From the NCBI RefSeq assembly GCF_025979705.1, contig NZ_CP110136.1, forward strand, positions 620,001-684,000: a stretch of 64,000 nt of DNA. The letters run 5' to 3'. The stretch's first letter is position 1, and the number at the start of each line of letters is the position of its first letter. The notes below the pieces were generated by a model. That model was not told the origin of the DNA. It ran no database searches and saw only the letters and a program-made list of their open reading frames with translations. This stretch comes from Hymenobacter sp. YIM 151858-1 (GTDB lineage: Bacteria > Bacteroidota > Bacteroidia > Cytophagales > Hymenobacteraceae). The position numbers were made by a program, and so were the translations under genes. Below, one piece after another: positions 1 to 64,000 of this stretch.

Positions 1-2376
1 CAGGTACTTCTCGGAGGTGCGCTGGCGCAAGGGGTGGTGCAGCGCACCTAGGGCCGAAAGCACCCACGCTTCCTTTTCGCGGTTGTGCTCGTCGCGCAGC
101 GAGGCGAAAAACGCGTCGCGGGTGGCCACGTCGGGCGAGAGGGCGGGCATCAAAAACTGCAGGCGCTTTTGGCGGTCGGGGTTTTTGATGCGGGCCAGTT
201 GCTTGGTCAGAATCTGTGGATCGGCAGCGTAGTCGCGCACGGCCAGCGCCTGCGCCAGCGAGGTGTAATCGTCTTCGGTAAGCGTAACGCCAGTAGGGGC
301 CTGCTGCTTGTCCCAAACCTGGTACAGGCGCTGCTGGGCAGCGGGTGTGAGGGCAACCGATTGGTAGCTCTTGAACAGCAGCTTGCGGATGTTGGCCGAC
401 GAGTTTTGCGACATGGTACGCCACAAGTCAGCTTCGAGCGCCGGGGCAAGTGCAGAGCGTTCTTCAGGCTTCAGCAGCTTCCAGTAGATGTCGGAAAGCT
501 GGCCGGTGAGCAGCTTCAGGTTCAGCTCTTCGATTTCGAGGGGAAGCTGTTGGCGGTACAGGTCGAGGAGCTGACGCGGGGGCAGCACCCGGCCGTTGAG
601 CATGTTCTCGTAAAGGCTGATGTAGGCCGCGGCCCGCGCCACCGGGTTCGGCAGTTTGCCTAGGTTGGGCAGCAGCTGCTTATCGATGGGGAACACCCCG
701 TAACCTAGGCCCGAGGAGTTGAACAAGACAAACGCCGGAGCTGGTTGGCCAGCCGCTTCCGCCAACTGCACCTGCCGCTCGTTCATGTTTACGGTCAGCT
801 CCTTGCTGGTGCCGTTGGGGTATACCAGCAGCACCTCGAACACCTGCGGCCACAGGCGGTCGGAGTTGTCTTCGGCGCGCTGCGTGAGTTCGAGCTGGCT
901 GATTTTGCCGCCTTGGGTTTGCAGCTTGTAATCAATGACGGGGCGGCCAGGCTGGTTTACCCACACCTGGTTCCAGGCCTGCAAATCGGCGGGCGTGCGG
1001 CGGTCGAGGATGCTGATGAGGTCGGGCCAGGTGGCGTTGCCGTGGGCGTAGGTGCGCAAGTATTCCTGCAAGCCCTGCCGGAAAGCTTCTTCGCCCATCA
1101 GCCGCTCGAGCTGCCGCATCATAATGGGCGCCTTGTGGTAGATGATGTTGCCGTAGAGCGAGCCGGCATCCTGCAGGTTGTTGAGCTCCTGCCGAATGGG
1201 GTTGGCGCCCTGGGTGCGGTCGATGCCGTACGCGGCCGGGAAGTGGTCGGTCACGAACTTGAGGTCGTAGTTGGAGCCCTCTACGGCCACCTGCGTGATT
1301 TTATCGGCCATGAAGTTGGCAAACACCTCCTTCATCCACACGTCGTTAAACCACTGCATCGTCACCAGGTCGCCAAACCACATGTGGGCGGTTTCGTGGG
1401 CGATGAGCGAGGAGCGGGCAATCTTCTGATCCTGCGTGGCGCCTTCGTCGAGGAACAGCGTGGAGGCTTTGTAGTCAATGGCGCCCACGTGCTCCATGCC
1501 GCCGTACTGAAAGTCGGGAATGGCCGCGAAATCGAACTTGCGGAAGGGGTACGGAATGCCCGTGTACGCCTCCATGAACTTCAGCGCATCGGCATGAATC
1601 TGGAAGATCGGGCCTAGGCTAAGCTGCAGTTTGCTGGGGTCGGTTTCGCGGTGCAACAGCTGCATGGTGCGCCCACCCGCCTCGCGCGACAACCGCGTGA
1701 ACTTGCCCGCCACAAACGAGAACAAGTAGGTGCTGATGGTGTCGGAAGGGGCGAAGCGGTAGGTTTTGGTACCGGCCGTGGTTGTGGAATCCTGCACCGG
1801 TCCGTTGGCCAAGGCTTGCCAACCCTGCGGCACCGTAAGCTGCAGCTGAAAGCTGGCCTTCAGGTTGGGCTGATCGAACACCGGGAACACCGTGCGGGCG
1901 CGGTCGGGCACCAGCAAGGTGTAGAGGAAATCGTCGGAGCGGTTCAGCGACAAATCACCGGCTACAAACTCAATCTGCACGGTATTCGGGCCGCGCTTGA
2001 GCGCGCTGGCCGGCAGCACCAGGTGCTCGTCGCGGTGGTCGATGGCAACCTCTTTGCCGTTCACCACCACGCGCTTGAGGTGGTCAGTTTTCTCCTTAAA
2101 GTCGAGCTGCACGGGCTGGCTGGCGTCCTTAAGGTTAAACGACACCACCTCCGACGCAACCACCGGCTCGGCTTTGCGCTCGGGTACGCTTAGCTGCAGT
2201 TGGTACCCTAGGTTGCTGATGAGCTGTTTGCGTTGCTCAGCTAGCTGCAGCGAAACGCCCTTCTCCACGGGCACAGTCGTAGCGGTGGTTGGCGCCATGT
2301 TTTTTTGGCAGGCAGTAGCAAGCAAGGCAAGCATAAACCAGCTTGCCTGTTCATATTTACTGAAACGTATGTTCAT
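1..2376 (-). CDS. M1 family metallo-aminopeptidase, lipoprotein (C-terminus cut by window edge)
   Basis: A zinc aminopeptidase that removes N-terminal residues from peptides, probably anchored at the cell envelope. The frame is open from the ATG at 2376 to base 1, so 792 residues are visible and the C-terminus is missing. The N-terminus has a signal peptide ending in a lipobox (LLATAC). The M1 substrate-binding motif appears as GGMEH near residues 292-296. The zinc site is HETAH at 327-331, with the third ligand Glu350, which fits the HExxH-x18-E rule exactly. This ATG was chosen because it gives the lipoprotein signal; the CAT near 2297 lies after the lipobox. The gene stands alone, divergent from the small gene at 2657. 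The family assignment is secure; the exact substrate is not. Confidence 0.95.
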   Translation of the reverse strand, partial: MNIRFSKYEQASWFMLALLATACQKNMAPTTATTVPVEKGVSLQLAEQRKQLISNLGYQLQLSVPERKAEPVVASEVVSFNLKDASQPVQLDFKEKTDHLKRVVVNGKEVAIDHRDEHLVLPASALKRGPNTVQIEFVAGDLSLNRSDDFLYTLLVPDRARTVFPVFDQPNLKASFQLQLTVPQGWQALANGPVQDSTTTAGTKTYRFAPSDTISTYLFSFVAGKFTRLSREAGGRTMQLLHRETDPSKLQLSLGPIFQIHADALKFMEAYTGIPYPFRKFDFAAIPDFQYGGMEHVGAIDYKASTLFLDEGATQDQKIARSSLIAHETAHMWFGDLVTMQWFNDVWMKEVFANFMADKITQVAVEGSNYDLKFVTDHFPAAYGIDRTQGANPIRQELNNLQDAGSLYGNIIYHKAPIMMRQLERLMGEEAFRQGLQEYLRTYAHGNATWPDLISILDRRTPADLQAWNQVWVNQPGRPVIDYKLQTQGGKISQLELTQRAEDNSDRLWPQVFEVLLVYPNGTSKELTVNMNERQVQLAEAAGQPAPAFVLFNSSGLGYGVFPIDKQLLPNLGKLPNPVARAAAYISLYENMLNGRVLPPRQLLDLYRQQLPLEIEELNLKLLTGQLSDIYWKLLKPEERSALAPALEADLWRTMSQNSSANIRKLLFKSYQSVALTPAAQQRLYQVWDKQQAPTGVTLTEDDYTSLAQALAVRDYAADPQILTKQLARIKNPDRQKRLQFLMPALSPDVATRDAFFASLRDEHNREKEAWVLSALGALHHPLRQRTSEKYL

Positions 2377-2656
2377 CGGGCCAGATCAGTACCTAGGGAA
2401 GTAGTAAAAGTAGAAACACTAGGTCAGTGCTGGCGCTGCAACGTTTTGATTAATGCATAAAGGTTATTGTATTGTCGACAAGAACAGTGCAACAGGAAGA
2501 GCACAAGTTTCTAAATGCGTTTTAGAGAACGATGGCGTTAGTTGGCGACTTAACAACCGGCGATATCGGCGTGGCTGTTAAATAGAGCAGAAGCAAATTC
2601 CACAGCTGATACAATAAGTAGAATTGTAAGTAGCTTATCTGCCAACGACGCAGCCA

Positions 2657-2989
2657 ATGAAGACAACGGTAGCAAATGGGAAAAATAGGAACAAACCCAA
2701 CGCTATGGGGATACTGATTTTGATAACAACAGGAATGACGATCGGCGTGATGTGTTATAACAGTTGGTCTAATACACGTTTTATTGAGGAGAATGGATTG
2801 TACACTAATGGCATCATAAAGGATGTAAGGTATTTGAAGAGCGAATACACACATCGTATTCATTTTACATATAGTGGAAAAATGTACGAGTCCAGCGGTA
2901 CATCTCAACAAAAGCATGTTCAAGGAGACACTATCCGCATTCGATTCAACCAAAACAACCCTGCGAAAGACGTAGTAATCATCGATTGA
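2657..2989 (+). CDS. Small membrane-anchored hypothetical protein (DUF3592-like)
   Basis: A 110-residue protein of unknown role. It has a basic N-terminus, one membrane segment (about residues 17-34, GILILITTGMTIGVM), then a small beta-rich domain with a pattern resembling DUF3592: a G-x-I-x-x-V strand, a short aromatic strand (HFTYSGK) and a final V-x-V-x-x-D region (RIRFNQ, KDVVIID). Its base composition is much richer in A+T than its neighbours, and codon use differs accordingly (AAT, ATA and TAT are common), which suggests recent acquisition. It starts at ATG 2657; an ATG in a better context was not seen. No operon partner is apparent. Confidence 0.65.
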   Translation: MKTTVANGKNRNKPNAMGILILITTGMTIGVMCYNSWSNTRFIEENGLYTNGIIKDVRYLKSEYTHRIHFTYSGKMYESSGTSQQKHVQGDTIRIRFNQNNPAKDVVIID

Positions 2990-3101
2990 ATTGTTTAGGG
3001 TAGCGGCTAAAGCCAGATGGAGGAGAATAGGATGAAACAAGCAGGCTGATAATACAAGCTGCGCTGGCAAGGGTAGGGAGTAACTTGCCTATGTTAGGCC
3101 A

Positions 3102-3845
3102 ATGAATGAATACACCCCACCAAAGCCGCGAATGCAACCCGCCGTGCAGCTGTACCCGCTGGGCGATGCGGCCGTGGTGGTGGAGTTCGGCAACAGCATC
3201 AGCCCGGTCACGCACGAAACCGTGCAGGCATTTTGCCAGCTGCTCGAACAACAGCCGTTCGCTGGCTTGGTGGAGTATGTGCCGGCCTTCACCACCGTAA
3301 CCGTGTATTACGACCCGTGGCTGCTCCGCCAGCAAGCTGCCACGCCCTACGACGCCGTGCTACAGCAACTCGAGCAGCTACTGCGCAGCGCCAATACCAC
3401 CGCAGCACCGCCCGCCCACCGGCTAGTTGAAATACCCGTGTGCTACGGCGGCCAGCACGGCCCCGACCTAGGCTGGCTGGCCGATTACAAGCACCTTGCG
3501 CCCGAGCAAGTGGTGGCCCTACACGCAGCCCCCGAATATCTGGTGTATATGATTGGGTTTGCGCCCGGTTTCCCGTACCTGGGCGGGCTAGATGAGCAAC
3601 TAACCGCCCCGCGTAAAGAGCAGCCGCGCCCCCTGGTGCCAGCCGGCACGGTAGGCATTGCCGGTAAGCAAACGGGCGTGTACCCGCTGGCCACGCCCGG
3701 CGGCTGGCAGCTGATTGGCCGCACGCCCTTGCGCTTGTTTCGCCCCGAAGCCGAGGTGCCCAGCCTGCTGCAAGCCGGCGACCGGGTGCGGTTCGTGCCC
3801 ATTTCCGATAGCGAGTACCAGCGCCTGCAACAGCATGAGCTTTAG
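3102..3845 (+). CDS. pxpB: 5-oxoprolinase subunit PxpB (KipI family)
   Basis: One half of the biotin-independent, ATP-dependent 5-oxoprolinase PxpABC, which opens 5-oxo-L-proline to glutamate in the cytoplasm. The 247 residues fit the allophanate-hydrolase-subunit-1/KipI family. The N-terminal part contains LGDAAVVVEFG, and the C-terminal cyclophilin-like part contains the family signatures IGFAPGFPYLGGL and AGTVGIAGKQTGVYP (about residues 150-205). It opens a four-gene operon and overlaps pxpC by 11 bases. The start is uncertain: ATG 3102 gives an N-terminal extension, and a second in-frame ATG at 3132 (MQPAVQL) would match typical family length better. Confidence 0.93.
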   Translation: MNEYTPPKPRMQPAVQLYPLGDAAVVVEFGNSISPVTHETVQAFCQLLEQQPFAGLVEYVPAFTTVTVYYDPWLLRQQAATPYDAVLQQLEQLLRSANTTAAPPAHRLVEIPVCYGGQHGPDLGWLADYKHLAPEQVVALHAAPEYLVYMIGFAPGFPYLGGLDEQLTAPRKEQPRPLVPAGTVGIAGKQTGVYPLATPGGWQLIGRTPLRLFRPEAEVPSLLQAGDRVRFVPISDSEYQRLQQHEL

Positions 3846-4851
3846 CATCATCAGCCCCGGCCTGCTCACCACCGTGCAAGACCTAGGCCGCGTGGGGTAC
3901 CAAAAGCAAGGCATCATCGTGAGCGGCGCCATGGATGCCACGGCCCTGCGCCTCGCCAACCTGCTGGTGGGCAACCCCGAGAACACCGCCGGGCTGGAGC
4001 TAACCCTGCTCGGCCCCAAAATCCGCTTCGAAGCCGACCACCTCCTTGCCCTCACCGGCGCCGACCTTTCGCCCGCAATCGATGGTGAGCCGGTGCGCAT
4101 GTGGCGGCCCATGCTGGTGCGCACCGGAGCGGTGTTGTCGTTCGGGGCACCTAGGGCGGGGAGCAGGGCGTACTTGGCCGTAGCCGGCGGGCTGACGCTG
4201 CCATCAGTGTTGGGAAGCCTTTCCACTTACCTGCGCGCTGGCTTGGGAGGGCTGCAGGGCAGGGCCTTGCGCAAAGGCGATGTGGTGCCTTGCGCCGAGC
4301 CAACGCCCAATACTGCGGCACTGATGCAGACCCTGGCAAGCAGTGCAGAAGCCCTAGGTCGGCGGTGGGCTGAAGCTAGCTGGGCACCCGATGCAACCTT
4401 GCTGCCTAGGTACGAAAGCAGCATCGAGGTACGCGTTACCACAGGCCCTGAGTACCACTTGTTTTCGGCTGAAAGCCAGGAAAATTTGTGGGCAGAAGAG
4501 TACAGCCTCAGCACCGAATCGGACCGCATGGGCTACCGCTTGCTTGGCCCGGGGCTGGCGCTGGAGCAAGCGCAGGAGCTGCTGTCGAGCGCCGTTACGT
4601 TTGCTACGGTGCAGGTACCGGCGGGCGGCTTGCCCATTGTGCTCATGGCCGATCATCAGACCGCCGGCGGCTACCCGCGCATTGTGCAGGTAATCACGGC
4701 CGATTTCTCGCGCTTGGCGCAGCTACCCCTAGGTGGTAAAATCCGCTTCCGGGAGGTTACCTTGGCCGAAGCGCAGCAGCTCTACCTGCAGCACGAACGA
4801 CAACTACGTGCCCTGCGCGAGGGCATCCAACTGAAATTGCAGCATACATGA
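3835..4851 (+). CDS. pxpC: 5-oxoprolinase subunit PxpC (KipA family)
   Basis: The partner of PxpB in the 5-oxoprolinase complex, a member of the biotin-dependent-carboxyltransferase-like KipA family, 338 residues. Family signatures are [13 protein letters not shown] at the start, [13 protein letters not shown] near residue 30, and later SDRMGYRL and [18 protein letters not shown]. The ATG at 3835 was chosen because the conserved [13 protein letters not shown] starts there; the frame is open further upstream but that extension has no family match. The start lies inside the end of pxpB, and the stop overlaps the pxpA start in an ATGA arrangement, indicating coupled translation. Confidence 0.94.
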
Positions 4852-5630
4852 GCGCAAGCTTTACCGTTGATCTTAACTGCGACCTAGGCGAAAGCTTCGG
4901 GGCCTATCACCTCGGCGCCGACGAAGCCATTCTGCCCCACGTTACATCGGCCAACATTGCCTGCGGTTTTCATGCCGGCGACCCCGCCGTGATGAAGCGC
5001 ACCGTGCGCCTTGCCCTGCAGCACAATGTAGCCATCGGCGCCCACCCCGGCCTGCCCGACCTGGTAGGTTTCGGCCGCCGCGAAATGGCCATTTCGCACG
5101 AGGAAGCACACGACATGGTTGTCTACCAATTGGGCGCGCTCGAGGCGTTTGTGCGGGCCGAAGGCGGCCGCATGCACCACCTCAAACCCCACGGCGCGCT
5201 TTACAACATGGCCGCCGTAAACGCCGCCCTCGCCGAGGCCATTGCCGAAGCCCTGTACCGCGTAAACCCCGAGCTGGTGCTCTACGGCCTGGCCGGCAGC
5301 GAGCTGATTAAAGCCGGCGCCAAGCTGGGCCTACGCACCGCCAACGAGGTGTTTGCCGACCGCACCTACCAGCAAAACGGCACCCTCACGCCCCGCCGCC
5401 AACCCGATGCGCTCATCACCGATTCGCAACTGGCCATACGGCAAGTAGTACGCATGGTGAAGGAGGGCAAAGTGCGCGCCCAGCAAGGCATGGATGTGGC
5501 CATGCAAGCCGATACCGTGTGCATTCACGGCGACGGTGCGCACGCCGTGGAGTTTGCGCAGCAAATCAGGCAGGTGCTACAGCACGAGGGCGTACAAGTG
5601 CAGGCCCCGCAGCCCCGCGCCACCGCATGA
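4848..5630 (+). CDS. pxpA: 5-oxoprolinase subunit PxpA (LamB/YcsF family)
   Basis: The third subunit of the PxpABC 5-oxoprolinase, 260 residues, close to the usual family length of about 250. LamB/YcsF signatures are [11 protein letters not shown] at residues 7-17, [28 protein letters not shown], and [15 protein letters not shown] overlaps join it to pxpC upstream and to the transporter downstream. The gene order matches the known genome association of ycsF, kipI and kipA homologues, and supports recycling of 5-oxoproline, which arises from glutamine and glutathione damage. Confidence 0.96.
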
Positions 5631-6811
5631 AGCAGCGGCACAACTGGGGCGTGCTGCTGGGCGCCGCCTTTCTGATGGCTACTTCGGCGGTAGGCCCGGG
5701 CTTTCTCACGCAAACCACCGTGTTCACCGAGTCGCTGGGCGCCAGCTTCGGCTTTGTTATCCTCACGTCCATCCTCATCGACCTAGGTGTGCAGCTGAAT
5801 ATCTGGCGCGTAATTGCCGTGGCCGAGCGGCGCGCGCAGGACATTGCCAACGCCGTGCTGCCGGGCCTGGGAGCGTTCATTTCGGTGCTGATTGTGCTCG
5901 GCGGCCTGGCCTTCAACATCGGCAACGTGGCGGGGGCGGGCCTGGGCCTGCAGGTGCTTACGGGCATGTCGGCCGAACTAGGGGCGGCTATTTCGGCGGC
6001 GCTGGCAATCGGGGTTTTTCTGGTGAAGGAAGCCGGCCGGGCCATGGACCGCTTCGCGCAACTCATGGGCTTGCTGATGATCCTGGTTATCATCTATGTA
6101 GCAGTTACCTCAGCCCCGCCCGTTGCCCAAGCGGCGTTGCGCACGGTAGCACCTAGCAAGATCGATCTGATGGCCATTGTAACGCTGGTGGGCGGCACCG
6201 TGGGCGGCTACATCACCTTTGCTGGTGGCCACCGCCTGCTCGATGCAGGCATAAAGGGGCAAGGCGCGCTGCCGCAGGTTACTTCCAGTGCGGTGTCGGG
6301 CATCACGGTGGCATCGGTTATCCGGGTGCTGCTGTTTTTGGCTTCCCTGGGTGTTGTCAGCAAGGGGCTGGCGCTGGATGCCGCCAACCCGCCGGCCTCG
6401 GTGTTTCGGCTGGCGGCCGGCAACCTGGGGTACAAGCTGTTCGGGGTGGTGATGTTTGCGGCCGCCATTACCTCGGTCATCGGCTCGGCTTATACCTCGG
6501 TGTCGTTTCTGAAGTCCTTTCACGCCAGCATCGGCCGCCACGAAAACCGCGTCATCATGGGGTTTATTCTGCTCTCCACGGTGGTGTTCGTGCTCGTGGG
6601 CAAACCCGTGAAGCTGCTGGTGCTGGCCGGGGCCGTCAACGGGTTTATTCTGCCCATCACGCTGGCTACCATTCTGGTAGCGGCTCACCGCCGCAACGTG
6701 GTAGGGGCGTACCGGCATCCGTGGTGGCTGACGCTCTGCGGGGTGCTCGTGGTGCTGGTAATGGCCTGGATGAGCGCGAGCGTGTTTGTTGAGCAGGTGC
6801 GCAGCTTGTAG
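5627..6811 (+). CDS. NRAMP family transporter (YcsG-like) linked to 5-oxoprolinase genes
   Basis: A 394-residue membrane protein with about 10-11 hydrophobic segments. The N-terminus has [20 protein letters not shown], an NRAMP TM1-like helix in which the canonical metal-binding DPGN of true Mn/Fe transporters reads GPGF, so metal transport is doubtful. The ATG at 5627 overlaps the pxpA stop (ATGA), which shows that it belongs to the operon. Bacillus subtilis YcsG, also next to pxpA homologues, is in the same subfamily. The position suggests uptake of 5-oxoproline or a related compound, or an ion cotransporter; this is inference from linkage. Confidence 0.85.
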
Positions 6812-6898
6812 CCGCCGAAACCAGGCAGCGCAGGTTTTTGCGGGCGTGGGTGTAATCTTTTGGGCCGAGCGGCGACTAATAAGCCAAACCACACCGCT

Positions 6899-7399
6899 AT
6901 GCCGCTGGTAGCCCCGCCCGATTTCGTCGAAACCTTAGCCCAGTACCGGCCCATGCTTTGGCGTGTGTGCCGCCTGTACTGCCCGGCTTCGCCCGACGAC
7001 CAGCGCGACTTGTACCAAGAGGTGGTGCTGCAGCTGTGGCAGGCCTGGCCCCAGTACCAGGGACGCGCCAAGCTCAGCACCTGGCTCTACCGCATTGCGC
7101 TCAACGTGGCCATTTCGGCTTTGCGCCGAGAGCGGCGTCGCCCCGCCGCCAGTGGGCTCGACACCGCTGCCCAGGAACTGCCCGCTCCCAACGCTGCCGG
7201 CCCCGATGCCGACGAGCTGGAACAACTCTACGCCGCCATCGAGCGGCTTTCCGATGTCGACAAAGCCCTGGTGCTGCTGCGCCTCGAAGAGCGGCCCGAC
7301 GACGAAATAGCCGACATCCTGGGCATCACCGTGAACAACGTGCGCGTGAAAATGCACCGCGCCCTGCAACGCCTCCGTCAACTATTACCCCCGCACTAA
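6899..7399 (+). CDS. ECF-type RNA polymerase sigma factor
   Basis: A sigma-70 family regulator of 166 residues. Region 2 covers about residues 12-75 (RDLYQEVVLQLWQAW, STWLYRIALNVA) and region 4 covers about 110-160, with the helix-turn-helix DDEIADILGITVNNVRVKMHRALQRLR. The ATG at 6899 was chosen over an in-frame TTG at 6860 because family similarity begins there. It is followed after two bases by a membrane protein that could act as its anti-sigma partner, so the pair is probably one transcript. Target promoters cannot be read from the window. Confidence 0.93.
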   Translation: MPLVAPPDFVETLAQYRPMLWRVCRLYCPASPDDQRDLYQEVVLQLWQAWPQYQGRAKLSTWLYRIALNVAISALRRERRRPAASGLDTAAQELPAPNAAGPDADELEQLYAAIERLSDVDKALVLLRLEERPDDEIADILGITVNNVRVKMHRALQRLRQLLPPH

Positions 7400-7401
7400 C
7401 C

Positions 7402-8007
7402 ATGGACCTAGACCGCCTCAGCCGCAACTGGCAGCAACAGCACGTAGCTGCCCCAAACGCCGCCGTTCCGGCTGCTGCCCCCAGCAGTGCACTTAGCTTT
7501 CCGGTGGCACAAATGCAGCGCAACGCCTGGGCCGAGCTAATCGGTGCGGTGCTGTTCGGCGTGCCCATTATGCTTTGGGTATTCTCGCTCAGTTGGCGCT
7601 ATGCCGCCTGGGCGGGTGGCTTGCTGGCTGGGCTGCAGCTGGTTACGGTGCTCTATCATTACCGGCAGCTGGCCTTGCTCCGCGGCATGCGCCAGCCGCT
7701 TGGCGCGCTGCGCCAGGTGCTGCCACCGCACATTGCCCAGCTACGCCAACTGCTGCGGCTGAATTACCAGCTGAGCATGTGGCTTACGGCGATGGTAGCG
7801 GTAGTAGTGTTGGCCGGCATGGTGCACTATGTGCTGCCTACGCTGCCCCCTGAAATTCAACCTAGGGTTTGGATTTGGTTGGTTCTGACAATTATGGTTA
7901 GCCTGCTGATGGTACACCTGTGCCTGCGCTGGCACTACAAGCACTCGTACGGCCAGCACCTGGCGCGCCTCGAAAGCACCCTGCACGACCTGAACGCAGA
8001 AGCCTAA
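7402..8007 (+). CDS. Membrane protein, putative anti-sigma partner
   Basis: A 201-residue protein with a cytoplasmic-looking N-terminus of about 45 residues and four hydrophobic segments: two at roughly 55-85 and two at about 130-150 and 155-175. It starts two bases after the sigma factor stop. The N-terminal stretch (LDRLSRNWQQQH) resembles the start of short membrane anti-sigma-like proteins that sit beside ECF sigma factors in Bacteroidota, but no zinc-binding HxxxCxxC motif is present. The role as anti-sigma factor is inferred from position only. Confidence 0.8.
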   Translation: MDLDRLSRNWQQQHVAAPNAAVPAAAPSSALSFPVAQMQRNAWAELIGAVLFGVPIMLWVFSLSWRYAAWAGGLLAGLQLVTVLYHYRQLALLRGMRQPLGALRQVLPPHIAQLRQLLRLNYQLSMWLTAMVAVVVLAGMVHYVLPTLPPEIQPRVWIWLVLTIMVSLLMVHLCLRWHYKHSYGQHLARLESTLHDLNAEA

Positions 8008-8035
8008 GGGCCGCACAGGTTTCGGGCAACCGCCT

Positions 8036-9007
8036 TTACCAGAACCGGTTGGTGCACACGGCCTGCGCTTTTTTCTTGATCCGAAGCCCAAGCAATATCT
8101 CGTGGCTGCCGCCGTGGTAGCCCGCCAGCTCCGAGAGGCCGGCATCGTAGGAGTATCCTAGGGTGAACTGCTCGTAGCTGAGGCCCGCCATGGCCACCAC
8201 CGAGTCGAAGGCGCGCCACGATACGCCGGCCCACAGCAAATCCTGGTACTTCACCTTGGCGTTCAGGTCGATGGACAGCGGCGAGGGGTTCACGGCCTTC
8301 AGCAGCACCGAGGGCACAAACGACCAATCCCGGCTGAGCGGCACGCGCACGCCGCCCGTCAGAAAGTAGTGGCGCTTGAGCACGTTGCCCGGCGCGCCCG
8401 ACTCCAGCTGGTTGGGGCCGTAGGCAAAGTTGAGGCGGTTGCCCAGCAGCTGCGCCCCCGACACGCCCACGTAGAAGCGCGAGCTATACACCCACAGGCC
8501 CACGTTGGCATCGGGCACCCGCGAGGCGGCGCTGGGCGCCACGGTAGTGGGGTCGAAGAACTGCAGCTGCGAGCCATCGACGGCAAATTGCTGCAGGCCC
8601 ACCGTGGCACCCAGGGCCGCGCGCAAATCGGGCCGCAGCACCAGGTTATAAGCGTAGGAGGCATAAAAGCCCGAGCGGCTGGTGGGCCCGGTTACGTCGC
8701 GGTACATAATGCCGCCGATGGCATGAAACGGCCGGCGCCGGTCGCGGAGGGTGCGCTTGCTGGTGCTGCGCCATTTGCCCAGCGAGGAGTTGGCCGTGAG
8801 GTAGTACGTTTTGGGCGAGCCCTCCAGGCCGGCCCACTGCGTGCGGTGGCTGGCTTTCACGTCGATGTAGTCCTCCACGCCCGTGGCGCCGGGGTTCAGC
8901 AGGTAGCTGTTCTGCATGTATTGGCTGTACTGCGCTTGCTGTTGAGCCCAGGCCGGCGCGGCGGCCAGCAGCAGCGGAAGCAGCAGTAGGGGTAAAGCTC
9001 TTTTCAT
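8036..9007 (-). CDS. Type IX secretion system membrane protein PorP/SprF family
   Basis: An outer-membrane beta-barrel protein of 323 residues that helps deliver a partner adhesin to the cell surface through the type IX secretion system. It has a clear signal peptide (cleavage after AWAQ at about residue 22) followed by the family hallmark QYSQYMQNSYLLNPGATG. The rest is alternating strands ending in the typical LGLRIKK. It lies 80 bases downstream of, and on the same strand as, the giant adhesin gene, the usual sprB-sprF type arrangement. Start is ATG at 9007. Confidence 0.95.
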   Translation of the reverse strand: MKRALPLLLLPLLLAAAPAWAQQQAQYSQYMQNSYLLNPGATGVEDYIDVKASHRTQWAGLEGSPKTYYLTANSSLGKWRSTSKRTLRDRRRPFHAIGGIMYRDVTGPTSRSGFYASYAYNLVLRPDLRAALGATVGLQQFAVDGSQLQFFDPTTVAPSAASRVPDANVGLWVYSSRFYVGVSGAQLLGNRLNFAYGPNQLESGAPGNVLKRHYFLTGGVRVPLSRDWSFVPSVLLKAVNPSPLSIDLNAKVKYQDLLWAGVSWRAFDSVVAMAGLSYEQFTLGYSYDAGLSELAGYHGGSHEILLGLRIKKKAQAVCTNRFW

Positions 9008-9087
9008 AACCGTACGGGGGGCTTAAAGCCAGTCCAGAAAACAGGTGCTGCTGCCGCGCCGCCACCGGCCCGGCAGCACCTAGGGGG

Positions 9088-12000
9088 TTAGTACAGAATG
9101 GTAATCGAGCCGCTGTACGAGCGGCCCAGCGGCCCCTTCGTCACCACCACGTAGTAGTAGGTGCCCACCGGCGCCGGCTGCCCGTTGATGTCGCCGCGCC
9201 ACTCGTTGGAGCGGCCGTAGTTGTTGGCCGAAAACACCCGGTTGCCCCAGCGGTTGAACACGCTCACGGTATTCTCCGGAAACTGCTCAATAAACTCAAT
9301 TTGCCAGGTGTCGTCGCGCCCGTCGCCGTTGGGCGTAAAGGCGTTCGGAATGCGGATGGGCGGCCGCACCGTTACCGTCACCTGGTCGCTGTCGGCGCAG
9401 CCACCCTCGCCGGCCGAAAGCGTGTAGGTGGTGGTAACCGTGGGCGCGGCCAGCGGCCGGAGCGGGTCGTTGTCGGGGAAGGTCAGGCCCGTAGCGGGCG
9501 TCCAGCGCACGGGGTAGTTGCCATCGGCGCGGCCCTCCAGCCGCACGGAGTTGCCGGCCAGAATTTCGCGGTCGGGGCCGGCATCCACATCAACCGGCGG
9601 CTGAATGCGCACCGGTATGCCATTCGACACGGCCGCTACCGGCTGGGCGCACACGTTGGTGGTGCGCAGGCGCAGCGTCACGGTCTGGCCCTCGCGCAGG
9701 GTGGTGCTCGTAAACACCGGCCCCGTGGCGCCCGGTACGTCGGTGCCGTTCACCTGCCACTGGTACTCGGGCGCGGGGCCGGGGTTGGTTACGCTGGCAA
9801 TGCTAAACGTAAGTGGCGCCCCCAGGCAAACCGGCCCGCCCGGCTGCACGGCAATGGCCAGGGTGGGCGGCGGCGTGGGCGTGCGCGTTACCGTAACGCT
9901 TGCAGTGGCCGGCCCGGTGCTGCACAGGCCCGCAGTAGGCGTTACCTCCACGCGCACCACGTCGTTGGTGGCCACGGTGCTGCTGACGAAGGTGGGCCCC
10001 GTGGCCACGGCCGCGTTGTTCACAAACCACCGGAAAGTAGGCGCGGCTCCCGCGTTGGTGGCCACGGCCGTAAACGTAAGCGGCGTGCCCGGGCACTGCA
10101 CGGGCGGCTGCGCCAGGCTTACGGCGGGCGTAACCAGCGGCTCAACCCGTACCCGCACCACGTTCGAGAAGGCTGTGGCGCAGCTGCCCGTGCCGGAGGT
10201 TACCCGGCGGCGGAAGAACGTGGTAGCCGATAGCGGGCCGGGGGCAAACGTCTCGTTGGTGGCGCCGCCAATAGCCGTCCAGCTGGTGCCATCGGCCGAG
10301 GATTCCCACTGATACGCAAACGTGCCGGTGCCGCCCGAGGCCGGGGCCGTGCTGGTGAGCGGGGCCGGGGCCGTGCCTGCGCAAACGTCCTGGTCGGCCG
10401 CTATGCCACCCGCTACCAGGGGCGGCAGTACAGTTATTATTACCGAGTTTGAAGCCGGAGCCGTGCAGCTACCCGAGGTTACCAGCCGCCGGAAGTACGT
10501 GGTGGCGGTAAGCGGACCTAGGGTGAGCGTTTCGGCGGTGGCAGCGGCAATGTCGGTCCAGGTCGAGTTGTCGGGCGAGGACTGCCATTGGTAGGCAAAC
10601 GAGCCCGTGCCGCCCGAGGCAGGCGTGGTGCTGGTGAGCGGGGCCGGCGTGGCACCTAGGCAAACCGTTTGCGGGCTGCCGATGCTGCCGGCCGTGAGGG
10701 CCGGCAACACCGTGATAATAATCACGTTGGAAGGCACCGGTCCGCAAACCCCAGCCGTTGCCTGACGGCGGAAGTAGGTGGTGGCCGACAGCGGACCGGG
10801 CGCAAACGTAGCCGCCGTGGCACCGCCAAGGGCCGTCCAGCTGGTGCCATCGGCCGACGACTCCCACTGATACGCGATGGTGCCCGCGCCGCCGCTGGCA
10901 GCCGCTGTGCTCGTGAGCGGCGCCGGTGTTGCGCCGAAGCACAGAGTTTGGCTGGCGGCAATGCTGCCAGCCGTAAGGGCCGGCAGCACGTTGATAACAA
11001 CGCTGTTCGAGGCCACGCTGCCGCAGGTATTGGTGCTGATGCGGCGGAAGTAAGCGGTAGCCGTAAGCGCGCCCGGTGCCAGCGTAGCCGCGTTGGCTCC
11101 CGGAATATCGGCCCAGGTGCTGCCGTTGGGCGAGGATTGCCACTGGTAGGTAAAGGTGCCCGAGCCGCCCGAGGCCGGGGCCGTGCTGGTGAGCGGCGCG
11201 GGCGCCGTGCCGGCGCAAATGGTTTGGTCGGCGGCAATGCTGCCCGGCGCCAACGGGGGCAGCACCCGGATGATGACGGCCGGCGTTTCTACGGGCCCGC
11301 AGGGGCCGGAGCGCACTTGCCGGCGGTAGTAGGTAGTAGTAGTGAGCGGGCCCGGCGCAAAGGTTTCGGCCGTAGCGCCTGCAATGTCCGTCCAGGCGGT
11401 GCCGTCGGCCGACGATTGCCATTGGTAAGTGTAGCTGCCCGTGCCGCCCGTAGCAGCCACGGTGCTGGTGAGCGGCACCGGCGTAGCACCAGGGCAAATG
11501 TCCTGGTCGGCGGCAATGGAGCCAGCCGCCAAAGCCGGCGCTACCCTGATGGTTACCACGTTGGAAGCAACCGGTGCGCAGCTTCCCGAGCTTGCCTGCC
11601 GGCGGAAAAAGGTGGTGGCATTAAGTGCGGCTGGCGCGAAGGTGGGGCCGGTAGCGCCGCCAATAGCCGTCCAGCTGTTGCCATCGGCCGACGACTCCCA
11701 CTGGTACGCGATGGTGCCCGTACCGCCCGAGGCCTCGGTCGTGCTGGTGAGCGGGGCCGGCGTAGCGCCCGCGCAGATGGTCTGGTCGGCGGCGATGGTG
11801 CCGGCCGTAAGGGCAGGTAATACGGTGATGGTAACGATGTTGGTAGGCGGGGCCGGGCAAGGGCCCGACGTAACCTGCCGCCGGAACGAAGTAGTGACGC
11901 TGAGCGGCCCCGGCGTGAGGGTTTCCGCAGTACCTCCCTGAACGGGCGTCCAGGTGGTGCCACCGTCAGCCGACGATTCCCAGCGGTAGGTAAACGTGCC

Positions 12001-13962
12001 CGCGCCACCCGAAGCCGGTACGGTGCTGGTGAGCGGGGCCGGCGTAGCACCGGCGCAAATGGTTTGGTTGGCGGCAATGGTGCCGGCATTCAGGGACGGC
12101 AGCACCGTGATGGCCACCGAGGCGGTAGCCCGCGGGTCGCAGTACGGGCCCGTGCCGCTGGGCAACAGCAGCTGCGCGCTTCGCCGGAAGTAGGTAATGC
12201 CAACGGGCAGGTTGGCAGGCGGCTGATACGTTGCGCCGGTAGCCCCGACGAGTGTAAAATTGACGTTATCCGTCGACGACTGCCACTGATACACTACCGG
12301 CAAACCGGCGTCGCTCGTGGCCGGGGCGGTGCTGGTAAGCGGTGCCGGTGCAGTGCCGGCGCACACCGTTTGCGGGGCCGCAATGCTGCCGGGGTCGGGT
12401 AGGTTTGGTACCCGGATAATGCCCCTGGTTTCGCGGCAAAAGCATTCGTTGGTTATCCGCAGCGTAACGGTGTAGTCGCCGGGCGTGGCGTAGGTATGTA
12501 CGGGGTTTTGCTGATTTGATTTGGTGCCGTCGCCGAAGTCCCAGGAGTACACCAGGTTGGGCGCCTGCACCCCAAAACTGGCCTGGAAGGTAATCTGCCG
12601 GCAAGCCGTGATTTCGGCCCCGATACCCGCCCGCAGCAGGGAGCTTTGGTTGAAGTTGGGCAAGCCCAGGCCACCGCGGCGCCCGCCCAGGGTCAGGCTG
12701 TCGTCGGCGTAGGCAATGGCTTCACCTAGGGAGTCGGGGTAGGCGATGAAACCAATCGTAGTCTGGTTTTCGCGGGCCACGTAAATCTTGCCGTCGGGGC
12801 CGGCCTGCATCGAGCCCAGGTTTACCGGGGTGGTTTGCTTAAGCGGAATGCTCTGCTTGCTGGCCGGTATGTTGGTGGCCGTCAAATCGAACTGCAGCAG
12901 CTGGGGCGGGCTAAGCACGGTGGCGTAGAGGCGCGAGCGGCCCGGCGAAAACTCAACGCCGTAATACCGCCCCGCGCCGCTGTCCACCACGCGCCGGTTG
13001 CTGACCACGCCCGTGGCCGCATCAAAAGCAAACAGCTCCACGGTGCTGCTGCTGTCGCCCAGGGTTTCGCTGTAGCGGGCCACGGCCAGCTGCTCGCCGT
13101 CGGGGGTTACTTTCATCTGCCCGCGGTAGCCCTGGGGCCCTAGGTGCCGCGCCCCCACCTGAGAAATGATGGGTGGTAGCTGCACGCCCGCCGGCGTGAT
13201 GCGGTAGGCCAGAAACGCGTCGCCGCGGTTTTCGGTGCCGGAGGTGGCCGGGCCGTAGCCGTGCACGATCAGCCACACATCGCAGCCGTTCTTGTGCTGC
13301 ACGGCGGTCATCTTCTCGGCGGTGCCGCGCGTCAGGAGTGTGTTTTTGGTGGCGGCCACCACCTCGCCCTGCCCACCGGCCGGAATCACGATTTCGGAAT
13401 AGCTGAGCCCTTTGGGGCCGCCCTGCGCATCCTGCGTAAACAGGTAGTAGGTACGGGGGCTTCCCGCGGGCACAATGCCCGGCTTGCGAATGGCCAGCGG
13501 GCCGTCGGTGGTAAGGCGGTTGCCGCCCAGGCCCGTGCCGTTGGGCATGATGCTGTGGTTGCGGCTCCAAACGGTGTCGCCGTTGCTGTAGAACAGCAAG
13601 GCGCCCGTGCCATCCGACATCACCCCGGAGCCGGCGGGCGCCACCATCTGCCCGTCGGTCAGCACCTTCGGCGGAATGGAGTCGGTGGCCTCGTTAAAAT
13701 CAAGCCCCGCCTTGTAGCCGAAGTACCAGTTGTTGATATACTTCTCGTCCTCGCTGCACTCCGGCGGTGGGGTGGGCGCCTGGGCGTGGGCGGCGGGGGC
13801 AGCAGCCAGCAGCAGCAACAGCATCAGCAGCCAGCCGGCCGCCGCTTGCGCCCGGCGCCCGGCGCGCCGCCAACCGTGGCGGGCGGGCAGGGCAGGTTTC
13901 GCAACGGGCCGACAGGTGCTGGGGGTATCCGTTTGGGCAGGGTGGTAGAGCTCAGCGGGCAT
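9088..13962 (-). CDS. Giant T9SS-dependent adhesin with PKD domain, eight ~92-aa repeats and gliding-type C-terminal domain
   Basis: A 1,624-residue secreted surface protein. Order of parts: a signal peptide (LLMLLLLLAAAPAAHAQA); a propeller-like N-terminal domain of about 370 residues; a PKD domain (YSWDFGDGTKSNQQNP); eight tandem Ig-like repeats of about 92 residues, each with AxxTICAGATPAPLTST, YQWxSSxDGxxW and TYFRRQ; three further Ig-like domains; and a C-terminal domain with IPNAFTPNGDGRDD and VFNRWGNRVF, the type B sorting signal of gliding-motility adhesins. ATG 13962 was chosen over a TTG at 14010. The partner sprF-like gene follows. Repeat number is likely to vary between strains. 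Confidence 0.93.
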   Translation of the reverse strand: MPAELYHPAQTDTPSTCRPVAKPALPARHGWRRAGRRAQAAAGWLLMLLLLLAAAPAAHAQAPTPPPECSEDEKYINNWYFGYKAGLDFNEATDSIPPKVLTDGQMVAPAGSGVMSDGTGALLFYSNGDTVWSRNHSIMPNGTGLGGNRLTTDGPLAIRKPGIVPAGSPRTYYLFTQDAQGGPKGLSYSEIVIPAGGQGEVVAATKNTLLTRGTAEKMTAVQHKNGCDVWLIVHGYGPATSGTENRGDAFLAYRITPAGVQLPPIISQVGARHLGPQGYRGQMKVTPDGEQLAVARYSETLGDSSSTVELFAFDAATGVVSNRRVVDSGAGRYYGVEFSPGRSRLYATVLSPPQLLQFDLTATNIPASKQSIPLKQTTPVNLGSMQAGPDGKIYVARENQTTIGFIAYPDSLGEAIAYADDSLTLGGRRGGLGLPNFNQSSLLRAGIGAEITACRQITFQASFGVQAPNLVYSWDFGDGTKSNQQNPVHTYATPGDYTVTLRITNECFCRETRGIIRVPNLPDPGSIAAPQTVCAGTAPAPLTSTAPATSDAGLPVVYQWQSSTDNVNFTLVGATGATYQPPANLPVGITYFRRSAQLLLPSGTGPYCDPRATASVAITVLPSLNAGTIAANQTICAGATPAPLTSTVPASGGAGTFTYRWESSADGGTTWTPVQGGTAETLTPGPLSVTTSFRRQVTSGPCPAPPTNIVTITVLPALTAGTIAADQTICAGATPAPLTSTTEASGGTGTIAYQWESSADGNSWTAIGGATGPTFAPAALNATTFFRRQASSGSCAPVASNVVTIRVAPALAAGSIAADQDICPGATPVPLTSTVAATGGTGSYTYQWQSSADGTAWTDIAGATAETFAPGPLTTTTYYRRQVRSGPCGPVETPAVIIRVLPPLAPGSIAADQTICAGTAPAPLTSTAPASGGSGTFTYQWQSSPNGSTWADIPGANAATLAPGALTATAYFRRISTNTCGSVASNSVVINVLPALTAGSIAASQTLCFGATPAPLTSTAAASGGAGTIAYQWESSADGTSWTALGGATAATFAPGPLSATTYFRRQATAGVCGPVPSNVIIITVLPALTAGSIGSPQTVCLGATPAPLTSTTPASGGTGSFAYQWQSSPDNSTWTDIAAATAETLTLGPLTATTYFRRLVTSGSCTAPASNSVIITVLPPLVAGGIAADQDVCAGTAPAPLTSTAPASGGTGTFAYQWESSADGTSWTAIGGATNETFAPGPLSATTFFRRRVTSGTGSCATAFSNVVRVRVEPLVTPAVSLAQPPVQCPGTPLTFTAVATNAGAAPTFRWFVNNAAVATGPTFVSSTVATNDVVRVEVTPTAGLCSTGPATASVTVTRTPTPPPTLAIAVQPGGPVCLGAPLTFSIASVTNPGPAPEYQWQVNGTDVPGATGPVFTSTTLREGQTVTLRLRTTNVCAQPVAAVSNGIPVRIQPPVDVDAGPDREILAGNSVRLEGRADGNYPVRWTPATGLTFPDNDPLRPLAAPTVTTTYTLSAGEGGCADSDQVTVTVRPPIRIPNAFTPNGDGRDDTWQIEFIEQFPENTVSVFNRWGNRVFSANNYGRSNEWRGDINGQPAPVGTYYYVVVTKGPLGRSYSGSITILY
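10140..12405 (-). repeat. Eight in-frame tandem repeats (~280 bp) in the adhesin gene
   Basis: Eight diverged units of about 277-300 bp, each encoding one Ig-like domain. Units begin near minus-strand positions 12400, 12105, 11820, 11540, 11260, 10984, 10705 and 10428. Pairwise similarity is high in the motifs SIAADQTICAGATPAPLTST and YQWESSADG and lower elsewhere. The first unit is the longest and most diverged. This is a likely site of recombination and of assembly error. Confidence 0.9.
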
Positions 13963-14269
13963 AGCGAGGCAGGTGGTAAGTAGCCGGACGGGTAAGCGGG
14001 TACTCAGCAAAAAAGCATCACTCCACTGCCCGGCAGGATCGGAGCTTGGCGAGCCGCAACGCTTGGCAAAGCGCGGCCACCAATGTCCCTAAGCTACACA
14101 CTGCTCGTCAGGTTTATGCAATGTAATGTTTAAATAGTGCCAGATGAGCTTTCAGCCCGGTTTTGGGCGGGTTTCGGGCTTATTTGCTAAGGCTCTTTGG
14201 GTTAGTGGCCGTGGCAAGTGCTTCGTGGCTGAATTGGTGAGCGCAGCCGAAGCATCCCTACTGCTTCGT

Positions 14270-14640
14270 CTGAGATAGTCACAGCCCGTCATGTCGAGCG
14301 GAGCCGAGACACCTCGCTGGATAGTATTGTCATCCTGAGGCGCTAGCCGAAGGGCCTTCTCACGTGAGAACGACTTTCCCTAGGTCGTGTCATGCCGAGC
14401 TTGTCGAGGCATCTCGCGTGCTGACGCTGGATGGCATCTGCTCCCTCGCTTTTAGAGAGGGGCCGTGCCCCGGAGGGGGCCCGTGAGGCCCAACGTGATA
14501 AGGTCCTTCGCTTGGCTCAGGATGACAGTCCCTGATTAGTTACTATCCGGCATCAGCACGCGAGATGCCTCGACGGGGCTCGGCATGACGTTCAGGCGAA
14601 GCGGTAGAGGTGCTGCGACAAGCGCAGCATGACGTGCTGC
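14270..14640. repeat. Mosaic intergenic palindromic repeats
   Basis: The 708-base gap between the adhesin gene and the next gene holds at least four modules of the family found across the window: forms of GTCATGYYGAGC followed by GAGACATCTCGCGTGCTGAC in both orientations, a TCATCCTGAGG module with AAGGGCCTTC, and a CCCTC-GAGAGGGG module near 14445-14480. The outer copies face each other (14391 onward versus 14550-14590) and could form a long hairpin. No gene was seen in the gap. Confidence 0.8.
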
Positions 14641-14670
14641 GGATAGTTTTAACACAATCCCGATAAGCTT

Positions 14671-15888
14671 TTAGTAGCTGCCCGTAGCACCGCCGCCGCC
14701 GGCCTGGCCGCCGCCAAATGCAAAGGCCGGCTCGGCGGGTACGGCGGGTTTGTTGAGCTGCACCGTAACCAAGGCCTCCAGGTTCAGCGGGTCGGCGGCC
14801 TGAACGGGGGCCGCCGTGAGGCCGTGTTTGGGCTGGCGCAGGTAGCGCAGGGCCACGGCCGAGAGCAGCACCAGCACGGCGCCACCTAGGGTTAGGGCGG
14901 CTTCGGGCGGCAGCACCGAGCGGTAGTGGCGCACCGTGTAGAGCGAAAACGCCACCGCGAGCAGGCCTACGTGCAGCAACAGGCGGTTGTGCCGCTGCAG
15001 ACCGCGCACCACGTACGCAACCGGAATAGCAGCCGTGAAAACGTAAAACAGCGGCGCGAAGCCGATCTGCACCGAGGTAGGCAAATCGTTGAGCGCGGCG
15101 TTGGCCTCGCGCACCACCAGGTAGTTGCCGCCCAGGTACGCCGTAACCAGCGCCAGGGCCGAGGTAAGCCTGATGCAGGTGCGGTAGTACAGGTAATCGG
15201 GGCGGCGCTTGAGTTGCTGAAGCGCCCCGTACGCGGCCCCCGAAACCAGCATCAGCACAAAGGGCAGCAGTACTTTGCCCAGGGCAAACTGCAGCGTGAA
15301 CGTGGCCACCAGCAGCAGTATAGCGAGGTAGCACACGGCGGCCACCAGGGCATCGGCGTAGCGCACCACGGCGGCCAGCAGCAGGGCCACCACCGGCACC
15401 AGCAGCAGCCAGAACACGCCCCGGCCGATGAGCGCGTCGTCAAAGATTGGCAGGCCGAGAATGTGGTCGTAGAACAAGCCCAGGGCCGTGAGAAAAGCAC
15501 CTAGGGCGAAGTACAGCAGGGCGTTATCGGTGCCGGAGTGGTAGAGGCGCGAGCTGCGGATGAAGGCATCGAGGGCCACCACGGTGCCCGCACCAAGCAG
15601 CAGGCAATCGACGAGCAGCACGCCTTCAAACTCTATTAAATGGCTGTCGGAAAGGGTGCTGCCGAAAATCAGCAGAAACAAGCCGCCCGCCATAAAGCAG
15701 CCAAACCACGTGAACAGAAACAGGCCAACCTTGATGAAGAAGTTGGGTTGGTAGAAATCGAGCGGGTAGGCCTGCACAATGGCCGCGGCCTGCACCTCAG
15801 AGAGCAGGCCGGTTTTCAGCCAGCGGCGGGCCCGGCGGCGCACCTCCTGGTTAAAGCTCCACGCGGGGTTATAAGCCTTCGGATTCAT
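14671..15888 (-). CDS. Polytopic membrane protein, second gene of a DUF2157-type pair
   Basis: A 405-residue integral membrane protein with about ten hydrophobic segments after a cytoplasmic N-terminus (RRRARRWLKTGLLSEVQAA), a pattern seen in proteins paired with DUF2157. The C-terminus ends in a Gly-rich tail (FGGGQAGGGGATGSY). ATG 15888 lies inside the end of the upstream gene (20-base overlap), so the two are probably translationally coupled. A GTG six bases further upstream is possible. Its function is unknown. Confidence 0.82.
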   Translation of the reverse strand: MNPKAYNPAWSFNQEVRRRARRWLKTGLLSEVQAAAIVQAYPLDFYQPNFFIKVGLFLFTWFGCFMAGGLFLLIFGSTLSDSHLIEFEGVLLVDCLLLGAGTVVALDAFIRSSRLYHSGTDNALLYFALGAFLTALGLFYDHILGLPIFDDALIGRGVFWLLLVPVVALLLAAVVRYADALVAAVCYLAILLLVATFTLQFALGKVLLPFVLMLVSGAAYGALQQLKRRPDYLYYRTCIRLTSALALVTAYLGGNYLVVREANAALNDLPTSVQIGFAPLFYVFTAAIPVAYVVRGLQRHNRLLLHVGLLAVAFSLYTVRHYRSVLPPEAALTLGGAVLVLLSAVALRYLRQPKHGLTAAPVQAADPLNLEALVTVQLNKPAVPAEPAFAFGGGQAGGGGATGSY

Positions 15889-16885
15889 GGCCACGCACGA
15901 TTTTCTTGATGTTTTTCAGGAGCCAGATAACGCCCGCCGCCGAGGCCGGGAAGTAGAGCATGGCGCAGTAAAAGGCCAGCGCCGAAATAAGGCTGCTGTC
16001 GATGGCGGTAATCAGCTCGATGAAGACGTAAGTAACCGCCACGTAGCCGTAGAGCGCGGCCAGCAGCACAAACAAGTAAGAGTGGCTGCGGCGGCCGTAC
16101 CACCACAGCCCGGCGCTGAACGCCAGCAGCAAAACCACGCCCAGCGCCGCGGGCAGGTGCGCCGTTTCGTAGGAGCTGCGGAACAGCGAGGTAAGGGCGG
16201 CCAGCAAGGCCAGGTTGCTGCCCATCAGCACGTAGGTGTAGGCAAAGTGCGGCTTGCGCTGGTAGCGCTCCGAGGCCACACCGGCGGCCACTAGCGCAAG
16301 ACCCAGTAACACGGCCACCACATCGAGGTAAGGCGCCGAAAAGTCGTTTTGCCTGAATACATCGGCCGGGGCGGCGGCCAGGCCCACCCACGCCGCCAGC
16401 GCCGTAATGCCCATGGCCAGTACCCCCCGATGATCGAAACGGTAGGCGCAGCCGAAAAACAGCAGCGCGGGCAGCAAGGGCAGCCACCCGTAGCGCGCGC
16501 CGAATACGCCGTACTGCGCCTGCAGGTAGCCCTCGAGCGTGAGGAACGTGAGGCAGCCGAGCAGCAGGGCGTAATCGGCAAACACCGAGGCCCTGGGTGC
16601 CTCGGCCCAGGTAAACGGCTGGCGGCGCCAGTAAGCGTAGCCAAACCCCGCCGCCGACACCAGCGCAATACCGGCTACAATCACGGCGTGGCTGATGCTG
16701 TCGAGGTTTTGGTAGAGGTAGATGCCCAGGCCCGTGCTGAGCAGCGTAACGCCCAACGACAAGAGCGCCCGCAGCTCGAAGTACAACGAAAACGGCCGGG
16801 TGCGCTCGTGCTCGGCCAGCGCCCGGGCGTGCTCCGGCGCGATGATTTGCCGCTGCTGCAGCGAGGCCAGGATGTTGGGGTCCAT
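15869..16885 (-). CDS. DUF2157 domain membrane protein
   Basis: A 338-residue membrane protein. The first 40 residues (LQQRQIIAPEHARALAEHE) match the soluble head of DUF2157 proteins, and the next region (LGVTLLSTGLGIYLYQNL) starts the membrane part of about ten helices. It is the first gene of a two-gene unit with the overlapping gene at 15888. Proteins of this class are widespread in the phylum without an assigned function. Confidence 0.85.
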   Translation of the reverse strand: MDPNILASLQQRQIIAPEHARALAEHERTRPFSLYFELRALLSLGVTLLSTGLGIYLYQNLDSISHAVIVAGIALVSAAGFGYAYWRRQPFTWAEAPRASVFADYALLLGCLTFLTLEGYLQAQYGVFGARYGWLPLLPALLFFGCAYRFDHRGVLAMGITALAAWVGLAAAPADVFRQNDFSAPYLDVVAVLLGLALVAAGVASERYQRKPHFAYTYVLMGSNLALLAALTSLFRSSYETAHLPAALGVVLLLAFSAGLWWYGRRSHSYLFVLLAALYGYVAVTYVFIELITAIDSSLISALAFYCAMLYFPASAAGVIWLLKNIKKIVRGHESEGL

Positions 16886-17012
16886 AAGCAGGGGATAACG
16901 GCCACCAATATAGGCTTTTGGCGATGCGTTGGGGTGCCAAGGCTTGTTCGGTTCGGAAGCACCTAGGGCAAGTGGCGCGGCTGAGCACCGAGCTGGCGAA
17001 TTGGCGTGAGCG

Positions 17013-17246
17013 AACTGGCGCGCGTCTTAGCGCTTTCAGCGCGCGACTCGTGCCTGAGCATGGTTGGGAGTCTCCGACTCCCGTGCCGTGAACGACGCGG
17101 CCTAGGTGCCGGTGGCTTTTGAAAGGGCAGGCACCTCACGCGGGCATGCCGTGCCCCAGGTGCCGTGCAACGCCCGGGAGTCTGGAGACTCCCCTCCATG
17201 CTCGGGCACGAGTCGCGCGCTGAAAGCGCTAAGACGCGCGCCAGTT
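17013..17246. repeat. Large inverted repeat with 51-bp arms
   Basis: The arms at 17013-17063 and 17196-17246 are complementary with one mismatch. They contain the word TCTTAGCGCTTTCAGCGCGCG. Inside lie two smaller hairpins built on GGGAGTCT (17067-17083 and 17177-17193). A CCTAGG sits near the centre at 17101. The element fills the gap between the DUF2157 gene and dinB, which diverge from it. No coding potential is visible, so it looks like a non-coding palindromic element or a MITE-like remnant. This accounts for most of the 441-base gap 16886-17326. Confidence 0.85.
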
Positions 17247-17326
17247 TGTTGCTTCACCTCGCGCCAACTGCCCCGGCTGGCATACCAAGCCGCCCGGGTG
17301 TAACTTCGTAACCTCGACAACAGCAC

Positions 17327-18409
17327 GTGGAAGCGGCCGAAGCACACCGGAAAATCATTCACCTCGACATGGACGCGTTCTATGCCTCGGTGGAGCAGCG
17401 CGACAACCCCGCGCTGCGCGGCAAACCCGTGGCCGTGGGCGGCTCGCGGGAGCGGGGCGTGGTGGCGGCGGCCAGCTACGAGGCCCGGCAGTTTGGGGTG
17501 CGCTCGGCCATGCCCTCGGTGGTGGCGCAGCGCAAATGCCCGCAGCTGGTTTTCGTGAAGCCGCGCTTCGAGGTGTACAAGGAAGTATCGCGGCAGGTGC
17601 GGGCCATTTTTGCCGAATACACCCCGCTGATCGAACCCGTGTCGCTCGACGAAGCCTACCTCGACGTGACGCACAACCTCAAGCACATGGCCTCGGCCAC
17701 GCGCATTGCCGAGCAAATCCGGGCCCGCATTTTCGAGCAGACGCAGCTGACGGCCTCGGCGGGCGTGTCGTACAACAAGTTTCTGGCGAAGCTGGCTTCC
17801 GATTACCAAAAGCCCAACGGCTTGTTCGTCATCAAGCCGCACGAAGGCCTGGCGTTTGTGGAGCCGCTGCAGGTGGGCGATTTTCACGGCATCGGGCCCG
17901 TTACGGCCGCGCGCATGAACCAGCTGGGCATTTTTACCGGGGCCGATTTGCGGCAGCAGTCCGAGCAGTGGCTGCGGCAGCACTTTGGCAAGGCCGGCTC
18001 GTACTACTACGCCATTGCCCGCGCCATCGACCACCGCCCCGTGGTAGCCGACCGCGTGCGCAAATCGGTGGGCTCCGAAAACACCTTCGAGCACGACCTG
18101 ACGGAGTACGAGGAGCTGGTGGCCGGCCTGCAACCCTCCCTCGACGAAGTGTGGGAGTACTGCCAGCGCACCGAGGTACTGGGCCGCACCGTTACGCTGA
18201 AAGTGAAATACGCCGATTTCCAGCTCATCACCCGCAGCCGCACCAGCTTTGCGCTCATCAGCTCGCAGGCTTTGCTGGAGCGCCTGGTGCTGGAGCTGCT
18301 GGCGGGCCTGCTGCCCTTGCCCAAAGGCGTGCGCCTGCTGGGGGTGTCGCTCTCCAACCTCGATAACACCGACGACCTGGTGGGCCGCCAGCTGGTGCTC
18401 GATCTGTAA
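17327..18409 (+). CDS. dinB: DNA polymerase IV (Y family)
   Basis: An error-prone translesion DNA polymerase, 360 residues, close to the usual 350-360. Catalytic motifs are visible: HLDMDAFYASVEQ at the N-terminus with the metal-binding Asp, YEARQFGVRSAMPS for nucleotide binding, and EPVSLDEAYLDVT with the second acidic pair (SLDE). Helix-hairpin-helix residues follow (VGDFHGIGPVTAARM), then the little finger domain. The C-terminus ends at VGRQLVLDL with no obvious clamp-binding peptide beyond QLVL. The only upstream start that keeps the N-terminus intact is GTG at 17327. It is monocistronic. Confidence 0.96.
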   Translation: MEAAEAHRKIIHLDMDAFYASVEQRDNPALRGKPVAVGGSRERGVVAAASYEARQFGVRSAMPSVVAQRKCPQLVFVKPRFEVYKEVSRQVRAIFAEYTPLIEPVSLDEAYLDVTHNLKHMASATRIAEQIRARIFEQTQLTASAGVSYNKFLAKLASDYQKPNGLFVIKPHEGLAFVEPLQVGDFHGIGPVTAARMNQLGIFTGADLRQQSEQWLRQHFGKAGSYYYAIARAIDHRPVVADRVRKSVGSENTFEHDLTEYEELVAGLQPSLDEVWEYCQRTEVLGRTVTLKVKYADFQLITRSRTSFALISSQALLERLVLELLAGLLPLPKGVRLLGVSLSNLDNTDDLVGRQLVLDL

Positions 18410-18462
18410 GCTACCTAGGGCACTGTGAGCAATAGGTGCAAGCGGCACTCGCATGCTGTTAG

Positions 18463-18544
18463 CCCGTCATGCTGAGCCCCGTCGAACCGAAGGTCGCCGT
18501 TAGGCAAGCATCTCTACCGCTTCGACGGGGCTCAGCACGACGGG
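18463..18544. repeat. Palindromic intergenic repeat (GTCATGCTGAGC family)
   Basis: Two 24-base arms (18463-18486 and 18521-18544), complementary with one mismatch, flank an AAGCATCTCTACCGC core. The element lies between the convergent dinB and sce7726-family genes, so it could end transcription from both sides. It belongs to the same family as the repeats at 35863 and 42126. Confidence 0.85.
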
Positions 18545-18568
18545 CTTTGTACTTACCGCCCACCCAGG

Positions 18569-19219
18569 TTAGGGCTTGCCGGCGGCGCGGCGCACGCGGC
18601 TTTTGGTGGCTGTGGCGCGCTTGGGTTTGGGCTTTTTGCGGCGGCGGGCGGGTTGGCGCAGGCGTTCGGCTTTGCGCTCGGCCCGGGCCTCCAGGCGCTG
18701 CGGCATGCGCTGCATCAGGCGGGTGCGCACAAACTGCGCCAGCTGCGAGAGCGGAATGGAGTGGGCCGTATTCAGCAGCTTGGTAATGTCGCGGCGGCGC
18801 AGCAGGCCCACGTGGTACAGCCCTAGGTCGGCCAGAAACTCTTTTACCTCGGTGAGGCGCAGCAGGCCCGCCACGGCACCGCGCTGCACGGTGGCGTTGT
18901 AGCCCGGGGCGCGGTGGGGGCGCAGGCCCGCGGGCGTGGCCACCAGCACGCCCACCCACGCGGGCAGCAGCGGGAGCAGCTTGTCGAGGTGCTTTTCCGT
19001 GACGACGAACGTTACCAGGTCGTAGGCATTGGTGTAACAGGGCAGCTGCTTGGGCACCCGCTGCAGCGTGTCGTGGTCGCCTTTTATCTCGAAACCGTGC
19101 ATGTAGTGCTCGGTAATGTGCACCACATCGGCGCGGGTGGTGCTGGTGGGCAGCTCATCCACGTACACGCCGCCTTGCAGCAGCGGGTAAAGCAGGGCTC
19201 GGATTTCGGGGTCGTTCAT
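18569..19219 (-). CDS. sce7726 family protein
   Basis: A 216-residue protein. Residues 1-110 match the sce7726 family: an acidic pair after the first helix (VYVDELPTSTTRADVVHI), a central HGFEIKGDHDTLQRVPKQL motif and a YDLVTFVVTEKHLDKL strand. The D-x(n)-E-x-K spacing is reminiscent of restriction-endonuclease-like folds, but that is inference. The last 45 residues are very basic (RRRKKPKPKRA), which suggests nucleic-acid binding. It lies downstream of the sensor kinase on the same strand, after a hairpin at 19289-19327. The function of the family is unknown. Confidence 0.8.
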   Translation of the reverse strand: MNDPEIRALLYPLLQGGVYVDELPTSTTRADVVHITEHYMHGFEIKGDHDTLQRVPKQLPCYTNAYDLVTFVVTEKHLDKLLPLLPAWVGVLVATPAGLRPHRAPGYNATVQRGAVAGLLRLTEVKEFLADLGLYHVGLLRRRDITKLLNTAHSIPLSQLAQFVRTRLMQRMPQRLEARAERKAERLRQPARRRKKPKPKRATATKSRVRRAAGKP

Positions 19220-19288
19220 GCGGGGGAAGCGGCGTGCCGGCCGGCGCGCGGGGGCGGCACGGCCGCAAAGATAACCCCGCCCGCACGC

Positions 19289-19327
19289 CCTAGGTGCCCG
19301 CCTGGCGTGCGGCCCCGGGCACCTAGG
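19289..19327. terminator. Hairpin built from two CCTAGG units
   Basis: A perfect 12-bp inverted repeat (CCTAGGTGCCCG and its complement) with a 15-base loop. The right arm carries the stop codon of the sensor kinase (TAG of CCTAGG on the minus strand). There is no T-tract, so it is a weak or Rho-assisted terminator at best. Confidence 0.6.
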
Positions 19328-21578
19328 CCGGCAGCGTAATCACAAACTCGGTGTAGTGGCCCTCCTTGCTCTCGACGCTGATGTTGCCGCCGTGGCCTTT
19401 GGTTACGATGTCGTGGCTGAGCGAAAGGCCCAGGCCGGTGCCCTCGCCCACGGCTTTGGTGGTGAAGAAGGGCTCGAACACGCGCTGGCGCACGGCCTCG
19501 GGCATGCCCGTGCCGTTGTCGCGCACGCGCACCTCCACGCCCGCCGCGGTGCGCCGCGTGCTGATGCGCACTTCGGGCTGGTAGCCGTTGCCGGGGCTCA
19601 GGTGCTGGCGCTTGCGCACCGCAAAAAAGGCGTTCGTGAGCAGGTTCAGCAGCACGCGGCCCAAGTCGGGCGGCACAACCTGCACCTCGCCCAGGCTGGC
19701 GTCGAAATCGGTGGTGAGCGTAGCCCGGAAGTTGGGGTCCTGGGTTTGCACGCCTTCGTAGGCCAGGCGCAGGTATTCGGCGGCCAGGGCGTTCAGGTCG
19801 GTGGCTTCGCGCTGGCCGGTGCCCGAGCGGGAGTGCTCCAGCATGTCCTTGATGATAGACGACGCGCGCAGGCCGTGCTGGCTGATTTCCTGCAGGTTTT
19901 TCTTCAGGCCGGCCAAAATCTCCTGCTGCAGCGGTTGCCCGTTGTGGGCGTGGGCGCCTTGCTGCGGCATGCCGTCAATCATGGTGGTGCTCACCTCGGC
20001 AAAGCGCTTCATGAAGTTGAGCGGGTTTTGCAGCTCGTGCGCAATGCCGGCCGATACCTCGCCCACAAAAGCCCATTTTTCGGCGGCCACCAGCTGGTTT
20101 TGGGTTTGCCTGAGCTGCGCCAGCGTGCGTTTGTTGATATGCAGCTGGCGGTACAAAAACACCCCCAGCCCCGACACCAGCACCACCGCAAGCAGGGCAA
20201 TAACCAGCAGGCGGTTGCGCTGGCGCAGGTGCAGCTCCTGAATGGCCTGCGCCTGCTGAAGCGCGGCAATGCGCGTGTTCTGGGCTTGCTCCACCCGCTC
20301 GCCCTCGTACTGCGCCACCAAAAACGCGCTTTGCTCCTGGTGCATCGAGTCGGTAAGGGCCAAATACAGCTCGGTGTACTGCTGCACCTGCGCGGGCTTT
20401 TGCTGCGCCGCGTAAAACCCGATGATGTCGCGCAGCACGCGGTAGCGCAAAATTTTCAGGCGGCCGGCCGTGGCTTTGGTATAAGCCCGGCGCCAGTGCT
20501 GCTCGGCCTGGCCGGCCTGCCGCGTGGCCTGGTAGTACTTGGCCCAGGTAGCATCAAGCAAAAACTCGCCCGGCCGGCCCGAAATGCGCAGCTGCAACGA
20601 ATCGGCCAGGTACTGGGCGCGCTGCAGCATGGGCAGGGCCTCTTGCGGCCGGCCCAGGGCAATCGTCACGGCGCTTTTCTGAACCAGCGCGTAGGCCAGG
20701 CAAATTTGTTTCTGCAGCGGGTTTTGCGCCTGGGTTACTTCCTGCAGGTTCAGGTTGGCGTAGCGCAGCGCATCGGTCAGCTCGCCTTCCTGCAAGTACA
20801 CCTTCGAGAGCGACTGCACCGTGTAAAAGCGCTGCAGCCCCTCCACGCCGTACTTATCCTCCAGCGCCATGGCTTGCCCCAGGTATTGCAGGGCCTTTTG
20901 GGCGTTGCCCCAGTCGGCGTAGAGCGAGCCGGCCACCATCAGCTCGTTTACGTGGTATTTCGGGTCGAACTGCTTGAATAAATCGGCGGCGCGCAGGCTG
21001 TAGCTGATGGCCTGGTTGTAGGCGCCCATGTGCCGGAAGTACCCGCTGATGACGAGGTAGCAGGAGGCGGTGTTTTCGAGCGAGTTGTGCAGGCGGTAGT
21101 AAGCCAGCTTGTCCCGAAAGTAGGCGTAGCGCTCCTGCGATTGGTGCAGGCGGTTGTAAAGCGGGGCCAGGTCGATGAGCAGGCGCGGAATGGGGTGTTC
21201 GAGCCGGTCGAACTCGGCAATGGCCTGCTTAATGATTTCGAGGGCCTGCTGGTCGTTGCCGCCTTTTTGCCACAGCACCACGCCCCGGCGCAGCAGCCGG
21301 TAGGGGGTATCGTCGAGTAGCTGCGTGCGGGCATTCAGGGCAAGCAGCTCGTCAATCATCGGCACGGCTTCTTCGCGCCCCCGAGCCTCGGTAAGCTCCA
21401 CCAAATCGAGCAGGTGCACCAGGGTACGCATACGCGCACTGTCGGTTTGCTGCCGGGGCAGCGCCTTGCGCAGCGAGTCGTAACTGGTGACCCAGTAACT
21501 CCGGCCGGCATGGGCCGGCAAGGCACAAAAAAGTTGAATCAGCAGAACGCTGAAAAAGCAAAATGCAATAGCGCGCAC
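19323..21578 (-). CDS. TPR-containing sensor histidine kinase
   Basis: A 751-residue envelope sensor. A signal peptide (LLIQLFCALPAHA) leads into a periplasmic region of helical TPR-like repeats (about residues 30-440), one membrane segment near 453-474 (LLVIALLAVVLVSGLGVFL), then a coiled segment. The kinase core has the phospho-acceptor His at about 514 (GIAHELQNPLNFMKRF), an N box (LLNLLTNAFFAV), DNGTGMP and a G box (GEGTGLGLSLS). There is no receiver domain and no regulator gene next to it, so the partner is elsewhere. The start is GTG at 21578, which gives the signal peptide directly. Confidence 0.9.
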   Translation of the reverse strand: MRAIAFCFFSVLLIQLFCALPAHAGRSYWVTSYDSLRKALPRQQTDSARMRTLVHLLDLVELTEARGREEAVPMIDELLALNARTQLLDDTPYRLLRRGVVLWQKGGNDQQALEIIKQAIAEFDRLEHPIPRLLIDLAPLYNRLHQSQERYAYFRDKLAYYRLHNSLENTASCYLVISGYFRHMGAYNQAISYSLRAADLFKQFDPKYHVNELMVAGSLYADWGNAQKALQYLGQAMALEDKYGVEGLQRFYTVQSLSKVYLQEGELTDALRYANLNLQEVTQAQNPLQKQICLAYALVQKSAVTIALGRPQEALPMLQRAQYLADSLQLRISGRPGEFLLDATWAKYYQATRQAGQAEQHWRRAYTKATAGRLKILRYRVLRDIIGFYAAQQKPAQVQQYTELYLALTDSMHQEQSAFLVAQYEGERVEQAQNTRIAALQQAQAIQELHLRQRNRLLVIALLAVVLVSGLGVFLYRQLHINKRTLAQLRQTQNQLVAAEKWAFVGEVSAGIAHELQNPLNFMKRFAEVSTTMIDGMPQQGAHAHNGQPLQQEILAGLKKNLQEISQHGLRASSIIKDMLEHSRSGTGQREATDLNALAAEYLRLAYEGVQTQDPNFRATLTTDFDASLGEVQVVPPDLGRVLLNLLTNAFFAVRKRQHLSPGNGYQPEVRISTRRTAAGVEVRVRDNGTGMPEAVRQRVFEPFFTTKAVGEGTGLGLSLSHDIVTKGHGGNISVESKEGHYTEFVITLPA

Positions 21579-22319
21579 AAACGGGTGGGGTAGCGGTAGT
21601 GGTGGCCGAATGCTCGGAGATTTATGCTAGCGGTTGTGTAACAATCATTTGCTGAAGAACCGGAAGCGGTAGCCGTATTCGGTAAGGAAAGCAGGGAGCA
21701 GAATCGGGTACAAAATAGAAGTTATTGGCAACAAAACAGGGCTTGGCTTTCGGCTAGCCGGGGCCGGTGCTGGCAGCAGCTTTCAGCTCGCGCCGCGCCA
21801 CAGCAGGCGCGGCGCTATCGGTTGGCCGGGGCAGCCAAGTGGTCTTCAGCCGTGCGTACCGGGTTGGTTGGGATGGCAGCAGCGGGCACTTGGCCAGGCT
21901 GATAATTGCTAACGAGGTTTCCGTAGGTGTTTATTAGTTTATTGTAAATCAATGGAATAAACCAGAAGGGCTCAACTTCAGGCTTAATTAGCGCATGCGG
22001 CTTTGCTGCCTTCCGCAACCAAGCTAAGCATCACCTAGGACCTACATCCGCCGGTGGCAGTCCTCCTCATTTTCGGGCAACGCCACCGGCGCCCGCCCCA
22101 AGCCAGAATGAGCGCACTAAGCCCGCAAGCCCTAGGTGCCTGGGGGCCGCCCGGCATCGGGCACCTAGGGCCTGGTGCGGCCCGATTGAACCGACAGCCC
22201 GCGGCCTGCGTTCGGGGCCTTAAGTTTTGGTTGATGGAGCTTAAGATCAACAATTTAGCCGCTAACTCCTGCGCCAAAGCGCCGTACACGCACACCCTGC
22301 ACAACATATTATCCGTACC
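21579..22319. other. Long intergenic region between sensor kinase and DUF305-like gene
   Basis: 741 bases without a convincing gene. A minus-strand frame at 21815-22018 has no recognisable features. A hairpin made of CCTAGGTGCC and its complement lies at 22130-22170. The region must hold the divergent promoters of both flanking genes, but no clear TAnnTTTG box was identified. Confidence 0.5.
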
Positions 22320-23081
22320 ATGCGCATGAAAAGCCACTACCTGTTGCTTGCCACTTTGGCCACTGCTGTTGCCTGCACCCGTACCGATCAGGTTCGTTCC
22401 ACGCCCGATCGGGTGATTGATCGGGATAGTGTTTCGGCCAGCGCGGCCATAGCAGCCGATACGGCGGCGCCTGTTACGGCCTCGGCTGCGCCCACGGCGG
22501 CCCCGGCGCCCGCATCGGGCAAAAGCACCCTGAACCCGGCCGTGGTTGAGGCGGCCGCCAGCCTTACCGTGGCCCTCAACAACGATGCGCGGCGCCTGGC
22601 GGATGTGCGCACCACCGGCAACGCCGACCACGACTTTGCCGCCATGATGGCCGAGCACGCCGTGGGCGCCGTGGATCTGGCCCGCGTGCAGCTGCGCGAT
22701 GGGAAAAGCCCCGAGCTGCGGCGCCTGGCCGAGCAGATTGTTGCCGAGCGCCCGGCCCAGGCCGAGCGTTTGCGCGTAACGGCCAAGCGCCTGGCGGGCG
22801 CGCGCCCCACCTACAACCCCCAGGACGCCACCGACCCCTACAAAGCCCGCCTGATTGGGGTGATGCGCATCATGAAGCAGCCGCTGGTGTCGTCGGAGAA
22901 GATTGACGTGGACTTTGCCCGGTTGCTGCGCATTCATACGCAAAGCGGCATTGCCCTCACCAACGCCGTAGTGGCCCACGGCCGCGATGCCGAGGTGAAA
23001 AAACTGGCCCAGCGCCTGGCTTCGGAGCAAACTGCCTCGCTGGCCCAGCTCGAAACTTGGCTGCAGCAAAACGAGCGGTAA
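22320..23081 (+). CDS. Lipoprotein with two DUF305-like helical domains
   Basis: A 253-residue envelope protein with a lipobox (ATAVAC, Cys at about residue 19), a low-complexity Ala/Pro linker, then two related helical segments. The first (DHDFAAMMAEHAVGAVDLARVQL, split here by the reader as DHDFAAMMAEH and GAVDLARVQL) and the second (VDFARLLRIHTQSGIALTNA) match the DUF305 pattern of ferritin-like four-helix proteins. The metal-type HH pair of DUF305 is EHA and IHT here, so metal binding is unsure. The start is ATG 22320; a second ATG six bases on is equally plausible. It is convergent with the Usp cluster. Confidence 0.8.
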   Translation: MRMKSHYLLLATLATAVACTRTDQVRSTPDRVIDRDSVSASAAIAADTAAPVTASAAPTAAPAPASGKSTLNPAVVEAAASLTVALNNDARRLADVRTTGNADHDFAAMMAEHAVGAVDLARVQLRDGKSPELRRLAEQIVAERPAQAERLRVTAKRLAGARPTYNPQDATDPYKARLIGVMRIMKQPLVSSEKIDVDFARLLRIHTQSGIALTNAVVAHGRDAEVKKLAQRLASEQTASLAQLETWLQQNER

Positions 23082-23093
23082 GCCAACTCGGCG

Positions 23094-23170
23094 CCGCACG
23101 CCCCAAAGCCCGCCGGACGGCCACGCAAACCCTAGGTGCGTGGCCGTCCGGCGGGCTTTGGGGCGTGCGG
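23094..23170. terminator. Bidirectional terminator, perfect 34-bp stem with CCTAGG in the loop
   Basis: The arms at 23094-23127 and 23137-23170 are perfectly complementary over 34 bases and enclose a nine-base loop, AACCCTAGG. It sits between two convergent genes (ends at 23081 and 23177). No long T-run is present on either side, but the stem is exceptionally stable. Confidence 0.85.
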
Positions 23171-23176
23171 TAAGGC

Positions 23177-24052
23177 TTAATCGTGGGCGGGCAGCACCAG
23201 CACGGGTACGGGGCTTAGCTGCATCAGCCGGTCGGTTACGCTGCGCTGAAACAGCTCGCCCAGCACGCTGTGCCGGCGGGCAATAAGCACCAGCAAATCG
23301 GCTTTGGTGGCCTCCACGGCTTGCAGCAGGCCGTGCGCGGTGGAGAGGTGCTGAAAGGCGCGGGTATGCACCTGCCGCGCGCCCTCGCAAAGCCCGCTTT
23401 GCTCTACCTGATACCGGGCGGCCAGGCAGTAATCGTCGGTTTCGATGATGGACACGTTCACCACCGTGAGGTCGGGCTCCAGCTCGGCCAGCAGCTGCCG
23501 GGCGCCGGTGGCGGCATCGTCGAGGCGGAAGGCGTCGCCGTCGGCGGCTATGGCTACCTGCGTGGGGCACGAGGTGCCGCGGTACGTTTCGGGTACCAGC
23601 AGCACCGGAAACCGGCCCGTGCGCAGCACCTGCAGCACGGCGGCGCTCAGCTCGGCCAGCTCGGTGGCGGCGCGGCCCACCACAAAGAGGGCGGGCTGGT
23701 AGCGCTTGGCCAGGTCGAGGGCGACATCGGGCTGCAGGCTGGGCACCAGCTCCACGCTGGTGGGCACGTACACCTCGTCGGCCAGGGCATTCAGGGCCAT
23801 CAGCAGCTCGCCGTCGCGCTCGTGCGCATCGTGCAGCCACTCGGGGCCGGTGGCGTCGTCGTCGGCCAGGGCAGGCGCTTGCCGCACGTGCAGCAGCACC
23901 AGCTGCGCCCCCAGGGGCGCAGCCAGCTCGGCCGCGTACCGGATGGCGCGGTGCGCCGCCGGGAAAAAGTTGGTCAGCACAATCAGCGACAGCGGCGTGC
24001 CGAGGGGCGCGGCCAGCTTGGCGGGCTTGGGTTGGGCGGTAAGTTGTGGCAT
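23177..24052 (-). CDS. Tandem-domain universal stress protein
   Basis: A 291-residue UspA family protein with two Usp domains (about residues 15-160 and 165-288). The first strand reads LSLIVLTNFFPAAHRAIRYAAELA, here seen as a Bacteroidota-type version of the Usp start, and the end of the second domain is SVTDRLMQLSPVPVLVLPA. Canonical ATP-binding G-x2-G-x9-G is not intact. It is the last of three consecutive, similarly built genes on this strand, separated by about 50 and 60 bases, so probably one operon. Start ATG 24052. Confidence 0.9.
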   Translation of the reverse strand: MPQLTAQPKPAKLAAPLGTPLSLIVLTNFFPAAHRAIRYAAELAAPLGAQLVLLHVRQAPALADDDATGPEWLHDAHERDGELLMALNALADEVYVPTSVELVPSLQPDVALDLAKRYQPALFVVGRAATELAELSAAVLQVLRTGRFPVLLVPETYRGTSCPTQVAIAADGDAFRLDDAATGARQLLAELEPDLTVVNVSIIETDDYCLAARYQVEQSGLCEGARQVHTRAFQHLSTAHGLLQAVEATKADLLVLIARRHSVLGELFQRSVTDRLMQLSPVPVLVLPAHD

Positions 24053-24103
24053 GGCTGGTATGGCTTGGCGGGTGTGGCTGGGCTGAAAATGCGCCTAAGT
24101 AGG

Positions 24104-24937
24104 TTACTGGGTGTGCAGCACCAGCACCGGTACGGGGCTGTGGCTCATTACCTGGGCCGTAACGCTGCGGTGAAACAAGCCGCCGAAAAAGGAGTGGGGC
24201 CGCGCCAGCACCACTACCATATCGGCCTGCAAATCGGCCACGGCTTGCACAATGCCTTCGGCGGGGTCTTCGTCGCGCACTTCGTACAGGCGGTTGTCGG
24301 GCACTTGCTCAAACAGGCCAGTGCGCCGCACGTAGGCCAGCGCCGCCCGCGCCTGGGCAGCGGCCGGTGGCCCATCGGGCGCTACGTGCACCACCGCCGG
24401 CTCGGCCTTGAGGGCCGCAAACAGGGCCTTCGTGTTCGTCGAGGTGTGTTTGAGCTGAAACGGGTGCTGATCAGCCGCTACCAGCACGCGCGTGGGCAGC
24501 TTGGGCTCGGGCAGCCGCTCGGGCACCAGCAGCAGCGGAAAGCGCACGGCCCGCAGCGAAGGCAGGGCCAGGTTACTCACGAGCCGGTCGAGGAAATTGT
24601 CGGTGTGCTCGCGGCCGGCCACCAGCAGCAGCGGCTGGTAGCGCTGCACGGCATCGGCTACTACCTCCGGAATGGTGTTGGCGGCCACGGCCACCTCGGC
24701 GGGTACGGGCAAGGTTTGGGCCAGCCGCTGCAAATGCTCCGTTACCTCTTGCTGGCTTTGGTAATACGCCTCCACGGGTACCGTTACGAGCGCGGTTTCG
24801 GTTACCAGCAAGGGGTCGTGGTAGAGGTGCAGCAGTACCAGGCGCGCCGAAAGCTGCCGGGCCAGGCCGGTGGCGTAGCGCAGGGCCGCCTCGGCGCCCG
24901 GCGAAAAGTCCATCAGCACGATCAGGGAAGCAGACAT
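24104..24937 (-). CDS. Tandem-domain universal stress protein
   Basis: The middle gene of the Usp cluster, 277 residues with two Usp domains. Domain one starts MSASLIVLMDFSPGAEAALR, and domain two ends FHRSVTAQVMSHSPVPVLVLHTQ, a motif almost identical to that of the flanking gene at 25000. ATG 24937 was chosen because the Usp fold starts directly there; the upstream frame extension to a TTG has no family match. It is a paralogue of its neighbours by tandem duplication. Confidence 0.9.
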   Translation of the reverse strand: MSASLIVLMDFSPGAEAALRYATGLARQLSARLVLLHLYHDPLLVTETALVTVPVEAYYQSQQEVTEHLQRLAQTLPVPAEVAVAANTIPEVVADAVQRYQPLLLVAGREHTDNFLDRLVSNLALPSLRAVRFPLLLVPERLPEPKLPTRVLVAADQHPFQLKHTSTNTKALFAALKAEPAVVHVAPDGPPAAAQARAALAYVRRTGLFEQVPDNRLYEVRDEDPAEGIVQAVADLQADMVVVLARPHSFFGGLFHRSVTAQVMSHSPVPVLVLHTQ

Positions 24938-24999
24938 ACGGGTGGTTGGTTGAGGAAGAGAGGGAAAACAACGAAGGGGCAACCGGGCAACGAGCGCGC

Positions 25000-25827
25000 C
25001 TACTCGGCGGCGGGCAGCAGCAGCACGGGCACGGGGCTTTCGGCCACCACCTGCGCCGTTACGCTACGATGGAACAGGCTGCCAAACAGGCTGCGGCGCC
25101 GCGCCACCAGCACCAGCAAATCGGCTTTTACCTCGTGGGCCGCCTGCAAAATGCCCGCCGCGGGTTCGGTGTGGTACACGGTGTGCACGCTGGTGGCGGG
25201 TATTTCGGAGCTGATGCCGGCGGCGCTGGTTAGTTTCAGCAGGCTTTCGGGCGTGGGCTCGGGCTCGTGCGGGGGCGCCACGTGCACCAGGCTGAGGCTG
25301 GCGCCCAGGCAGGTTTGCAGCCGCCGCACCAGGTCGTCGTGCTGCATCAGCGTAAAGGCGCTGTCGTCGATGGCAATGGCCAGGCGGCGCGGCGGCACGG
25401 TGCCCCAGCCCACGGTGGGCACCACCAGCAGCGGCCGGTGCACGGTGCGCATCAGATCCATGGTGGCGCCGGTTACCAGGTCGGAGGGGGTGTTGGCGGT
25501 GCCGGGGCGGCCCAGCACCAGCATCAGCGGGTGGTGGTGCTCCACCGATTCGCGAATGGCATCGGGCAGAAAGGCGTCGGAAATTTCGGCTACGGCGGGC
25601 ACGGGCTGCTGCTCGGCCAGCTGCACCAGCTGATGCGCGGCCTTGTGCTCTTCGCGCCGGGTGCGGTGCGGGCCGTGCTCGGCCGGGTCGAGCAGGGCAT
25701 CGTGCTGCACGTGCAGCAACACCAGCTGCGCACCCAGGGGCTCGGCCAGCTCGCCGGCGTACGAAAGCGCGCGGTTCGAAACGGCGAAGAAGTCGGTAAG
25801 AACGATGATGGAAGGAAAAGGCGTCAT
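25000..25827 (-). CDS. Tandem-domain universal stress protein
   Basis: The first gene of the Usp cluster in transcription order, 275 residues, two Usp domains. The start reads FPSIIVLTDFFAVSNRALSYA and the second domain ends FHRSVTAQVVAESPVPVLLLP. A glycine-rich segment (LGRPGTANTPSDLVTGAT, near residue 110) approximates the Usp nucleotide loop in domain one. Stress proteins of this kind usually respond to starvation or redox stress, but nothing in the upstream sequence shows the regulator. Confidence 0.9.
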   Translation of the reverse strand: MTPFPSIIVLTDFFAVSNRALSYAGELAEPLGAQLVLLHVQHDALLDPAEHGPHRTRREEHKAAHQLVQLAEQQPVPAVAEISDAFLPDAIRESVEHHHPLMLVLGRPGTANTPSDLVTGATMDLMRTVHRPLLVVPTVGWGTVPPRRLAIAIDDSAFTLMQHDDLVRRLQTCLGASLSLVHVAPPHEPEPTPESLLKLTSAAGISSEIPATSVHTVYHTEPAAGILQAAHEVKADLLVLVARRRSLFGSLFHRSVTAQVVAESPVPVLLLPAAE

Positions 25828-25993
25828 GGGGCTTGGGTGCTTGGTTAGCCGGCAGCCCGGCCGCGTGCGTTTGGAAAGCGTGACGTTGCGAATGTGCCGG
25901 CGGGGCCCGGCATCTGCCCCGAGGGGTGCGGCCCGGCCGCCCGCAGGAGCGGCGAGGCCCTAGGTGGGGCGGGCCGCTTTGGGCCCCAGGGGC

Positions 25994-26443
25994 TTAGGCC
26001 GCGTGGCTGTGCACGGGCGCGGCCGCGCGCCGGGTGGCGTGCCGGCGGGCGTGCTGCCGCGCGGGTTGCGGGCGGTGCAGCAGGTGGTGCTGCAGCAGCA
26101 GGGCCAGGTTGGCGGTGCGGGCCTTCAGCTCGTCGGCTTGGTGGCGCGGAAAGTGGGCATCCAGGGTTTCGGCCAGCACCTGCTGCCACCGCCCAAAGGC
26201 CGCCAGCAAGTGGGGCACGGGTTGCGGGCGCGGAAAAGGCCGGCCTTCGTAACAGCTGCCTTGCATGGCGCTTTCCCAAAACAGGTACACCAAATCGGGC
26301 TGCGGCACGCGCGCAAGGCTGGCCGCGTCGCCGAAAAGCGGGCGCAGCATGGCATCGAGGCTGATGCGGCGGTACAGGTCGTGTACGAAGGCTTTGGGAT
26401 TGGCCGTGGGGCGCTGGCCCATGAGCGAAGCTAAAGCAGGCAT
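25994..26443 (-). CDS. Group III truncated-hemoglobin-like protein lacking the proximal His
   Basis: A 149-residue protein with the truncated-globin fold: FVHDLYRRISLDAMLRPLFGD (helices A-B), LVYLFWESAM, then YEGRPF at 65-70, and FGRWQQVLAETLDAHF. In group III globins, YxGxPFxxHxxLP carries the heme-binding His F8; here the segment reads YEGRPFPRPQPVP, so residue 73 is Pro. The nearest His (78) is five positions away. It may therefore not bind heme in the normal way. The C-terminus is extended and rich in His, Arg and Ala (RRHATRRAAAP). ATG 26443 was chosen because the upstream extension has no globin similarity. It is divergent from the L,D-transpeptidase gene. Confidence 0.75.
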   Translation of the reverse strand: MPALASLMGQRPTANPKAFVHDLYRRISLDAMLRPLFGDAASLARVPQPDLVYLFWESAMQGSCYEGRPFPRPQPVPHLLAAFGRWQQVLAETLDAHFPRHQADELKARTANLALLLQHHLLHRPQPARQHARRHATRRAAAPVHSHAA

Positions 26444-26639
26444 GGTAACTGGTTGAGAGGAACAACACGCGTAAGCAAAAGCAACGGAACCCGGAGCGGC
26501 ATCAGGCTCGCGGCGGCGCAAACGGGCAGAGGCGCCGCGCAAAGATTCAGCAGGCCAAAACCACCTGCGCCGCAGGGCAGATGATGCGATTCGGCGCTTT
26601 ACAAATATGACATTCGCAGAGTACTAATACACTGATTTA

Positions 26640-26655
26640 TGTCATTTTTTTGACA
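26640..26655. promoter_or_regulatory. CRP/FNR-type dyad in divergent promoter region
   Basis: TGTCA and TGACA are separated by exactly six bases (all T), the half-site spacing of CRP/FNR family operators. It lies in the A+T-rich centre of the only low-GC stretch between the globin-like gene and the L,D-transpeptidase gene. The binding protein is unknown. A further ATGACAT lies about 35 bases to the left. Confidence 0.4.
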
Positions 26656-26728
26656 AAAACTTTACTGCTAGTTGCGCCGTGGTATAATAGGCGGCAACAC
26701 CAGCGCCTGCCGGCGCCACGTCTTTCAG

Positions 26729-28216
26729 ATGTTTCATACTCTCCGCCGTAATCCTGCCGTTCGGGCGCTGCTCGGGGGCTTGGTATTGCTGGGCGCGGCC
26801 GCCTTGCTGCTGGCCCTGCGCGGCACGCCCAACCCGGTAGCCTTGGTTTTGCCCGCGCTGGCGCCGCCCGCACCCGCCCCGCCCGATACGGCCCTGCAGC
26901 ACCGGCTGCGCACGCAACTCACCGACTCCGCCGCTGCCCACCCGCACCTAGGGGCCTACGCCCAGGTGCAGGCCTTTTATGCCCGGCGCAACTTTGCCCC
27001 GGCCTGGCACGGTGCCGCCGGCCAGGCCGTGCCGCTGGCCGACTCTGCAACGCAGCTGCTTACCCGCGCCGCCGCGTACGGCCTCGACCGCCGCCACTAC
27101 CACTTTGCTGCGCTGCAAGCCCTGCGCGACTCTTTGCCACAGCAGGCCGCCCCCAACCTAGGGCAGCAGGCCCGCACCGAGCTGCTGCTTACCGACGCTA
27201 TGCTGCAGGTGTTGGCGCACGTGCAGCGCGGGCGCATGCGGGCCACCGCACCACCGGCCCCGGGCGGGCCGGAGCCCACGGGCCCGGTGGCCGGGCTGCA
27301 GCAGGCTTTGCAGGAGCAAGGTTTTGCCACCGTGCTGCGCCAAAGCCAACCCGCCAACCGCGAGTACCGGCAGCTGCAAGCCGCTTTGGCCAGCTGGCTG
27401 AGCGCGCAGCAGCAATGGGAGCCCGCGGAGCTATGGCAGCAGCCCCAGTTCAGCAGTGCCGCGTTCAGCCTGGAGCGTTGGCGCCAGGAGCCCATTTCCG
27501 ATACGGCGTACGTGCTGATCAATTTGCCAGCCTACGAGCTGCAGGTAATCAGCCAGGGGCGGGTGGTGGCCACGCACCGCGTAGTTATCGGCAAGCCCGA
27601 AACCCCGTCGCCCACGCTCAGCAGCCGCATCGGCTACTTCACCACCGCGCCCGATTGGTACGTGCCGCGCTCCATTGCCACCCGCGAAATACTGCCCCGC
27701 CTGCAGCGCAACCCCGGGTACCTGGCCGAGCACAACTACGCGCTGTACTCCGAGCAAGGCGCCGTGCTTAATCCATACAGCATCAATTGGCAGCAGGTAT
27801 CGGCCGCGCGGTTCCCGTACCTTATTCGGCAAAGCGCCGGCTGCGACAACGCCCTCGGCAACGTGGTGTTTCGGTTTGCCAACCCCTACGCCGTGTACCT
27901 GCACGATACCCCGGCCCGCGAGGCCTTTCGGGCACCCGAGCGCGCCTTTAGCCACGGCTGCATTCGGCTGGAGCACCCCATGCAGTTTGCGGCTTATCTG
28001 TTGCAGCGCGAGGGCCGCAGCAGCGCCCAGCTGCCCTCCGAGGCCGAGTGCGCCCGGCAGCCCCGGCCCCGGCATTACCACCTGCGCAAGCCGTTGCCCA
28101 TTCATATTCGCTACGCCACCGGTGCCGCCGAGGGTGGGGAGCTGCGCACCTATGCCGACGTGTACGGCCGCGATGCCCGCCTGGCGCGCCTTTGGGCAAC
28201 CCGGCCCCTGCAGTAG
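26729..28216 (+). CDS. Murein L,D-transpeptidase (YcbB/LdtD-like)
   Basis: A periplasmic, membrane-anchored peptidoglycan cross-linking enzyme of 495 residues. One N-terminal membrane segment (residues 10-31) is followed by a scaffold region with a YARRNFAPAW segment and a LTRAAAYGLDRRHYHF motif typical of YcbB-type proteins. The YkuD catalytic domain starts near 255 (LINLPAYELQVI), and the active-site motif SHGCIRLEHP has its Cys at about 410. ATG 26729 was preferred over a TTG at 26672 because it places the membrane segment near the N-terminus. It is monocistronic. Confidence 0.93.
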   Translation: MFHTLRRNPAVRALLGGLVLLGAAALLLALRGTPNPVALVLPALAPPAPAPPDTALQHRLRTQLTDSAAAHPHLGAYAQVQAFYARRNFAPAWHGAAGQAVPLADSATQLLTRAAAYGLDRRHYHFAALQALRDSLPQQAAPNLGQQARTELLLTDAMLQVLAHVQRGRMRATAPPAPGGPEPTGPVAGLQQALQEQGFATVLRQSQPANREYRQLQAALASWLSAQQQWEPAELWQQPQFSSAAFSLERWRQEPISDTAYVLINLPAYELQVISQGRVVATHRVVIGKPETPSPTLSSRIGYFTTAPDWYVPRSIATREILPRLQRNPGYLAEHNYALYSEQGAVLNPYSINWQQVSAARFPYLIRQSAGCDNALGNVVFRFANPYAVYLHDTPAREAFRAPERAFSHGCIRLEHPMQFAAYLLQREGRSSAQLPSEAECARQPRPRHYHLRKPLPIHIRYATGAAEGGELRTYADVYGRDARLARLWATRPLQ

Positions 28217-28271
28217 TCCGGCTGGGGTTGTGGTAATTTTAAGAGAAAGTAGTTGATTTTCAGTGCCGCAG

Positions 28272-28292
28272 CATCTAACTTATGGTTAGATG
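28272..28292. promoter_or_regulatory. Short A+T-rich inverted repeat upstream of the DUF2892 gene
   Basis: CATCTAAC and its complement are separated by five bases (TTATG). It lies 23 bases upstream of the ATG of the small membrane protein and 56 bases after the L,D-transpeptidase stop. It could be an operator or a weak terminator; there is not enough T-tract for the latter. Confidence 0.35.
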
Positions 28293-28315
28293 TTTAACTA
28301 AAAGCACCTACGGCT

Positions 28316-28543
28316 ATGGACACGAATGTGGGAACTTTGGATCGGGAGATTCGGCTGGCGGTGGGCGCCGTTCTGATACTGATTGCGCTGCTGCCCATTG
28401 GCGCCAGCCAGCCGGTGTTGGTGCTGTTGCTGGTGTTCGGCGGTATCTTTTTGCTAACCGGCGGCGCTGCCTATTGCCCCATCTACGCCATCCTCGACAT
28501 CTCGACGGAAGACGGCCGCGACGAGCTGGAGGTAACGCCCTAG
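28316..28543 (+). CDS. DUF2892 small membrane protein (YgaP-like transmembrane domain)
   Basis: A 75-residue protein with the DUF2892 pattern: NVGTLDREIRLAVGAVLILIAL, one or two hydrophobic helices (about 14-52), a Gly-rich turn (GGIFLLTGG) and a CPIY motif (AAYCPIYAIL) in which the Cys is conserved. The domain is often fused or adjacent to rhodanese-type sulfurtransferases; none is present here. The stop codon is the TAG inside a CCTAGG. Confidence 0.85.
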   Translation: MDTNVGTLDREIRLAVGAVLILIALLPIGASQPVLVLLLVFGGIFLLTGGAAYCPIYAILDISTEDGRDELEVTP

Positions 28544-28636
28544 GTAGCGCGCCTGCCACCCGCCTTGGGCAGCATGCAGGCAGCTATTCCTGGTTGCCCG
28601 GGCGCGGTTGATGCTCTTCCTGCCCGGCCCAAGTGC

Positions 28637-29239
28637 CTACCGCTGCTGTTGCAGTTTGCGCAAAAACTGCAGCATTTTGGGGTTGTCGTACTGCGCCATG
28701 CCCTCGTGCCGCGATACAATGTCGCCGTTGGGCGCGATGATGAACGTGGTGGGAATGGACTGCGTGTCGAACACCCTGGGTACGTCGCCCGCGAGGGTGT
28801 AAACAGGCATGGTAAAGCCGCGCCGCGCCACAAACTTGCGCACTTTCTCGGGGTTGTCGTCGACGGAAAGCAGAACCAGCGAAATGCGGTCGGTGCCGGG
28901 TTGCAGCTGCTCGTGCAGGCGCTGCAGGCTGGGCATCTCGGCCACGCACGGCGGGCACCACGTGGCCCACAAGTTCAGCACCACCACCCGGCCCCGCAGC
29001 TCACCTAGGGTAATGCGGCGGCCATCGAGCGTGCGCAGCGGCAACGAGTAATCGACTTTGGCCTCCGCGACCGGCGGCGTATCGGGCAGGGTAGGCGCCA
29101 GCAGACCGGTAGCCAGCACCGCTTGCTGCACCCGCCCGATTACCTCGGTGTGCCAGCCCGTGAGGTACAACGCCAGCGGAACCGTAACGAAAGCCGAACG
29201 GCGTAGCGGCCGCCAAAGGGTAGTGAGCAGGTTTCTCAT
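28637..29239 (-). CDS. TlpA/ResA-like membrane-anchored thioredoxin
   Basis: A 200-residue thiol-disulfide oxidoreductase. An N-terminal hydrophobic segment (AFVTVPLALYLTGW, about 16-29) anchors it, and the thioredoxin fold starts near residue 64. The active site is WCPPC at 94-98, preceded by VVVLNLWAT. Downstream the cis-Pro loop appears in SIPTTFIIAPNGDIV. Such proteins reduce disulfides in the periplasm, often for cytochrome maturation. Start ATG 29239. It is monocistronic, with a repeat remnant (29281-29372) upstream. Confidence 0.92.
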   Translation of the reverse strand: MRNLLTTLWRPLRRSAFVTVPLALYLTGWHTEVIGRVQQAVLATGLLAPTLPDTPPVAEAKVDYSLPLRTLDGRRITLGELRGRVVVLNLWATWCPPCVAEMPSLQRLHEQLQPGTDRISLVLLSVDDNPEKVRKFVARRGFTMPVYTLAGDVPRVFDTQSIPTTFIIAPNGDIVSRHEGMAQYDNPKMLQFLRKLQQQR

Positions 29240-29365
29240 CGATACTTAATTGCGGTAGCACGGCAATCGGTTCCGCGGCTCGCTAGCTGTTGCGGGGCAA
29301 TTACGCATACGCACCTAGGGGCGCGTTGCGCAACCGAAGGTCGGCGTAGCCAACGGATTTCCGTG

Positions 29366-29914
29366 CTACACTTCGGCCAGCAGCGCCTGCACCTGCGCTT
29401 GCAAATCCTGCAACGAGCCCGTGTTGCGCAGCACGGCATCGTAGTGGGCGTAATTATCGAGGGCGGTTTCGCTGGGGTGGTTGTCGTCGCGGGTGCCGTC
29501 GCCGCGCTGCTGCAGCGGGTCGCCCTCAATGCGCCACACCACGCCGCCACGGCTCCGGATGGCCTCGGCCTCGTCGGGGAAGCGTAGGTCGGCTACCACC
29601 ACGGGCTTGTCGGCGGGCAAGGCGGCCAGCAGGGCTTCAATCCAAACCTGCGGGCGCCACGCGCGCAGCGCGCCGCCTACTTGCTGCAGCAGTTCGCCGC
29701 GCGTTAGCCCAAAAACCGGCAGCAATTCGGCCTTGCCTTCCTGGCTGTAGTAGGGCTGCGTAGGCTCGGAAGCCAGTGCGGCGCTGACCGCCTTTATACC
29801 ATCGCCAAAGGCCAGAATTTGCCAGTTGCGCTCGGGTTGCATTGCCTGAACCAGTTCGGCCACGGTGTTTTTGCCGCTGCCACGTTTGCCCGCAAGGCCA
29901 ATCAGCTGAAGCAT
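29366..29914 (-). CDS. Deoxynucleoside monophosphate kinase-like P-loop protein
   Basis: A 182-residue ATPase-type protein with a P-loop at the very start (GLAGKRGSGKNTVAEL). The pattern that follows (AFGDGIKAVSAAL, then VWIEALLAALPADKPVVVADLRFPDEAEAI) matches phage-type dNMP kinases, which phosphorylate deoxynucleotide monophosphates. VVADLRFPDE is the strongest family signature. ATG 29914 was chosen because the P-loop must lie close to the N-terminus. It is divergent from the RecE-like nuclease, and together they resemble domesticated phage nucleotide-metabolism genes. Confidence 0.82.
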   Translation of the reverse strand: MLQLIGLAGKRGSGKNTVAELVQAMQPERNWQILAFGDGIKAVSAALASEPTQPYYSQEGKAELLPVFGLTRGELLQQVGGALRAWRPQVWIEALLAALPADKPVVVADLRFPDEAEAIRSRGGVVWRIEGDPLQQRGDGTRDDNHPSETALDNYAHYDAVLRNTGSLQDLQAQVQALLAEV

Positions 29915-30089
29915 AGGGAGAATAGGGGAGTAGTGCTGAAGAAACAACTGCGTTGGGCAGTCGGCCGGGCTTTATTCCGCGGCGCAAGCTGCAAAGTTGC
30001 GCAAGCCTGGCTGAATTTTGGCCGGGCCGTTGTTGGCGCCCCCGCCCACACAACCCAGCCGCCGCAAGCGTAGTACATTGCACTACGCT

Positions 30090-30839
30090 ATGCCCGAAAA
30101 CACCCCTTACCGCCGCCCCGATCTGCTGCGCCTTTCGTACGACGATTACCGCGCCCTGCCCGCCATTGCCAACTCCGACCTCTCGAAGCTGCGCGATGCG
30201 CTTAACGGCCGACCCCGGCGCGAATCGGGTGGCAACTCGGCGCTTAGCTTCGGCACGGCTTTTCATACGGCCCTGCTCGAGCCCGACCAGTACGTGCCCA
30301 GCTACCCCGCCGTAAACGACACGCTGGTGTGGTGGCTGGTGGAGGGCGTGCGCCTGCGCGACGACCTGCGCGAAATGATCGACAACGGCGTGGCCGAGCC
30401 CAGCTGCGTGTTTACGGAGCCCATTACCGGCACCATGTGCAAGCTGCGCGCCGATTTGGTGTACAACGTGCCCGGTGAGCCCTACACCATCATCGATTTC
30501 AAAACCACCATTGCCCGCGACTACCACCACTTTGTGGCGCAATGCTCCGGCTACGACTACGACCGCCAGGCCGCGTTTTACTCCGATGCGCTGCGGGCGG
30601 AACGCTTCTTGCTGGTAGGGGTGCAGAAGGTAGAACCCTTCCACGTATTCGTGTTCGAAGTGCCGCCCCACATGCTCGAAGAAGGCCGCGCCAAATACCT
30701 GCGCTTGCTGCGCCTGCTCGACCCTAGCAAGCTGCCCGACTACCTGCACCCCTCCGTGCGCGAGGTGGTGCTGGAGCTGGGCCACACCCCGCCCGAGCAG
30801 GAAGACGACCCCGACACCACGCCCGATACCCTTGCCTGA
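30090..30839 (+). CDS. RecE-like PD-(D/E)XK exonuclease domain protein
   Basis: A 249-residue protein with the exodeoxyribonuclease VIII (PDDEXK-like) pattern. It contains the N-terminal phrase [12 protein letters not shown], the helix [25 protein letters not shown] as the first acidic motif, and the catalytic strand TIIDFKTT with Asp136 and Lys138. A later QAAFYSDAL helix supplies the downstream Gln/Tyr seen in this family. The enzyme would degrade one strand of double-stranded DNA; no RecT-like annealing protein is next to it. ATG 30090 was chosen over an upstream in-frame start that adds an unrelated segment. Confidence 0.85.
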
Positions 30840-30898
30840 TCCGCCACCCCGGCGGCGGTTTTAGTTGCCCCACTGTTCACCTCCTCATCCGTACCACG

Positions 30899-31654
30899 AT
30901 GCTTAAGCGAGATTTTCTGAAGAACGGTTTGCTGACGATTGTTGGCGCCATGGTAAGCCCCAGCCTGCTGGCCCACGCCCGCGACGAAAAGCTGCTGCGC
31001 GAAGCCCGCGCCACGCCCATTGCCGACGGCCCCTTTACGCTGCCGCCGCTGCCCTACGCCAACAATGCGCTGGAGCCGCACATCGACGCGCGTACCATGG
31101 AAATCCACCACGACGCCCACCACAAAACCTACGTGTCGAAGCTGAACGAGGCGGTGGCCGGTAAGCCGCTCGAGAAAATGTCGCTGGCGCAGCTGTTGGC
31201 CTCGGCTAGTAAGCAGCCCGATGCCGTGCGCAACAACGCCGGCGGCCACTGGAATCACTCGTTTTTTTGGCAGCTGATGGCCCAAAAGGGCGGCGGCCAA
31301 CCCACCGGCGAGCTGGCCGCGGCCATCACCAAAGATTTTGGCTCGTTCGATAAGTTCAAGGAGGAGTTTGCCAAGGCTGCCACCGGCCGCTTCGGCTCGG
31401 GTTGGGCCTGGCTCATTCATGACCCCAAGGCCAACAAGCTGGCCATTACCTCCACGCCCAACCAGGACAACCCGCTGATGGACCTACCCGGCATTCAGCG
31501 CGGTACCCCGCTCATCGGCCTCGATGTGTGGGAGCACGCCTACTATCTCAAGTACCAGAACAAGCGGCCCGACTATGTGGCCGCTTTTTGGAACGTGGTA
31601 AACTGGAGCGAAGCCGGCAAGCGCTACGACGAAGCCCGCAAAGCCAAAGGCTGA
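30899..31654 (+). CDS. Fe/Mn superoxide dismutase with N-terminal export signal
   Basis: Converts superoxide to oxygen and peroxide. The 251 residues comprise a 26-residue signal and a full Fe/Mn-SOD. Metal ligands are His70 (MEIHHDAHH), His120 (HWNHSFFW), Asp209 and His213 (DVWEHAYY). The signal ([20 protein letters not shown]) contains KRDFLK, close to the twin-arginine motif with one Lys, followed by a mildly hydrophobic stretch and a cut at LLAHA. It is thus probably periplasmic and perhaps Tat-dependent. It is monocistronic with its own terminator. Confidence 0.95.
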
Positions 31655-31681
31655 GGCTGCACATAGCCCCTAGGTAAGAAG

Positions 31682-31711
31682 CCGCTCCTGATGGTTTGGG
31701 AGCGGTTTTTT
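31682..31711 (+). terminator. Intrinsic terminator after superoxide dismutase
   Basis: A stem of CCGCTCC with GGGAGCGG closes a loop of about nine bases and is followed by six T and TGTTTTG. It lies 27 bases after the stop codon. Confidence 0.9.
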
Positions 31712-31764
31712 GTTTTGAAATAATCCGGTAGCCGGGTCGTCTTAAGATGCGTCAGGCAAACCAG

Positions 31765-32035
31765 GCCGTCATGTCGAGCGCAGTCGAGGCATCTCGCGTG
31801 CTGGCGTTGGATAGCGACTGTCATCCTGAGCAAAGCGAAGGACCTCACCCCCAGCCCCTCTCCAGAAGAGAGGGGAGCAGATGCTATCTGGTGTCAGCAC
31901 CCAGATGTCTCGGCTGCGCTCGACATGACAGCTGGGCCCTAGGTCGCCGTGGCTCCCCCTCTCTTTTGGAGAGGGGGCAGGGGGGGGAGGTCCCGATAAA
32001 GGCCTTCCTGCATCCGGATGATATGTGCCGGACCT
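31765..32035. repeat. Mosaic intergenic palindromic repeats
   Basis: Contains the GTCATGTCGAGC / GAGGCATCTCGCGTGCTGGC module, the TCATCCTGAGC / GAAGGACCT module, a CCCTCTCC-to-GAGAGGGG module, and inverted copies of the first two further right. Two CCTAGG sites lie at its right end. It separates the superoxide dismutase gene from the asnA leader and contains no gene. Confidence 0.85.
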
Positions 32036-32112
32036 AGGGGAGCAGCAATGCAAAGCAGGGTTAATTACAACCACTAATTATTGCGCTTGAAAAAAATATT
32101 GATGTCGATATG

Positions 32113-32141
32113 TTGCATTGCTACCCAAGCTTTATAATTTG
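32113..32141 (+). promoter_or_regulatory. Probable promoter of the asnA leader transcript
   Basis: TTG at 32113-32115, then 17 bases, then TATAATTTG at 32133-32141, close to the Bacteroidota TTTG / TAnnTTTG type and containing a full TATAAT. The A+T-rich surroundings stand out against the GC-rich window. The transcript would start near 32147, about 25 bases before the leader ATG. Confidence 0.6.
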
Positions 32142-32171
32142 GCCAAACAAAACGCCCTAAAAGCGCCAATC

Positions 32172-32246
32172 ATGCTTCAGTTCGCCAACAGCCTCAATAA
32201 TCAGAATCGGAATAATAATTCCGACGCTGGAAGGCTATTGGTCTGA
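32172..32246 (+). CDS. asnA leader peptide, 7 Asn in 24 codons
   Basis: A short ORF of 24 codons plus TGA reading MLQFANSLNNQNRNNN, then SDAGRLLV. Asn occupies positions 6, 9, 10, 12, 14, 15 and 16. Its position, directly upstream of a strong intrinsic terminator and of asparagine synthetase, identifies it as the sensing element of a transcription attenuator: the ribosome would pause at the Asn codons when charged Asn-tRNA is scarce. The last codons (GGA AGG CTA TTG) are themselves part of the antiterminator stem. It is too short for routine gene finding. Confidence 0.88.
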   Translation: MLQFANSLNNQNRNNNSDAGRLLV

Positions 32247-32309
32247 TGTACAGACGTAAAATCAGTAACTGATTTCAATAAGCCTTCCGAATTCGGGAGG
32301 CTTTTTTTT
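32185..32309 (+). promoter_or_regulatory. Ribosome-dependent attenuator of asnA (segments 1-4)
   Basis: Four mutually exclusive segments are visible. Segment 1 (32185-32194, CCAACAGCCT) pairs with segment 2 (32232-32241, AGGCTATTGG) with one mismatch. Segment 2, extended to 32229-32240 (GGAAGGCTATTG), pairs with segment 3 (32276-32288, CAATAAGCCTTCC) with a single bulge. Segment 3 pairs with segment 4 (32294-32303) as the terminator. A ribosome stalled on Asn codons 9-16 (32196-32219) would cover segment 1 and leave segment 2 free to trap segment 3, allowing read-through. A ribosome reaching the TGA at 32246 would cover segment 2 and let the terminator form. Two small hairpins (32241-32255, GTCTG/CAGAC; about 32258-32275) fit in the 2:3 loop. 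Confidence 0.85.
32280..32309 (+). terminator. Attenuator terminator upstream of asnA
   Basis: A 10-bp stem (32280-32289 with 32294-32303, one G-T wobble), an AATT loop, and a run of eight T (32302-32309). It is a canonical intrinsic terminator placed 34 bases after the leader stop and 137 bases before the asnA ATG, where it would abort transcription unless the antiterminator forms. Confidence 0.92.
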
Positions 32310-32341
32310 CGCCCATACGCGGCCAATAATGGGTTTTCGGC

Positions 32342-32368
32342 ACCGAAAAAACATCGTGTTTTTTCGGT
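32342..32368 (+). promoter_or_regulatory. Second hairpin in the asnA untranslated leader
   Basis: A perfect 12-bp inverted repeat (ACCGAAAAAACA with its complement) closed by a TCG loop. It follows the attenuator terminator and precedes asnA by 78 bases. It has no terminal T-run beyond those inside the stem. It may stabilise the 5' end of the read-through transcript or act as a second checkpoint. Confidence 0.5.
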
Positions 32369-32445
32369 CCGGCGAAGCCTTGCCTGAACATTTCTAATTG
32401 CCGAATCCAAACACAATTCTTTAATCCAAAAACCACACATTTCGC

Positions 32446-33483
32446 ATGGAAGCAACACTAGCCCCCGCCAAAGCCCAAAGCCCCGCCGGGCTGCTCAAAA
32501 CCGAAGAATCCATTGGGTTCGTGAAGGACACGTTTGCCCGCGAGCTGGCCCGGCAACTGCAGCTTACCAAGGTGTCGTCGCCGATAGCAGTGCTCGACGG
32601 CACCGGCATCAACGACGACCTGAACGGCGTGGAGCGCCCGGTGTCGTTTCCGGTTAAAGCCCTGGCCGAGCGCCGCGCCGTGGTGGTGCACTCCCTGGCC
32701 AAATGGAAGCGCCTGCGCCTCACGGAGCTGGGCATACCGGTGGGCCGCGGCATCCTGACGGATATGCGCGCCCTGCGCCCCGACGAGGATTACTCGCCCA
32801 TTCACTCGATCTACGTCGATCAGTGGGATTGGGAAAAGCACATTTTGCCCGAGCAGCGCACCGTGGCTTTTCTGAAGGAAACCGTGGAGAAAATTTACGA
32901 CGCGCTGCGCACCACCGAGCTGCGCGTGGCCGAAGAGTACGCCGACGTGGTGCCCGTGCTGCCCGAGCAAATCACGTTTATCCATGCCGAGGAGCTGCTG
33001 CAGCGCTACCCCACGCTCACGGTAAAGGAGCGCGAAACCGCCGCGGCCCGCGAGTACGGCGCGGTGTTTATCGTGGGTATTGGCGGCGAGCTAAGCCACG
33101 GCGAAAGCCACGACGGCCGCGCCCCCGATTACGACGACTGGAGCACCGAAACCGCTCCCGGCCGGCGCGGCCTGAACGGCGACATCGTGCTGTGGCACCC
33201 GGTGCTGCAATCGGCGTTTGAGGTATCGTCGATGGGTATTCGGGTGGATAAGGCGGCTTTGCTGCGCCAGCTGGCGCTGCGCGGCTGTCCCGAGCGCGCG
33301 GCCCTAGGTTTCCATAGCCTGTTGCTGGCCGGGCAGCTGACGGAAAGCATCGGCGGCGGAATTGGGCAATCGAGGGTGTGCATGTTTATGTTGCGCAAGG
33401 CGCACATCGGCGAGGTGCAGGTAAGCATCTGGCCCGAAGCCGTGCGGCAGGAGCTAAGCAGCGCGGGCGTGGCACTGCTGTAG
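32446..33483 (+). CDS. asnA: Aspartate-ammonia ligase (AsnA-type asparagine synthetase)
   Basis: Makes asparagine from aspartate, ammonia and ATP in the cytoplasm. The 345 residues match the AsnA family, a class II aminoacyl-tRNA-synthetase-like fold, usual length 330-345. Signatures are SPIAVLDGTGINDDLNGVERPVSF (read as LDGTGINDDLNG followed by ERPVSF), HSLAKWKRLRL, HSIYVDQWDWE, and near the end IGGGIGQSR and KAHIGEVQVSIWP. The ATG at 32446 is the only suitable start. Expression is evidently governed by the Asn-codon attenuator just upstream, which fits its product exactly. A hairpin at 33509-33548 closes the unit. Confidence 0.97.
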   Translation: MEATLAPAKAQSPAGLLKTEESIGFVKDTFARELARQLQLTKVSSPIAVLDGTGINDDLNGVERPVSFPVKALAERRAVVVHSLAKWKRLRLTELGIPVGRGILTDMRALRPDEDYSPIHSIYVDQWDWEKHILPEQRTVAFLKETVEKIYDALRTTELRVAEEYADVVPVLPEQITFIHAEELLQRYPTLTVKERETAAAREYGAVFIVGIGGELSHGESHDGRAPDYDDWSTETAPGRRGLNGDIVLWHPVLQSAFEVSSMGIRVDKAALLRQLALRGCPERAALGFHSLLLAGQLTESIGGGIGQSRVCMFMLRKAHIGEVQVSIWPEAVRQELSSAGVALL

Positions 33484-33508
33484 GCCACGGGTAATTGTTG
33501 GGTTGACA

Positions 33509-33548
33509 ATGCGAGGGTATGCCGGCTACGGCGGGTGCACCCTCGCAT
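33509..33548 (+). terminator. Hairpin after asnA
   Basis: A 10-bp inverted repeat (ATGCGAGGGT and its complement) encloses a GC-rich 20-base loop, 26 bases after the asnA stop. There is no T-tract, so it acts as a weak or Rho-aided terminator if it acts at all. Confidence 0.55.
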
Positions 33549-33733
33549 GCTGCTGCCTAGGTGCTGATTTACAGTTGCAAACGCATTGGGGTCGGGCCGC
33601 TGGCTAAATCGGTTTCGAGAACGAGAAGGGCAAGAAATGCTGACTAAAAATGCAGCTGATGGCAAGCTTTATTAAACGAAGCCCGCGTTTTGGCCGTATC
33701 AGGCAGCCAAGCTAACCATACGACACTCTAGCT

Positions 33734-34459
33734 ATGAATCAACCGCAATCCTCTTCGAACACCGGCGCACAAACGGGCGCCCACTCGCAATCCGACAACA
33801 ACACGCAGGCCGGCGGCTCGCTGCTGAACCAGGCCCAAAACTGGCTTAGCCAAGGCCGCGACCTGGTGGGCCAGCTGCCCGCGCCGGTACGCAACGTAGG
33901 CACCAACCTGGGCTCCAGCATTGGTCGCCTCAGCACCACCCAAAAGGTAGTGGGCGGTGCGCTGCTGGCCCTGGGCGTAGGTTATTTTGCTACCCGCGGC
34001 CGCACCGGCGGGCAGCGCGGCACGGCTGCCACTCTGCAGGAGTTGCTCTTGTTCGTGAACGACCGCATCGAGGGCTACCAGCGCGCCGTGGATGAAAGCA
34101 CCGACGCCGAGCTGCGCGGCTACTACAAGCAACTGGTAAGCCAGAGCCAGCGCTTTGCCGGTATTCTCAACGACTACCTGCGCGAGGAAGGCGGCACCCG
34201 CGAAACCAAAACCACCCTGAAAGGCAAGGTGTACCGCGCCTTCATGGAGGCCAAAGCCGCCGTTACCGGCTACGACGAACAAGCCATTCTGGGCTCGAAC
34301 ATCTACGGCGAAGAGTGGGCCATCAAAGCCTACAAAGAGGCCCTGGCCGACCAAACCCTCACCGGCGAGCTGCGCCATGAGGTACAGCGCCAGTACGATC
34401 AGTCGCTGAAAACCTACGAGCGCCTGAAGCAGTTGAAAGAGCAAACCAACAAGCACTAA
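33734..34459 (+). CDS. DUF2383 (PA2169 family) four-helix-bundle protein
   Basis: A 241-residue protein. The first 75 residues are a low-complexity, Asn/Gln-rich tail with a hydrophobic stretch (VVGGALLALGVGYFATRG). The rest is a helical domain of about 150 residues with TLQELLLFVNDRIEGYQRAV, LRGYYKQLVSQSQRFAGIL and a final coiled segment (SLKTYERLKQLKEQ), matching the PA2169/DUF2383 ferritin-like bundle. Its function is unknown; such proteins tend to be stress-induced. It is followed by a strong hairpin at 34483-34517. Confidence 0.85.
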   Translation: MNQPQSSSNTGAQTGAHSQSDNNTQAGGSLLNQAQNWLSQGRDLVGQLPAPVRNVGTNLGSSIGRLSTTQKVVGGALLALGVGYFATRGRTGGQRGTAATLQELLLFVNDRIEGYQRAVDESTDAELRGYYKQLVSQSQRFAGILNDYLREEGGTRETKTTLKGKVYRAFMEAKAAVTGYDEQAILGSNIYGEEWAIKAYKEALADQTLTGELRHEVQRQYDQSLKTYERLKQLKEQTNKH

Positions 34460-34482
34460 GCAGCGCCCTAGGTGCCTGAATT

Positions 34483-34517
34483 ACAACGCCCCACCTGCCA
34501 GGCAGGTGGGGCGTTGT
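34483..34517 (+). terminator. Strong hairpin after the DUF2383 gene
   Basis: A perfect inverted repeat of about 17 bases (ACAACGCCCCACCTGCC) with a minimal loop, 24 bases after the stop. A short GCGTTGG follows instead of a T-run. Confidence 0.7.
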
Positions 34518-34524
34518 GCGTTGG

Positions 34525-34816
34525 TACATTGTCATCCTGAGCCCAAGCGAAGGACCTCCTCACGTCAGGACCTCACGGGACCCCTTCGGGGCCCGGCCCC
34601 CTCTCCAAAAGAGAGGGGGAGCCTGACGACCTAGGGCTCGGCTGTCATGTCGAGTAAAGCGAGACATCTGGCGCGCCTACTCTTGTTAGTATTCACTCCC
34701 CCTCTCCCTTTGGAGAGGGGGCCGGGGGGTGAGGTACCGGTAAGGTCCTTCCTGCGTCAGGACGATAATTACCGCCCACCCAGATGTCTCGCTTGGCTCG
34801 ACATGACAGCTGAGCC
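34525..34816. repeat. Mosaic intergenic palindromic repeats
   Basis: The gap between the DUF2383 gene and the convergent monooxygenase gene is filled by the family modules: TCATCCTGAGC with GAAGGACCTCC, CCCCTCTCC-to-GAGAGGGGG in both orientations, and TCATGTCGAG with GAGACATCTGG and an inverted partner near 34780-34807. The ends face each other and would form a long imperfect hairpin. Confidence 0.85.
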
Positions 34817-35842
34817 CTAGGCCAGTACCTGAATAACAGCTTCCGAGAAACGCTCCATTTCCTCAAGCTGCGGGCTGCACTGCAGCAGGAACAGGTCAAC
34901 GCCCACGGCCTCGAACTGCGCCACGCGTTCGGCAATCTGATCGGGCGTGCCGGTGAGGCCCGAGCGCAGGCCGCGGTTCGACACGGAGTAGTCCTGCAGC
35001 GACACCTGCTTTTCGAGCTGCGTGCCGGCCAGCCACTGCTGGTAGTTTTTGTAGCCGGCGGCCGAGCCGTTTACGTTCGTGATGCGCTCCAGCTCGCGCT
35101 TCACCTCCTGCTCGGTGTTGCGCACAATGCTGTACGCCGCCACGCCAAACTTCATCGGGGGCAGGCCTAGCCGGTCGCGGCGCTCCTGCAAATCCCGAAT
35201 GCGGCGGCCGATGGCCGCGGGCTCGTCGCCGTGCATCACGTAGCCGTCGCACTGGGCGGCAATCAGGTTCTTGGCCGCTTCCGATTCGCCGCCGGCGTAC
35301 AGGAACGGCCGCGGGCGCGACACCGGCTTGGGCTGCAGAATGCTGTCCGTCACCTCGTAGTACTTGCCCTTGAAGCTGAAGTGGTCTTGCTTCCAGAGGT
35401 TGTCTACCACGTGCAGCCACTCGGCGGTGCGGGCGTACCGGTCGTCGTGCTGCTCAAAGTGCACGCCGTACTTCTTGGCCTCGTCCTGCCACCACGACGA
35501 CACCACGTTCAGCGACAACCGCCCGCCGCTGATGTGGTCGATGTTGGCGGCTTGCTTGGCCAGCAGCGCCGGCGAGTGGAAGGTAGGCCGCACGGCCACC
35601 ATCAGCTCGAGCTTTTTGGTAACGGCCGCCAGCGCGGCCGCCGTGCTCCAGGCATCGAGCGAAGGGGCTTCTTCGCCTTTGATGTCGTTCAGGTTCAGCT
35701 CGGCGATAAGCGACAGGTCGTAACCGAGCTCCTCCGAGCGTTGGGCCAGCGTTTTCACGTAGTCCCAGTCGGCGCGCATGTTTTCATCCTCAACATTGCG
35801 CAGCCACCCGCCAAAAACGGGCATCCAATATCCGTAACGCAT
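34817..35842 (-). CDS. LLM-class flavin-dependent monooxygenase (SsuD/SfnG-like)
   Basis: A reduced-flavin-dependent oxidoreductase of 341 residues, bacterial-luciferase fold. Family signatures are WMPVFGGWLRN at the start, AELNLNDIKG, LMVAVRPTFHSPALLAKQAA, ISGGRLSLNVVSSWW, and GESEAAKNLIAAQCDGYVMHGD. The pattern is closest to alkanesulfonate and dimethylsulfone monooxygenases, which release sulfur from organosulfur compounds. It follows the ATP-grasp gene on the same strand, and both lie downstream of a SAM riboswitch, which supports a sulfur-scavenging role. The stop codon is part of a CCTAGG. Confidence 0.9.
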   Translation of the reverse strand: MRYGYWMPVFGGWLRNVEDENMRADWDYVKTLAQRSEELGYDLSLIAELNLNDIKGEEAPSLDAWSTAAALAAVTKKLELMVAVRPTFHSPALLAKQAANIDHISGGRLSLNVVSSWWQDEAKKYGVHFEQHDDRYARTAEWLHVVDNLWKQDHFSFKGKYYEVTDSILQPKPVSRPRPFLYAGGESEAAKNLIAAQCDGYVMHGDEPAAIGRRIRDLQERRDRLGLPPMKFGVAAYSIVRNTEQEVKRELERITNVNGSAAGYKNYQQWLAGTQLEKQVSLQDYSVSNRGLRSGLTGTPDQIAERVAQFEAVGVDLFLLQCSPQLEEMERFSEAVIQVLA

Positions 35843-35862
35843 GGTTTCTTGTCTTGTAAGAA

Positions 35863-35953
35863 CGTCATGCTGAGCCCCGCCGAAGCATCTCTACGGATAG
35901 TAATCTACTATCTGGCGAAGCGGTAGAGATGCTTCGACAAGCTCAGCATGACG
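35863..35953. repeat. Palindromic intergenic repeat between two genes of one operon
   Basis: The outer arms are CGTCATGCTGAGC and its complement. Inner arms GCATCTCTAC and GTAGAGATGC flank a GGATAGTA / TACTATC centre, so nearly the whole 91-base element can fold on itself. It separates the ATP-grasp gene from the monooxygenase gene within the same orientation and may adjust the expression of the second gene. Confidence 0.85.
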
Positions 35954-35960
35954 GGCTGGT

Positions 35961-36959
35961 TTAGTTAGTGGCGAGGCTCAGGGCCAGCTCGGCAGTGGCG
36001 GCGGCCAGTTCTTGCTCCAGGTAGTCGACAAACAGCGCGTAGGGGTCGAAGCCGACCACGTTCACGGCATCGGCCACGAAGTTGGACAGCGCGTTGATGT
36101 CGTAGAACAGCACCTCGCCGGTGCGGTCGTCGACGAGGTATTCGATGCCGCCCACGTCGATTTTGGCCGCGGCTACCAGGCGCTCCACGGCCTCGATTAC
36201 CTCGGCCGGCGGCGTGGTGGCTTCTACCTGAATGCCTTTCTTGGGGGCTTGGGTAAGGCAGAACTCGCCTTCCGCTGCGGGCTCGTCGGGAATCTGGCAG
36301 ATTTCGGCCGGGCACAGGTTGAAGCTGGTGCCGGTGGTGTACACCTTCATGGCGTACAGGAACTTGCCGTTCAGCGTCTCGACGCGAGTGATGTGGCCGC
36401 CGCGCGGGGCCACAAACTCCTGCACCAACGCAGTCTGGTCGATGCCTAGGTCAATCTGGCCGTTATCAACGGCGGCTTGCAGGCCTTCGGGCGTATCGAA
36501 GCGCACGATGCCCGCGCCGCTGCCGCCGATGTTCACCTTTACTACCAGCGGGAAGCTCAGCTCCTTGGCCGCGTCCGGAATGCGTGACACGTGGTTTACC
36601 ACCCGCGACTTCGGAAATTTCAGGCCCAAACCGGCCAGCAAATCGAGCTGCCGGGCTTTGTTGGTTTCGATGCCCGAGGCCACCGTGCCGTTGATAACCC
36701 GAACACCCAGGCGCTCCAGATGCGTAAGGAAACCGGCCGTGTGAAAGATGCCCTGGCCGTGGCCGCGCAAGTACGCCGAAGAGCTCATGCGGTTGATTAC
36801 CAATGCGTACGGGCTTTCCGACTCCGAAGGGTCGAAGAGGTGGTGCGCGGCATCAATCTTCTCGTAGGGCAGGCCACGGCGGTCGAGCTCGGCGAAGAGC
36901 GGCTTAAACCATTCGGGGTGCTCGTAATAAATTCCTATGGGCTTGGGGTATTGTGCCAT
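35961..36959 (-). CDS. RimK-like ATP-grasp ligase under SAM riboswitch control
   Basis: A 332-residue ATP-dependent carboxylate-amine ligase. After an N-terminal domain (IGIYYEHPEWFKPLFAELDRR), the ATP-grasp core has NKARQLDLLAGLGLKFPKS, the nucleotide-binding strand FPLVVKVNIGGSGAGIVRF and the metal-binding end VGGIEYLVDDRTGEVLFYDINALSNF. The substrate is unknown. ATG 36959 (MAQYPKPIG) was chosen because the long upstream frame has no family match and runs into the regulatory leader. It is the first structural gene after a SAM riboswitch and a Cys/Met leader peptide, and is followed by a sulfonate-type monooxygenase, so a link to sulfur metabolism is inferred. Confidence 0.88.
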   Translation of the reverse strand: MAQYPKPIGIYYEHPEWFKPLFAELDRRGLPYEKIDAAHHLFDPSESESPYALVINRMSSSAYLRGHGQGIFHTAGFLTHLERLGVRVINGTVASGIETNKARQLDLLAGLGLKFPKSRVVNHVSRIPDAAKELSFPLVVKVNIGGSGAGIVRFDTPEGLQAAVDNGQIDLGIDQTALVQEFVAPRGGHITRVETLNGKFLYAMKVYTTGTSFNLCPAEICQIPDEPAAEGEFCLTQAPKKGIQVEATTPPAEVIEAVERLVAAAKIDVGGIEYLVDDRTGEVLFYDINALSNFVADAVNVVGFDPYALFVDYLEQELAAATAELALSLATN

Positions 36960-37214
36960 GTTTAGCAGAAATAATGACGATGTAAGCGGAAGGGAAAAGC
37001 AGCCGCAAAAGCGCTGCTGAGCTGATTGTCGGTTGGAAAGTGCAGCTGCAACTGCCCCAGGTGCTGCAGAGCAGGGCAGCCGAGGGCAGCACGCGCCCAC
37101 GCTGCCGAAAAGCCGGAGCCGCAGCAGAAAATGGAAAACAGGGAAGGAGGCAGTTGCCGGCCGAATTCACAAGCCACCAAGTGCTTGGAAATCAAGCGCT
37201 GAACTGAGCCGATG

Positions 37215-37278
37215 GCAATGCCAGCGCAAATCGGGCTGGCATTGCGACGCACCAAGCCCTAGGTGCCCAGGCACCTAG
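37215..37278 (-). promoter_or_regulatory. Two strong hairpins between the leader peptide and the ATP-grasp gene
   Basis: In minus-strand order: a perfect 9-bp inverted repeat at 37278-37259 made of CTAGGTGCC and its complement with a two-base centre, then a perfect 11-bp stem at 37245-37215 (GCAATGCCAGC with complement, nine-base loop). They lie 40-100 bases after the leader stop. No T-run follows. They could be the output structures of the leader-peptide control. The next 255 bases before the ATP-grasp ATG hold no other visible feature. Confidence 0.55.
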
Positions 37279-37317
37279 CAGCCATGCAGCAGCAAGGGGA
37301 GGGGGTGTGGGTTGGGC

Positions 37318-37428
37318 TCAACAACAACAGGCCGCAACTGCCATGCCCATACAGCAACGCTGCGCCTGGCGCAGGTTGGGGGCGGTGGTAGCAGAGCGAA
37401 AAGCGGCGGTGCGGGTAGTTGAAGCCAC
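37318..37428 (-). CDS. Leader peptide rich in Cys and Met after the SAM riboswitch
   Basis: A short ORF of 36 codons from GTG 37428 to TGA 37318. It ends RCCMGMAVAACCC-stop, so five Cys and two Met lie in the last 13 codons, with three consecutive TGT codons just before the stop. An in-frame TAA at 37443-37441, inside the riboswitch P1 helix, bars any earlier start. A shorter variant beginning at the internal ATG 37350 would read MGMAVAACCC. The start lies seven bases after the P1 helix, so riboswitch state could gate its translation. Enrichment in the two sulfur amino acids argues for a sensing role. Confidence 0.7.
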   Translation of the reverse strand: MASTTRTAAFRSATTAPNLRQAQRCCMGMAVAACCC

Positions 37429-37434
37429 GGCTAC

Positions 37435-37539
37435 TTGTTTTTATATGGTCAGGACTTGGCACCGTTCCCGGGAGTTACCCCGCTGGTGGTTGCCGGCGCT
37501 TCAGGGAGCCTGTCTCTCCACGCCTCTGTATAAAAACAA
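37435..37539 (-). promoter_or_regulatory. SAM-I (S-box) riboswitch aptamer
   Basis: On the minus strand the conserved S-box words appear in order: AGAGGCGTGGAGAGAC, CTCCCTGAAGCGCCGGCAACC and CGGTGCCAAGTCC. The closing P1 helix is 11 perfect base pairs between 37539-37529 and 37445-37435 (TTGTTTTTATA with its complement). It senses S-adenosylmethionine. Immediately after P1 there is no terminator; instead the Cys/Met leader ORF begins. Downstream genes are an ATP-grasp ligase and a flavin monooxygenase. Confidence 0.93.
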
Positions 37540-37566
37540 TCCTTTGGTCGGAAAGAATTGATGCTG

Positions 37567-37599
37567 CAAAGGTATAGCAGCGTTTGCCGAAAACACAAA
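37567..37599 (-). promoter_or_regulatory. Bacteroidota-type promoter for the SAM-riboswitch transcript
   Basis: On the minus strand TTTG (37599-37596) is followed after 21 bases by TACCTTTG (37574-37567), an exact TAnnTTTG box. Transcription would start near 37560, about 20 bases before the aptamer. Confidence 0.75.
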
Positions 37600-37642
37600 T
37601 ATTCTTCGCAACGAACAAGCCCGGCGGTTATGGTTTCGGCAA

Positions 37643-37687
37643 CAAAAAAGCCGCGAAACGGCCGCCAGGGCGGCGCGTTTCGCGGCT
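37643..37687 (-). terminator. Intrinsic terminator after the S1/P1 nuclease gene
   Basis: An inverted repeat of AGCCGCGAAACG around a GC-rich inner stem, followed on the minus strand by TTTTTTG. It lies 21 bases after the nuclease stop. Confidence 0.9.
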
Positions 37688-37707
37688 GATAAGGCGGCTA
37701 AAATGCC

Positions 37708-38742
37708 TTAGTTGACCGGGAATTCGGCGAACGAGGAGAAGTCGACGAGCTTGCCTTTCTGAATCAGTTTCAGCTCGGTTTGCAGGTTTTTCTGGTTGCT
37801 CTTGGTGGTGTATTCGGTGTCGAGCTTGGTGAGGTCGGGCTTGCCGGCATTTACCCAGGCCGTGTACCAGAAGTTGGCCGTGGTTTGGGCGGCGTTGCGC
37901 ATCTGGCGCTCAATCATGTGGTTGAGGGCCTTGTGGTAGGCGGCCGAGTAGGCGGGCGTGTGCACCCAGCTGTTGAACACGTTTTTCTTTACCTGGCCGT
38001 CGGCGTTCAGCACGTACAGCGCTTCTTTGGGCGTTTCGCCGGCCAGCTTTTTCTCAATGGTCAGCATCGAGTCGATGGCGGCGTGGCTCTGGGCCACAAT
38101 GCGCCACGATTCGGCCACGGGGTCCTGAATCAGCTTGGGCTCCGCAAGCTTGAAGTTGTAGTTCCGGCCAAACTGCTCGGGCAGCTGCGACTCGTAGAAC
38201 GCATGAATACCACGCTGCCCGGTGCGCTGGCCGTCGTGGTTGGAGGAGGTGTGCAAGGGCTGGTGCGCATCGCCGAGGTAGTGGCCCAGGTCGGCGGCCA
38301 GAAACAGGATTTCGTCCTTGCGCTGGTTTTTCATGGCCGTGGTCAGCTTGGCCAGCATATCCTGCAGGTACCAGGGCAGGCGGCCGTGCTTGTCCAGCGT
38401 TTCGGCGTCGTATTTTTTGTAGGCATCGGCAGCGGCTTGCGGTATCTCCGCTACCGGGCCATACTCTTCCAGATCGATGTAGTGCCGCGGAAACTCGGCT
38501 TTGTCGTTGATGCTGTACTTGCGCGAATCGGGGATGACCGATTCCGTCACCACGTAATCGATGTGGTTGTAGAAGAACGTGCGCATGGCCGCGGGCAGGG
38601 CCAGCACGGCCGCGCGGTTGATGCGTTGGTGGCCCCAGTTGCCCCAGGCAAACAGCAGCGAGGGAGCGGTAAGCAGCAGAGCCGTAGCCAATACCAAACG
38701 GCGGCTGCGGCGGCTAAAGTTGAACATACGTAGCGTAGGCAT
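37708..38742 (-). CDS. Secreted S1/P1-type zinc nuclease
   Basis: A 344-residue extracellular or periplasmic nuclease or phosphoesterase with three zinc ions. The signal peptide (RRLVLATALLLTAPSLLFA) would be cut just before Trp of WGNWGHQRINRAA, so the mature N-terminal Trp can act as a zinc ligand, as in the S1/P1 family. Other ligands lie in HYIDLE, DLGHYLGDAHQPLHTSSNHD and the C-terminal His/Asp region. ATG 38742 (MPTLRMFNF) and ATG 38727 (MFNF) are both possible; the long upstream frame is spurious. Confidence 0.92.
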   Translation of the reverse strand: MPTLRMFNFSRRSRRLVLATALLLTAPSLLFAWGNWGHQRINRAAVLALPAAMRTFFYNHIDYVVTESVIPDSRKYSINDKAEFPRHYIDLEEYGPVAEIPQAAADAYKKYDAETLDKHGRLPWYLQDMLAKLTTAMKNQRKDEILFLAADLGHYLGDAHQPLHTSSNHDGQRTGQRGIHAFYESQLPEQFGRNYNFKLAEPKLIQDPVAESWRIVAQSHAAIDSMLTIEKKLAGETPKEALYVLNADGQVKKNVFNSWVHTPAYSAAYHKALNHMIERQMRNAAQTTANFWYTAWVNAGKPDLTKLDTEYTTKSNQKNLQTELKLIQKGKLVDFSSFAEFPVN

Positions 38743-39124
38743 AAGAAAAAGAAAAGGCAAATATCTGGGCTTGGCAGGCATCGGCCAAATACCGATTTGT
38801 GAATCAGGGTTTTGGGTAATCAATTTCCTGACTCTTTGTAGGTTGAAGCCGAAGCAGGCCGTTGCAGCTATGGCCTGCCTGGCCGGCGGCGCTTGCTTTG
38901 CACCTAGGGATAAGTCAATTACTGTGGTTTCGCCGGCAATGCCGTGAGCCGGCAATGCCCGTGCGGCCCCGGGCGGCGGCCCAGGCCGTGCACATGCCCG
39001 GCGGCGCGGCGGCTGGCATGTTTTGGGGGCGGCAGCGGCGCGGGGCCGCGCTGGTGCGCTTATATTTCTGCGCATTTTGGCGGCCGTAGCACCGCCTGTC
39101 ACTTCCGAATCTACAAGCCGCGGT

Positions 39125-40825
39125 ATGCGCAACGATCTGGCTCTTATCGACCTGTTGGTCTTTCTCATTTACCTCGTGGGCGTATCGTTGTACGGCTACT
39201 ACATCTACCGCCAAAAAAAGCGTACCGAATCCGATTCGAAGGACTTTTTCCTGGCCGAAGGCTCCCTGACGTGGTGGGCTATCGGGGCCTCCATGATTGC
39301 CTCCAACATTTCGGCCGAGCAGTTCATCGGTATGTCGGGCGGCGGTTTTGTGCAGGGCATTGCCATTGCGGCCTACGAGTGGGTAGCGGCGCTCATCCTG
39401 ATTTTCGTGGCGGTGTTCTTCATGCCGATTTACCTGCGCGAGAAGATTTACACCATGCCGCAGTTTCTGGAGCAGCGCTACAACGCCACGCTTAGCCTGA
39501 TTATGAGCGTGTTCTGGCTGTTCCTGTACGTGCTCGTCAACCTCACGGCCATTTTGTACCTAGGGGCGCTGGCCATCAACAACATCGTGGGCGGCGAAAG
39601 CTTCCACCTGATACTGCTGGCCCTGGCCCTGTTTGCCTTGTTGCTGACCCTAGGCGGCATGAAGGTGGTGGGCTACACCGACGTGGTGCAGGTAACGGTG
39701 CTCATCATCGGCGGCCTGGCCACCACGTACATCGCCCTCACGCTCGTCAGCCAGCAGTTTGGCCTTGGCAACGATGTGCTGGCCGGTTTTTCGGCCATGA
39801 TGCGCGACGCCGACGACCACTTCCACATGATTTTCGAGAAGCCCGGCCCCGCCGCCTCCACGGCCGAAACGGCGCGTTACCTGGCCCTGCCGGGCCTGGC
39901 CATGTACGCCGGCGGGCAGTGGGTGGCCAACCTCAACTACTGGGGCTGCAACCAGTACATTACGCAGCGCGCCCTAGGTGCCGACCTGAACACGGCGCGC
40001 ACGGGCATCCTGTTCGCGGGCCTGCTCAAGCTCATCATGCCCGTAATCGTGATGCTGCCGGGCATTGCGGCCTACGTGCTGCACAAAAACGGCGGCCTGC
40101 AGGCCGAAATGGCTTCCACCGGCGCCTTCAACCCCGACAACGCCTACTCAGCCATTCTCACCTTTCTGCCCAACGGCCTGAAGGGCATGGCGTTGGCCGC
40201 CCTCACGGCAGCCATCGTGGCCTCGCTGGCCGGCAAAGCCAACTCCATTTCCACCATCTTCACGCTCGATATCTACAAGCGCTACCTCAACCCCCAGGCC
40301 GACGAAAAGCAGCTGGTGTGGGTGGGCCGCCTCACCATTCTGGCCGCCATGCTGCTGGCCGTGTTCCTGACGTGGAAGGACGTGCTCGGCATCAGCGGCG
40401 AAGGCGGTTTCACGTTTATTCAGAAGTACACGGGCTTTATCTCGCCGGGCATCGTGGCGGTGTTTGTGCTGGGCATGTTCTGGCGGCGCACCAGTGCCCC
40501 GGCCGCGGTAGCGGGTATTCTGGCGGGTTTCCTGCTGTCGGTGCTGTTCAACAACTACGCGCCCACGCTGTTCGGGCCCGAAACGGTGCTCTACTCGGCC
40601 TTCCGCAATGCCCAGGGCGCCTACGAAATTCCTTTCCTGGTAAGCATGGGTTGGTCGTTCTTCTTCACGGTGGCGCTCATGGTGGTCATCAGCCTGTTCG
40701 GCCCGCGGGTGAACCCCAAAGCTCTGGTACTGAATGCGGCCATGTTCCGGGTGAGCCCGCAAAACACTTTCCTCATTGTACTGATTTTGCTGATGGTATC
40801 GGCGCTCTACGTAAAGTTCTGGTAG
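39125..40825 (+). CDS. Sodium/solute symporter (SSS family, SGLT-like)
   Basis: A sodium-coupled transporter of 566 residues with about 14 membrane segments. Typical SSS sequences are SKDFFLAEGSLTWWAIGASMIASNISAEQFIGMSGGG (seen as FFLAEGSLTWW and ASNISAEQFIGMSG), YTMPQFLEQRY, LGGMKVVGYTDVVQ and NYWGCNQYITQRALGA. The last two regions resemble the sugar-transporting branch, so a sugar or polyol is the likely cargo. ATG 39125 was chosen because the first helix starts 6 residues later. It is followed by a hairpin and the NUDIX gene. Its 382-base upstream gap shows one CCTAGG and nothing else clear. Confidence 0.93.
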   Translation: MRNDLALIDLLVFLIYLVGVSLYGYYIYRQKKRTESDSKDFFLAEGSLTWWAIGASMIASNISAEQFIGMSGGGFVQGIAIAAYEWVAALILIFVAVFFMPIYLREKIYTMPQFLEQRYNATLSLIMSVFWLFLYVLVNLTAILYLGALAINNIVGGESFHLILLALALFALLLTLGGMKVVGYTDVVQVTVLIIGGLATTYIALTLVSQQFGLGNDVLAGFSAMMRDADDHFHMIFEKPGPAASTAETARYLALPGLAMYAGGQWVANLNYWGCNQYITQRALGADLNTARTGILFAGLLKLIMPVIVMLPGIAAYVLHKNGGLQAEMASTGAFNPDNAYSAILTFLPNGLKGMALAALTAAIVASLAGKANSISTIFTLDIYKRYLNPQADEKQLVWVGRLTILAAMLLAVFLTWKDVLGISGEGGFTFIQKYTGFISPGIVAVFVLGMFWRRTSAPAAVAGILAGFLLSVLFNNYAPTLFGPETVLYSAFRNAQGAYEIPFLVSMGWSFFFTVALMVVISLFGPRVNPKALVLNAAMFRVSPQNTFLIVLILLMVSALYVKFW

Positions 40826-40829
40826 GCGC

Positions 40830-40858
40830 TGTAGCGCGGAACGGATTTCCGCGCTACA
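40830..40858 (+). terminator. Hairpin between symporter and NUDIX genes
   Basis: A perfect 12-bp stem (TGTAGCGCGGAA with complement) and a five-base loop. The word GTAGCGCGGA is shared with the long inverted repeats at 57007 and 60265, so this may be a minimal member of that family. Confidence 0.65.
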
Positions 40859-40859
40859 C

Positions 40860-41432
40860 ATGACCAACTACCCCCTCGACATGGAACGGTGGAAGATTTT
40901 GAAATCGGAGCTGGTGGTAAACCACCGCTGGTACAAGCTGCGGCGCGACCACGTGGAACTGCCCACCGGCCAGGTGCTCGACGACTACTTCGTGAGCGTG
41001 CGGCCCAACGTGGTGCTGGTGTTTCCGCTCACGGCCGATAACCAGGTGGTGCTGGTGCGCCAGTACAAGCACGCCGCCGCCGATGTGTTTATCGAGCTGC
41101 CCGGCGGCGTGGTTGATGAAGGCGAAAGTACCCCGCTCGAAGCCGCCCGCCGCGAGCTGCTCGAAGAAACCGGCTACGCCTCCGACGACGTGGAGCAGGT
41201 GCTGGACGTAACCGACAACCCCACCAAAGACACCAACCGCATCTACTTTTTCGTGGCCCGCAACGCCCGGCGCGTAGCCGGGCAGCAGCTCGACGACACC
41301 GAAAACATTGAGGTGCTTACGGTGCCGCTGCACGAGATTGAAGGCCTCGTGATGAGCGGGCAGATACGCGTAGCCGGCTCGGTGGCGCTTTGCCTGCTGG
41401 CCCTGCGCAAGCTGCAGCCCGCGGGCACCTAG
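40860..41432 (+). CDS. NUDIX hydrolase (ADP-ribose pyrophosphatase-like)
   Basis: A 190-residue hydrolase of nucleoside diphosphate derivatives. The NUDIX box GGVVDEGESTPLEAARRELLEETGY has all key acidic residues (REL-LEE). It is preceded by VLVRQYKHAAADVFIELPGG, typical of ADP-ribose-type members. Start is ATG 40860 (MTNYPLD) with an alternative at MERWK. It ends in a TAG within a CCTAGG that also ends the convergent DUF1003 gene, a 4-base overlap. Confidence 0.93.
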   Translation: MTNYPLDMERWKILKSELVVNHRWYKLRRDHVELPTGQVLDDYFVSVRPNVVLVFPLTADNQVVLVRQYKHAAADVFIELPGGVVDEGESTPLEAARRELLEETGYASDDVEQVLDVTDNPTKDTNRIYFFVARNARRVAGQQLDDTENIEVLTVPLHEIEGLVMSGQIRVAGSVALCLLALRKLQPAGT

Positions 41433-42001
41433 GCCGAGGTGCCGCCGGTCTCGCGCGCCATTTTATCTTCCTGCTTCTCAATGGTATCGAGCACGTGCTC
41501 GGGGTTCACGTCTTTGGCCAGCTCCGGAATTTCGGGGTCGTTGGCGGCCTCGATGCCCATTTTGCGCGCTATTTCGGTGGTCAGGATGATAAGCCGCGTG
41601 ATTTCGTGCTCCGAGAGCAGGCTGACTTGCAGGTCGAGGTCGGCGCGTTTGTCGGCCACGGCGGCCATGCGGTTTTGGCTGATGAGCACGAACGTGGACA
41701 GGAAGATGGCCTCGACGGAGGCAAACATAGCCAGCACCACAAACGACTCGTCGAACGGCTTGAGGCCCAGCCAGCCCAGGTTCCAGACAATCCAGAGGCC
41801 GAACAGCCCTAGGTGAATAAACACAAACGTCATGCTGCCGGTAAAGCGCGTAACGCCGTCGGCAAGGCGCTCCTGCCAGTTTTTGCGCTCGTCGTGCTGG
41901 CGCTGGCGTTGCAGCAGCGCATCGATGTTGCGTTCAACGATATCGGCCATGCCGGACTGCCCGGCCCGCAGCGGCTGGTTATTGGAAGCGAAGGATGTCA
42001 T
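41429..42001 (-). CDS. DUF1003 membrane protein
   Basis: A 190-residue protein with two close membrane segments (about residues 55-75 and 85-108): FTGSMTFVFIHLGLFGLWIVWN and FVVLAMFASVEAIFLSTFVLISQNR, the DUF1003 signature, with a helical C-terminal part. The function of the family is unknown. The stop codon shares the CTAG of the palindrome CCTAGG with the NUDIX gene on the other strand. Start ATG 42001. Confidence 0.9.
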   Translation of the reverse strand: MTSFASNNQPLRAGQSGMADIVERNIDALLQRQRQHDERKNWQERLADGVTRFTGSMTFVFIHLGLFGLWIVWNLGWLGLKPFDESFVVLAMFASVEAIFLSTFVLISQNRMAAVADKRADLDLQVSLLSEHEITRLIILTTEIARKMGIEAANDPEIPELAKDVNPEHVLDTIEKQEDKMARETGGTSA

Positions 42002-42125
42002 AGCTGAAAACGTAGGGGGAGTGTGGTATACGTCTCAGCAAAAGGCCCGGCTGGACAGTTAAGCCGCGCCTGTGCCCTGAATCGCAGCCTGGTTGTGCCT
42101 GAAAAGTGATGCCGCGTTTCTTGAG

Positions 42126-42243
42126 CGTCATGCTGAGCTTGTCGAACCGGAGGTCGGCGTAGCCAAGCATTTCTACCGCTTCGTTGGATAGTAGAATACT
42201 ATCCGTAGAGATGCTTGGCTACGCCGATCTTCGGTTCGACAAG
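42126..42243. repeat. Palindromic intergenic repeat
   Basis: After CGTCATGCTGAG, arms 42138-42176 and 42205-42243 (CTTGTCGAACCGGAGGTCGG onward) pair with a few mismatches around a GGATAGTAGAATACTATCC centre. It resembles the repeats at 35863 and 62862. It accounts for most of the 338-base gap before the amine oxidase gene. Confidence 0.85.
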
Positions 42244-42339
42244 CGGACGCCAGATGAAGCAGGACCGTTTCATCCTTTTCAGATACCGCCTGGCTCGACG
42301 GTGCCGCTGGTGACGTGCGCTGCCTCACGGGCCTGCGGG

Positions 42340-43644
42340 TTACTCCGCCGCGAGCAGCTTTTGCGCTGCCTGCTGGCCGCTGGCCAGTGCTGCCTCCACG
42401 GTGCCCATGGCGTGGCCTTCGTACAGGGCTTCGCCGGCAAAAAAGAGCGTGTTGGCTACGGGCTGCGCCAGCACTGCCCGCGCCTCGGCTGCCCCCACGG
42501 TGGCGTAGGCATAAGCACCTAGGGCAAAAGCATCGGCCCCCCAGTTAGCTACTTTGTGGGCCACCAACTGCTCGCGCACGGTTGCGGGGCTGCAGCCGAG
42601 CAAGTACGCCACCGATTCCAGGGCCTGCTGCAGCACCTCGGCGGGCGGGGTGTGGCGCAGCTTATCGGCGGCGGGGCCGGCCACCCAGCCCGTTAGCAAC
42701 GGGCGCGCGTCGGGCCGCTGCGACCACCACGTGGGCACCGGCGCATCCGAAAACAAGAAACCCAGGTTGGGCAACGGCCGCTGCAAGGCCGGGCCGGCGG
42801 TTTCCCAAAACGTTGTCTTGAACTCCAGCAGCACTTTAATCACGGGGCCAAAACCTAGCGCCTGGGCAGCCGCGCGGTGCTCGGGCAACCCGGGCCGAAA
42901 CTGCACATTGCCAGGTTGGCCGGCGCCGGCCTGCAGCACACCCAGCGGTAGCGTGAGCAGCACTTGCCGGGCCGCAAATTGCTGGCCGTTGGTGCACCGC
43001 ACCTCGCCGCGGCCGGGTTGCCACTGCACCGTTTGCACCACGTGCCCTAGGTGCATTTCGCAGCCAGCGGAACGGCAGGCATGGGCCAGGTGCTCAATAA
43101 GTTGTCCGTAGCCGCCGGCAGGGCGGGGCGAGTCTTCGGCGCCGCCGGCGGCCCACTCGTCGCGCAGGGCAAATACGCTTACGCGGTGGGCATCGGCGGC
43201 ATCGTAGCCCTCGGCAAAGCGCGTTGCCCAGGTGCGCAGGGCGGCGTACTGATCATCGGCGAAATAGCGGGCCAGGTAATCGGCCAGGGTCATGTCGTGC
43301 TCGAGGGTTTGCAGGTGCTCCAGCAGCGTGGGCAATTCCTCGAACATGCTTTCGGAAGCTTGCACCTCGCCGTTTTCCACTTCGTACAGCTCGCCCGCCG
43401 TATCGTGGCAGGCCACGTGGGCCTCGGCCAGCAGGCTGCGGGTCAGGGGTACGTCGCCGTGCAGAAACTCGGCACCCAGCTCGGTGGGGGCGGTAAAACC
43501 CTCGCCGGTAAAGGTGTAGATGCGGCCGCCCAGGCGGGGGCGCGCTTCCAGCACCACCACGCGTTTGCCGGCCTGGCTTAGCTCGCGGGCCGCCATTAAG
43601 CCAGCCGCGCCGGCGCCTACAATCAGTACGTCTGCTTCTGTCAT
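42340..43644 (-). CDS. Flavin-containing amine oxidase family protein
   Basis: An FAD-dependent oxidoreductase of 434 residues, monoamine oxidase fold. The N-terminal dinucleotide motif is VLIVGAGAAGLMAARELSQAGKRVVVLEARPRLGGR (GxGxxG followed by the E/R pairing), and the second signature is near the C-terminus (LFFAGEALYEGHAMGTVEAALASG). Substrate may be an amine or polyamine; the sequence does not tell. ATG 43644 (MTEADVLIV) was chosen, although an in-frame GTG nine bases upstream exists. It is monocistronic, flanked by repeats on both sides. Confidence 0.92.
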   Translation of the reverse strand: MTEADVLIVGAGAAGLMAARELSQAGKRVVVLEARPRLGGRIYTFTGEGFTAPTELGAEFLHGDVPLTRSLLAEAHVACHDTAGELYEVENGEVQASESMFEELPTLLEHLQTLEHDMTLADYLARYFADDQYAALRTWATRFAEGYDAADAHRVSVFALRDEWAAGGAEDSPRPAGGYGQLIEHLAHACRSAGCEMHLGHVVQTVQWQPGRGEVRCTNGQQFAARQVLLTLPLGVLQAGAGQPGNVQFRPGLPEHRAAAQALGFGPVIKVLLEFKTTFWETAGPALQRPLPNLGFLFSDAPVPTWWSQRPDARPLLTGWVAGPAADKLRHTPPAEVLQQALESVAYLLGCSPATVREQLVAHKVANWGADAFALGAYAYATVGAAEARAVLAQPVANTLFFAGEALYEGHAMGTVEAALASGQQAAQKLLAAE

Positions 43645-43749
43645 GTCGGGCACTCCTACAATCGGCCTCGCCGAAAGGTTTTGGGCCGGAAGGCAAGTTA
43701 GCGTGCGGCTGCGCTTGAAGGTTTAGGTTAAGCATCTCTACTGTTTCGC

Positions 43750-44003
43750 CGGCACGTCATGTCGAGCGCAGTCGAGACATCTCGCGTGCGGTCGTCCGTT
43801 AGCATACACTCCCCCTCTCCTTTTGGGGAGGGGGCCGTGCCCCGGAGGGGTCCCGTGAGGTCCTGACATGATAAGGTCCTTCCTGCGTCAGGATGACAAT
43901 ACTATCCGGCGAGATGTCTCGACTGCGCTCGACATGACGTGCCGACGAAGCGGTAGAGACGCTTGCCTTGCGCCGACCTGCGGTTCGACCAGCGCAGCAT
44001 GAC
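43750..44003. repeat. Mosaic intergenic palindromic repeats
   Basis: Facing copies of GTCATGTCGAGC / GAGACATCTCGC lie at 43756-43790 and 43905-43940. Between them is a CCCCCTCTCC-GGAGGGGG module, a CCCCGGAGGGG word and the AAGGTCCTTCC / TCAGGATGACA module. A final CGGTTCGACCAGCGCAGCATGACG closes the element. The 485-base gap (43645-44129) contains no gene. Confidence 0.85.
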
Positions 44004-44129
44004 GTACGAAATTGAATGTCAGCAACCACACAATTGCGCGCCCAGGCACAGCGCATAGGCGGATGTGCAACGGTGCGGCGGGCCCGTATTGGCTTAAGAC
44101 CAAACGCCACCTAGGGACCGAAGCGGCCG

Positions 44130-47100
44130 CTATTGAAGCTGGCGCAAGGTAGTGTCGAGGGGGTGGGCGAGCAGCAGCCGGCGGCATTGCTGCTGCAGCA
44201 AGGTTTGTTGCTGGCGTTTTTCCTGGCCCTTGAACAAGCGCAGGTTGTTGCGGCCGCGCGGGGCGCGGCGCAGGTTCACGTAGGTGAGGTTGCGCCCCGG
44301 GCGCCGGGCAGGCTCGTCGCGCAAAATGCGGCCCACGCGTTTGGCGTTGTTGCCCAGCAAGGCCTGAAACGGGCTCAGGCCCAAATACAAATTGGCCTGC
44401 CCGCTAAGGTTGTAAAAGCCGCTGACATCGAGGTCGGTGAGGTTGCTGTTGAGGTGCAGCGAGGGGATGAGCACGGTGCCCCGGTCGAAGAAGAAGCGCG
44501 AGCTGACGGGCTCGAATACCAGATGACTGGTGCGGCGGGCGCCGGCCAGCTTAAAGGCCTGTTCGAGCGCGGCCACGTTCAGCAGCTCCAGGTTGAGTAC
44601 GTCGGCGCTGGCGTAGCCCACGGTGCGGCCCGCGGCCGGCAAAAAGTTGGCATCGAGGGTGGTGCGTACGTCGGCGTTGCAGTGCAAGGTGCCGCGGATG
44701 TTCTGGCTGCCCAGCACATCGAACTGCAGGGCATCGGCCAACCGGAAAAGCTGCGGCAGGGCCACGTTGCCCAAATCGAGCTGGGCATGCAAGGGGTGCA
44801 AGCCCTGCACCGCCGTGGTTTGCAGCCGCCCGCGCAGCCGAAAGTAGCCGCCAAACGCATGCAGGGCACAGTCTTCGAGCCGGGCACTGCCGGGTTGCAG
44901 GGTAGAAAGTGCCCGGAAGTTGGAGCCCGTAAGCACGCCGTACCGCACCTGCTCGGCCCGCACCCGCAGCCGGGCGCTCAGGCGGCCATCGGTGAGCATG
45001 CGGCTGGTACCGTTGCCGTTGGGCTTAGCCGAAGCAGTGGCGGCGGGGGCGTCGTCGGCAGTCTTGTCGGGCGCCAGGCTGGCCAGCTGCAGCAACAGGC
45101 GCTGTATATCGAGCGTGCGGTAGCGCAAATCGAGGTTGGCATTGGCTGCCGCCAGCTTGCCGCCGGCCAGGCGGGCGGTAGCGGTGGCGCGGCCTGCTCC
45201 GCCGCCCGAAGCGCTAAAAAGCATGTACGGCATGCGCAAGGTGTTGCCGGTTTTCAGCACCCGCAGGCGCAGGTTTTGCACCTGCCCGCTGGCGGGCAGG
45301 TGCAGGGTTGCAATGCGGCAATTGGCCTGGCCGTTGGCGGCCAGCAGCATTTCAGAAAGCGCCGAAGCCGGTGCGGCCGGGCGGCGCCGGGGTTTGGCCG
45401 TAAGCAAATGCACCATGCGCTGGTAGCTGAGGGCACCAAATCGCACATCGAGCTGCAGGTTGGCCGGCGCTTGGTTTGTGGCTTCGGCGGAGGGCCAGGA
45501 GGCCTGGCCGCGCACCTCGCCACCCCACACCCGGGCCGAGAGGTTGCGCAGCGAGGTGCGCCGGCTATCGTGCTGCACGGCGGCGGCCAGGCGGTACACG
45601 GTGTCGGCGGGCAACAGCAGGCGCTGGCAGCTCAGGTCGATGTTCAGGCGCAAGCCCGGCGGTATCAGGCTGGTATCGGCGGGGGCGTGGCGCGGGCGTG
45701 GGTTGGGCCTGACGCCGGCGGCCCTAGGTGCCGCCGGTTGCAGCAGGCGGCGCAGGCGGGCCGTGCGCAGCTCCTCTACCGCAAAACGGCCCCTGATGTG
45801 GGTAGCAGGGGCGAGGCCCGTGAAATAATCGAGCAGGTGCGTGGCCGTGGCCGAGGCTTGAAAGCGCATGCCGTCGACTTCGCCGGCCAGGTTGTTGAGC
45901 TGCCACACGCTGTCCTGCATCCCTAGGTGCACGCGCAGGTTGCGCACTTCGGCATTGCGGTCGGGCAGCCGAAAGGCCGCGTTGCGCAGCACCACAGTGC
46001 CGCGGGCCTGCAGGTTTTCGGCGGCGTGCCGGGGGCTGATCTGGCCGGGCGGGGGCGGCAGCAGGCCGCGCAGGGCTATGTCGAGCTCGGCGCTGCCCCG
46101 GTGGGCCTGCCAGAAACCGGGCGCTACCAGGGCGGCCAAAGCCGGCAAATCGGTGCGGCCGCGCATGCGCCCCACCAGGTACGGCCGCCGAAAGTCGCGC
46201 ATGGTCAGCTGCACGTCCAGCTCGCCCACCGACGAAAAAATGCGGCAGTGCTCCAAGCGCAGCGTGGTGGTGCGCGGGTGGTGCGCGGGGCCGTTGTCGA
46301 GCACGGCCAGCAGGTTCCAGCGCCGGATGCGGCGGGCCGAATCGGGCCAGTTGAGTTGGGCATTGCGCAGCTGCAGGCGCGTGGTGCTGCGGGGCCACAC
46401 CGTGGGGCCGGTGGCGCCCCGCAGGCGGTATTCGATGTAGGCTTTGCTGGGGCTGCGGGCATCGGCCACGTAGGCGGCCAGGCTGGGGGGCAGCATCGGG
46501 GGCAGCACGCGGCTAAGCGGCTGCTTGCCTTTGATGCTCAGCTGCAAATGATTGCCTGCCAGGCCGGTGGTGTGGGTGGCCGCCACGTGCAGCGTGTCGC
46601 CGTGCAGGGTAACGCCGCTTTGCCGGAGGCTGCCTTGCCGGCTGGCGTGGTGGTAGCGGTAGTGCACCCAGGCGCGCATGGGTTGGCGGGCCACCATGGT
46701 GCCGCGCCGGCCGCGCAACAGCTCCAGGGTACCCGCCAGCTGGCCCTGCACCTGCAGCAGCCCGTCGGCCTGGCGGGCCTTTAGCTGCGCCTGTTGGATG
46801 ACGGCCGCAAAAGCGCTGTGCTTGTAGTCGTTGCGAAACTGCAGGCGCACGTTGCTCAGGCGCAGGCTTTTCAGCTCGAAGGGCAATGGGTCGGCCGGCT
46901 GCGCAACTGAGTCGCGGCCGTGCACGCCCCAGCGCCGCCCCGCCGAGTCGACGTAGCTGCTCAGCACTACATCGGCCAGATGCAGGCGCCGCACCTGCAC
47001 GCGGCCGCGGAGCAGCGCCAGCACGTGCAGGCGCAAATCGGCGCGGCCCACGCGCAGCACCTGCCGGGGGCGGCCGTGGGCCGTATCGGTAAGCGCAAAA

Positions 47101-47324
47101 CCCTGCACCGTAGCCGTGAAATGCGGAAAATCCTGCCAGGTAGAAAGGCGCACCGTGTAGGGGCTTGCCACCAAGCTGGTGCTTTGCCGCAGCTGCTCGC
47201 GCAGCTGTTGCTCCAGCTGTTGCCGGCCCGAGCGCGTGCCCAGCAGCGCCAACACCAGCCCGCTTCCTACCGCAGCAAGCAGTAGGGCCAGCAGGGCAGC
47301 TCGTCGGAAATTCTTCAGCAGCAT
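44130..47324 (-). CDS. AsmA-like envelope protein
   Basis: A large 1,064-residue protein with one N-terminal membrane helix (about 8-30, ALLALLLAAVGSGLVLALLG) and a very long periplasmic part made of beta-strand-rich repeats. The N-terminal pattern (STWQDFPHFTATVQGFAL, VGRADLRLHVLALLRGRVQVRRLHL) and the C-terminal domain (HLNSNLTDLDVSGFYNLSGQANLYLGL) fit the AsmA/TamB-like lipid-transport bridge family. Such proteins help move phospholipids to the outer membrane or maintain its barrier. ATG 47324 was chosen as the base of the membrane helix. It is monocistronic. Confidence 0.85.
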   Translation of the reverse strand: MLLKNFRRAALLALLLAAVGSGLVLALLGTRSGRQQLEQQLREQLRQSTSLVASPYTVRLSTWQDFPHFTATVQGFALTDTAHGRPRQVLRVGRADLRLHVLALLRGRVQVRRLHLADVVLSSYVDSAGRRWGVHGRDSVAQPADPLPFELKSLRLSNVRLQFRNDYKHSAFAAVIQQAQLKARQADGLLQVQGQLAGTLELLRGRRGTMVARQPMRAWVHYRYHHASRQGSLRQSGVTLHGDTLHVAATHTTGLAGNHLQLSIKGKQPLSRVLPPMLPPSLAAYVADARSPSKAYIEYRLRGATGPTVWPRSTTRLQLRNAQLNWPDSARRIRRWNLLAVLDNGPAHHPRTTTLRLEHCRIFSSVGELDVQLTMRDFRRPYLVGRMRGRTDLPALAALVAPGFWQAHRGSAELDIALRGLLPPPPGQISPRHAAENLQARGTVVLRNAAFRLPDRNAEVRNLRVHLGMQDSVWQLNNLAGEVDGMRFQASATATHLLDYFTGLAPATHIRGRFAVEELRTARLRRLLQPAAPRAAGVRPNPRPRHAPADTSLIPPGLRLNIDLSCQRLLLPADTVYRLAAAVQHDSRRTSLRNLSARVWGGEVRGQASWPSAEATNQAPANLQLDVRFGALSYQRMVHLLTAKPRRRPAAPASALSEMLLAANGQANCRIATLHLPASGQVQNLRLRVLKTGNTLRMPYMLFSASGGGAGRATATARLAGGKLAAANANLDLRYRTLDIQRLLLQLASLAPDKTADDAPAATASAKPNGNGTSRMLTDGRLSARLRVRAEQVRYGVLTGSNFRALSTLQPGSARLEDCALHAFGGYFRLRGRLQTTAVQGLHPLHAQLDLGNVALPQLFRLADALQFDVLGSQNIRGTLHCNADVRTTLDANFLPAAGRTVGYASADVLNLELLNVAALEQAFKLAGARRTSHLVFEPVSSRFFFDRGTVLIPSLHLNSNLTDLDVSGFYNLSGQANLYLGLSPFQALLGNNAKRVGRILRDEPARRPGRNLTYVNLRRAPRGRNNLRLFKGQEKRQQQTLLQQQCRRLLLAHPLDTTLRQLQ

Positions 47325-47470
47325 AGCGCAGTGCCGGGTGCCGCACCGCTCCGGAGCCCAGGGCGTCGTTAGCTCCACGGTAGCACCCGCAATGGGCAGT
47401 ACGCAGTTGGGCCCCCGGAGGCTACAACCGGCCTAGGTGCCTGCGCTGGGTTTGGCTGCCGGCAGCGCGG

Positions 47471-47908
47471 CTACGAGGCCGGCGTGGGCTGAAAAGTGGG
47501 CTGCTCGGCTTTCAGCCACTCGGTGGCCTCGTCGAGGTTACCGAACAGGCGCATTTCAAAACGGCCCTCCACGCGGTGCAGCATTTCTTCTACCGATTGC
47601 TGCGCAAACAGGCCCGGCGCCAGAATGTGCGCAAAGCGGCGCAAGCCCAGGGCTTTGGCTTTGGGCATCCAGTGGTGGGCAATGTAGTCGTTGGCCTGGC
47701 TCCACGAGCCTTTTACCTCGCGGTTGTCGTTGAGCAGCAGCCGGCAGCCGGTGGCCTGCATCACCTCCAGCACCTGCTCGCCGCCCTTTATTACGTTTTC
47801 CTTCGAGAGCATGCCCTCCCAGCGGTTGTAAATCCAGTGGTTGGCTGCGTCCCACCGCACCGTGAGGAAGGGTTTGCCGAAGGAATTCTGCAGAACAACT
47901 TGTTGCAT
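47471..47908 (-). CDS. STAS/SpoIIAA-like domain protein
   Basis: A 145-residue single-domain protein. It has an edge strand FLTVRWDAANHWIYNRWEG, a central helix-strand unit (VLEVMQATGCRLLLNDNREVKGSWSQANDYIAHHW) and a C-terminal strand-helix (RFEMRLFGNLDEATEWLKAE), the layout of STAS or CRAL-TRIO-like domains in Bacteroidota. It resembles the protein at 51162. No kinase or sigma factor partner lies beside it. ATG 47908 was preferred; the frame is open further upstream without similarity. Confidence 0.72.
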   Translation of the reverse strand: MQQVVLQNSFGKPFLTVRWDAANHWIYNRWEGMLSKENVIKGGEQVLEVMQATGCRLLLNDNREVKGSWSQANDYIAHHWMPKAKALGLRRFAHILAPGLFAQQSVEEMLHRVEGRFEMRLFGNLDEATEWLKAEQPTFQPTPAS

Positions 47909-48169
47909 ACGAGTAAGCCTAGGGTGGCTGCAATCAGCAATAATCACTTCGGGCCGGCCGGTGAAACGGCGCGGCAACATGCAACAGGTGGAAGGCAGGC
48001 GTATGGCTCCATAGCAATATATATACTCGGATTTATACCACCAAAACTTTGCCGGCAGGGTTCGGGGCCGAAATGTAAAGTGCAATTCGCCGCCGGATAG
48101 TGCAAAGCCGGCCATTTCTGCTTATTCTTACCGTTCAGAAAGTACCAACCTCCTCGTACACGCCCCTTT

Positions 48170-48751
48170 ATGAAGTCTTACTACCTGGGTCTGCTGGCTG
48201 CGGCGCTGCTCGCGGCCGGCTGCAACCAGTCGGCACCTAGCACCGAGCAACCCGAGGCCGCTGCCGGCACCACCGAGCAAGCCACCGCGGCCGATAGCAG
48301 CGCCACCACTGCCGCGCCAACCGAGGCCAGCACGCCGGCCGCCGCGCCCACTACTGCCGCCCCCGTGCCCGCGAAATTGTCGTTTCGCTTCGAGCCTGTG
48401 AAAGATGCCGAAAGCGGCCAGAAAAAAACCACGGTGTACCTCGTCATCAAAGGCAGCGAAACCAAGGAAGTCGACCTGGGCCGCTTTGCCGGCAAGCCCG
48501 ATGTGGTAGACGAAGCCAAAGCCAAGCGCGCGGAGTTTCCGAGCAATACGCTGGTGGGCTTCCGGAGCTACGACGCCAACTCCGGCACCGGCTCCGATGT
48601 ATCGGTAACGCCCGGCGACGGCGCCCGCCTGCGCATCCTGCAGCGCCGCATCGACGAGCAAGCTGACAAGCCCTTCACGTTCCAAACCGCCCGCGAAATT
48701 CCGCTGCCCGACAACACCGTTGTGCAAGCAGCTCCGCTGGCCAAGAAGTAA
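48170..48751 (+). CDS. Putative lipoprotein with Ala/Thr-rich linker
   Basis: A 193-residue protein of unknown function. It has a lipobox (LAAGC, Cys at about residue 18), an Ala/Thr/Pro/Glu-rich linker to about residue 65, then a small conserved-looking domain (KLSFRFEPVKDAESGQKKTTVYL, LVGFRSYDANSGTGSDVSVTPGD). It would sit on the outer membrane or in the periplasm. It is monocistronic, with a strong terminator hairpin at 48767-48814. Confidence 0.78.
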   Translation: MKSYYLGLLAAALLAAGCNQSAPSTEQPEAAAGTTEQATAADSSATTAAPTEASTPAAAPTTAAPVPAKLSFRFEPVKDAESGQKKTTVYLVIKGSETKEVDLGRFAGKPDVVDEAKAKRAEFPSNTLVGFRSYDANSGTGSDVSVTPGDGARLRILQRRIDEQADKPFTFQTAREIPLPDNTVVQAAPLAKK

Positions 48752-48766
48752 GCCCGCTCCAACAGC

Positions 48767-48814
48767 AAACGGCCCGCAGCAGGGTAGGCAAAACCTACTC
48801 GCTGCGGGCCGTTT
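48767..48814 (+). terminator. Hairpin terminator after the lipoprotein gene
   Basis: A 14-bp stem (AAACGGCCCGCAGC with complement ending in GTTT) encloses a second small stem (GTAGG/CCTAC). It lies 16 bases after the stop, with a short T-rich tail. Confidence 0.85.
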
Positions 48815-49067
48815 GGCGTTTGTATTAGCATTGAAGCCAGCTCAAGTTGGGTTCTAATCAGAGTAGCAAGCTTGTTCCAGGTCTTGTAGGTAAGTTGTTA
48901 ACAATTAGTTAGTTCGTGTCTTTTGGTATAATTTGAACTTGAAGCAGTTATATGCGTGGTTTTTACGGATATGAAGTAGCAAGCAGCTAATCAATTAGTT
49001 GCGCAGTTCGGTCGTTCGGGCCGGACGCCCCTAGGTACAGCTGCTGTTGAGGACACAGGGGAGCAAG
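48815..49067. other. A+T-rich intergenic region with orphan promoter-like box
   Basis: The stretch is much richer in A+T than its surroundings. It contains TATAATTTG at 48927-48935 on the plus strand, but the next gene is on the minus strand and ends here. No ORF or structured RNA was recognised. Confidence 0.35.
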
Positions 49068-50081
49068 CTAATGCACCGGTTTGCTGAAGGCCGCACCGCC
49101 CGACTGCCGCCGCGCCAGCGCGTAAACGCTGGCTGCCAAACCCGCCGCGAAAGCCGTGCCCAGCCAGGCGGCTACGCCGGGTTTGCCGCTGCTGCCCCAG
49201 CCACCTTCTACATCGGTGCCGTGCGGTACGGCGGTTGGGGCCAGCAGGCTGCCGGTGCTCACGGGGGCGGGTTTGGCCTGCTTCAGGTAGAGCCTGAAAA
49301 ACCGCGCCAGCACCGAGCGGGTGGCGTTGGGGGCCAGGGCATAAGCCGTACGCATGGCAGTGGCCGTCCAGCCCACCATGGTGGTGTTGCGCGGGTGCCG
49401 GGCCAGCTCCACCAAGGCATCGGCTACTTTGTACGGGCTGAAAACCGGCGACGCCGGCTTGATGAGTTTGCCCGTGTAGTTGGCGCCGTGCTGAAAACCG
49501 GGCGTATCGACGAAGGCCGGGTACACGTCGCACACCCTAATGCTGGGCGTGTCCGTCAGCTCGGCGCGCAACGACTCGCTCAGGCCGCGCAAGCCAAACT
49601 TGCTGGCCGTGTACGATGCCGTGAAGGGCATGGGCACCCAGCCACCTAGGGATATCACGTTGATGAGAATACCGCCCTGCTGCCGCTTAAATAGCGGCAA
49701 CACCGCGTGCGCTCCGTAGAGGTAGCCAAGCAAATTAAGGCGCAGCACCTGCTCGTGCGCGGCCACGGGCACCTCATCAAAAGCACCCACGGCACCGCTG
49801 CCGGCGTTGTTAATCCACACGTCGATACGGCCGCCAAAAGTTTCGGCCTGCTGGGCCAGGCGCTCCACGGCTTGCGCATCGGTGGTATCGGTGGGTACGG
49901 CCAGCGCCCGGGCCCCTAGGTGCTCGCACTCGGCTACCACCTCGGCCAGCACGTTGGCCCGCCGGGCGGCCAGCACCAGCCGGGCCCCGCAGCGGGCAAA
50001 CGCCAAAGCCGTAGCGCGGCCAATGCCGCTGCTGGCGCCCGTAATAACCACCGTTTGGCCTGCTATCGAATGCTTGCTCAT
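49068..50081 (-). CDS. Short-chain dehydrogenase/reductase with C-terminal membrane segment
   Basis: An NAD(P)-dependent oxidoreductase of 337 residues. The cofactor loop TGASSGIG is at 14-21 and NNAG at 91-94. Catalytic residues are Ser144, Tyr157 and Lys161 (YTASK). Unlike classical 250-residue members it has an extra 80 residues that end in a hydrophobic segment (WLGTAFAAGLAASVYAL), so it may be membrane-attached. The substrate is unknown. Start ATG 50081. Confidence 0.93.
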   Translation of the reverse strand: MSKHSIAGQTVVITGASSGIGRATALAFARCGARLVLAARRANVLAEVVAECEHLGARALAVPTDTTDAQAVERLAQQAETFGGRIDVWINNAGSGAVGAFDEVPVAAHEQVLRLNLLGYLYGAHAVLPLFKRQQGGILINVISLGGWVPMPFTASYTASKFGLRGLSESLRAELTDTPSIRVCDVYPAFVDTPGFQHGANYTGKLIKPASPVFSPYKVADALVELARHPRNTTMVGWTATAMRTAYALAPNATRSVLARFFRLYLKQAKPAPVSTGSLLAPTAVPHGTDVEGGWGSSGKPGVAAWLGTAFAAGLAASVYALARRQSGGAAFSKPVH

Positions 50082-50295
50082 GGCCGTATCGCGTTTGGTG
50101 AGTTAGGTTTAACGCGCCGGCGGCCAGGTTGTTCGGGGGGGTGGGGCGGCGGGGCGGCTATGGGCTGAGGGAGTTGCGGGCGGGCGCGCGGGCCAGGTAA
50201 GCAGCGTCAGGTTTTGGGCTGATAAATGTCATTTCGGTGCCCGGAGCGGCCGCGTAGCTTCGCCCCAACCAAATGCCCCAACGGGGACTTTACTC

Positions 50296-50616
50296 ATGAA
50301 TTCAGCTACTTCCGCGGCCCTGCAAACGGGCAGCTTGCTTGGCGGGCGCCACACCGCCATCGGCGAAACCAAAGCCCAGGTATTGGTCGATAAAAACGGG
50401 CAGAAAGTCATTTTCAAGACGTTTCGGGCCGGCGAAACCATGCCCACCCACGATGCCCCCGTTGATGTGCTGGTAACCGTGCTGGCCGGGCGCCTGATTA
50501 TTACCGTGGAGGATACGGCTACCGAAGTGGAAGCCGGCGACTACATCGTGTTTCCGGCCGGGGCGCGCCACTCGCTCCATTGCCTCGACGACGCGCGCAT
50601 TCTCATCTACCGCTAA
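50296..50616 (+). CDS. Cupin domain protein
   Basis: A 106-residue single-domain cupin. Motif one is degenerate (GETMPTHDAPVDVLVTVLAGRLIITVE) with only one usual His (TH), and motif two is EVEAGDYIVFPAGARHSLHCLDDA with His in ARHSL. Metal binding may thus involve two His only. Role unknown; small cupins often sense or sequester metals or bind sugars. It starts at ATG 50296 and is followed by a GC-rich hairpin at 50656-50690. Confidence 0.88.
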   Translation: MNSATSAALQTGSLLGGRHTAIGETKAQVLVDKNGQKVIFKTFRAGETMPTHDAPVDVLVTVLAGRLIITVEDTATEVEAGDYIVFPAGARHSLHCLDDARILIYR

Positions 50617-50655
50617 AGGCGCTGCCCCGCGCTTGCCGTAGCGCCTGGGTGGTTT

Positions 50656-50690
50656 TGGCCCCGCTTGCTGCCCGGCAGCAAGCGGGGCCG
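50656..50690 (+). terminator. GC-rich hairpin after the cupin gene
   Basis: A perfect 14-bp stem (GGCCCCGCTTGCTG with complement) encloses five bases, about 40 bases after the stop. There is no strong T-run; GCTGTTTGTT follows. Confidence 0.7.
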
Positions 50691-50699
50691 GCTGTTTGT

Positions 50700-51161
50700 T
50701 GGGGGCGGGCACGGCGGCTTTCCGTGGCTCGGTCGGCGGCGCGGGTAAGCGTGGTGTGCTCGTTGGGCCTCAATTGTGTCGTAGGTATAAGTGTAGATGA
50801 TGTCAGGTAAGCATCTGATTAGCAAATGTATATTCAGCTAAAAATTGGTGGTTGATTTCGCGTTTGTTGTTGAGCGGCATAGCTTACTACAAGAGTAATG
50901 ATGGCTCGCTGCCGCTCATCAACAGCGCGCCACGGCAAACCTCCGAACGCGCGTTCTGCGCTGCAGGCCGGGGCGGCGGTATCGGGCCCTAGGTGCGGAG
51001 TACGGCCAGTGAAAAAAACACCTAGGTAGCACGAACGATGCTGCTGGTCAGGGGCCGAGCCGGCCCGCCGGCTGGAGGTAGCCAGGCATACGCCGCAGTG
51101 GCCCGAAACGCAGCGAGGCACCCCGTGGGGTGCCTCGGCAAAGCGGTTTGCAGGAGCGGGG
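50700..51161. other. Intergenic region without recognised gene
   Basis: About 460 bases. It holds two CCTAGG sites about 30 bases apart (50988-51030 region) and a patch of lower GC near 50780-50900. No frame shows family features on either strand. Confidence 0.5.
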
Positions 51162-51575
51162 CTACGGCTGCCGCACCAGCCAAGCTATTGCGTCGGGCTC
51201 GTTGTCGAACATGCGGTAGGTGAGGGCAGCGGCTTTGGCCTCGTGCATCATGTTGTTTACCGAGAGGCGGGCAAACACGTCGTTGGGCAGCAGCACGGCC
51301 CCGTAAATGGTGCTGTCCTGCCGCTCCTGCGACAACCAGTAGCCTACAATCCACTGGCTTTCTTCGTCGGTAAACGGCGCCATCAGGCGTTGGTCGCCGA
51401 GCAGCTTGTTCCAGTTGCGCAGCTGCAGCAAGCGGCTGGTGTGCGTCAGGAAGGCTTGCAGGTGGTGCAGCTTGCGCTTGCCCGGGTGGTACAGCACCAC
51501 GGCAAAACCACCGGGGTGCTCGAGCACGCGGCCCACAGGATTCTCGAAGTACAACCGCAGGGCGGAGTCAGTCAT
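51162..51575 (-). CDS. STAS/SpoIIAA-like domain protein
   Basis: A 137-residue relative of the protein at 47471. Shared layout: a long N-terminal strand pair (RVLEHPGGFAVVLYHPGKRK), a central RNWNKLLGDQRLMAPFTDEESQWIVGYWL unit that aligns with NDNREVKGSWSQANDYIAHHW, and a C-terminal MFDNEPDAIAWLVRQ helix. Both are probably the same domain with different N-termini. ATG 51575 (MTDSALRL) was chosen; the upstream frame has no similarity. No partner gene was identified. Confidence 0.7.
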   Translation of the reverse strand: MTDSALRLYFENPVGRVLEHPGGFAVVLYHPGKRKLHHLQAFLTHTSRLLQLRNWNKLLGDQRLMAPFTDEESQWIVGYWLSQERQDSTIYGAVLLPNDVFARLSVNNMMHEAKAAALTYRMFDNEPDAIAWLVRQP

Positions 51576-51722
51576 TCGGGTAAGTAAGATTGGTGACGGA
51601 TACGCGGCAACGTTCCTCAATGCAATTGCGCGGCAGTCAGTTCCGCCGTTGGCAGGGTTGCAGGCTGCAAAATTACAATACCCTGGGTTCAGAATGGTAA
51701 TCTGTCCGTTATTCGGGTAGGT

Positions 51723-52442
51723 TTACGGGAGCGAATCGTAGTAGGCCAGCAATTTGGCTACGTCGGCCTCCGCGTTCAGTTTCAGGCGCTGCTGCTCGAT
51801 GAAAGCCTGCAGGGCAGCTGCGTGGGTTTTGCCTAGCGCTTCGAGCACGGAGCGGCTGGTCAGCCGAACCGGCGTCAGGGTGTTATCGGAGTGCTTGATG
51901 TAGTAGGCGTTCATGTCGTGCCAGGCCGAGCCTTTGGTGCCGGCGAGCGAGGGCGAGTTGCCGTGCTGAAACACCGCCCGGGTGCGGTGGCGCAGCAGGG
52001 CGGTGCGGCCGGCATCGTAGCGTACGTCCCAAAACGTGGCGCGCAGGGCGGGCTTATCGGCCTTGATGTCGGGGTACAGCCGAAAGGTAAACTGCTCGCC
52101 CCGCGCCGAATCACCCAGGGTAAATTCCTTTACCTGCGCCATCATCACCTCCACCGAGTCGCCGGTGGGGCGGCGTACCAGCAGGCGGTTTTGGGCGAGG
52201 TCGTACTTCAGCAGGGCGCGCCGCGGGCCCAGGCTGGTGCCAACAAGCCGGCCGCTCGTCCAGTGCGTAAACAAAAATGGGCTGCCGGTGGTGGCCGAGC
52301 GCGCGGCCGCACCCTTGCCCTTGGCTAACTCGCTATCCAGGATATCGGCGTTGGTGGGGGCGGTGAGGCCGGCGCGCGTTTGGGCCCACGCGGGGGCGTG
52401 GGCCAGCGCCGCCAGCAGCACGAGCAGGAGGGCACGGTTCAT
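51723..52442 (-). CDS. Secreted hypothetical protein
   Basis: A 239-residue protein with a signal peptide (LLLVLLAALAHAPAWAQ) and a mature region with alternating strands (RALLKYDLAQNRLLVRRPTGDSVEV, FTFRLYPDI). It has the look of the widespread Bacteroidota exported proteins of unknown function in which a short N-terminal segment is followed by a beta-rich core and a helical C-terminus. There is no lipobox. It stands alone, convergent with nothing and divergent from the GNAT gene. Confidence 0.75.
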   Translation of the reverse strand: MNRALLLVLLAALAHAPAWAQTRAGLTAPTNADILDSELAKGKGAAARSATTGSPFLFTHWTSGRLVGTSLGPRRALLKYDLAQNRLLVRRPTGDSVEVMMAQVKEFTLGDSARGEQFTFRLYPDIKADKPALRATFWDVRYDAGRTALLRHRTRAVFQHGNSPSLAGTKGSAWHDMNAYYIKHSDNTLTPVRLTSRSVLEALGKTHAAALQAFIEQQRLKLNAEADVAKLLAYYDSLP

Positions 52443-52622
52443 GGGTTGCTGAATTTGTGGGAGGAGGTAGGCGTGCTGAGTTAAGGTAAAGAATAAACAA
52501 GTTTTTTAATATAGCGACGGGGTAGCCCGGAGAAAGCGTTTTCAGGGTAACGCTGCGGCGTTGTGATGCTAAGGCGGTGCAGCAAAGCTGGCGCCAGTGG
52601 CACCCCCGTTTTTCTAACAGCC

Positions 52623-53447
52623 ATGGTATTTTCTGATCAGGACCTAGCCCGCCGGCTCGAACGCGCCGAGGGCCGCAGCAACGCCAGCTTTGTGGAAGCC
52701 CGTGCGCAACTGTTCCCAAACAGCGGCGCGCAGTGGCTGGAGGTAGCCGGCGCCTACGCCATGTTCGATGGGCCCGAGTCGCCGCTTACCCAAACCTTTG
52801 GCCTGGGCTTGTTTGGGCCCGTGGGCGAAGCCGAACTGACCAGGCTGGAACAGTTTTTTGCGCAGCGCGAAGCACCCGTGTGCCACGAGGTAAGCCCCAT
52901 GGCCGATGGCGCCTTGCTGGCCTTGCTGCCCGCCCGCGGCTACGTGCCCATCGAGTACACCAGTGTGCTGTACCTCCCGCTGGCGCAAGGCGCGTTGGCT
53001 ACCGGTACCGTGCCCGGCTCCCGGGTGCAAACCCGCGTGGTGCCCCCAACCGAGGCCGATGCGTGGGTAACGACCCTGGCCCAAGGTTGGAGCACCGAAA
53101 TGGACAACGCCGAAGCCTTTATGCATGACTTCGGCCGCATTAATGCCCACAGCGCGGGCTACTCGGCTTACCTGGCCGAACTCGACGGCGTGCCCATTGC
53201 GGCCGGCGGTATGTATGTGCACGGTGGCGTGGCCCTGCTGGCCGGTGCCACCACGGTGCCGCACGGCCGCCGGCAAGGTGGGCAGCAGGCCTTGCTGCAC
53301 GCGCGCCTGCGCGATGCCGCCGCACAAGGCTGCTCGTTGGCTATGATGGGCGCCCTGCCGGGCAGCCAGTCGCAGCGCAACGCCGAAAAGCACGGCTTCC
53401 GGATTGCCTACACCCGCATAAAGTGGCAGCTGCCGCCCCGGCCCTAG
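52623..53447 (+). CDS. GNAT family N-acetyltransferase
   Basis: A 274-residue protein. The C-terminal half has the acetyl-CoA fold: AYLAELDGVPIAAGGMYVHGGVALLAGATTVPHGRRQGGQQALLHARL, where RRQGGQ is the Q/RxxGxG/A phosphate loop, and GSQSQRNAEKHGFRIAY at the end. The N-terminal half is a degenerate GNAT-like domain. The stop codon is TAG within a CCTAGG, and the gene is convergent with the fourth Usp gene, eight bases away. ATG 52623 starts the conserved part. Confidence 0.88.
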   Translation: MVFSDQDLARRLERAEGRSNASFVEARAQLFPNSGAQWLEVAGAYAMFDGPESPLTQTFGLGLFGPVGEAELTRLEQFFAQREAPVCHEVSPMADGALLALLPARGYVPIEYTSVLYLPLAQGALATGTVPGSRVQTRVVPPTEADAWVTTLAQGWSTEMDNAEAFMHDFGRINAHSAGYSAYLAELDGVPIAAGGMYVHGGVALLAGATTVPHGRRQGGQQALLHARLRDAAAQGCSLAMMGALPGSQSQRNAEKHGFRIAYTRIKWQLPPRP

Positions 53448-53455
53448 GTGGTTTG

Positions 53456-54301
53456 CTAGGTGTGCAGGGTAAGCACCGGCGGGGCGGCGTGCACGGCTAC
53501 GCTCTCGGCGGTGTTGTTGTGCAGCATATGGCTAAGGCCGGTGTGCGCGTGCGTGAGCATCACCACCAAATCGGCGTGGGCCTGCTCCACAAAGCGCGGT
53601 ATGCCAATGCTCACCTTCGGCGCGTCAATCACGTCGGGCTCGTAGTGCTGCAGCTGGTGGCGGCGGGCAAACGCGTTGATGCGCGCCAGCACGGCGGCGT
53701 CGCGGTCGTGCGAGGGCACCACGTCGAGCAGGTGCAGGGTGGCTTCGGGGAAGGCCGCCTGAATTTGCTTGAGACTGGGCACCACGCGGTCGGCCTCGGC
53801 CGAGAAATCGGAGGCAAACACGATGTGCTGCACCTTGAAATCGGGGGCGGGCTGCTTCACGGTAAGCACCGGGCAGGGTGCGGTACGAATCAGCCGCTGC
53901 GAGGTGGTTTCGGTGAATAGGCGCGTCCAGTCGCGGGGTTCCTCGGCGCCCATCACCACCAAATCAATGTCGCGCTCCTCGATTACCTCCATGATGGCGT
54001 CTTCGAGCGAAGCGGTATGGATCAGGTCCTGCACCTCCACGCCTTCCACGCGGCGCTGCGCCTCGGCAATGAGCTCGTACATGCGGTGCTTAACTACTTG
54101 CAGCAACTTAATGGCGTACAAGTCGTTGAGGGTGCCGCCGCCCGCCGGCCCGCCCGACGAAACCACCCCGCCGCCGGCCGGCATATCCACCACGTGGAGC
54201 AGGGTAACGTGGCCGCCCGTGCGTTGGGCGAGTTGCAGGGCTACCTCAAAAGCATTGTGCGCTTTGGGCGTAAAATCGGTGGGTACGAGGATGTTCTTCA
54301 T
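53456..54301 (-). CDS. Tandem-domain universal stress protein
   Basis: A 281-residue protein with two Usp domains. It starts MKNILVPTDFTPKAHNAFEVALQLAQ, the standard Usp first strand and helix. The first domain has an extended loop (residues 50-70) rich in Gly and Pro and an IDLVVMGAEE strand. The second starts QHIVFASDFSAEADRVVPSLK. It differs more from the trio at 23-26 kb than they do from each other. Start ATG 54301; the longer frame upstream is not supported. Confidence 0.9.
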   Translation of the reverse strand: MKNILVPTDFTPKAHNAFEVALQLAQRTGGHVTLLHVVDMPAGGGVVSSGGPAGGGTLNDLYAIKLLQVVKHRMYELIAEAQRRVEGVEVQDLIHTASLEDAIMEVIEERDIDLVVMGAEEPRDWTRLFTETTSQRLIRTAPCPVLTVKQPAPDFKVQHIVFASDFSAEADRVVPSLKQIQAAFPEATLHLLDVVPSHDRDAAVLARINAFARRHQLQHYEPDVIDAPKVSIGIPRFVEQAHADLVVMLTHAHTGLSHMLHNNTAESVAVHAAPPVLTLHT

Positions 54302-54583
54302 GGGCCAGGGCAAGCTTAATAGGAAGTACCGCGTCCGGAACGCCCACGCCGAGCGCACTGGATTTCGTGTATAATATAGTTATTTATTTGGATATTAAAA
54401 CGAGTTGCAGGCGGTTCGGCTTAAACAGTTTTTTGCTTCGGCTGCGGCCTTTTGCGCCGGGAGCAAGCCCTAGGTGCGCCAGGCCCAGCCGGAGCCTGGG
54501 AGCCGGCCCGAAGAAATAGCTGTTCAATTTTCGGTTGCCGGCCCTTGGGTGGCGCGTCTACTTTCGCCCAAAATCCCACGAGC

Positions 54584-55363
54584 ATGACACCATCCAACGC
54601 GCAGCTATTCCGGGAGCTGCACCACCACGCCGAGCCCCTGCTGTTGCCCAACGCCTGGGATGCCCGCAGCGCCGCCACCTACCAGGAGCTGGACTTTCGG
54701 GCCGTAGGCACGTCGAGCGCCGCTATTGCCGGCATGCTGGGCTACGCCGATGGCGAGCAAATGCCCTTCGCTGATCTGCGGTTTGTAGTGGCGCGCATTT
54801 GCCAGGCGGTGCAAGTGCCCGTTACGGTTGATGTGGAAGCCGGCTACAGCCGCGACGCCACGCAGGTGTGCGCCAACGTGGCTCAGCTCGCCGAGCTGGG
54901 TGTGGTCGGCATCAACATCGAAGACTCGGTGGTAAGCAACGGGCACCGACAGCTAGTGCCCGCCGCCGTGTTTGCTGAGCTGCTGTACCAACTCAAAAGC
55001 TATCTGGCGGCGCGCGGCTTGGAGGTGTTCATCAACGCCCGCACCGATACGTACCTGCTCGGCACGGCCCAGCCCTTAGCCGAAACCAGCCAACGCGCCC
55101 AAGCCTACGAGCAAGCCGGCGCCGATGGCCTGTTTGTGCCGGGTCTAACTGACCTAGGCGAGATGCGTCAGCTGGCCGCCAGCACCGCCTTGCCCCTGAA
55201 CGTGATGTGCCTGCCCAACTTGCCCGATTTCGGCGAGCTGCAGCAAGCCGGGGTGCGGCGCATCAGCATGGGCAATTTCGCCTTTGAGCACCTAGGGCGC
55301 GTGCATGCGCAAGCCATGGCTACGCTGCGCTCCGAGCAAAACTTTGCGACCTTGTTCCGATGA
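54584..55363 (+). CDS. Isocitrate lyase/PEP mutase family protein
   Basis: A 259-residue TIM-barrel enzyme acting on carbon-carbon or carbon-phosphorus bonds. Family markers are LLLPNAWDARSAATYQELDFRAVGTSSAAIA, VPVTVDVEAGYSR with the metal-binding Asp, VVGINIEDSV, and FINARTDTYL. The class contains PEP phosphomutases, methylisocitrate lyases and oxaloacetate hydrolases; the substrate cannot be fixed here. ATG 54584 fits the family start. The stop overlaps the ada start in an ATGA, so the three genes 54584-56980 probably form one operon. Confidence 0.92.
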   Translation: MTPSNAQLFRELHHHAEPLLLPNAWDARSAATYQELDFRAVGTSSAAIAGMLGYADGEQMPFADLRFVVARICQAVQVPVTVDVEAGYSRDATQVCANVAQLAELGVVGINIEDSVVSNGHRQLVPAAVFAELLYQLKSYLAARGLEVFINARTDTYLLGTAQPLAETSQRAQAYEQAGADGLFVPGLTDLGEMRQLAASTALPLNVMCLPNLPDFGELQQAGVRRISMGNFAFEHLGRVHAQAMATLRSEQNFATLFR

Positions 55364-56421
55364 TTGCCGACCCCGCGCTGACCCACGAGTACTACCGCGC
55401 CCTGGTAGCCAAGGATGTAGCCTACGAGGGCACGTTTATCGCCGCCGTGAAAACCACGGGCATTTTCTGCCGGCCCACTTGCACGGCCCGCAAACCCAAG
55501 CCCGAAAACGTGGAGTTTTACGGCACTACCAAAGAGGCCTTGGTGCGCGGCTACCGGCCCTGCAAAGTGTGTACGCCCCTAGGCAAGCGCGGCGAGGCAC
55601 CGGCCTTTATCGGCGAGCTGCTGCAGGAAGTACACGCCCGGCCCGCCGCCAAAATCAACGACCGGGAGCTGCGCCGCCGCGGCCTCGAGCCCAGCATGTT
55701 GCGCCGCTGGTTTCTGAAGCATCACGGCCTCACGTTTCAAGCCTACCAACGCATGGTGCGCATCAATACCGCATTCAAGAAAATACAGGAAGGCGAGTCG
55801 GTAACAGCTGCCGCCTTCGATGCCGGCTACGAGTCGCTGAGCGGTTTTCAGGATTCGTTTAAAGCGGTATTCGGCGTGGCGCCTTCCAACAGCCGCGCGC
55901 AGCGGGTTATCGATCTGCTGCGTTTCGAAACGCCCCTAGGTCCCATGATTGCCTGCGCGGTGGAGGAGGGGATATGCCTGCTCGAATTCACCGACCGCAA
56001 AATGCTCGAAACCGAGCTGAAGGCCTTGGCTAAGCTGCTGAACGCCTCCGTTGTGCAGGGGCCAAACCCGCACTTTGCCACGCTGCGGGCTGAGCTGGAA
56101 GAGTACTTTGCCGGTAGGCGGCGCACCTTTTCGGTGCCGCTGCACGCGCCCGGTACGCCGTTTCAGCAGCGCGTGTGGGAGCAGCTCCAAACCATTGCCT
56201 ACGGCAGCACCCGCTCGTACCTGCAGCAGGCCAACGCCCTGGCGCAACCTGGTGCTGTGCGCGCCGTGGCGGCAGCCAACGGCATGAACCGCATTTCCAT
56301 CCTCATTCCGTGCCACCGCGTTATCGGCGCCGATGGCAAGCTTACGGGCTACGGCGGGGGCTTGTGGCGCAAAAAGTGGCTGCTCGAGCTGGAGCGGCAA
56401 ACTCCCCAACTGGCCTTGTAA
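55360..56421 (+). CDS. ada: Ada-type bifunctional DNA methylation repair protein and activator
   Basis: Repairs alkylated DNA by moving methyl groups to its own cysteines and acts as transcription activator when methylated. The 353 residues hold an Ada zinc domain with Cys37, Cys41, Cys68 and Cys71 (FCRPTC, PCKVC), an AraC-type helix-turn-helix (about 100-175, SVTAAAFDAGYESLSGFQDSF) and a C-terminal methyltransferase domain with the acceptor Cys318 in IPCHRV. Domain order and length are as in E. coli Ada. It overlaps the PEP-mutase-family gene upstream and precedes the DinB-like gene by 10 bases. Confidence 0.95.
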   Translation: MIADPALTHEYYRALVAKDVAYEGTFIAAVKTTGIFCRPTCTARKPKPENVEFYGTTKEALVRGYRPCKVCTPLGKRGEAPAFIGELLQEVHARPAAKINDRELRRRGLEPSMLRRWFLKHHGLTFQAYQRMVRINTAFKKIQEGESVTAAAFDAGYESLSGFQDSFKAVFGVAPSNSRAQRVIDLLRFETPLGPMIACAVEEGICLLEFTDRKMLETELKALAKLLNASVVQGPNPHFATLRAELEEYFAGRRRTFSVPLHAPGTPFQQRVWEQLQTIAYGSTRSYLQQANALAQPGAVRAVAAANGMNRISILIPCHRVIGADGKLTGYGGGLWRKKWLLELERQTPQLAL

Positions 56422-56431
56422 CTTGGCGCCC

Positions 56432-56980
56432 ATGAACTACCGCACCACCCGCCCCGCCGCCACCGAGTTCGGCGCCTACTACGCGCGCTACATCAGCCTG
56501 ATTCCGGACGGCGCCGACCCCGTGCAGCAGCTGCGCAACCAGCAAACCGAGCTGAAGCAAATGATTGGCAGCCTCTCCGACGAGCAGGCCTTGCTGCGCT
56601 ATGCACCCGGCAAGTGGAGCATCAAGGAAACGCTGCTGCACATCATCGATACGGAGCGCATTTTCGCTTACCGCGCCCTGCGCGTAGGCCGCGGCGACAA
56701 GCAGTCATTGCCCGGTTTCGAGCAGGACGAGTACGTGGTAACCTCCGGTGCCGACGCCCGCTCTCTTGCCAGCCTGCTAGCCGAGTACGACGCCGTGCGC
56801 GCCGCCACCTTGAGTTTATTTGAATCGTTCGGACCTGAGGCGTACGAGCAGCAAGGCACGGCTAGCAACCAGCCCATAACGGTGCGTGCTTTGGCCTACA
56901 TTACCGCCGGCCACGAGGCCCACCACCTGCAGCTGTGGCGCGAGCGTAGCCTGCCGCTTTTGCAAACCGCTCAGGCGTAG
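56432..56980 (+). CDS. DinB-like four-helix-bundle protein
   Basis: A 182-residue metal-dependent four-helix-bundle protein of the DinB/YfiT type, unrelated to polymerase IV. The metal-binding His residues are seen in SIKETLLHIIDTERIF and in TAGHEAHHLQLW. Members often act as thiol-dependent transferases with small thiol cofactors. ATG 56432 begins after a 10-base gap from ada, so the gene belongs to the same operon. The role in alkylation stress is inferred from that link. Confidence 0.92.
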   Translation: MNYRTTRPAATEFGAYYARYISLIPDGADPVQQLRNQQTELKQMIGSLSDEQALLRYAPGKWSIKETLLHIIDTERIFAYRALRVGRGDKQSLPGFEQDEYVVTSGADARSLASLLAEYDAVRAATLSLFESFGPEAYEQQGTASNQPITVRALAYITAGHEAHHLQLWRERSLPLLQTAQA

Positions 56981-57006
56981 GTGGGTTTTCCTAGGTCGTG
57001 ATGGGG

Positions 57007-57163
57007 CGCGGCTGTAGCGCGGACTTTGTAGTCCGCGTCCACAGATAGTAAAATCAATCGTAGCGCCGGCTTCAGCCCGCTCTACATCGTGCGGCACCTA
57101 GTGCCCAAACGATTGAGAATACTATCTGTGGACGCGGACTACAAAGTCCGCGCTACAGCCGCG
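57007..57163. repeat. Perfect 44-bp inverted repeat element
   Basis: The arms at 57007-57050 and 57120-57163 are perfectly complementary over 44 bases. Each arm is also a palindrome on its own (CGCGGACT-TTGT-AGTCCGCG). The 69-base centre has CAATCG (57055) facing CGATTG (57111). It lies between the convergent DinB-like and lipase genes. It is a MITE-like or terminator-like element with relatives at 60265 and 40830. Confidence 0.9.
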
Positions 57164-57180
57164 CTACTGCGGTGCCGCAC

Positions 57181-58281
57181 CTAGGGCAATTGCTCAGCCA
57201 GGTACAGGTATGGCAAGAACAAGTGGTGCCCGAATATGCGCTTGGGGTCGTCGGGGAAACGGCGGTAGTACTCGGCCGTGGGCTGCAGCACCACGGGCCG
57301 GCCGGTGCGCACGTAGTTATTGCTGGCGTAGTAGGTGCCCGGTTGGTACTCGGGCAACGTCTTGCGCACCTCGCGCGAGGCAAACGTACCCAGGTAGCGC
57401 TGGTAGTTGCGCTGGGCCTTGCGCGTAGGCTTATCGAGCTGCCGGTACACGTAGCCCAGCGCGAGTCGCTTGGGCAAAGTTTGCTTGCGAATGATGCCGC
57501 GGGCACCCACAAATGGATTGGTGGGGTTGAAGTCGGTGAGGGTTTGGATCGAAATGGGCGTTTCGGGCACCCAATCGGCCGCGTTTACCACGTTGAAGCC
57601 CCAGCCGCCATCGGGGCCGTAAGTTTGCGCTTCGTACTCGTAGGCGTACTGCAGGTTGCCGGGTTTCGGCGCAGCGCTGCAGTAGGTTTTCAGGCGTACA
57701 TCGGCGGGCAGCTCGCCGCGGCTTTGCAGGTTGCGCAGGTGCGAGGTAAGCAGGTAGGCAATGGCCCCGCCTTGGCTGTGCCCCAGCACCACCACATCCT
57801 TGGAACCGCGGCGGTAGCACGAGTCGATTTTGCTCACGATGTCACCGGCCATCGAGGCCATGCCCAGCAGCCAGCCCGCGTGCACGGCCGCCTGCGGGTG
57901 CTGGGCCAACTCGTACCGAAACGTGCGCTCCTTGCTGAGCCGCAGCTCGCCTTTGGCAGGCAGCATGGCCGCGTAAAAGTTTTCGAGCCAGCTCTCGTTG
58001 TTTTGGGTGGTGCCGCGCAGGCTCACCACCACCGTGCCGCGGCCGTTGCTCCACAGGTCCCAGCGGTTATCGAGGCCCACCACGGGCGAGCGGTACACCC
58101 GCCGAAACTGCTTGGGCGCGGCCACGCCGGCGTAGTACACTGAGTCGGTAGCTTGCCTCGACGACACCCGCAGCAACTCGATGTATTCCGCCTTGTCGAA
58201 ACCGGGTTGCAGGCGCTGCGCCAGGGTAGAGGGGGCGGTTAGCCCAAACAGGCAGCACACGAGCGGGAGCAAACGTTTCAT
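57181..58281 (-). CDS. Secreted lipase family protein (class 3-like alpha/beta hydrolase)
   Basis: A 366-residue exported hydrolase. A signal peptide (LLPLVCCLFGLTAPSTLAQ) is followed by an alpha/beta-hydrolase domain in which the nucleophile elbow is VVLGHSQGGAIAYLL (Ser at about 169). Upstream VVVSLRGTTQNNESWLENF holds the oxyanion-hole region, and DVRLKTYCSAAPKPGN the strand after the nucleophile, as in class 3 lipases. The natural ester substrate is not evident. ATG 58281 is set by the signal peptide. The stop lies inside a CCTAGG. Confidence 0.9.
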   Translation of the reverse strand: MKRLLPLVCCLFGLTAPSTLAQRLQPGFDKAEYIELLRVSSRQATDSVYYAGVAAPKQFRRVYRSPVVGLDNRWDLWSNGRGTVVVSLRGTTQNNESWLENFYAAMLPAKGELRLSKERTFRYELAQHPQAAVHAGWLLGMASMAGDIVSKIDSCYRRGSKDVVVLGHSQGGAIAYLLTSHLRNLQSRGELPADVRLKTYCSAAPKPGNLQYAYEYEAQTYGPDGGWGFNVVNAADWVPETPISIQTLTDFNPTNPFVGARGIIRKQTLPKRLALGYVYRQLDKPTRKAQRNYQRYLGTFASREVRKTLPEYQPGTYYASNNYVRTGRPVVLQPTAEYYRRFPDDPKRIFGHHLFLPYLYLAEQLP

Positions 58282-58567
58282 GGAGCACAGGGGTAGTAGC
58301 GTAATGCACTGAATACCCGCTCCACGGCAATAGGTTTGCGCGTAGCTGCGCTGTTGGGCTGCCCTGGTGTGGTGTGAAGGCGCAGCATCAGCCACGCAAT
58401 AAGTACTTAGCCACGGGCACAAAGCCTAGGTGTTAATCAGGGTTTTGATTGGCAGGCCCGACTCGCCAAGCGCCCGGTGCCGTAAAGGAATCCTGAGCAG
58501 CCACGCGGTGTTGCCGACATTGCGGCGCCAAACCCAGGGCTGCCGCTTACTCCTTCCGCTTTTTTGT

Positions 58568-60172
58568 ATGTCAGCAAATACGTTTTCCATAGATCAGGCC
58601 TCCTTCGAAAACTCCTTGGTTGAGGAGTTGCGCGGCGAGGCTACGTTTGATAAACAGCCGCGCCAGGTGCCCGGCTTTGCCTACTCGCGCGTGCAGCCCA
58701 CGCCCGTGCCCGATCCGCACCTGCTGGCCTGGTCCGACGACCTGGCCCGGTACCTAGGGCTCGAAAAACCCGCCGAGCGTGGCCCCGCCGTGGAGGTGCT
58801 GGCCGGCAACCGCGTAACCGAAACCATGAAGCCCTTTGCCGCCCGCTACGGCGGCCACCAGTTTGGCAGCTGGGCCGGCCAGCTCGGCGACGGCCGCGCC
58901 ATTTCGCTGGGCGAGCTGCGCGCTACTGATGGCAGCCCCTGGGAAATTCAGCTGAAGGGCGCGGGCCCCACGCCGTACTCGCGCCGTGCCGACGGCCGCG
59001 CCGTGCTGCGCTCGTCGGTGCGCGAGTTTTTGTGCTCCGAGGCCATGCACTACCTGGGCGTGCCCACCACCCGCGCCCTTAGCCTGGTAGGCACCGGCGC
59101 CAAAGTAGTGCGCGATATGTTCTATAACGGCAATCCGCAGGAGGAGCCCGGCGCCATTGTGGCCCGCGTAGCGCCCACGTTCGTGCGCTTTGGCAACTTC
59201 CAGATTTTTGCCGCCAACGGCGAAATGGATAACCTGCGCGAGCTGGCCAATTACGTAATTCGCCGGTACTACCCCGAGCTGGGCGAGCCGTCGGCGGAGG
59301 TGTACCTGCGCTGGTTTGAGGAGGTGAGCCGCCGCACCGCCGTCATGATTGCGCACTGGATGTCGGTGGGCTTTGTGCACGGGGTGATGAACACCGACAA
59401 CATGTCCATCCTGGGCCTCACCATCGACTACGGCCCCTACGGCTGGCTCGAGCCCTACGAACCCGACTGGACGCCCAACACCACCGATTTCAGCTACCGC
59501 CGCTACGCCTTTGGGCAGCAGCCGCAAGTGGCCCTCTGGAACCTGGTGCAGCTGGCCCGCGCTATTGCCCACCTCGTGCCCGACCCCGAGCAGCTGCGCC
59601 CCGGCCTCGACCTCTACGGCACTACCCTGGCCGAAACCATGCAGGCCATGATGCTGCGCAAGCTCGGCCTCACTACGCACGAAACCGCCGACGATCAGCA
59701 GCTGATCGAGGACATGCACCAGGTGTTGGTTGACGCCGTGATGGACATGACGCTGTTCTTCCGCAACCTCTCGCACCTGGCCCCCGCGTTGCTGCGCGAT
59801 GCCGCCAACGAAGAAACCCAGCTGCTCGAGTTCGTCGAAGCCAACTCCTACGCCCAACCCGGGTACGCCGGCCATACCGTGCTGGTGCAGTGGCTGCAGC
59901 GCTACCTGAAACGCCTGCGCCAGGAGCCCGCCACGCCCGAGGCCATTCGCGAAAGCATGCTGGCAGCCAACCCCAAGTATGTGTTGCGCAATTACCTGGC
60001 GCAAAAGGCCATCGAAGCCGCCGAAACCGGCGACTTATCGGTGCTGAACCGCTTGATGCAAGTGCTGAAAACGCCCTACGCCGAGCAGCCCGAGCACGAC
60101 GACTTAGCTGCCATGCGCCCCGATTGGGCCGCCTCCAAGCCCGGCTGCGCCACGCTTTCGTGCAGCTCTTAA
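58568..60172 (+). CDS. selO: Protein adenylyltransferase SelO (YdiU family)
   Basis: A pseudokinase-fold enzyme that transfers AMP to proteins and links to redox control. The 534 residues carry the SelO hallmarks: FAARYGGHQFGSWAGQLGDGRA near 95-116, EIQLKGAGPTPYSRRADGRAVLRSSVREFL, and VHGVMNTDNMSILGLTIDYGP around the catalytic and metal-binding residues. The C-terminus ends CATLSCSS, retaining the Cys that is selenocysteine in some eukaryotic versions. ATG 58568 (MSANTFS) starts the conserved part. It is monocistronic. Confidence 0.95.
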   Translation: MSANTFSIDQASFENSLVEELRGEATFDKQPRQVPGFAYSRVQPTPVPDPHLLAWSDDLARYLGLEKPAERGPAVEVLAGNRVTETMKPFAARYGGHQFGSWAGQLGDGRAISLGELRATDGSPWEIQLKGAGPTPYSRRADGRAVLRSSVREFLCSEAMHYLGVPTTRALSLVGTGAKVVRDMFYNGNPQEEPGAIVARVAPTFVRFGNFQIFAANGEMDNLRELANYVIRRYYPELGEPSAEVYLRWFEEVSRRTAVMIAHWMSVGFVHGVMNTDNMSILGLTIDYGPYGWLEPYEPDWTPNTTDFSYRRYAFGQQPQVALWNLVQLARAIAHLVPDPEQLRPGLDLYGTTLAETMQAMMLRKLGLTTHETADDQQLIEDMHQVLVDAVMDMTLFFRNLSHLAPALLRDAANEETQLLEFVEANSYAQPGYAGHTVLVQWLQRYLKRLRQEPATPEAIRESMLAANPKYVLRNYLAQKAIEAAETGDLSVLNRLMQVLKTPYAEQPEHDDLAAMRPDWAASKPGCATLSCSS

Positions 60173-60264
60173 GGCGCCGTTCCCGCCGCTGTCATTGCGA
60201 GCAAAGCGAAGCAATCGGTCCTGAGCCGGGCACAACCGTTCAGCTAGCAGCAACCGAAAAACAA

Positions 60265-60404
60265 GTAGCGCGGACTTTGGCTACGCCGACCTGCGGTTGT
60301 AGTCCGCGTCCCCGGATAGTAACTCCAATCAGCTGGACGATTGAGAATACTCTCTGCGGACGCGGACTACAACCGCAGGTCGGCGTAGCCAAAGCCCGCG
60401 CTAC
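60265..60404. repeat. Inverted repeat element with 47-bp arms
   Basis: The arms at 60265-60311 and 60358-60404 are complementary with one mismatch. The element shares GTAGCGCGGACTTTG, GTAGTCCGCGTCC and the central GATAGTA / CGATTGAGAATAC with the element at 57007 but carries an extra GGCTACGCCGACCTGCGGTT in each arm. Flanking pieces (60190-60215 and 60470-60505, GTCATTGCGAGC and complement) form an outer pair. This explains most of the 479-base gap before the dioxygenase gene. Confidence 0.9.
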
Positions 60405-60651
60405 TGCGTTCTGCTACGTCCTAGGTCGGTTTCGCTTAGTGCTGGGTGAGCAGTTGTGCCCTGCCCAGGACGGATTGCTTCGTCGTGCCTCCTCGCAATG
60501 ACAGCGTTGGGAACGGTACTTGCCAAGCTCGGCCGTTGCCACCCATTGCCGCCCGATTTCGTTATCAGCGGAGAAGCTTGCTGCCTCTTTGCCCTGCAAT
60601 CAGCGCAGTGCACCTAGGGCGCAAGCATCGGCCACCAAATACCCCGTGAGC

Positions 60652-61491
60652 ATGATAGCAGAGGAGCTTAAAACCCAAACCGCCTTCGATATAGCCCAGA
60701 TTATGGGCGGCCTGTACGGCGACGGCATTATTGGCCTGAAGGGTGCTTTCAGCCGCGAGTGGGCGCAGCAGCTGGGCGAAGACATTGCCGTGCTGTACCA
60801 AGATGCCCTGAAGCGCCCGGGCGGTGCCATCGGGCGCGGGCCCAAGCGCCACTACGTCGAAATTCACCCCGAAGGCATCCGCGGCTTTGTGGAGCTGTGC
60901 ACCCACCCGTGGGTGGCGGCGGTGTGCGAAGCGGTGCTGGGGCCGGAGTACAAAATCGTGGAAATCGGGTTTGATGTGCCCAACCCCGGCGCCGTAAACC
61001 AACCCTGGCACCGCGACTTTCCGGCCCCCGACGACACGATTGTGGGCCGGCGCCTCAACTCCCTGGCTTTCAACCTGACCACCGTCGATGTGACGCCCGA
61101 CATGGGACCGTTTGAGGTGGCGCCTGGCACGCAGTGGGATTTGCCCGAGGGTTTCGAGCACGGCATGTTTCCGCCTAGGTCGCTGTACACGCGCTACGAG
61201 GCAAGGGCTCAGCAAAAAATGCCGCAGATGGGCGACATTTCGGCCCGGTCGGCGCTTACCATCCACCGCGGCACTGCCAACACCTCCAATACCCCGCGCC
61301 CGGCGCTGGTGCTGGGCGTGGATGCCCCCACCGCCAACAACGCCGAGCGCCACGATTTGCAGGTAACGCGCGCCTACTACCAAGCCCTGCCCGAAAGCCT
61401 GCGCCGGCACCTTACCTGTCGCATCGTGGATAAGCTCGAGCCCATTGTGCAGGCGCACACCATCGAAGGGCTGATGATGGGCGAGGCTTAA
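60652..61491 (+). CDS. Phytanoyl-CoA dioxygenase family protein
   Basis: A 279-residue Fe(II)/2-oxoglutarate-type oxygenase. The iron ligands are His120 and Asp122 (QPWHRDF) and His205 (TIHRGTANTSN), followed by the 2-oxoglutarate-binding Arg in PRPALVLG. The double-stranded beta-helix core spans roughly residues 85-230. The substrate is unknown; members hydroxylate lipids, amino acids and natural products. ATG 60652 was chosen as the first start within the conserved part; the frame upstream crosses repeat DNA. Confidence 0.88.
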   Translation: MIAEELKTQTAFDIAQIMGGLYGDGIIGLKGAFSREWAQQLGEDIAVLYQDALKRPGGAIGRGPKRHYVEIHPEGIRGFVELCTHPWVAAVCEAVLGPEYKIVEIGFDVPNPGAVNQPWHRDFPAPDDTIVGRRLNSLAFNLTTVDVTPDMGPFEVAPGTQWDLPEGFEHGMFPPRSLYTRYEARAQQKMPQMGDISARSALTIHRGTANTSNTPRPALVLGVDAPTANNAERHDLQVTRAYYQALPESLRRHLTCRIVDKLEPIVQAHTIEGLMMGEA

Positions 61492-61514
61492 GGCTAACCG
61501 CCTAGGTACAAAAC

Positions 61515-61757
61515 GTCATGTCGAGCTAGCCGAGACATCTCGCGTGCTGATGCCCGCTAGTAACCGGGTGGTAAGTGGCTGGTAATTGTCATCCTGACGC
61601 AGGAAGGACCTTATCACGCCAGCCAACGTCAGGACCCCCACGGGACCCCACGGGGCAAGCCCCTCTTCCGTAGAAAGGGGAGTGGTTAGTATCTGACGGC
61701 GGCACGCGAGATGCCTCGGTTCCTTGCTCGATGCGCAACATGCTCGGCATGACGACC
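61515..61757. repeat. Mosaic intergenic palindromic repeats
   Basis: The outer pair is GTCATGTCGAGC / GAGACATCTCGCGTGCTGATG at 61517 onward and CGAGATGCCTCGG ... CTCGGCATGACG near 61708-61755. Between are TCATCCTGACGCAGGAAGGACC and a degenerate CCCCTC-GAAAGGGG module. It ends with a CCTAGG at 61757, 14 bases before the GH43 ATG. Confidence 0.85.
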
Positions 61758-61770
61758 TAGGGCTGGCAAT

Positions 61771-62820
61771 ATGACGCCCGACCAACCGGCACCGTTCACC
61801 AATACCCCGTACAACCACCTCATGCACACGCCCGACGACCACATTTACCAGGAGGTGCACCTGGCGCCCATGACGGTAGACGAGATAAACGTGATGACGG
61901 CCCGGGCGCGGGCCGAGCCGCCCAGCGGCGACCAAACCCACGTGCTGGTGCCCGACGGCGAAGACCCGTGGGTGATTTCGCACGAAAACCACCTGTATTA
62001 CTGCACCGTGGATCGGCTGAAGCAGAAAATCCTGATCAGCCGGTTCTCGAAGCTCCAGGACATGGCCACGGCCGAGCTGGTGCAGGTGTGGCCCGGCAAC
62101 CACGGCGCCGTGCCCGAGTACCGCGAAATTTGGGCGCCCGAGCTGCAGCGCATCAATGGCCGATGGTACATCTACTTCGCCCTCTACAACGCCCGCAACG
62201 GCGAGGAGCGGCTCTACGCCCTCGAAAGCCTCACCGACGATGCCCTGGGTGCGTACGCGTTCCGGGGCAAGCTCGAGGTGCCCACCGACCGGTGGGCCAT
62301 CGACGGGACGGTGCTGCAGCTCGAGGGCGAAATGTACTTCCTGTGGTCGGGGTGGGAGGGGTTCAGCAACACCAGCCAGAACATTTACATCGCCCGCATG
62401 CGCAACCCCTACACCATTGCTTCGGATCGGGTGTGCATCAGCCGGCCCGAGCACGATTGGGAAAAGCAGGGCTACCCGCACGTAAACGAGGGGCCGCAGG
62501 TGCTGCAGCACGCGGGGCGCACGTTCATCATTTACTCCGCCAGCGGCAGCTGGACGGACGATTACTGCCTCGGCCAGCTTACCTACCTGGGCGGCTACCC
62601 GCTCGAGCCCGCGTCGTGGCGCAAGGAGCCGCAGCCGGTGTTCTCGAAAACCGATACCATCTTCGGGCCGGGCCACGCTTCGTTTGTGGTCGTGGATGGG
62701 CAGCACCACATCATTTACCACGCGGCGCGCAGCAGCCAGGCCGGTTGGGCGCGGCAAATCAGAGCCAAGCCGTTTGGGTGGCACCCCGATGGCTCGCCCA
62801 ACTTCGGCCGGCCGTTGTAG
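61771..62820 (+). CDS. Glycoside hydrolase family 43 protein
   Basis: A five-bladed beta-propeller glycosidase of 349 residues. The three catalytic acids of GH43 are visible: the base Asp65 in GEDPWVI, the pKa-tuning Asp178 in IDGTVL, and the acid Glu240 in VNEGPQV. WAPELQRINGRWYIYF and FIIYSASGSWTDDYCLGQL are further family strands. Likely substrates are arabinan or xylan side chains. There is no signal peptide, so it would act in the cytoplasm on imported oligosaccharides. The exact start is uncertain because the first 25 residues are not conserved-looking. Confidence 0.92.
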   Translation: MTPDQPAPFTNTPYNHLMHTPDDHIYQEVHLAPMTVDEINVMTARARAEPPSGDQTHVLVPDGEDPWVISHENHLYYCTVDRLKQKILISRFSKLQDMATAELVQVWPGNHGAVPEYREIWAPELQRINGRWYIYFALYNARNGEERLYALESLTDDALGAYAFRGKLEVPTDRWAIDGTVLQLEGEMYFLWSGWEGFSNTSQNIYIARMRNPYTIASDRVCISRPEHDWEKQGYPHVNEGPQVLQHAGRTFIIYSASGSWTDDYCLGQLTYLGGYPLEPASWRKEPQPVFSKTDTIFGPGHASFVVVDGQHHIIYHAARSSQAGWARQIRAKPFGWHPDGSPNFGRPL

Positions 62821-62861
62821 GTTTAGGTTGCGCCTGAGGAATGATTTCGTGATTCTTGAAC

Positions 62862-63062
62862 GTCATGCTTCATCTGGCGTCCGCTTGTCGAACCGAAGGA
62901 AGGCGTAAGCCAAGCATCTCTACCGCTTCGTCCGCAATCGTCACAGAACGTCATGTCGAGCCCAGTCGAGACATCTCGCGTGCTGACGCGTGGTAGTAAC
63001 CCGAACGGAGCGGTAGAGATGCTTGGCTACGCCGACCTGCGGTTCGACAAGCGCAGCATAAC
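62862..63062. repeat. Mosaic intergenic palindromic repeats
   Basis: Begins CGTCATGCTTCATCTGG, then CTTGTCGAACCGAAGG with a facing CGGTTCGACAAGCGCAGCAT at 63040-63060. The middle holds GTCATGTCGAGC / GAGACATCTCGCGTGCTGACG and GGTAGAGATGCTTGGCTACG. It fills most of the gap between the GH43 gene and the small membrane protein. Confidence 0.85.
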
Positions 63063-63186
63063 CGTCTCATTATTTCCAGACACAGCCTGGTATGCAGCAC
63101 GTTGCGCTGCCGGCGCCGGCCACCCGCCTGGCCCGGCGCACGTATGCAGGCATAGTCCACCTCCTCGAACCTGTTTGCCCACTGGT

Positions 63187-63321
63187 ATGAAGCTTCCCGG
63201 TTTAAAGCGTCGGCCCATTCGCGACGAATCGCCCGACGACAAATACATTAAGTGGGGCTGGTACCTGATGGGGCTGCTCGCCGTGGCCTGGGCGGTGTAT
63301 AGCTTGTTTTTCGAGCAGTAA
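63187..63321 (+). CDS. Small single-span membrane protein
   Basis: A 44-residue hypothetical protein: a basic N-terminus (LKRRPIRDESPDDKYIKW) followed by one hydrophobic helix (WYLMGLLAVAWAVYSLFF). ATG 63187 is the first start after the repeat DNA. The positive-inside pattern and position directly before the LRR gene make it a plausible real gene, but there is no family match. Confidence 0.55.
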   Translation: MKLPGLKRRPIRDESPDDKYIKWGWYLMGLLAVAWAVYSLFFEQ

Positions 63322-63391
63322 GCCCTAGGTGCCGCCGCGCCCGGGGCCGGCCAGCAGCCACGATGCCCCGCGTATTGCCGACCTTTGCGGC

Positions 63392-64000
63392 ATGCATACC
63401 CTCGAACAGCTGCGCACCGGGCAATTGGCGGGCATTAACCGGCTCGATTTATCGTGTGGCCTCACGGAGTTCCCAAACGAAATTTTCGACCTGGCCGACA
63501 CGCTCGAAATCCTTAACCTGTCGGGCAATGCCCTATCAGCGCTGCCTGCCGACCTAGGGCGCCTGCACCGGCTGCGCATCCTGTTCTGCTCCGATAACCA
63601 GTTTACCACCGTGCCCGAAGTGCTGGGCCAATGCCCGCAACTGAGCATGGTGGGCTTCAAGGCCAACCGCATCCGTACGCTGCCGGCCGCCGCCTTGCCG
63701 GAGCAGCTGCGGTGGCTGATTCTCACGGATAACGAGCTGGAGGAATTGCCCGCGGAAATCGGCAACTGCACCCAGCTGCAAAAGCTCATGCTGGCCGGCA
63801 ACCGCCTGCAGCACCTGCCCGAAACCCTGGCCCGGTGCACCGGCCTGGAGCTGCTGCGCATTGCCGCCAACCGCCTGGAGGCCTTGCCCGAGTGGCTGTT
63901 GCAGCTGCCGCGGCTTGCCTGGCTGGCCTACGCCGGCAACCCCTTCGCCGACGGCATCGAGGCCGCAGCCGTGGCCCGGCGCCCCATCGTCGGCATCGAT
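63392..64000 (+). CDS. Leucine-rich-repeat protein, N-terminal part (cut by window edge)
   Basis: 203 residues are visible and the frame is still open at base 64000. It has about seven leucine-rich repeats of 22-23 residues (for example LEILNLSGNALSALPADLGRL and LQKLMLAGNRLQHLPETLARC), of the bacterial LxxLPxxLxxL type, starting at residue 15. In many bacteria a similar N-terminal LRR unit of about 220 residues precedes a protein kinase domain; the last visible residues (NPFADGIEAAAVARRPIVGID) would fit that junction, but the kinase part is outside the window. ATG 63392 was chosen as the first start. Confidence 0.85.
   Translation, partial: MHTLEQLRTGQLAGINRLDLSCGLTEFPNEIFDLADTLEILNLSGNALSALPADLGRLHRLRILFCSDNQFTTVPEVLGQCPQLSMVGFKANRIRTLPAAALPEQLRWLILTDNELEELPAEIGNCTQLQKLMLAGNRLQHLPETLARCTGLELLRIAANRLEALPEWLLQLPRLAWLAYAGNPFADGIEAAAVARRPIVGID

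Follow-up and report, generated by a model that had tools for sequence, protein, structure and literature searches.

The asnA gene of Hymenobacter sp. YIM 151858-1 is very probably preceded by a ribosome-dependent transcription attenuator that senses charged Asn-tRNA, as judged from its leader sequence, the leaders of its relatives and a folding simulation. The first-pass annotation of the window, by which we mean the whole stretch of 64,000 nucleotides that was analysed, had proposed this reading, and it is supported by conserved Asn codons, kept pairings and the occurrence of Asn leaders in a few other Bacteroidota. The most likely consequence would be induction of asnA on asparagine shortage. 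The mechanism is known and its use in Bacteroidota has been suspected; as far as we searched, the asparagine and asnA case is new, and it would extend leader-peptide attenuation to this amino acid and this gene in Bacteroidota. The coordinates of the features are collected in Table 1.

Table 1. Elements of the asnA leader region in the window, and leader loci that lack asnA in related genomes
Feature	Position	Strand	Remarks
Putative promoter	32112-32141	+	GTTG at 32112-32115 plus -7-like TATAATTTG at 32133-32141
Leader ORF	32172-32246	+	encodes MLQFANSLNNQNRNNNSDAGRLLV, 24 codons
Segment 1	32185-32194	+	partner 32232-32241
Inner hairpin inside the 1:2 arm	32207-32224	+	holds Asn codons 14-16
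Segment 2	32229-32241	+	final leader codons; partner is segment 1 or segment 3
Segment 3	32276-32289	+	partner is segment 2 (antiterminator) or segment 4 (terminator)
Intrinsic terminator	32280-32309	+	hairpin 32280-32303, segment 4 32294-32303, T run 32302-32309
asnA, aspartate--ammonia ligase, 345 aa	32446-33483	+	PF03590; TIGR00669
Leader loci without asnA	L215, L216, L217, L218, L219; e.g. L218 1795-2130	+	covariance match, then sequence read

The product of asnA scored 409.5 bits against the NCBIfam equivalog TIGR00669 (cut-off, 292.8). Read from the window sequence, the leader ORF starts with the ATG at 32172 and stops with the TGA at 32244-32246, and Asn makes up 7 of its 24 residues (codons 6, 9, 10, 12, 14, 15 and 16), exactly as had been described in the first-pass annotation. 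Among the 351 short ORFs of the window (ATG-started, 12-45 codons, both strands), this ORF ranked first in Asn. The intergenic DNA is AT-rich, and when 32050-32445 was dinucleotide-shuffled 5000 times, 25 of the shuffles also held an ORF with at least seven Asn. This result speaks for a rival view in which the hairpin serves as an ordinary terminator or constitutive down-tuner and the AT-rich intergenic DNA gave rise to the Asn-rich ORF incidentally. The Asn composition by itself is thus only moderate evidence, and conservation, not composition, is decisive. The promoter-like box that had been noted upstream of the leader is a plausible, indeed probable, Bacteroidota-type -7 box accompanied by GTTG, called with the Bacteroidota -7 consensus. 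The top-scoring -7-like box ended 26-31 nt 5' of the leader ATG in 43 of 59 aligned leaders, and a score of 8-9 of 10 was reached in 49 of the 59 real upstream regions versus 14 of 59 single-base-shuffled ones.

We then considered conservation within the family, in which 200 genomes were searched for asnA, the window's genus being g1. The gene was present in 67 of them (g1, 8; g5, 50; g4, 6; g3, 3), and a covariance model found the leader in all 58 asnA-bearing genomes of g1 and g5. At E < 1e-15 there were matches in 63 genomes: the 58 just mentioned plus five that lack asnA. A search of 120 g5 genomes, 4 of which were outside the asnA search, returned the same 55 leader-bearing ones. At none of the nine asnA copies in g3 and g4 (L082-L090) did the scanner detect a leader of this kind. 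Judged by identical upstream DNA, Solirubrum puertoriconensis and Hymenobacter sp. CRA2 go with g1, and H. pini and H. frigidus with g5. The alignment comprised 59 distinct leaders, the 58 from g1 and g5 plus that of H. gummosus (L004). Every one of the 59 contains an Asn-rich in-frame ORF with 5-11 Asn, and together they hold 461 Asn (26.4% of residues). Conservation of the Asn codons and of the alternative pairings in relatives had been suggested as a check on the attenuator, and this check did not refute it: the Asn-rich ORF is there in all 59 leaders with AAT or AAC retained, and the pairings are kept as well, with compensatory changes mainly in 1:2. The ubiquity of the Asn-rich ORF, the retention of segment 2 across reading frames and the recurrence of Asn leaders before asnA in other lineages all argue against an ordinary terminator or down-tuner, as does the position of the nearest upstream gene, which ends at 31654, more than 600 bases before the terminator. 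We regard that explanation as very unlikely.

The attenuator reading is further strengthened by the codons themselves. Counted from the start codon to the end of the Asn core, the in-frame AAN codons of the 59 leaders were AAT (342), AAC (94) and AAA (1), so that AAT or AAC accounted for 436 of 437, and the other two frames held 12 AAN altogether. The search expression itself imposed two AAT or AAC codons per row; with these subtracted, the counts were 233, 85 and 1. These data indicate that Asn itself is under selection in the leader core. Segment 2 was conserved in a different manner. Its sequence GGAAGGC, in this form or slightly altered, persists although 48 leaders read it in frame 1 and 11 in frame 0, and its reading frame switched at least five times on the AsnA tree. 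Since the sequence stays constant despite these switches, it is the RNA, not the peptide, that is kept there. The comparative data therefore separate selection on codons, in the Asn stretch, from selection on RNA, in segment 2. Leader peptides that act in trans exist, peTrpL of Sinorhizobium being one example (PMC7298713), and the asnA leader peptide might likewise work mainly as a small protein, or its translation might be coupled to that of asnA. We consider this highly improbable, since the C-terminal part of the peptide is variable and read in two frames, and since the leader stop codon lies 199 nt 5' of asnA with the terminator in between.

The three pairings on which the attenuator would depend were all found in the window. 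The 1:2 protector proposed in the first-pass annotation is present with a single mismatch (C32189/A32237). The 2:3 antiterminator joins 32229-32240 to 32276-32288 by 12 pairs with one A bulged, again where it had been placed. The 3:4 terminator hairpin, which had been reported with eight T, has 10 pairs including one G-U, and the first two T of the run double as the final two bases of the stem. The leader RNA (32147-32313) folded with a minimum free energy (MFE) of -52 kcal/mol, versus -32.3 +/- 3.5 kcal/mol in 200 dinucleotide shuffles (z = -5.6), none of which was as good. The MFE structure consists of an extended 1:2 arm, a spacer hairpin, the 3:4 hairpin and a small 5' hairpin.

Across the 59 leaders, the 1:2, inner, spacer and 3:4 hairpins taken jointly had 83.4% of their cells paired and 57 double-change cells, versus 25.3 +/- 4.1 after shuffling and 5-19 with partners slid, although kinship among the leaders inflates such counts. 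Further pair types numbered 33 versus 32.2 in shuffles, that is, without excess. The best compensations were in 1:2 (GC/AU/CG at columns 46/115 and UA/CG at 56/111), and some pairs of the window are scarce in relatives, for example those at columns 58/109 (13 of 59) and 76/96 (9 of 59). In the terminator stem, 94.2% of cells were paired; in the inner hairpin the proportion was about two-thirds to three-quarters, partly an effect of the alignment. Eight core pairs of 2:3 were present in 55-59 of the 59 rows and hardly varied, and the lower three counted pairs were present in 14, 24 and 17 rows. Covariation in 2:3 and 3:4 was slight because both use one nearly invariant core.

The strong structure of the leader would also suit a T-box or a metabolite riboswitch that reads uncharged tRNA-Asn or asparagine directly, the ORF being incidental, and in Firmicutes amino-acid genes are commonly under T-box control. 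Such a T-box, like the leader proposed here, senses tRNA charging via a terminator and an antiterminator, but it needs no translation. When the whole window was scanned with Rfam 15 at gathering score, the T-box covariance model gave no match, the asnA leader matched no family, and the sole match was a SAM riboswitch elsewhere. Moreover, the structure lies mostly within an ORF whose AAN codons are almost exclusively AAT and AAC. Direct sensing of this kind is therefore extremely unlikely.

Under attenuation by a translating ribosome, transcription would start at about 32147 and the leader would be translated. With ample Asn-tRNA, the ribosome would reach the stop codon at 32244 and cover segment 2, whereupon 3:4 would pair and transcription would end at the T run. 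With scarce Asn-tRNA, it would presumably stall at the Asn codons and open the 1:2 arm, so that 2:3 could form, no terminator would arise and asnA would be transcribed. If the leader were not translated, 1:2 would form, followed by the terminator. We simulated these states by masking the RNA, with the ribosome edge assumed to lie 14 nt beyond the A site. A stall at Asn codon 6, 9, 10, 12, 14 or 15 gave the full 2:3 pairing before segment 4 existed, and a stall at Asn codon 16 gave a 2:3 pairing shorter by two pairs. When the ribosome was placed at the stop codon, the 3:4 terminator formed. Folded from 32225, the RNA reached -28.6 kcal/mol with the terminator versus -26.0 kcal/mol with 2:3 enforced, a cost of 2.6 kcal/mol. 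Because the terminator fold is thermodynamically favoured, antitermination would have to be kinetic, with 2:3 forming first, as it does in classic attenuators. In the window, 33 nt separate the stop codon from segment 3, a spacing that would let a terminating ribosome cover segment 2 and leave segment 3 free. In 13 of the 59 leaders, fewer than 13 nt lie between the two, and in one of them (L163) the frame continues through the terminator; a terminating ribosome would occupy segment 3 in such leaders, which counts against the simple model.

Upstream regions of asnA in other Bacteroidota were also scanned. There were 164 distinct regions, of which 163 were scanned (L013 had too little upstream DNA), 59 in the window's clade and 104 outside it. 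Asn leaders were accepted in 5 of the 104 outside regions, namely L009, L036 (Myroides), L133, L134 and, weakly, L007. The family of L134 was searched in 46 genomes, 5 of them with asnA; L171 and L172 came from this search and carry an Asn leader, and none was found at the other two loci, L173 and L174. In the family of L007, asnA occurred in 12 of 121 genomes, and the Asn leader was present only in the genome of L007 itself. Altogether, these two family searches yielded 16 loci, two of them already in the set, with Asn leaders in L171, L172 and L136, the last being the same region as L007; no Asn leader was found at 12 of the 16. At L183, an ORF of 42 residues with 5 Asn was dropped, as it resembles the end of the upstream gene. 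Seven other ORFs flagged by the scanner, which asked for at least three Asn before a terminator, were dropped by eye (L056, L041, L128, L049, L113, L058 and L124), because their Asn are sparse (3-5 in 33-67 residues) and they mostly lie far upstream.

The accepted leaders outside the clade differ in sequence from the Hymenobacter one. Four regions (L009, L134, L171 and L172) have two Asn leader-terminator units in tandem before asnA. Among the 11 units outside the clade, no more than 5% of single-base shuffles equalled the 2:3 duplex in 7 units and the 1:2 pairing in 5; neither pairing stood out in the second unit of L009 or of L134. On the AsnA tree (FastTree, 178 rows), on which placements are approximate, the leader label changed at least four times by gain or loss, and L009 grouped with Hymenobacter. 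That dissimilar Asn leaders, some of them in tandem, occur across lineages suggests that this control arose or moved repeatedly. Tandem attenuators with two short ORFs in one leader have been described for mgtCBR of Salmonella (PMC3641672). The four tandem regions resemble that leader in having two short ORFs, and differ from it in that each of the two units is an Asn leader and has a terminator to itself.

The five g5 genomes that have the leader without an AsnA match (G043, G067, G151, G161 and G189; E from 3e-24 to 3e-20) were read in sequence as loci L215-L219. Upstream of the leader is a gene resembling the DUF3799 gene of the window, and downstream is a convergent gene taken, from its sequence, for an amine oxidase gene. 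The same neighbourhood surrounds asnA in relatives, among them L005, L095 and L102; thus, asnA is missing in place. All five leaders retain 6-8 Asn, with no AAR within the first 16 codons. The leader is followed by a linker and then by a block of about 100 nt that contains two hairpins; the second is a terminator and resembles the one just 3' of asnA in other g5 genomes. In pairwise comparisons of the five loci, the leader was 76-93% identical and the block 64-99%; in 9 of 10 pairs identity was 27-53% in the linker (L215/L217, 85%) and 6-38% downstream of the block (L218/L219, 74%). No ATG-started ORF of at least 15 codons is common to the block of all five loci, and none of the loci has an Rfam match at gathering score.

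We tentatively suggest that the block, bounded by the former asnA terminator, is a small RNA that would be produced when asparagine (tRNA-Asn) runs out, perhaps already functional at the 3' end of the asnA mRNA in relatives. The conservation of leader and block beside a mostly diverged linker, in an unchanged gene neighbourhood, speaks for it; the chance of this appears rather low, yet we prefer an Asn-controlled small RNA as the reading of these loci. If it is true, the genomes without asnA would hold an attenuator that has outlived its gene and now runs a small RNA. Slow decay is a possible alternative. L218 and L219 have each lost two core Asn codons, and the consensus fold of the block showed no covariation gain (term +1.08; double changes in 3 of 37 pairs). 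Among 120 g5 genomes, 48 carry the core motif of the terminator, at 56 sites in total; by our count 26 of these were at asnA or the five loci and 30 elsewhere, and its presence elsewhere slightly weakens the small-RNA reading.

Leader-peptide attenuators of the trp, his, thr, leu, ilv and phe genes are known from Proteobacteria. The asnA leader shares with them a leader ORF rich in codons for the end product, four segments with 1:2, 2:3 and 3:4 pairings, and a biosynthetic gene downstream, and differs from them in the amino acid and gene, in the phylum and in the hairpin that places the last Asn codons inside the 1:2 arm. Closer in phylogeny, 'strong clues' for leader-peptide attenuation at amino-acid biosynthesis operons have been reported in Flavobacterium psychrophilum, where the conserved 5' elements include those of pheA and hisG (PMC9723704). 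Phylum, inferred mechanism and type of operon are the same as here, whereas asnA is not named in the relevant description of those elements (PMC9723704). According to a 2010 study, the only leader-peptide systems known at that time outside Proteobacteria and Actinobacteria were the atypical ermC leader and the Firmicutes case of the study itself (PMC2965389), and a map of Bacteroides thetaiotaomicron mentions leader-like short ORFs (PMC7366714). Among the papers listed by the literature searches, in which subscription journals were thinly covered, we recognised no description of an Asn leader attenuator of asnA.

The covariance model and the leader set could serve as a seed for an Rfam-type family. 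Of the weak matches to the RNA model, the top eight had E values from 5.9e-5 to 4.0e-4, and seven of these were inspected (L220-L226). Six were unrelated terminators by appearance. In the seventh (L225, reverse strand), from another genome of the family, the leader MNRTQIIHIITNTIIRKMHGEGDYLV and a terminator lie directly 5' of an ORF at 892-3345, which by eye we named a thrA-like aspartokinase/homoserine dehydrogenase; this is probably a Thr/Ile attenuator. A search of the window's own genome, aimed at a thr leader there, gave partial matches only, with 29-34% identity.

Two other elements of the window were observed. Intergenic repeat copies with inverted arms lie at 31765-32030 and 34592-34821 and are common to the two intergenic regions flanking asnA and a DUF2383 gene. 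The SAM riboswitch (RF00162) is located at 37438-37536 on the minus strand and scored 65.3 bits.
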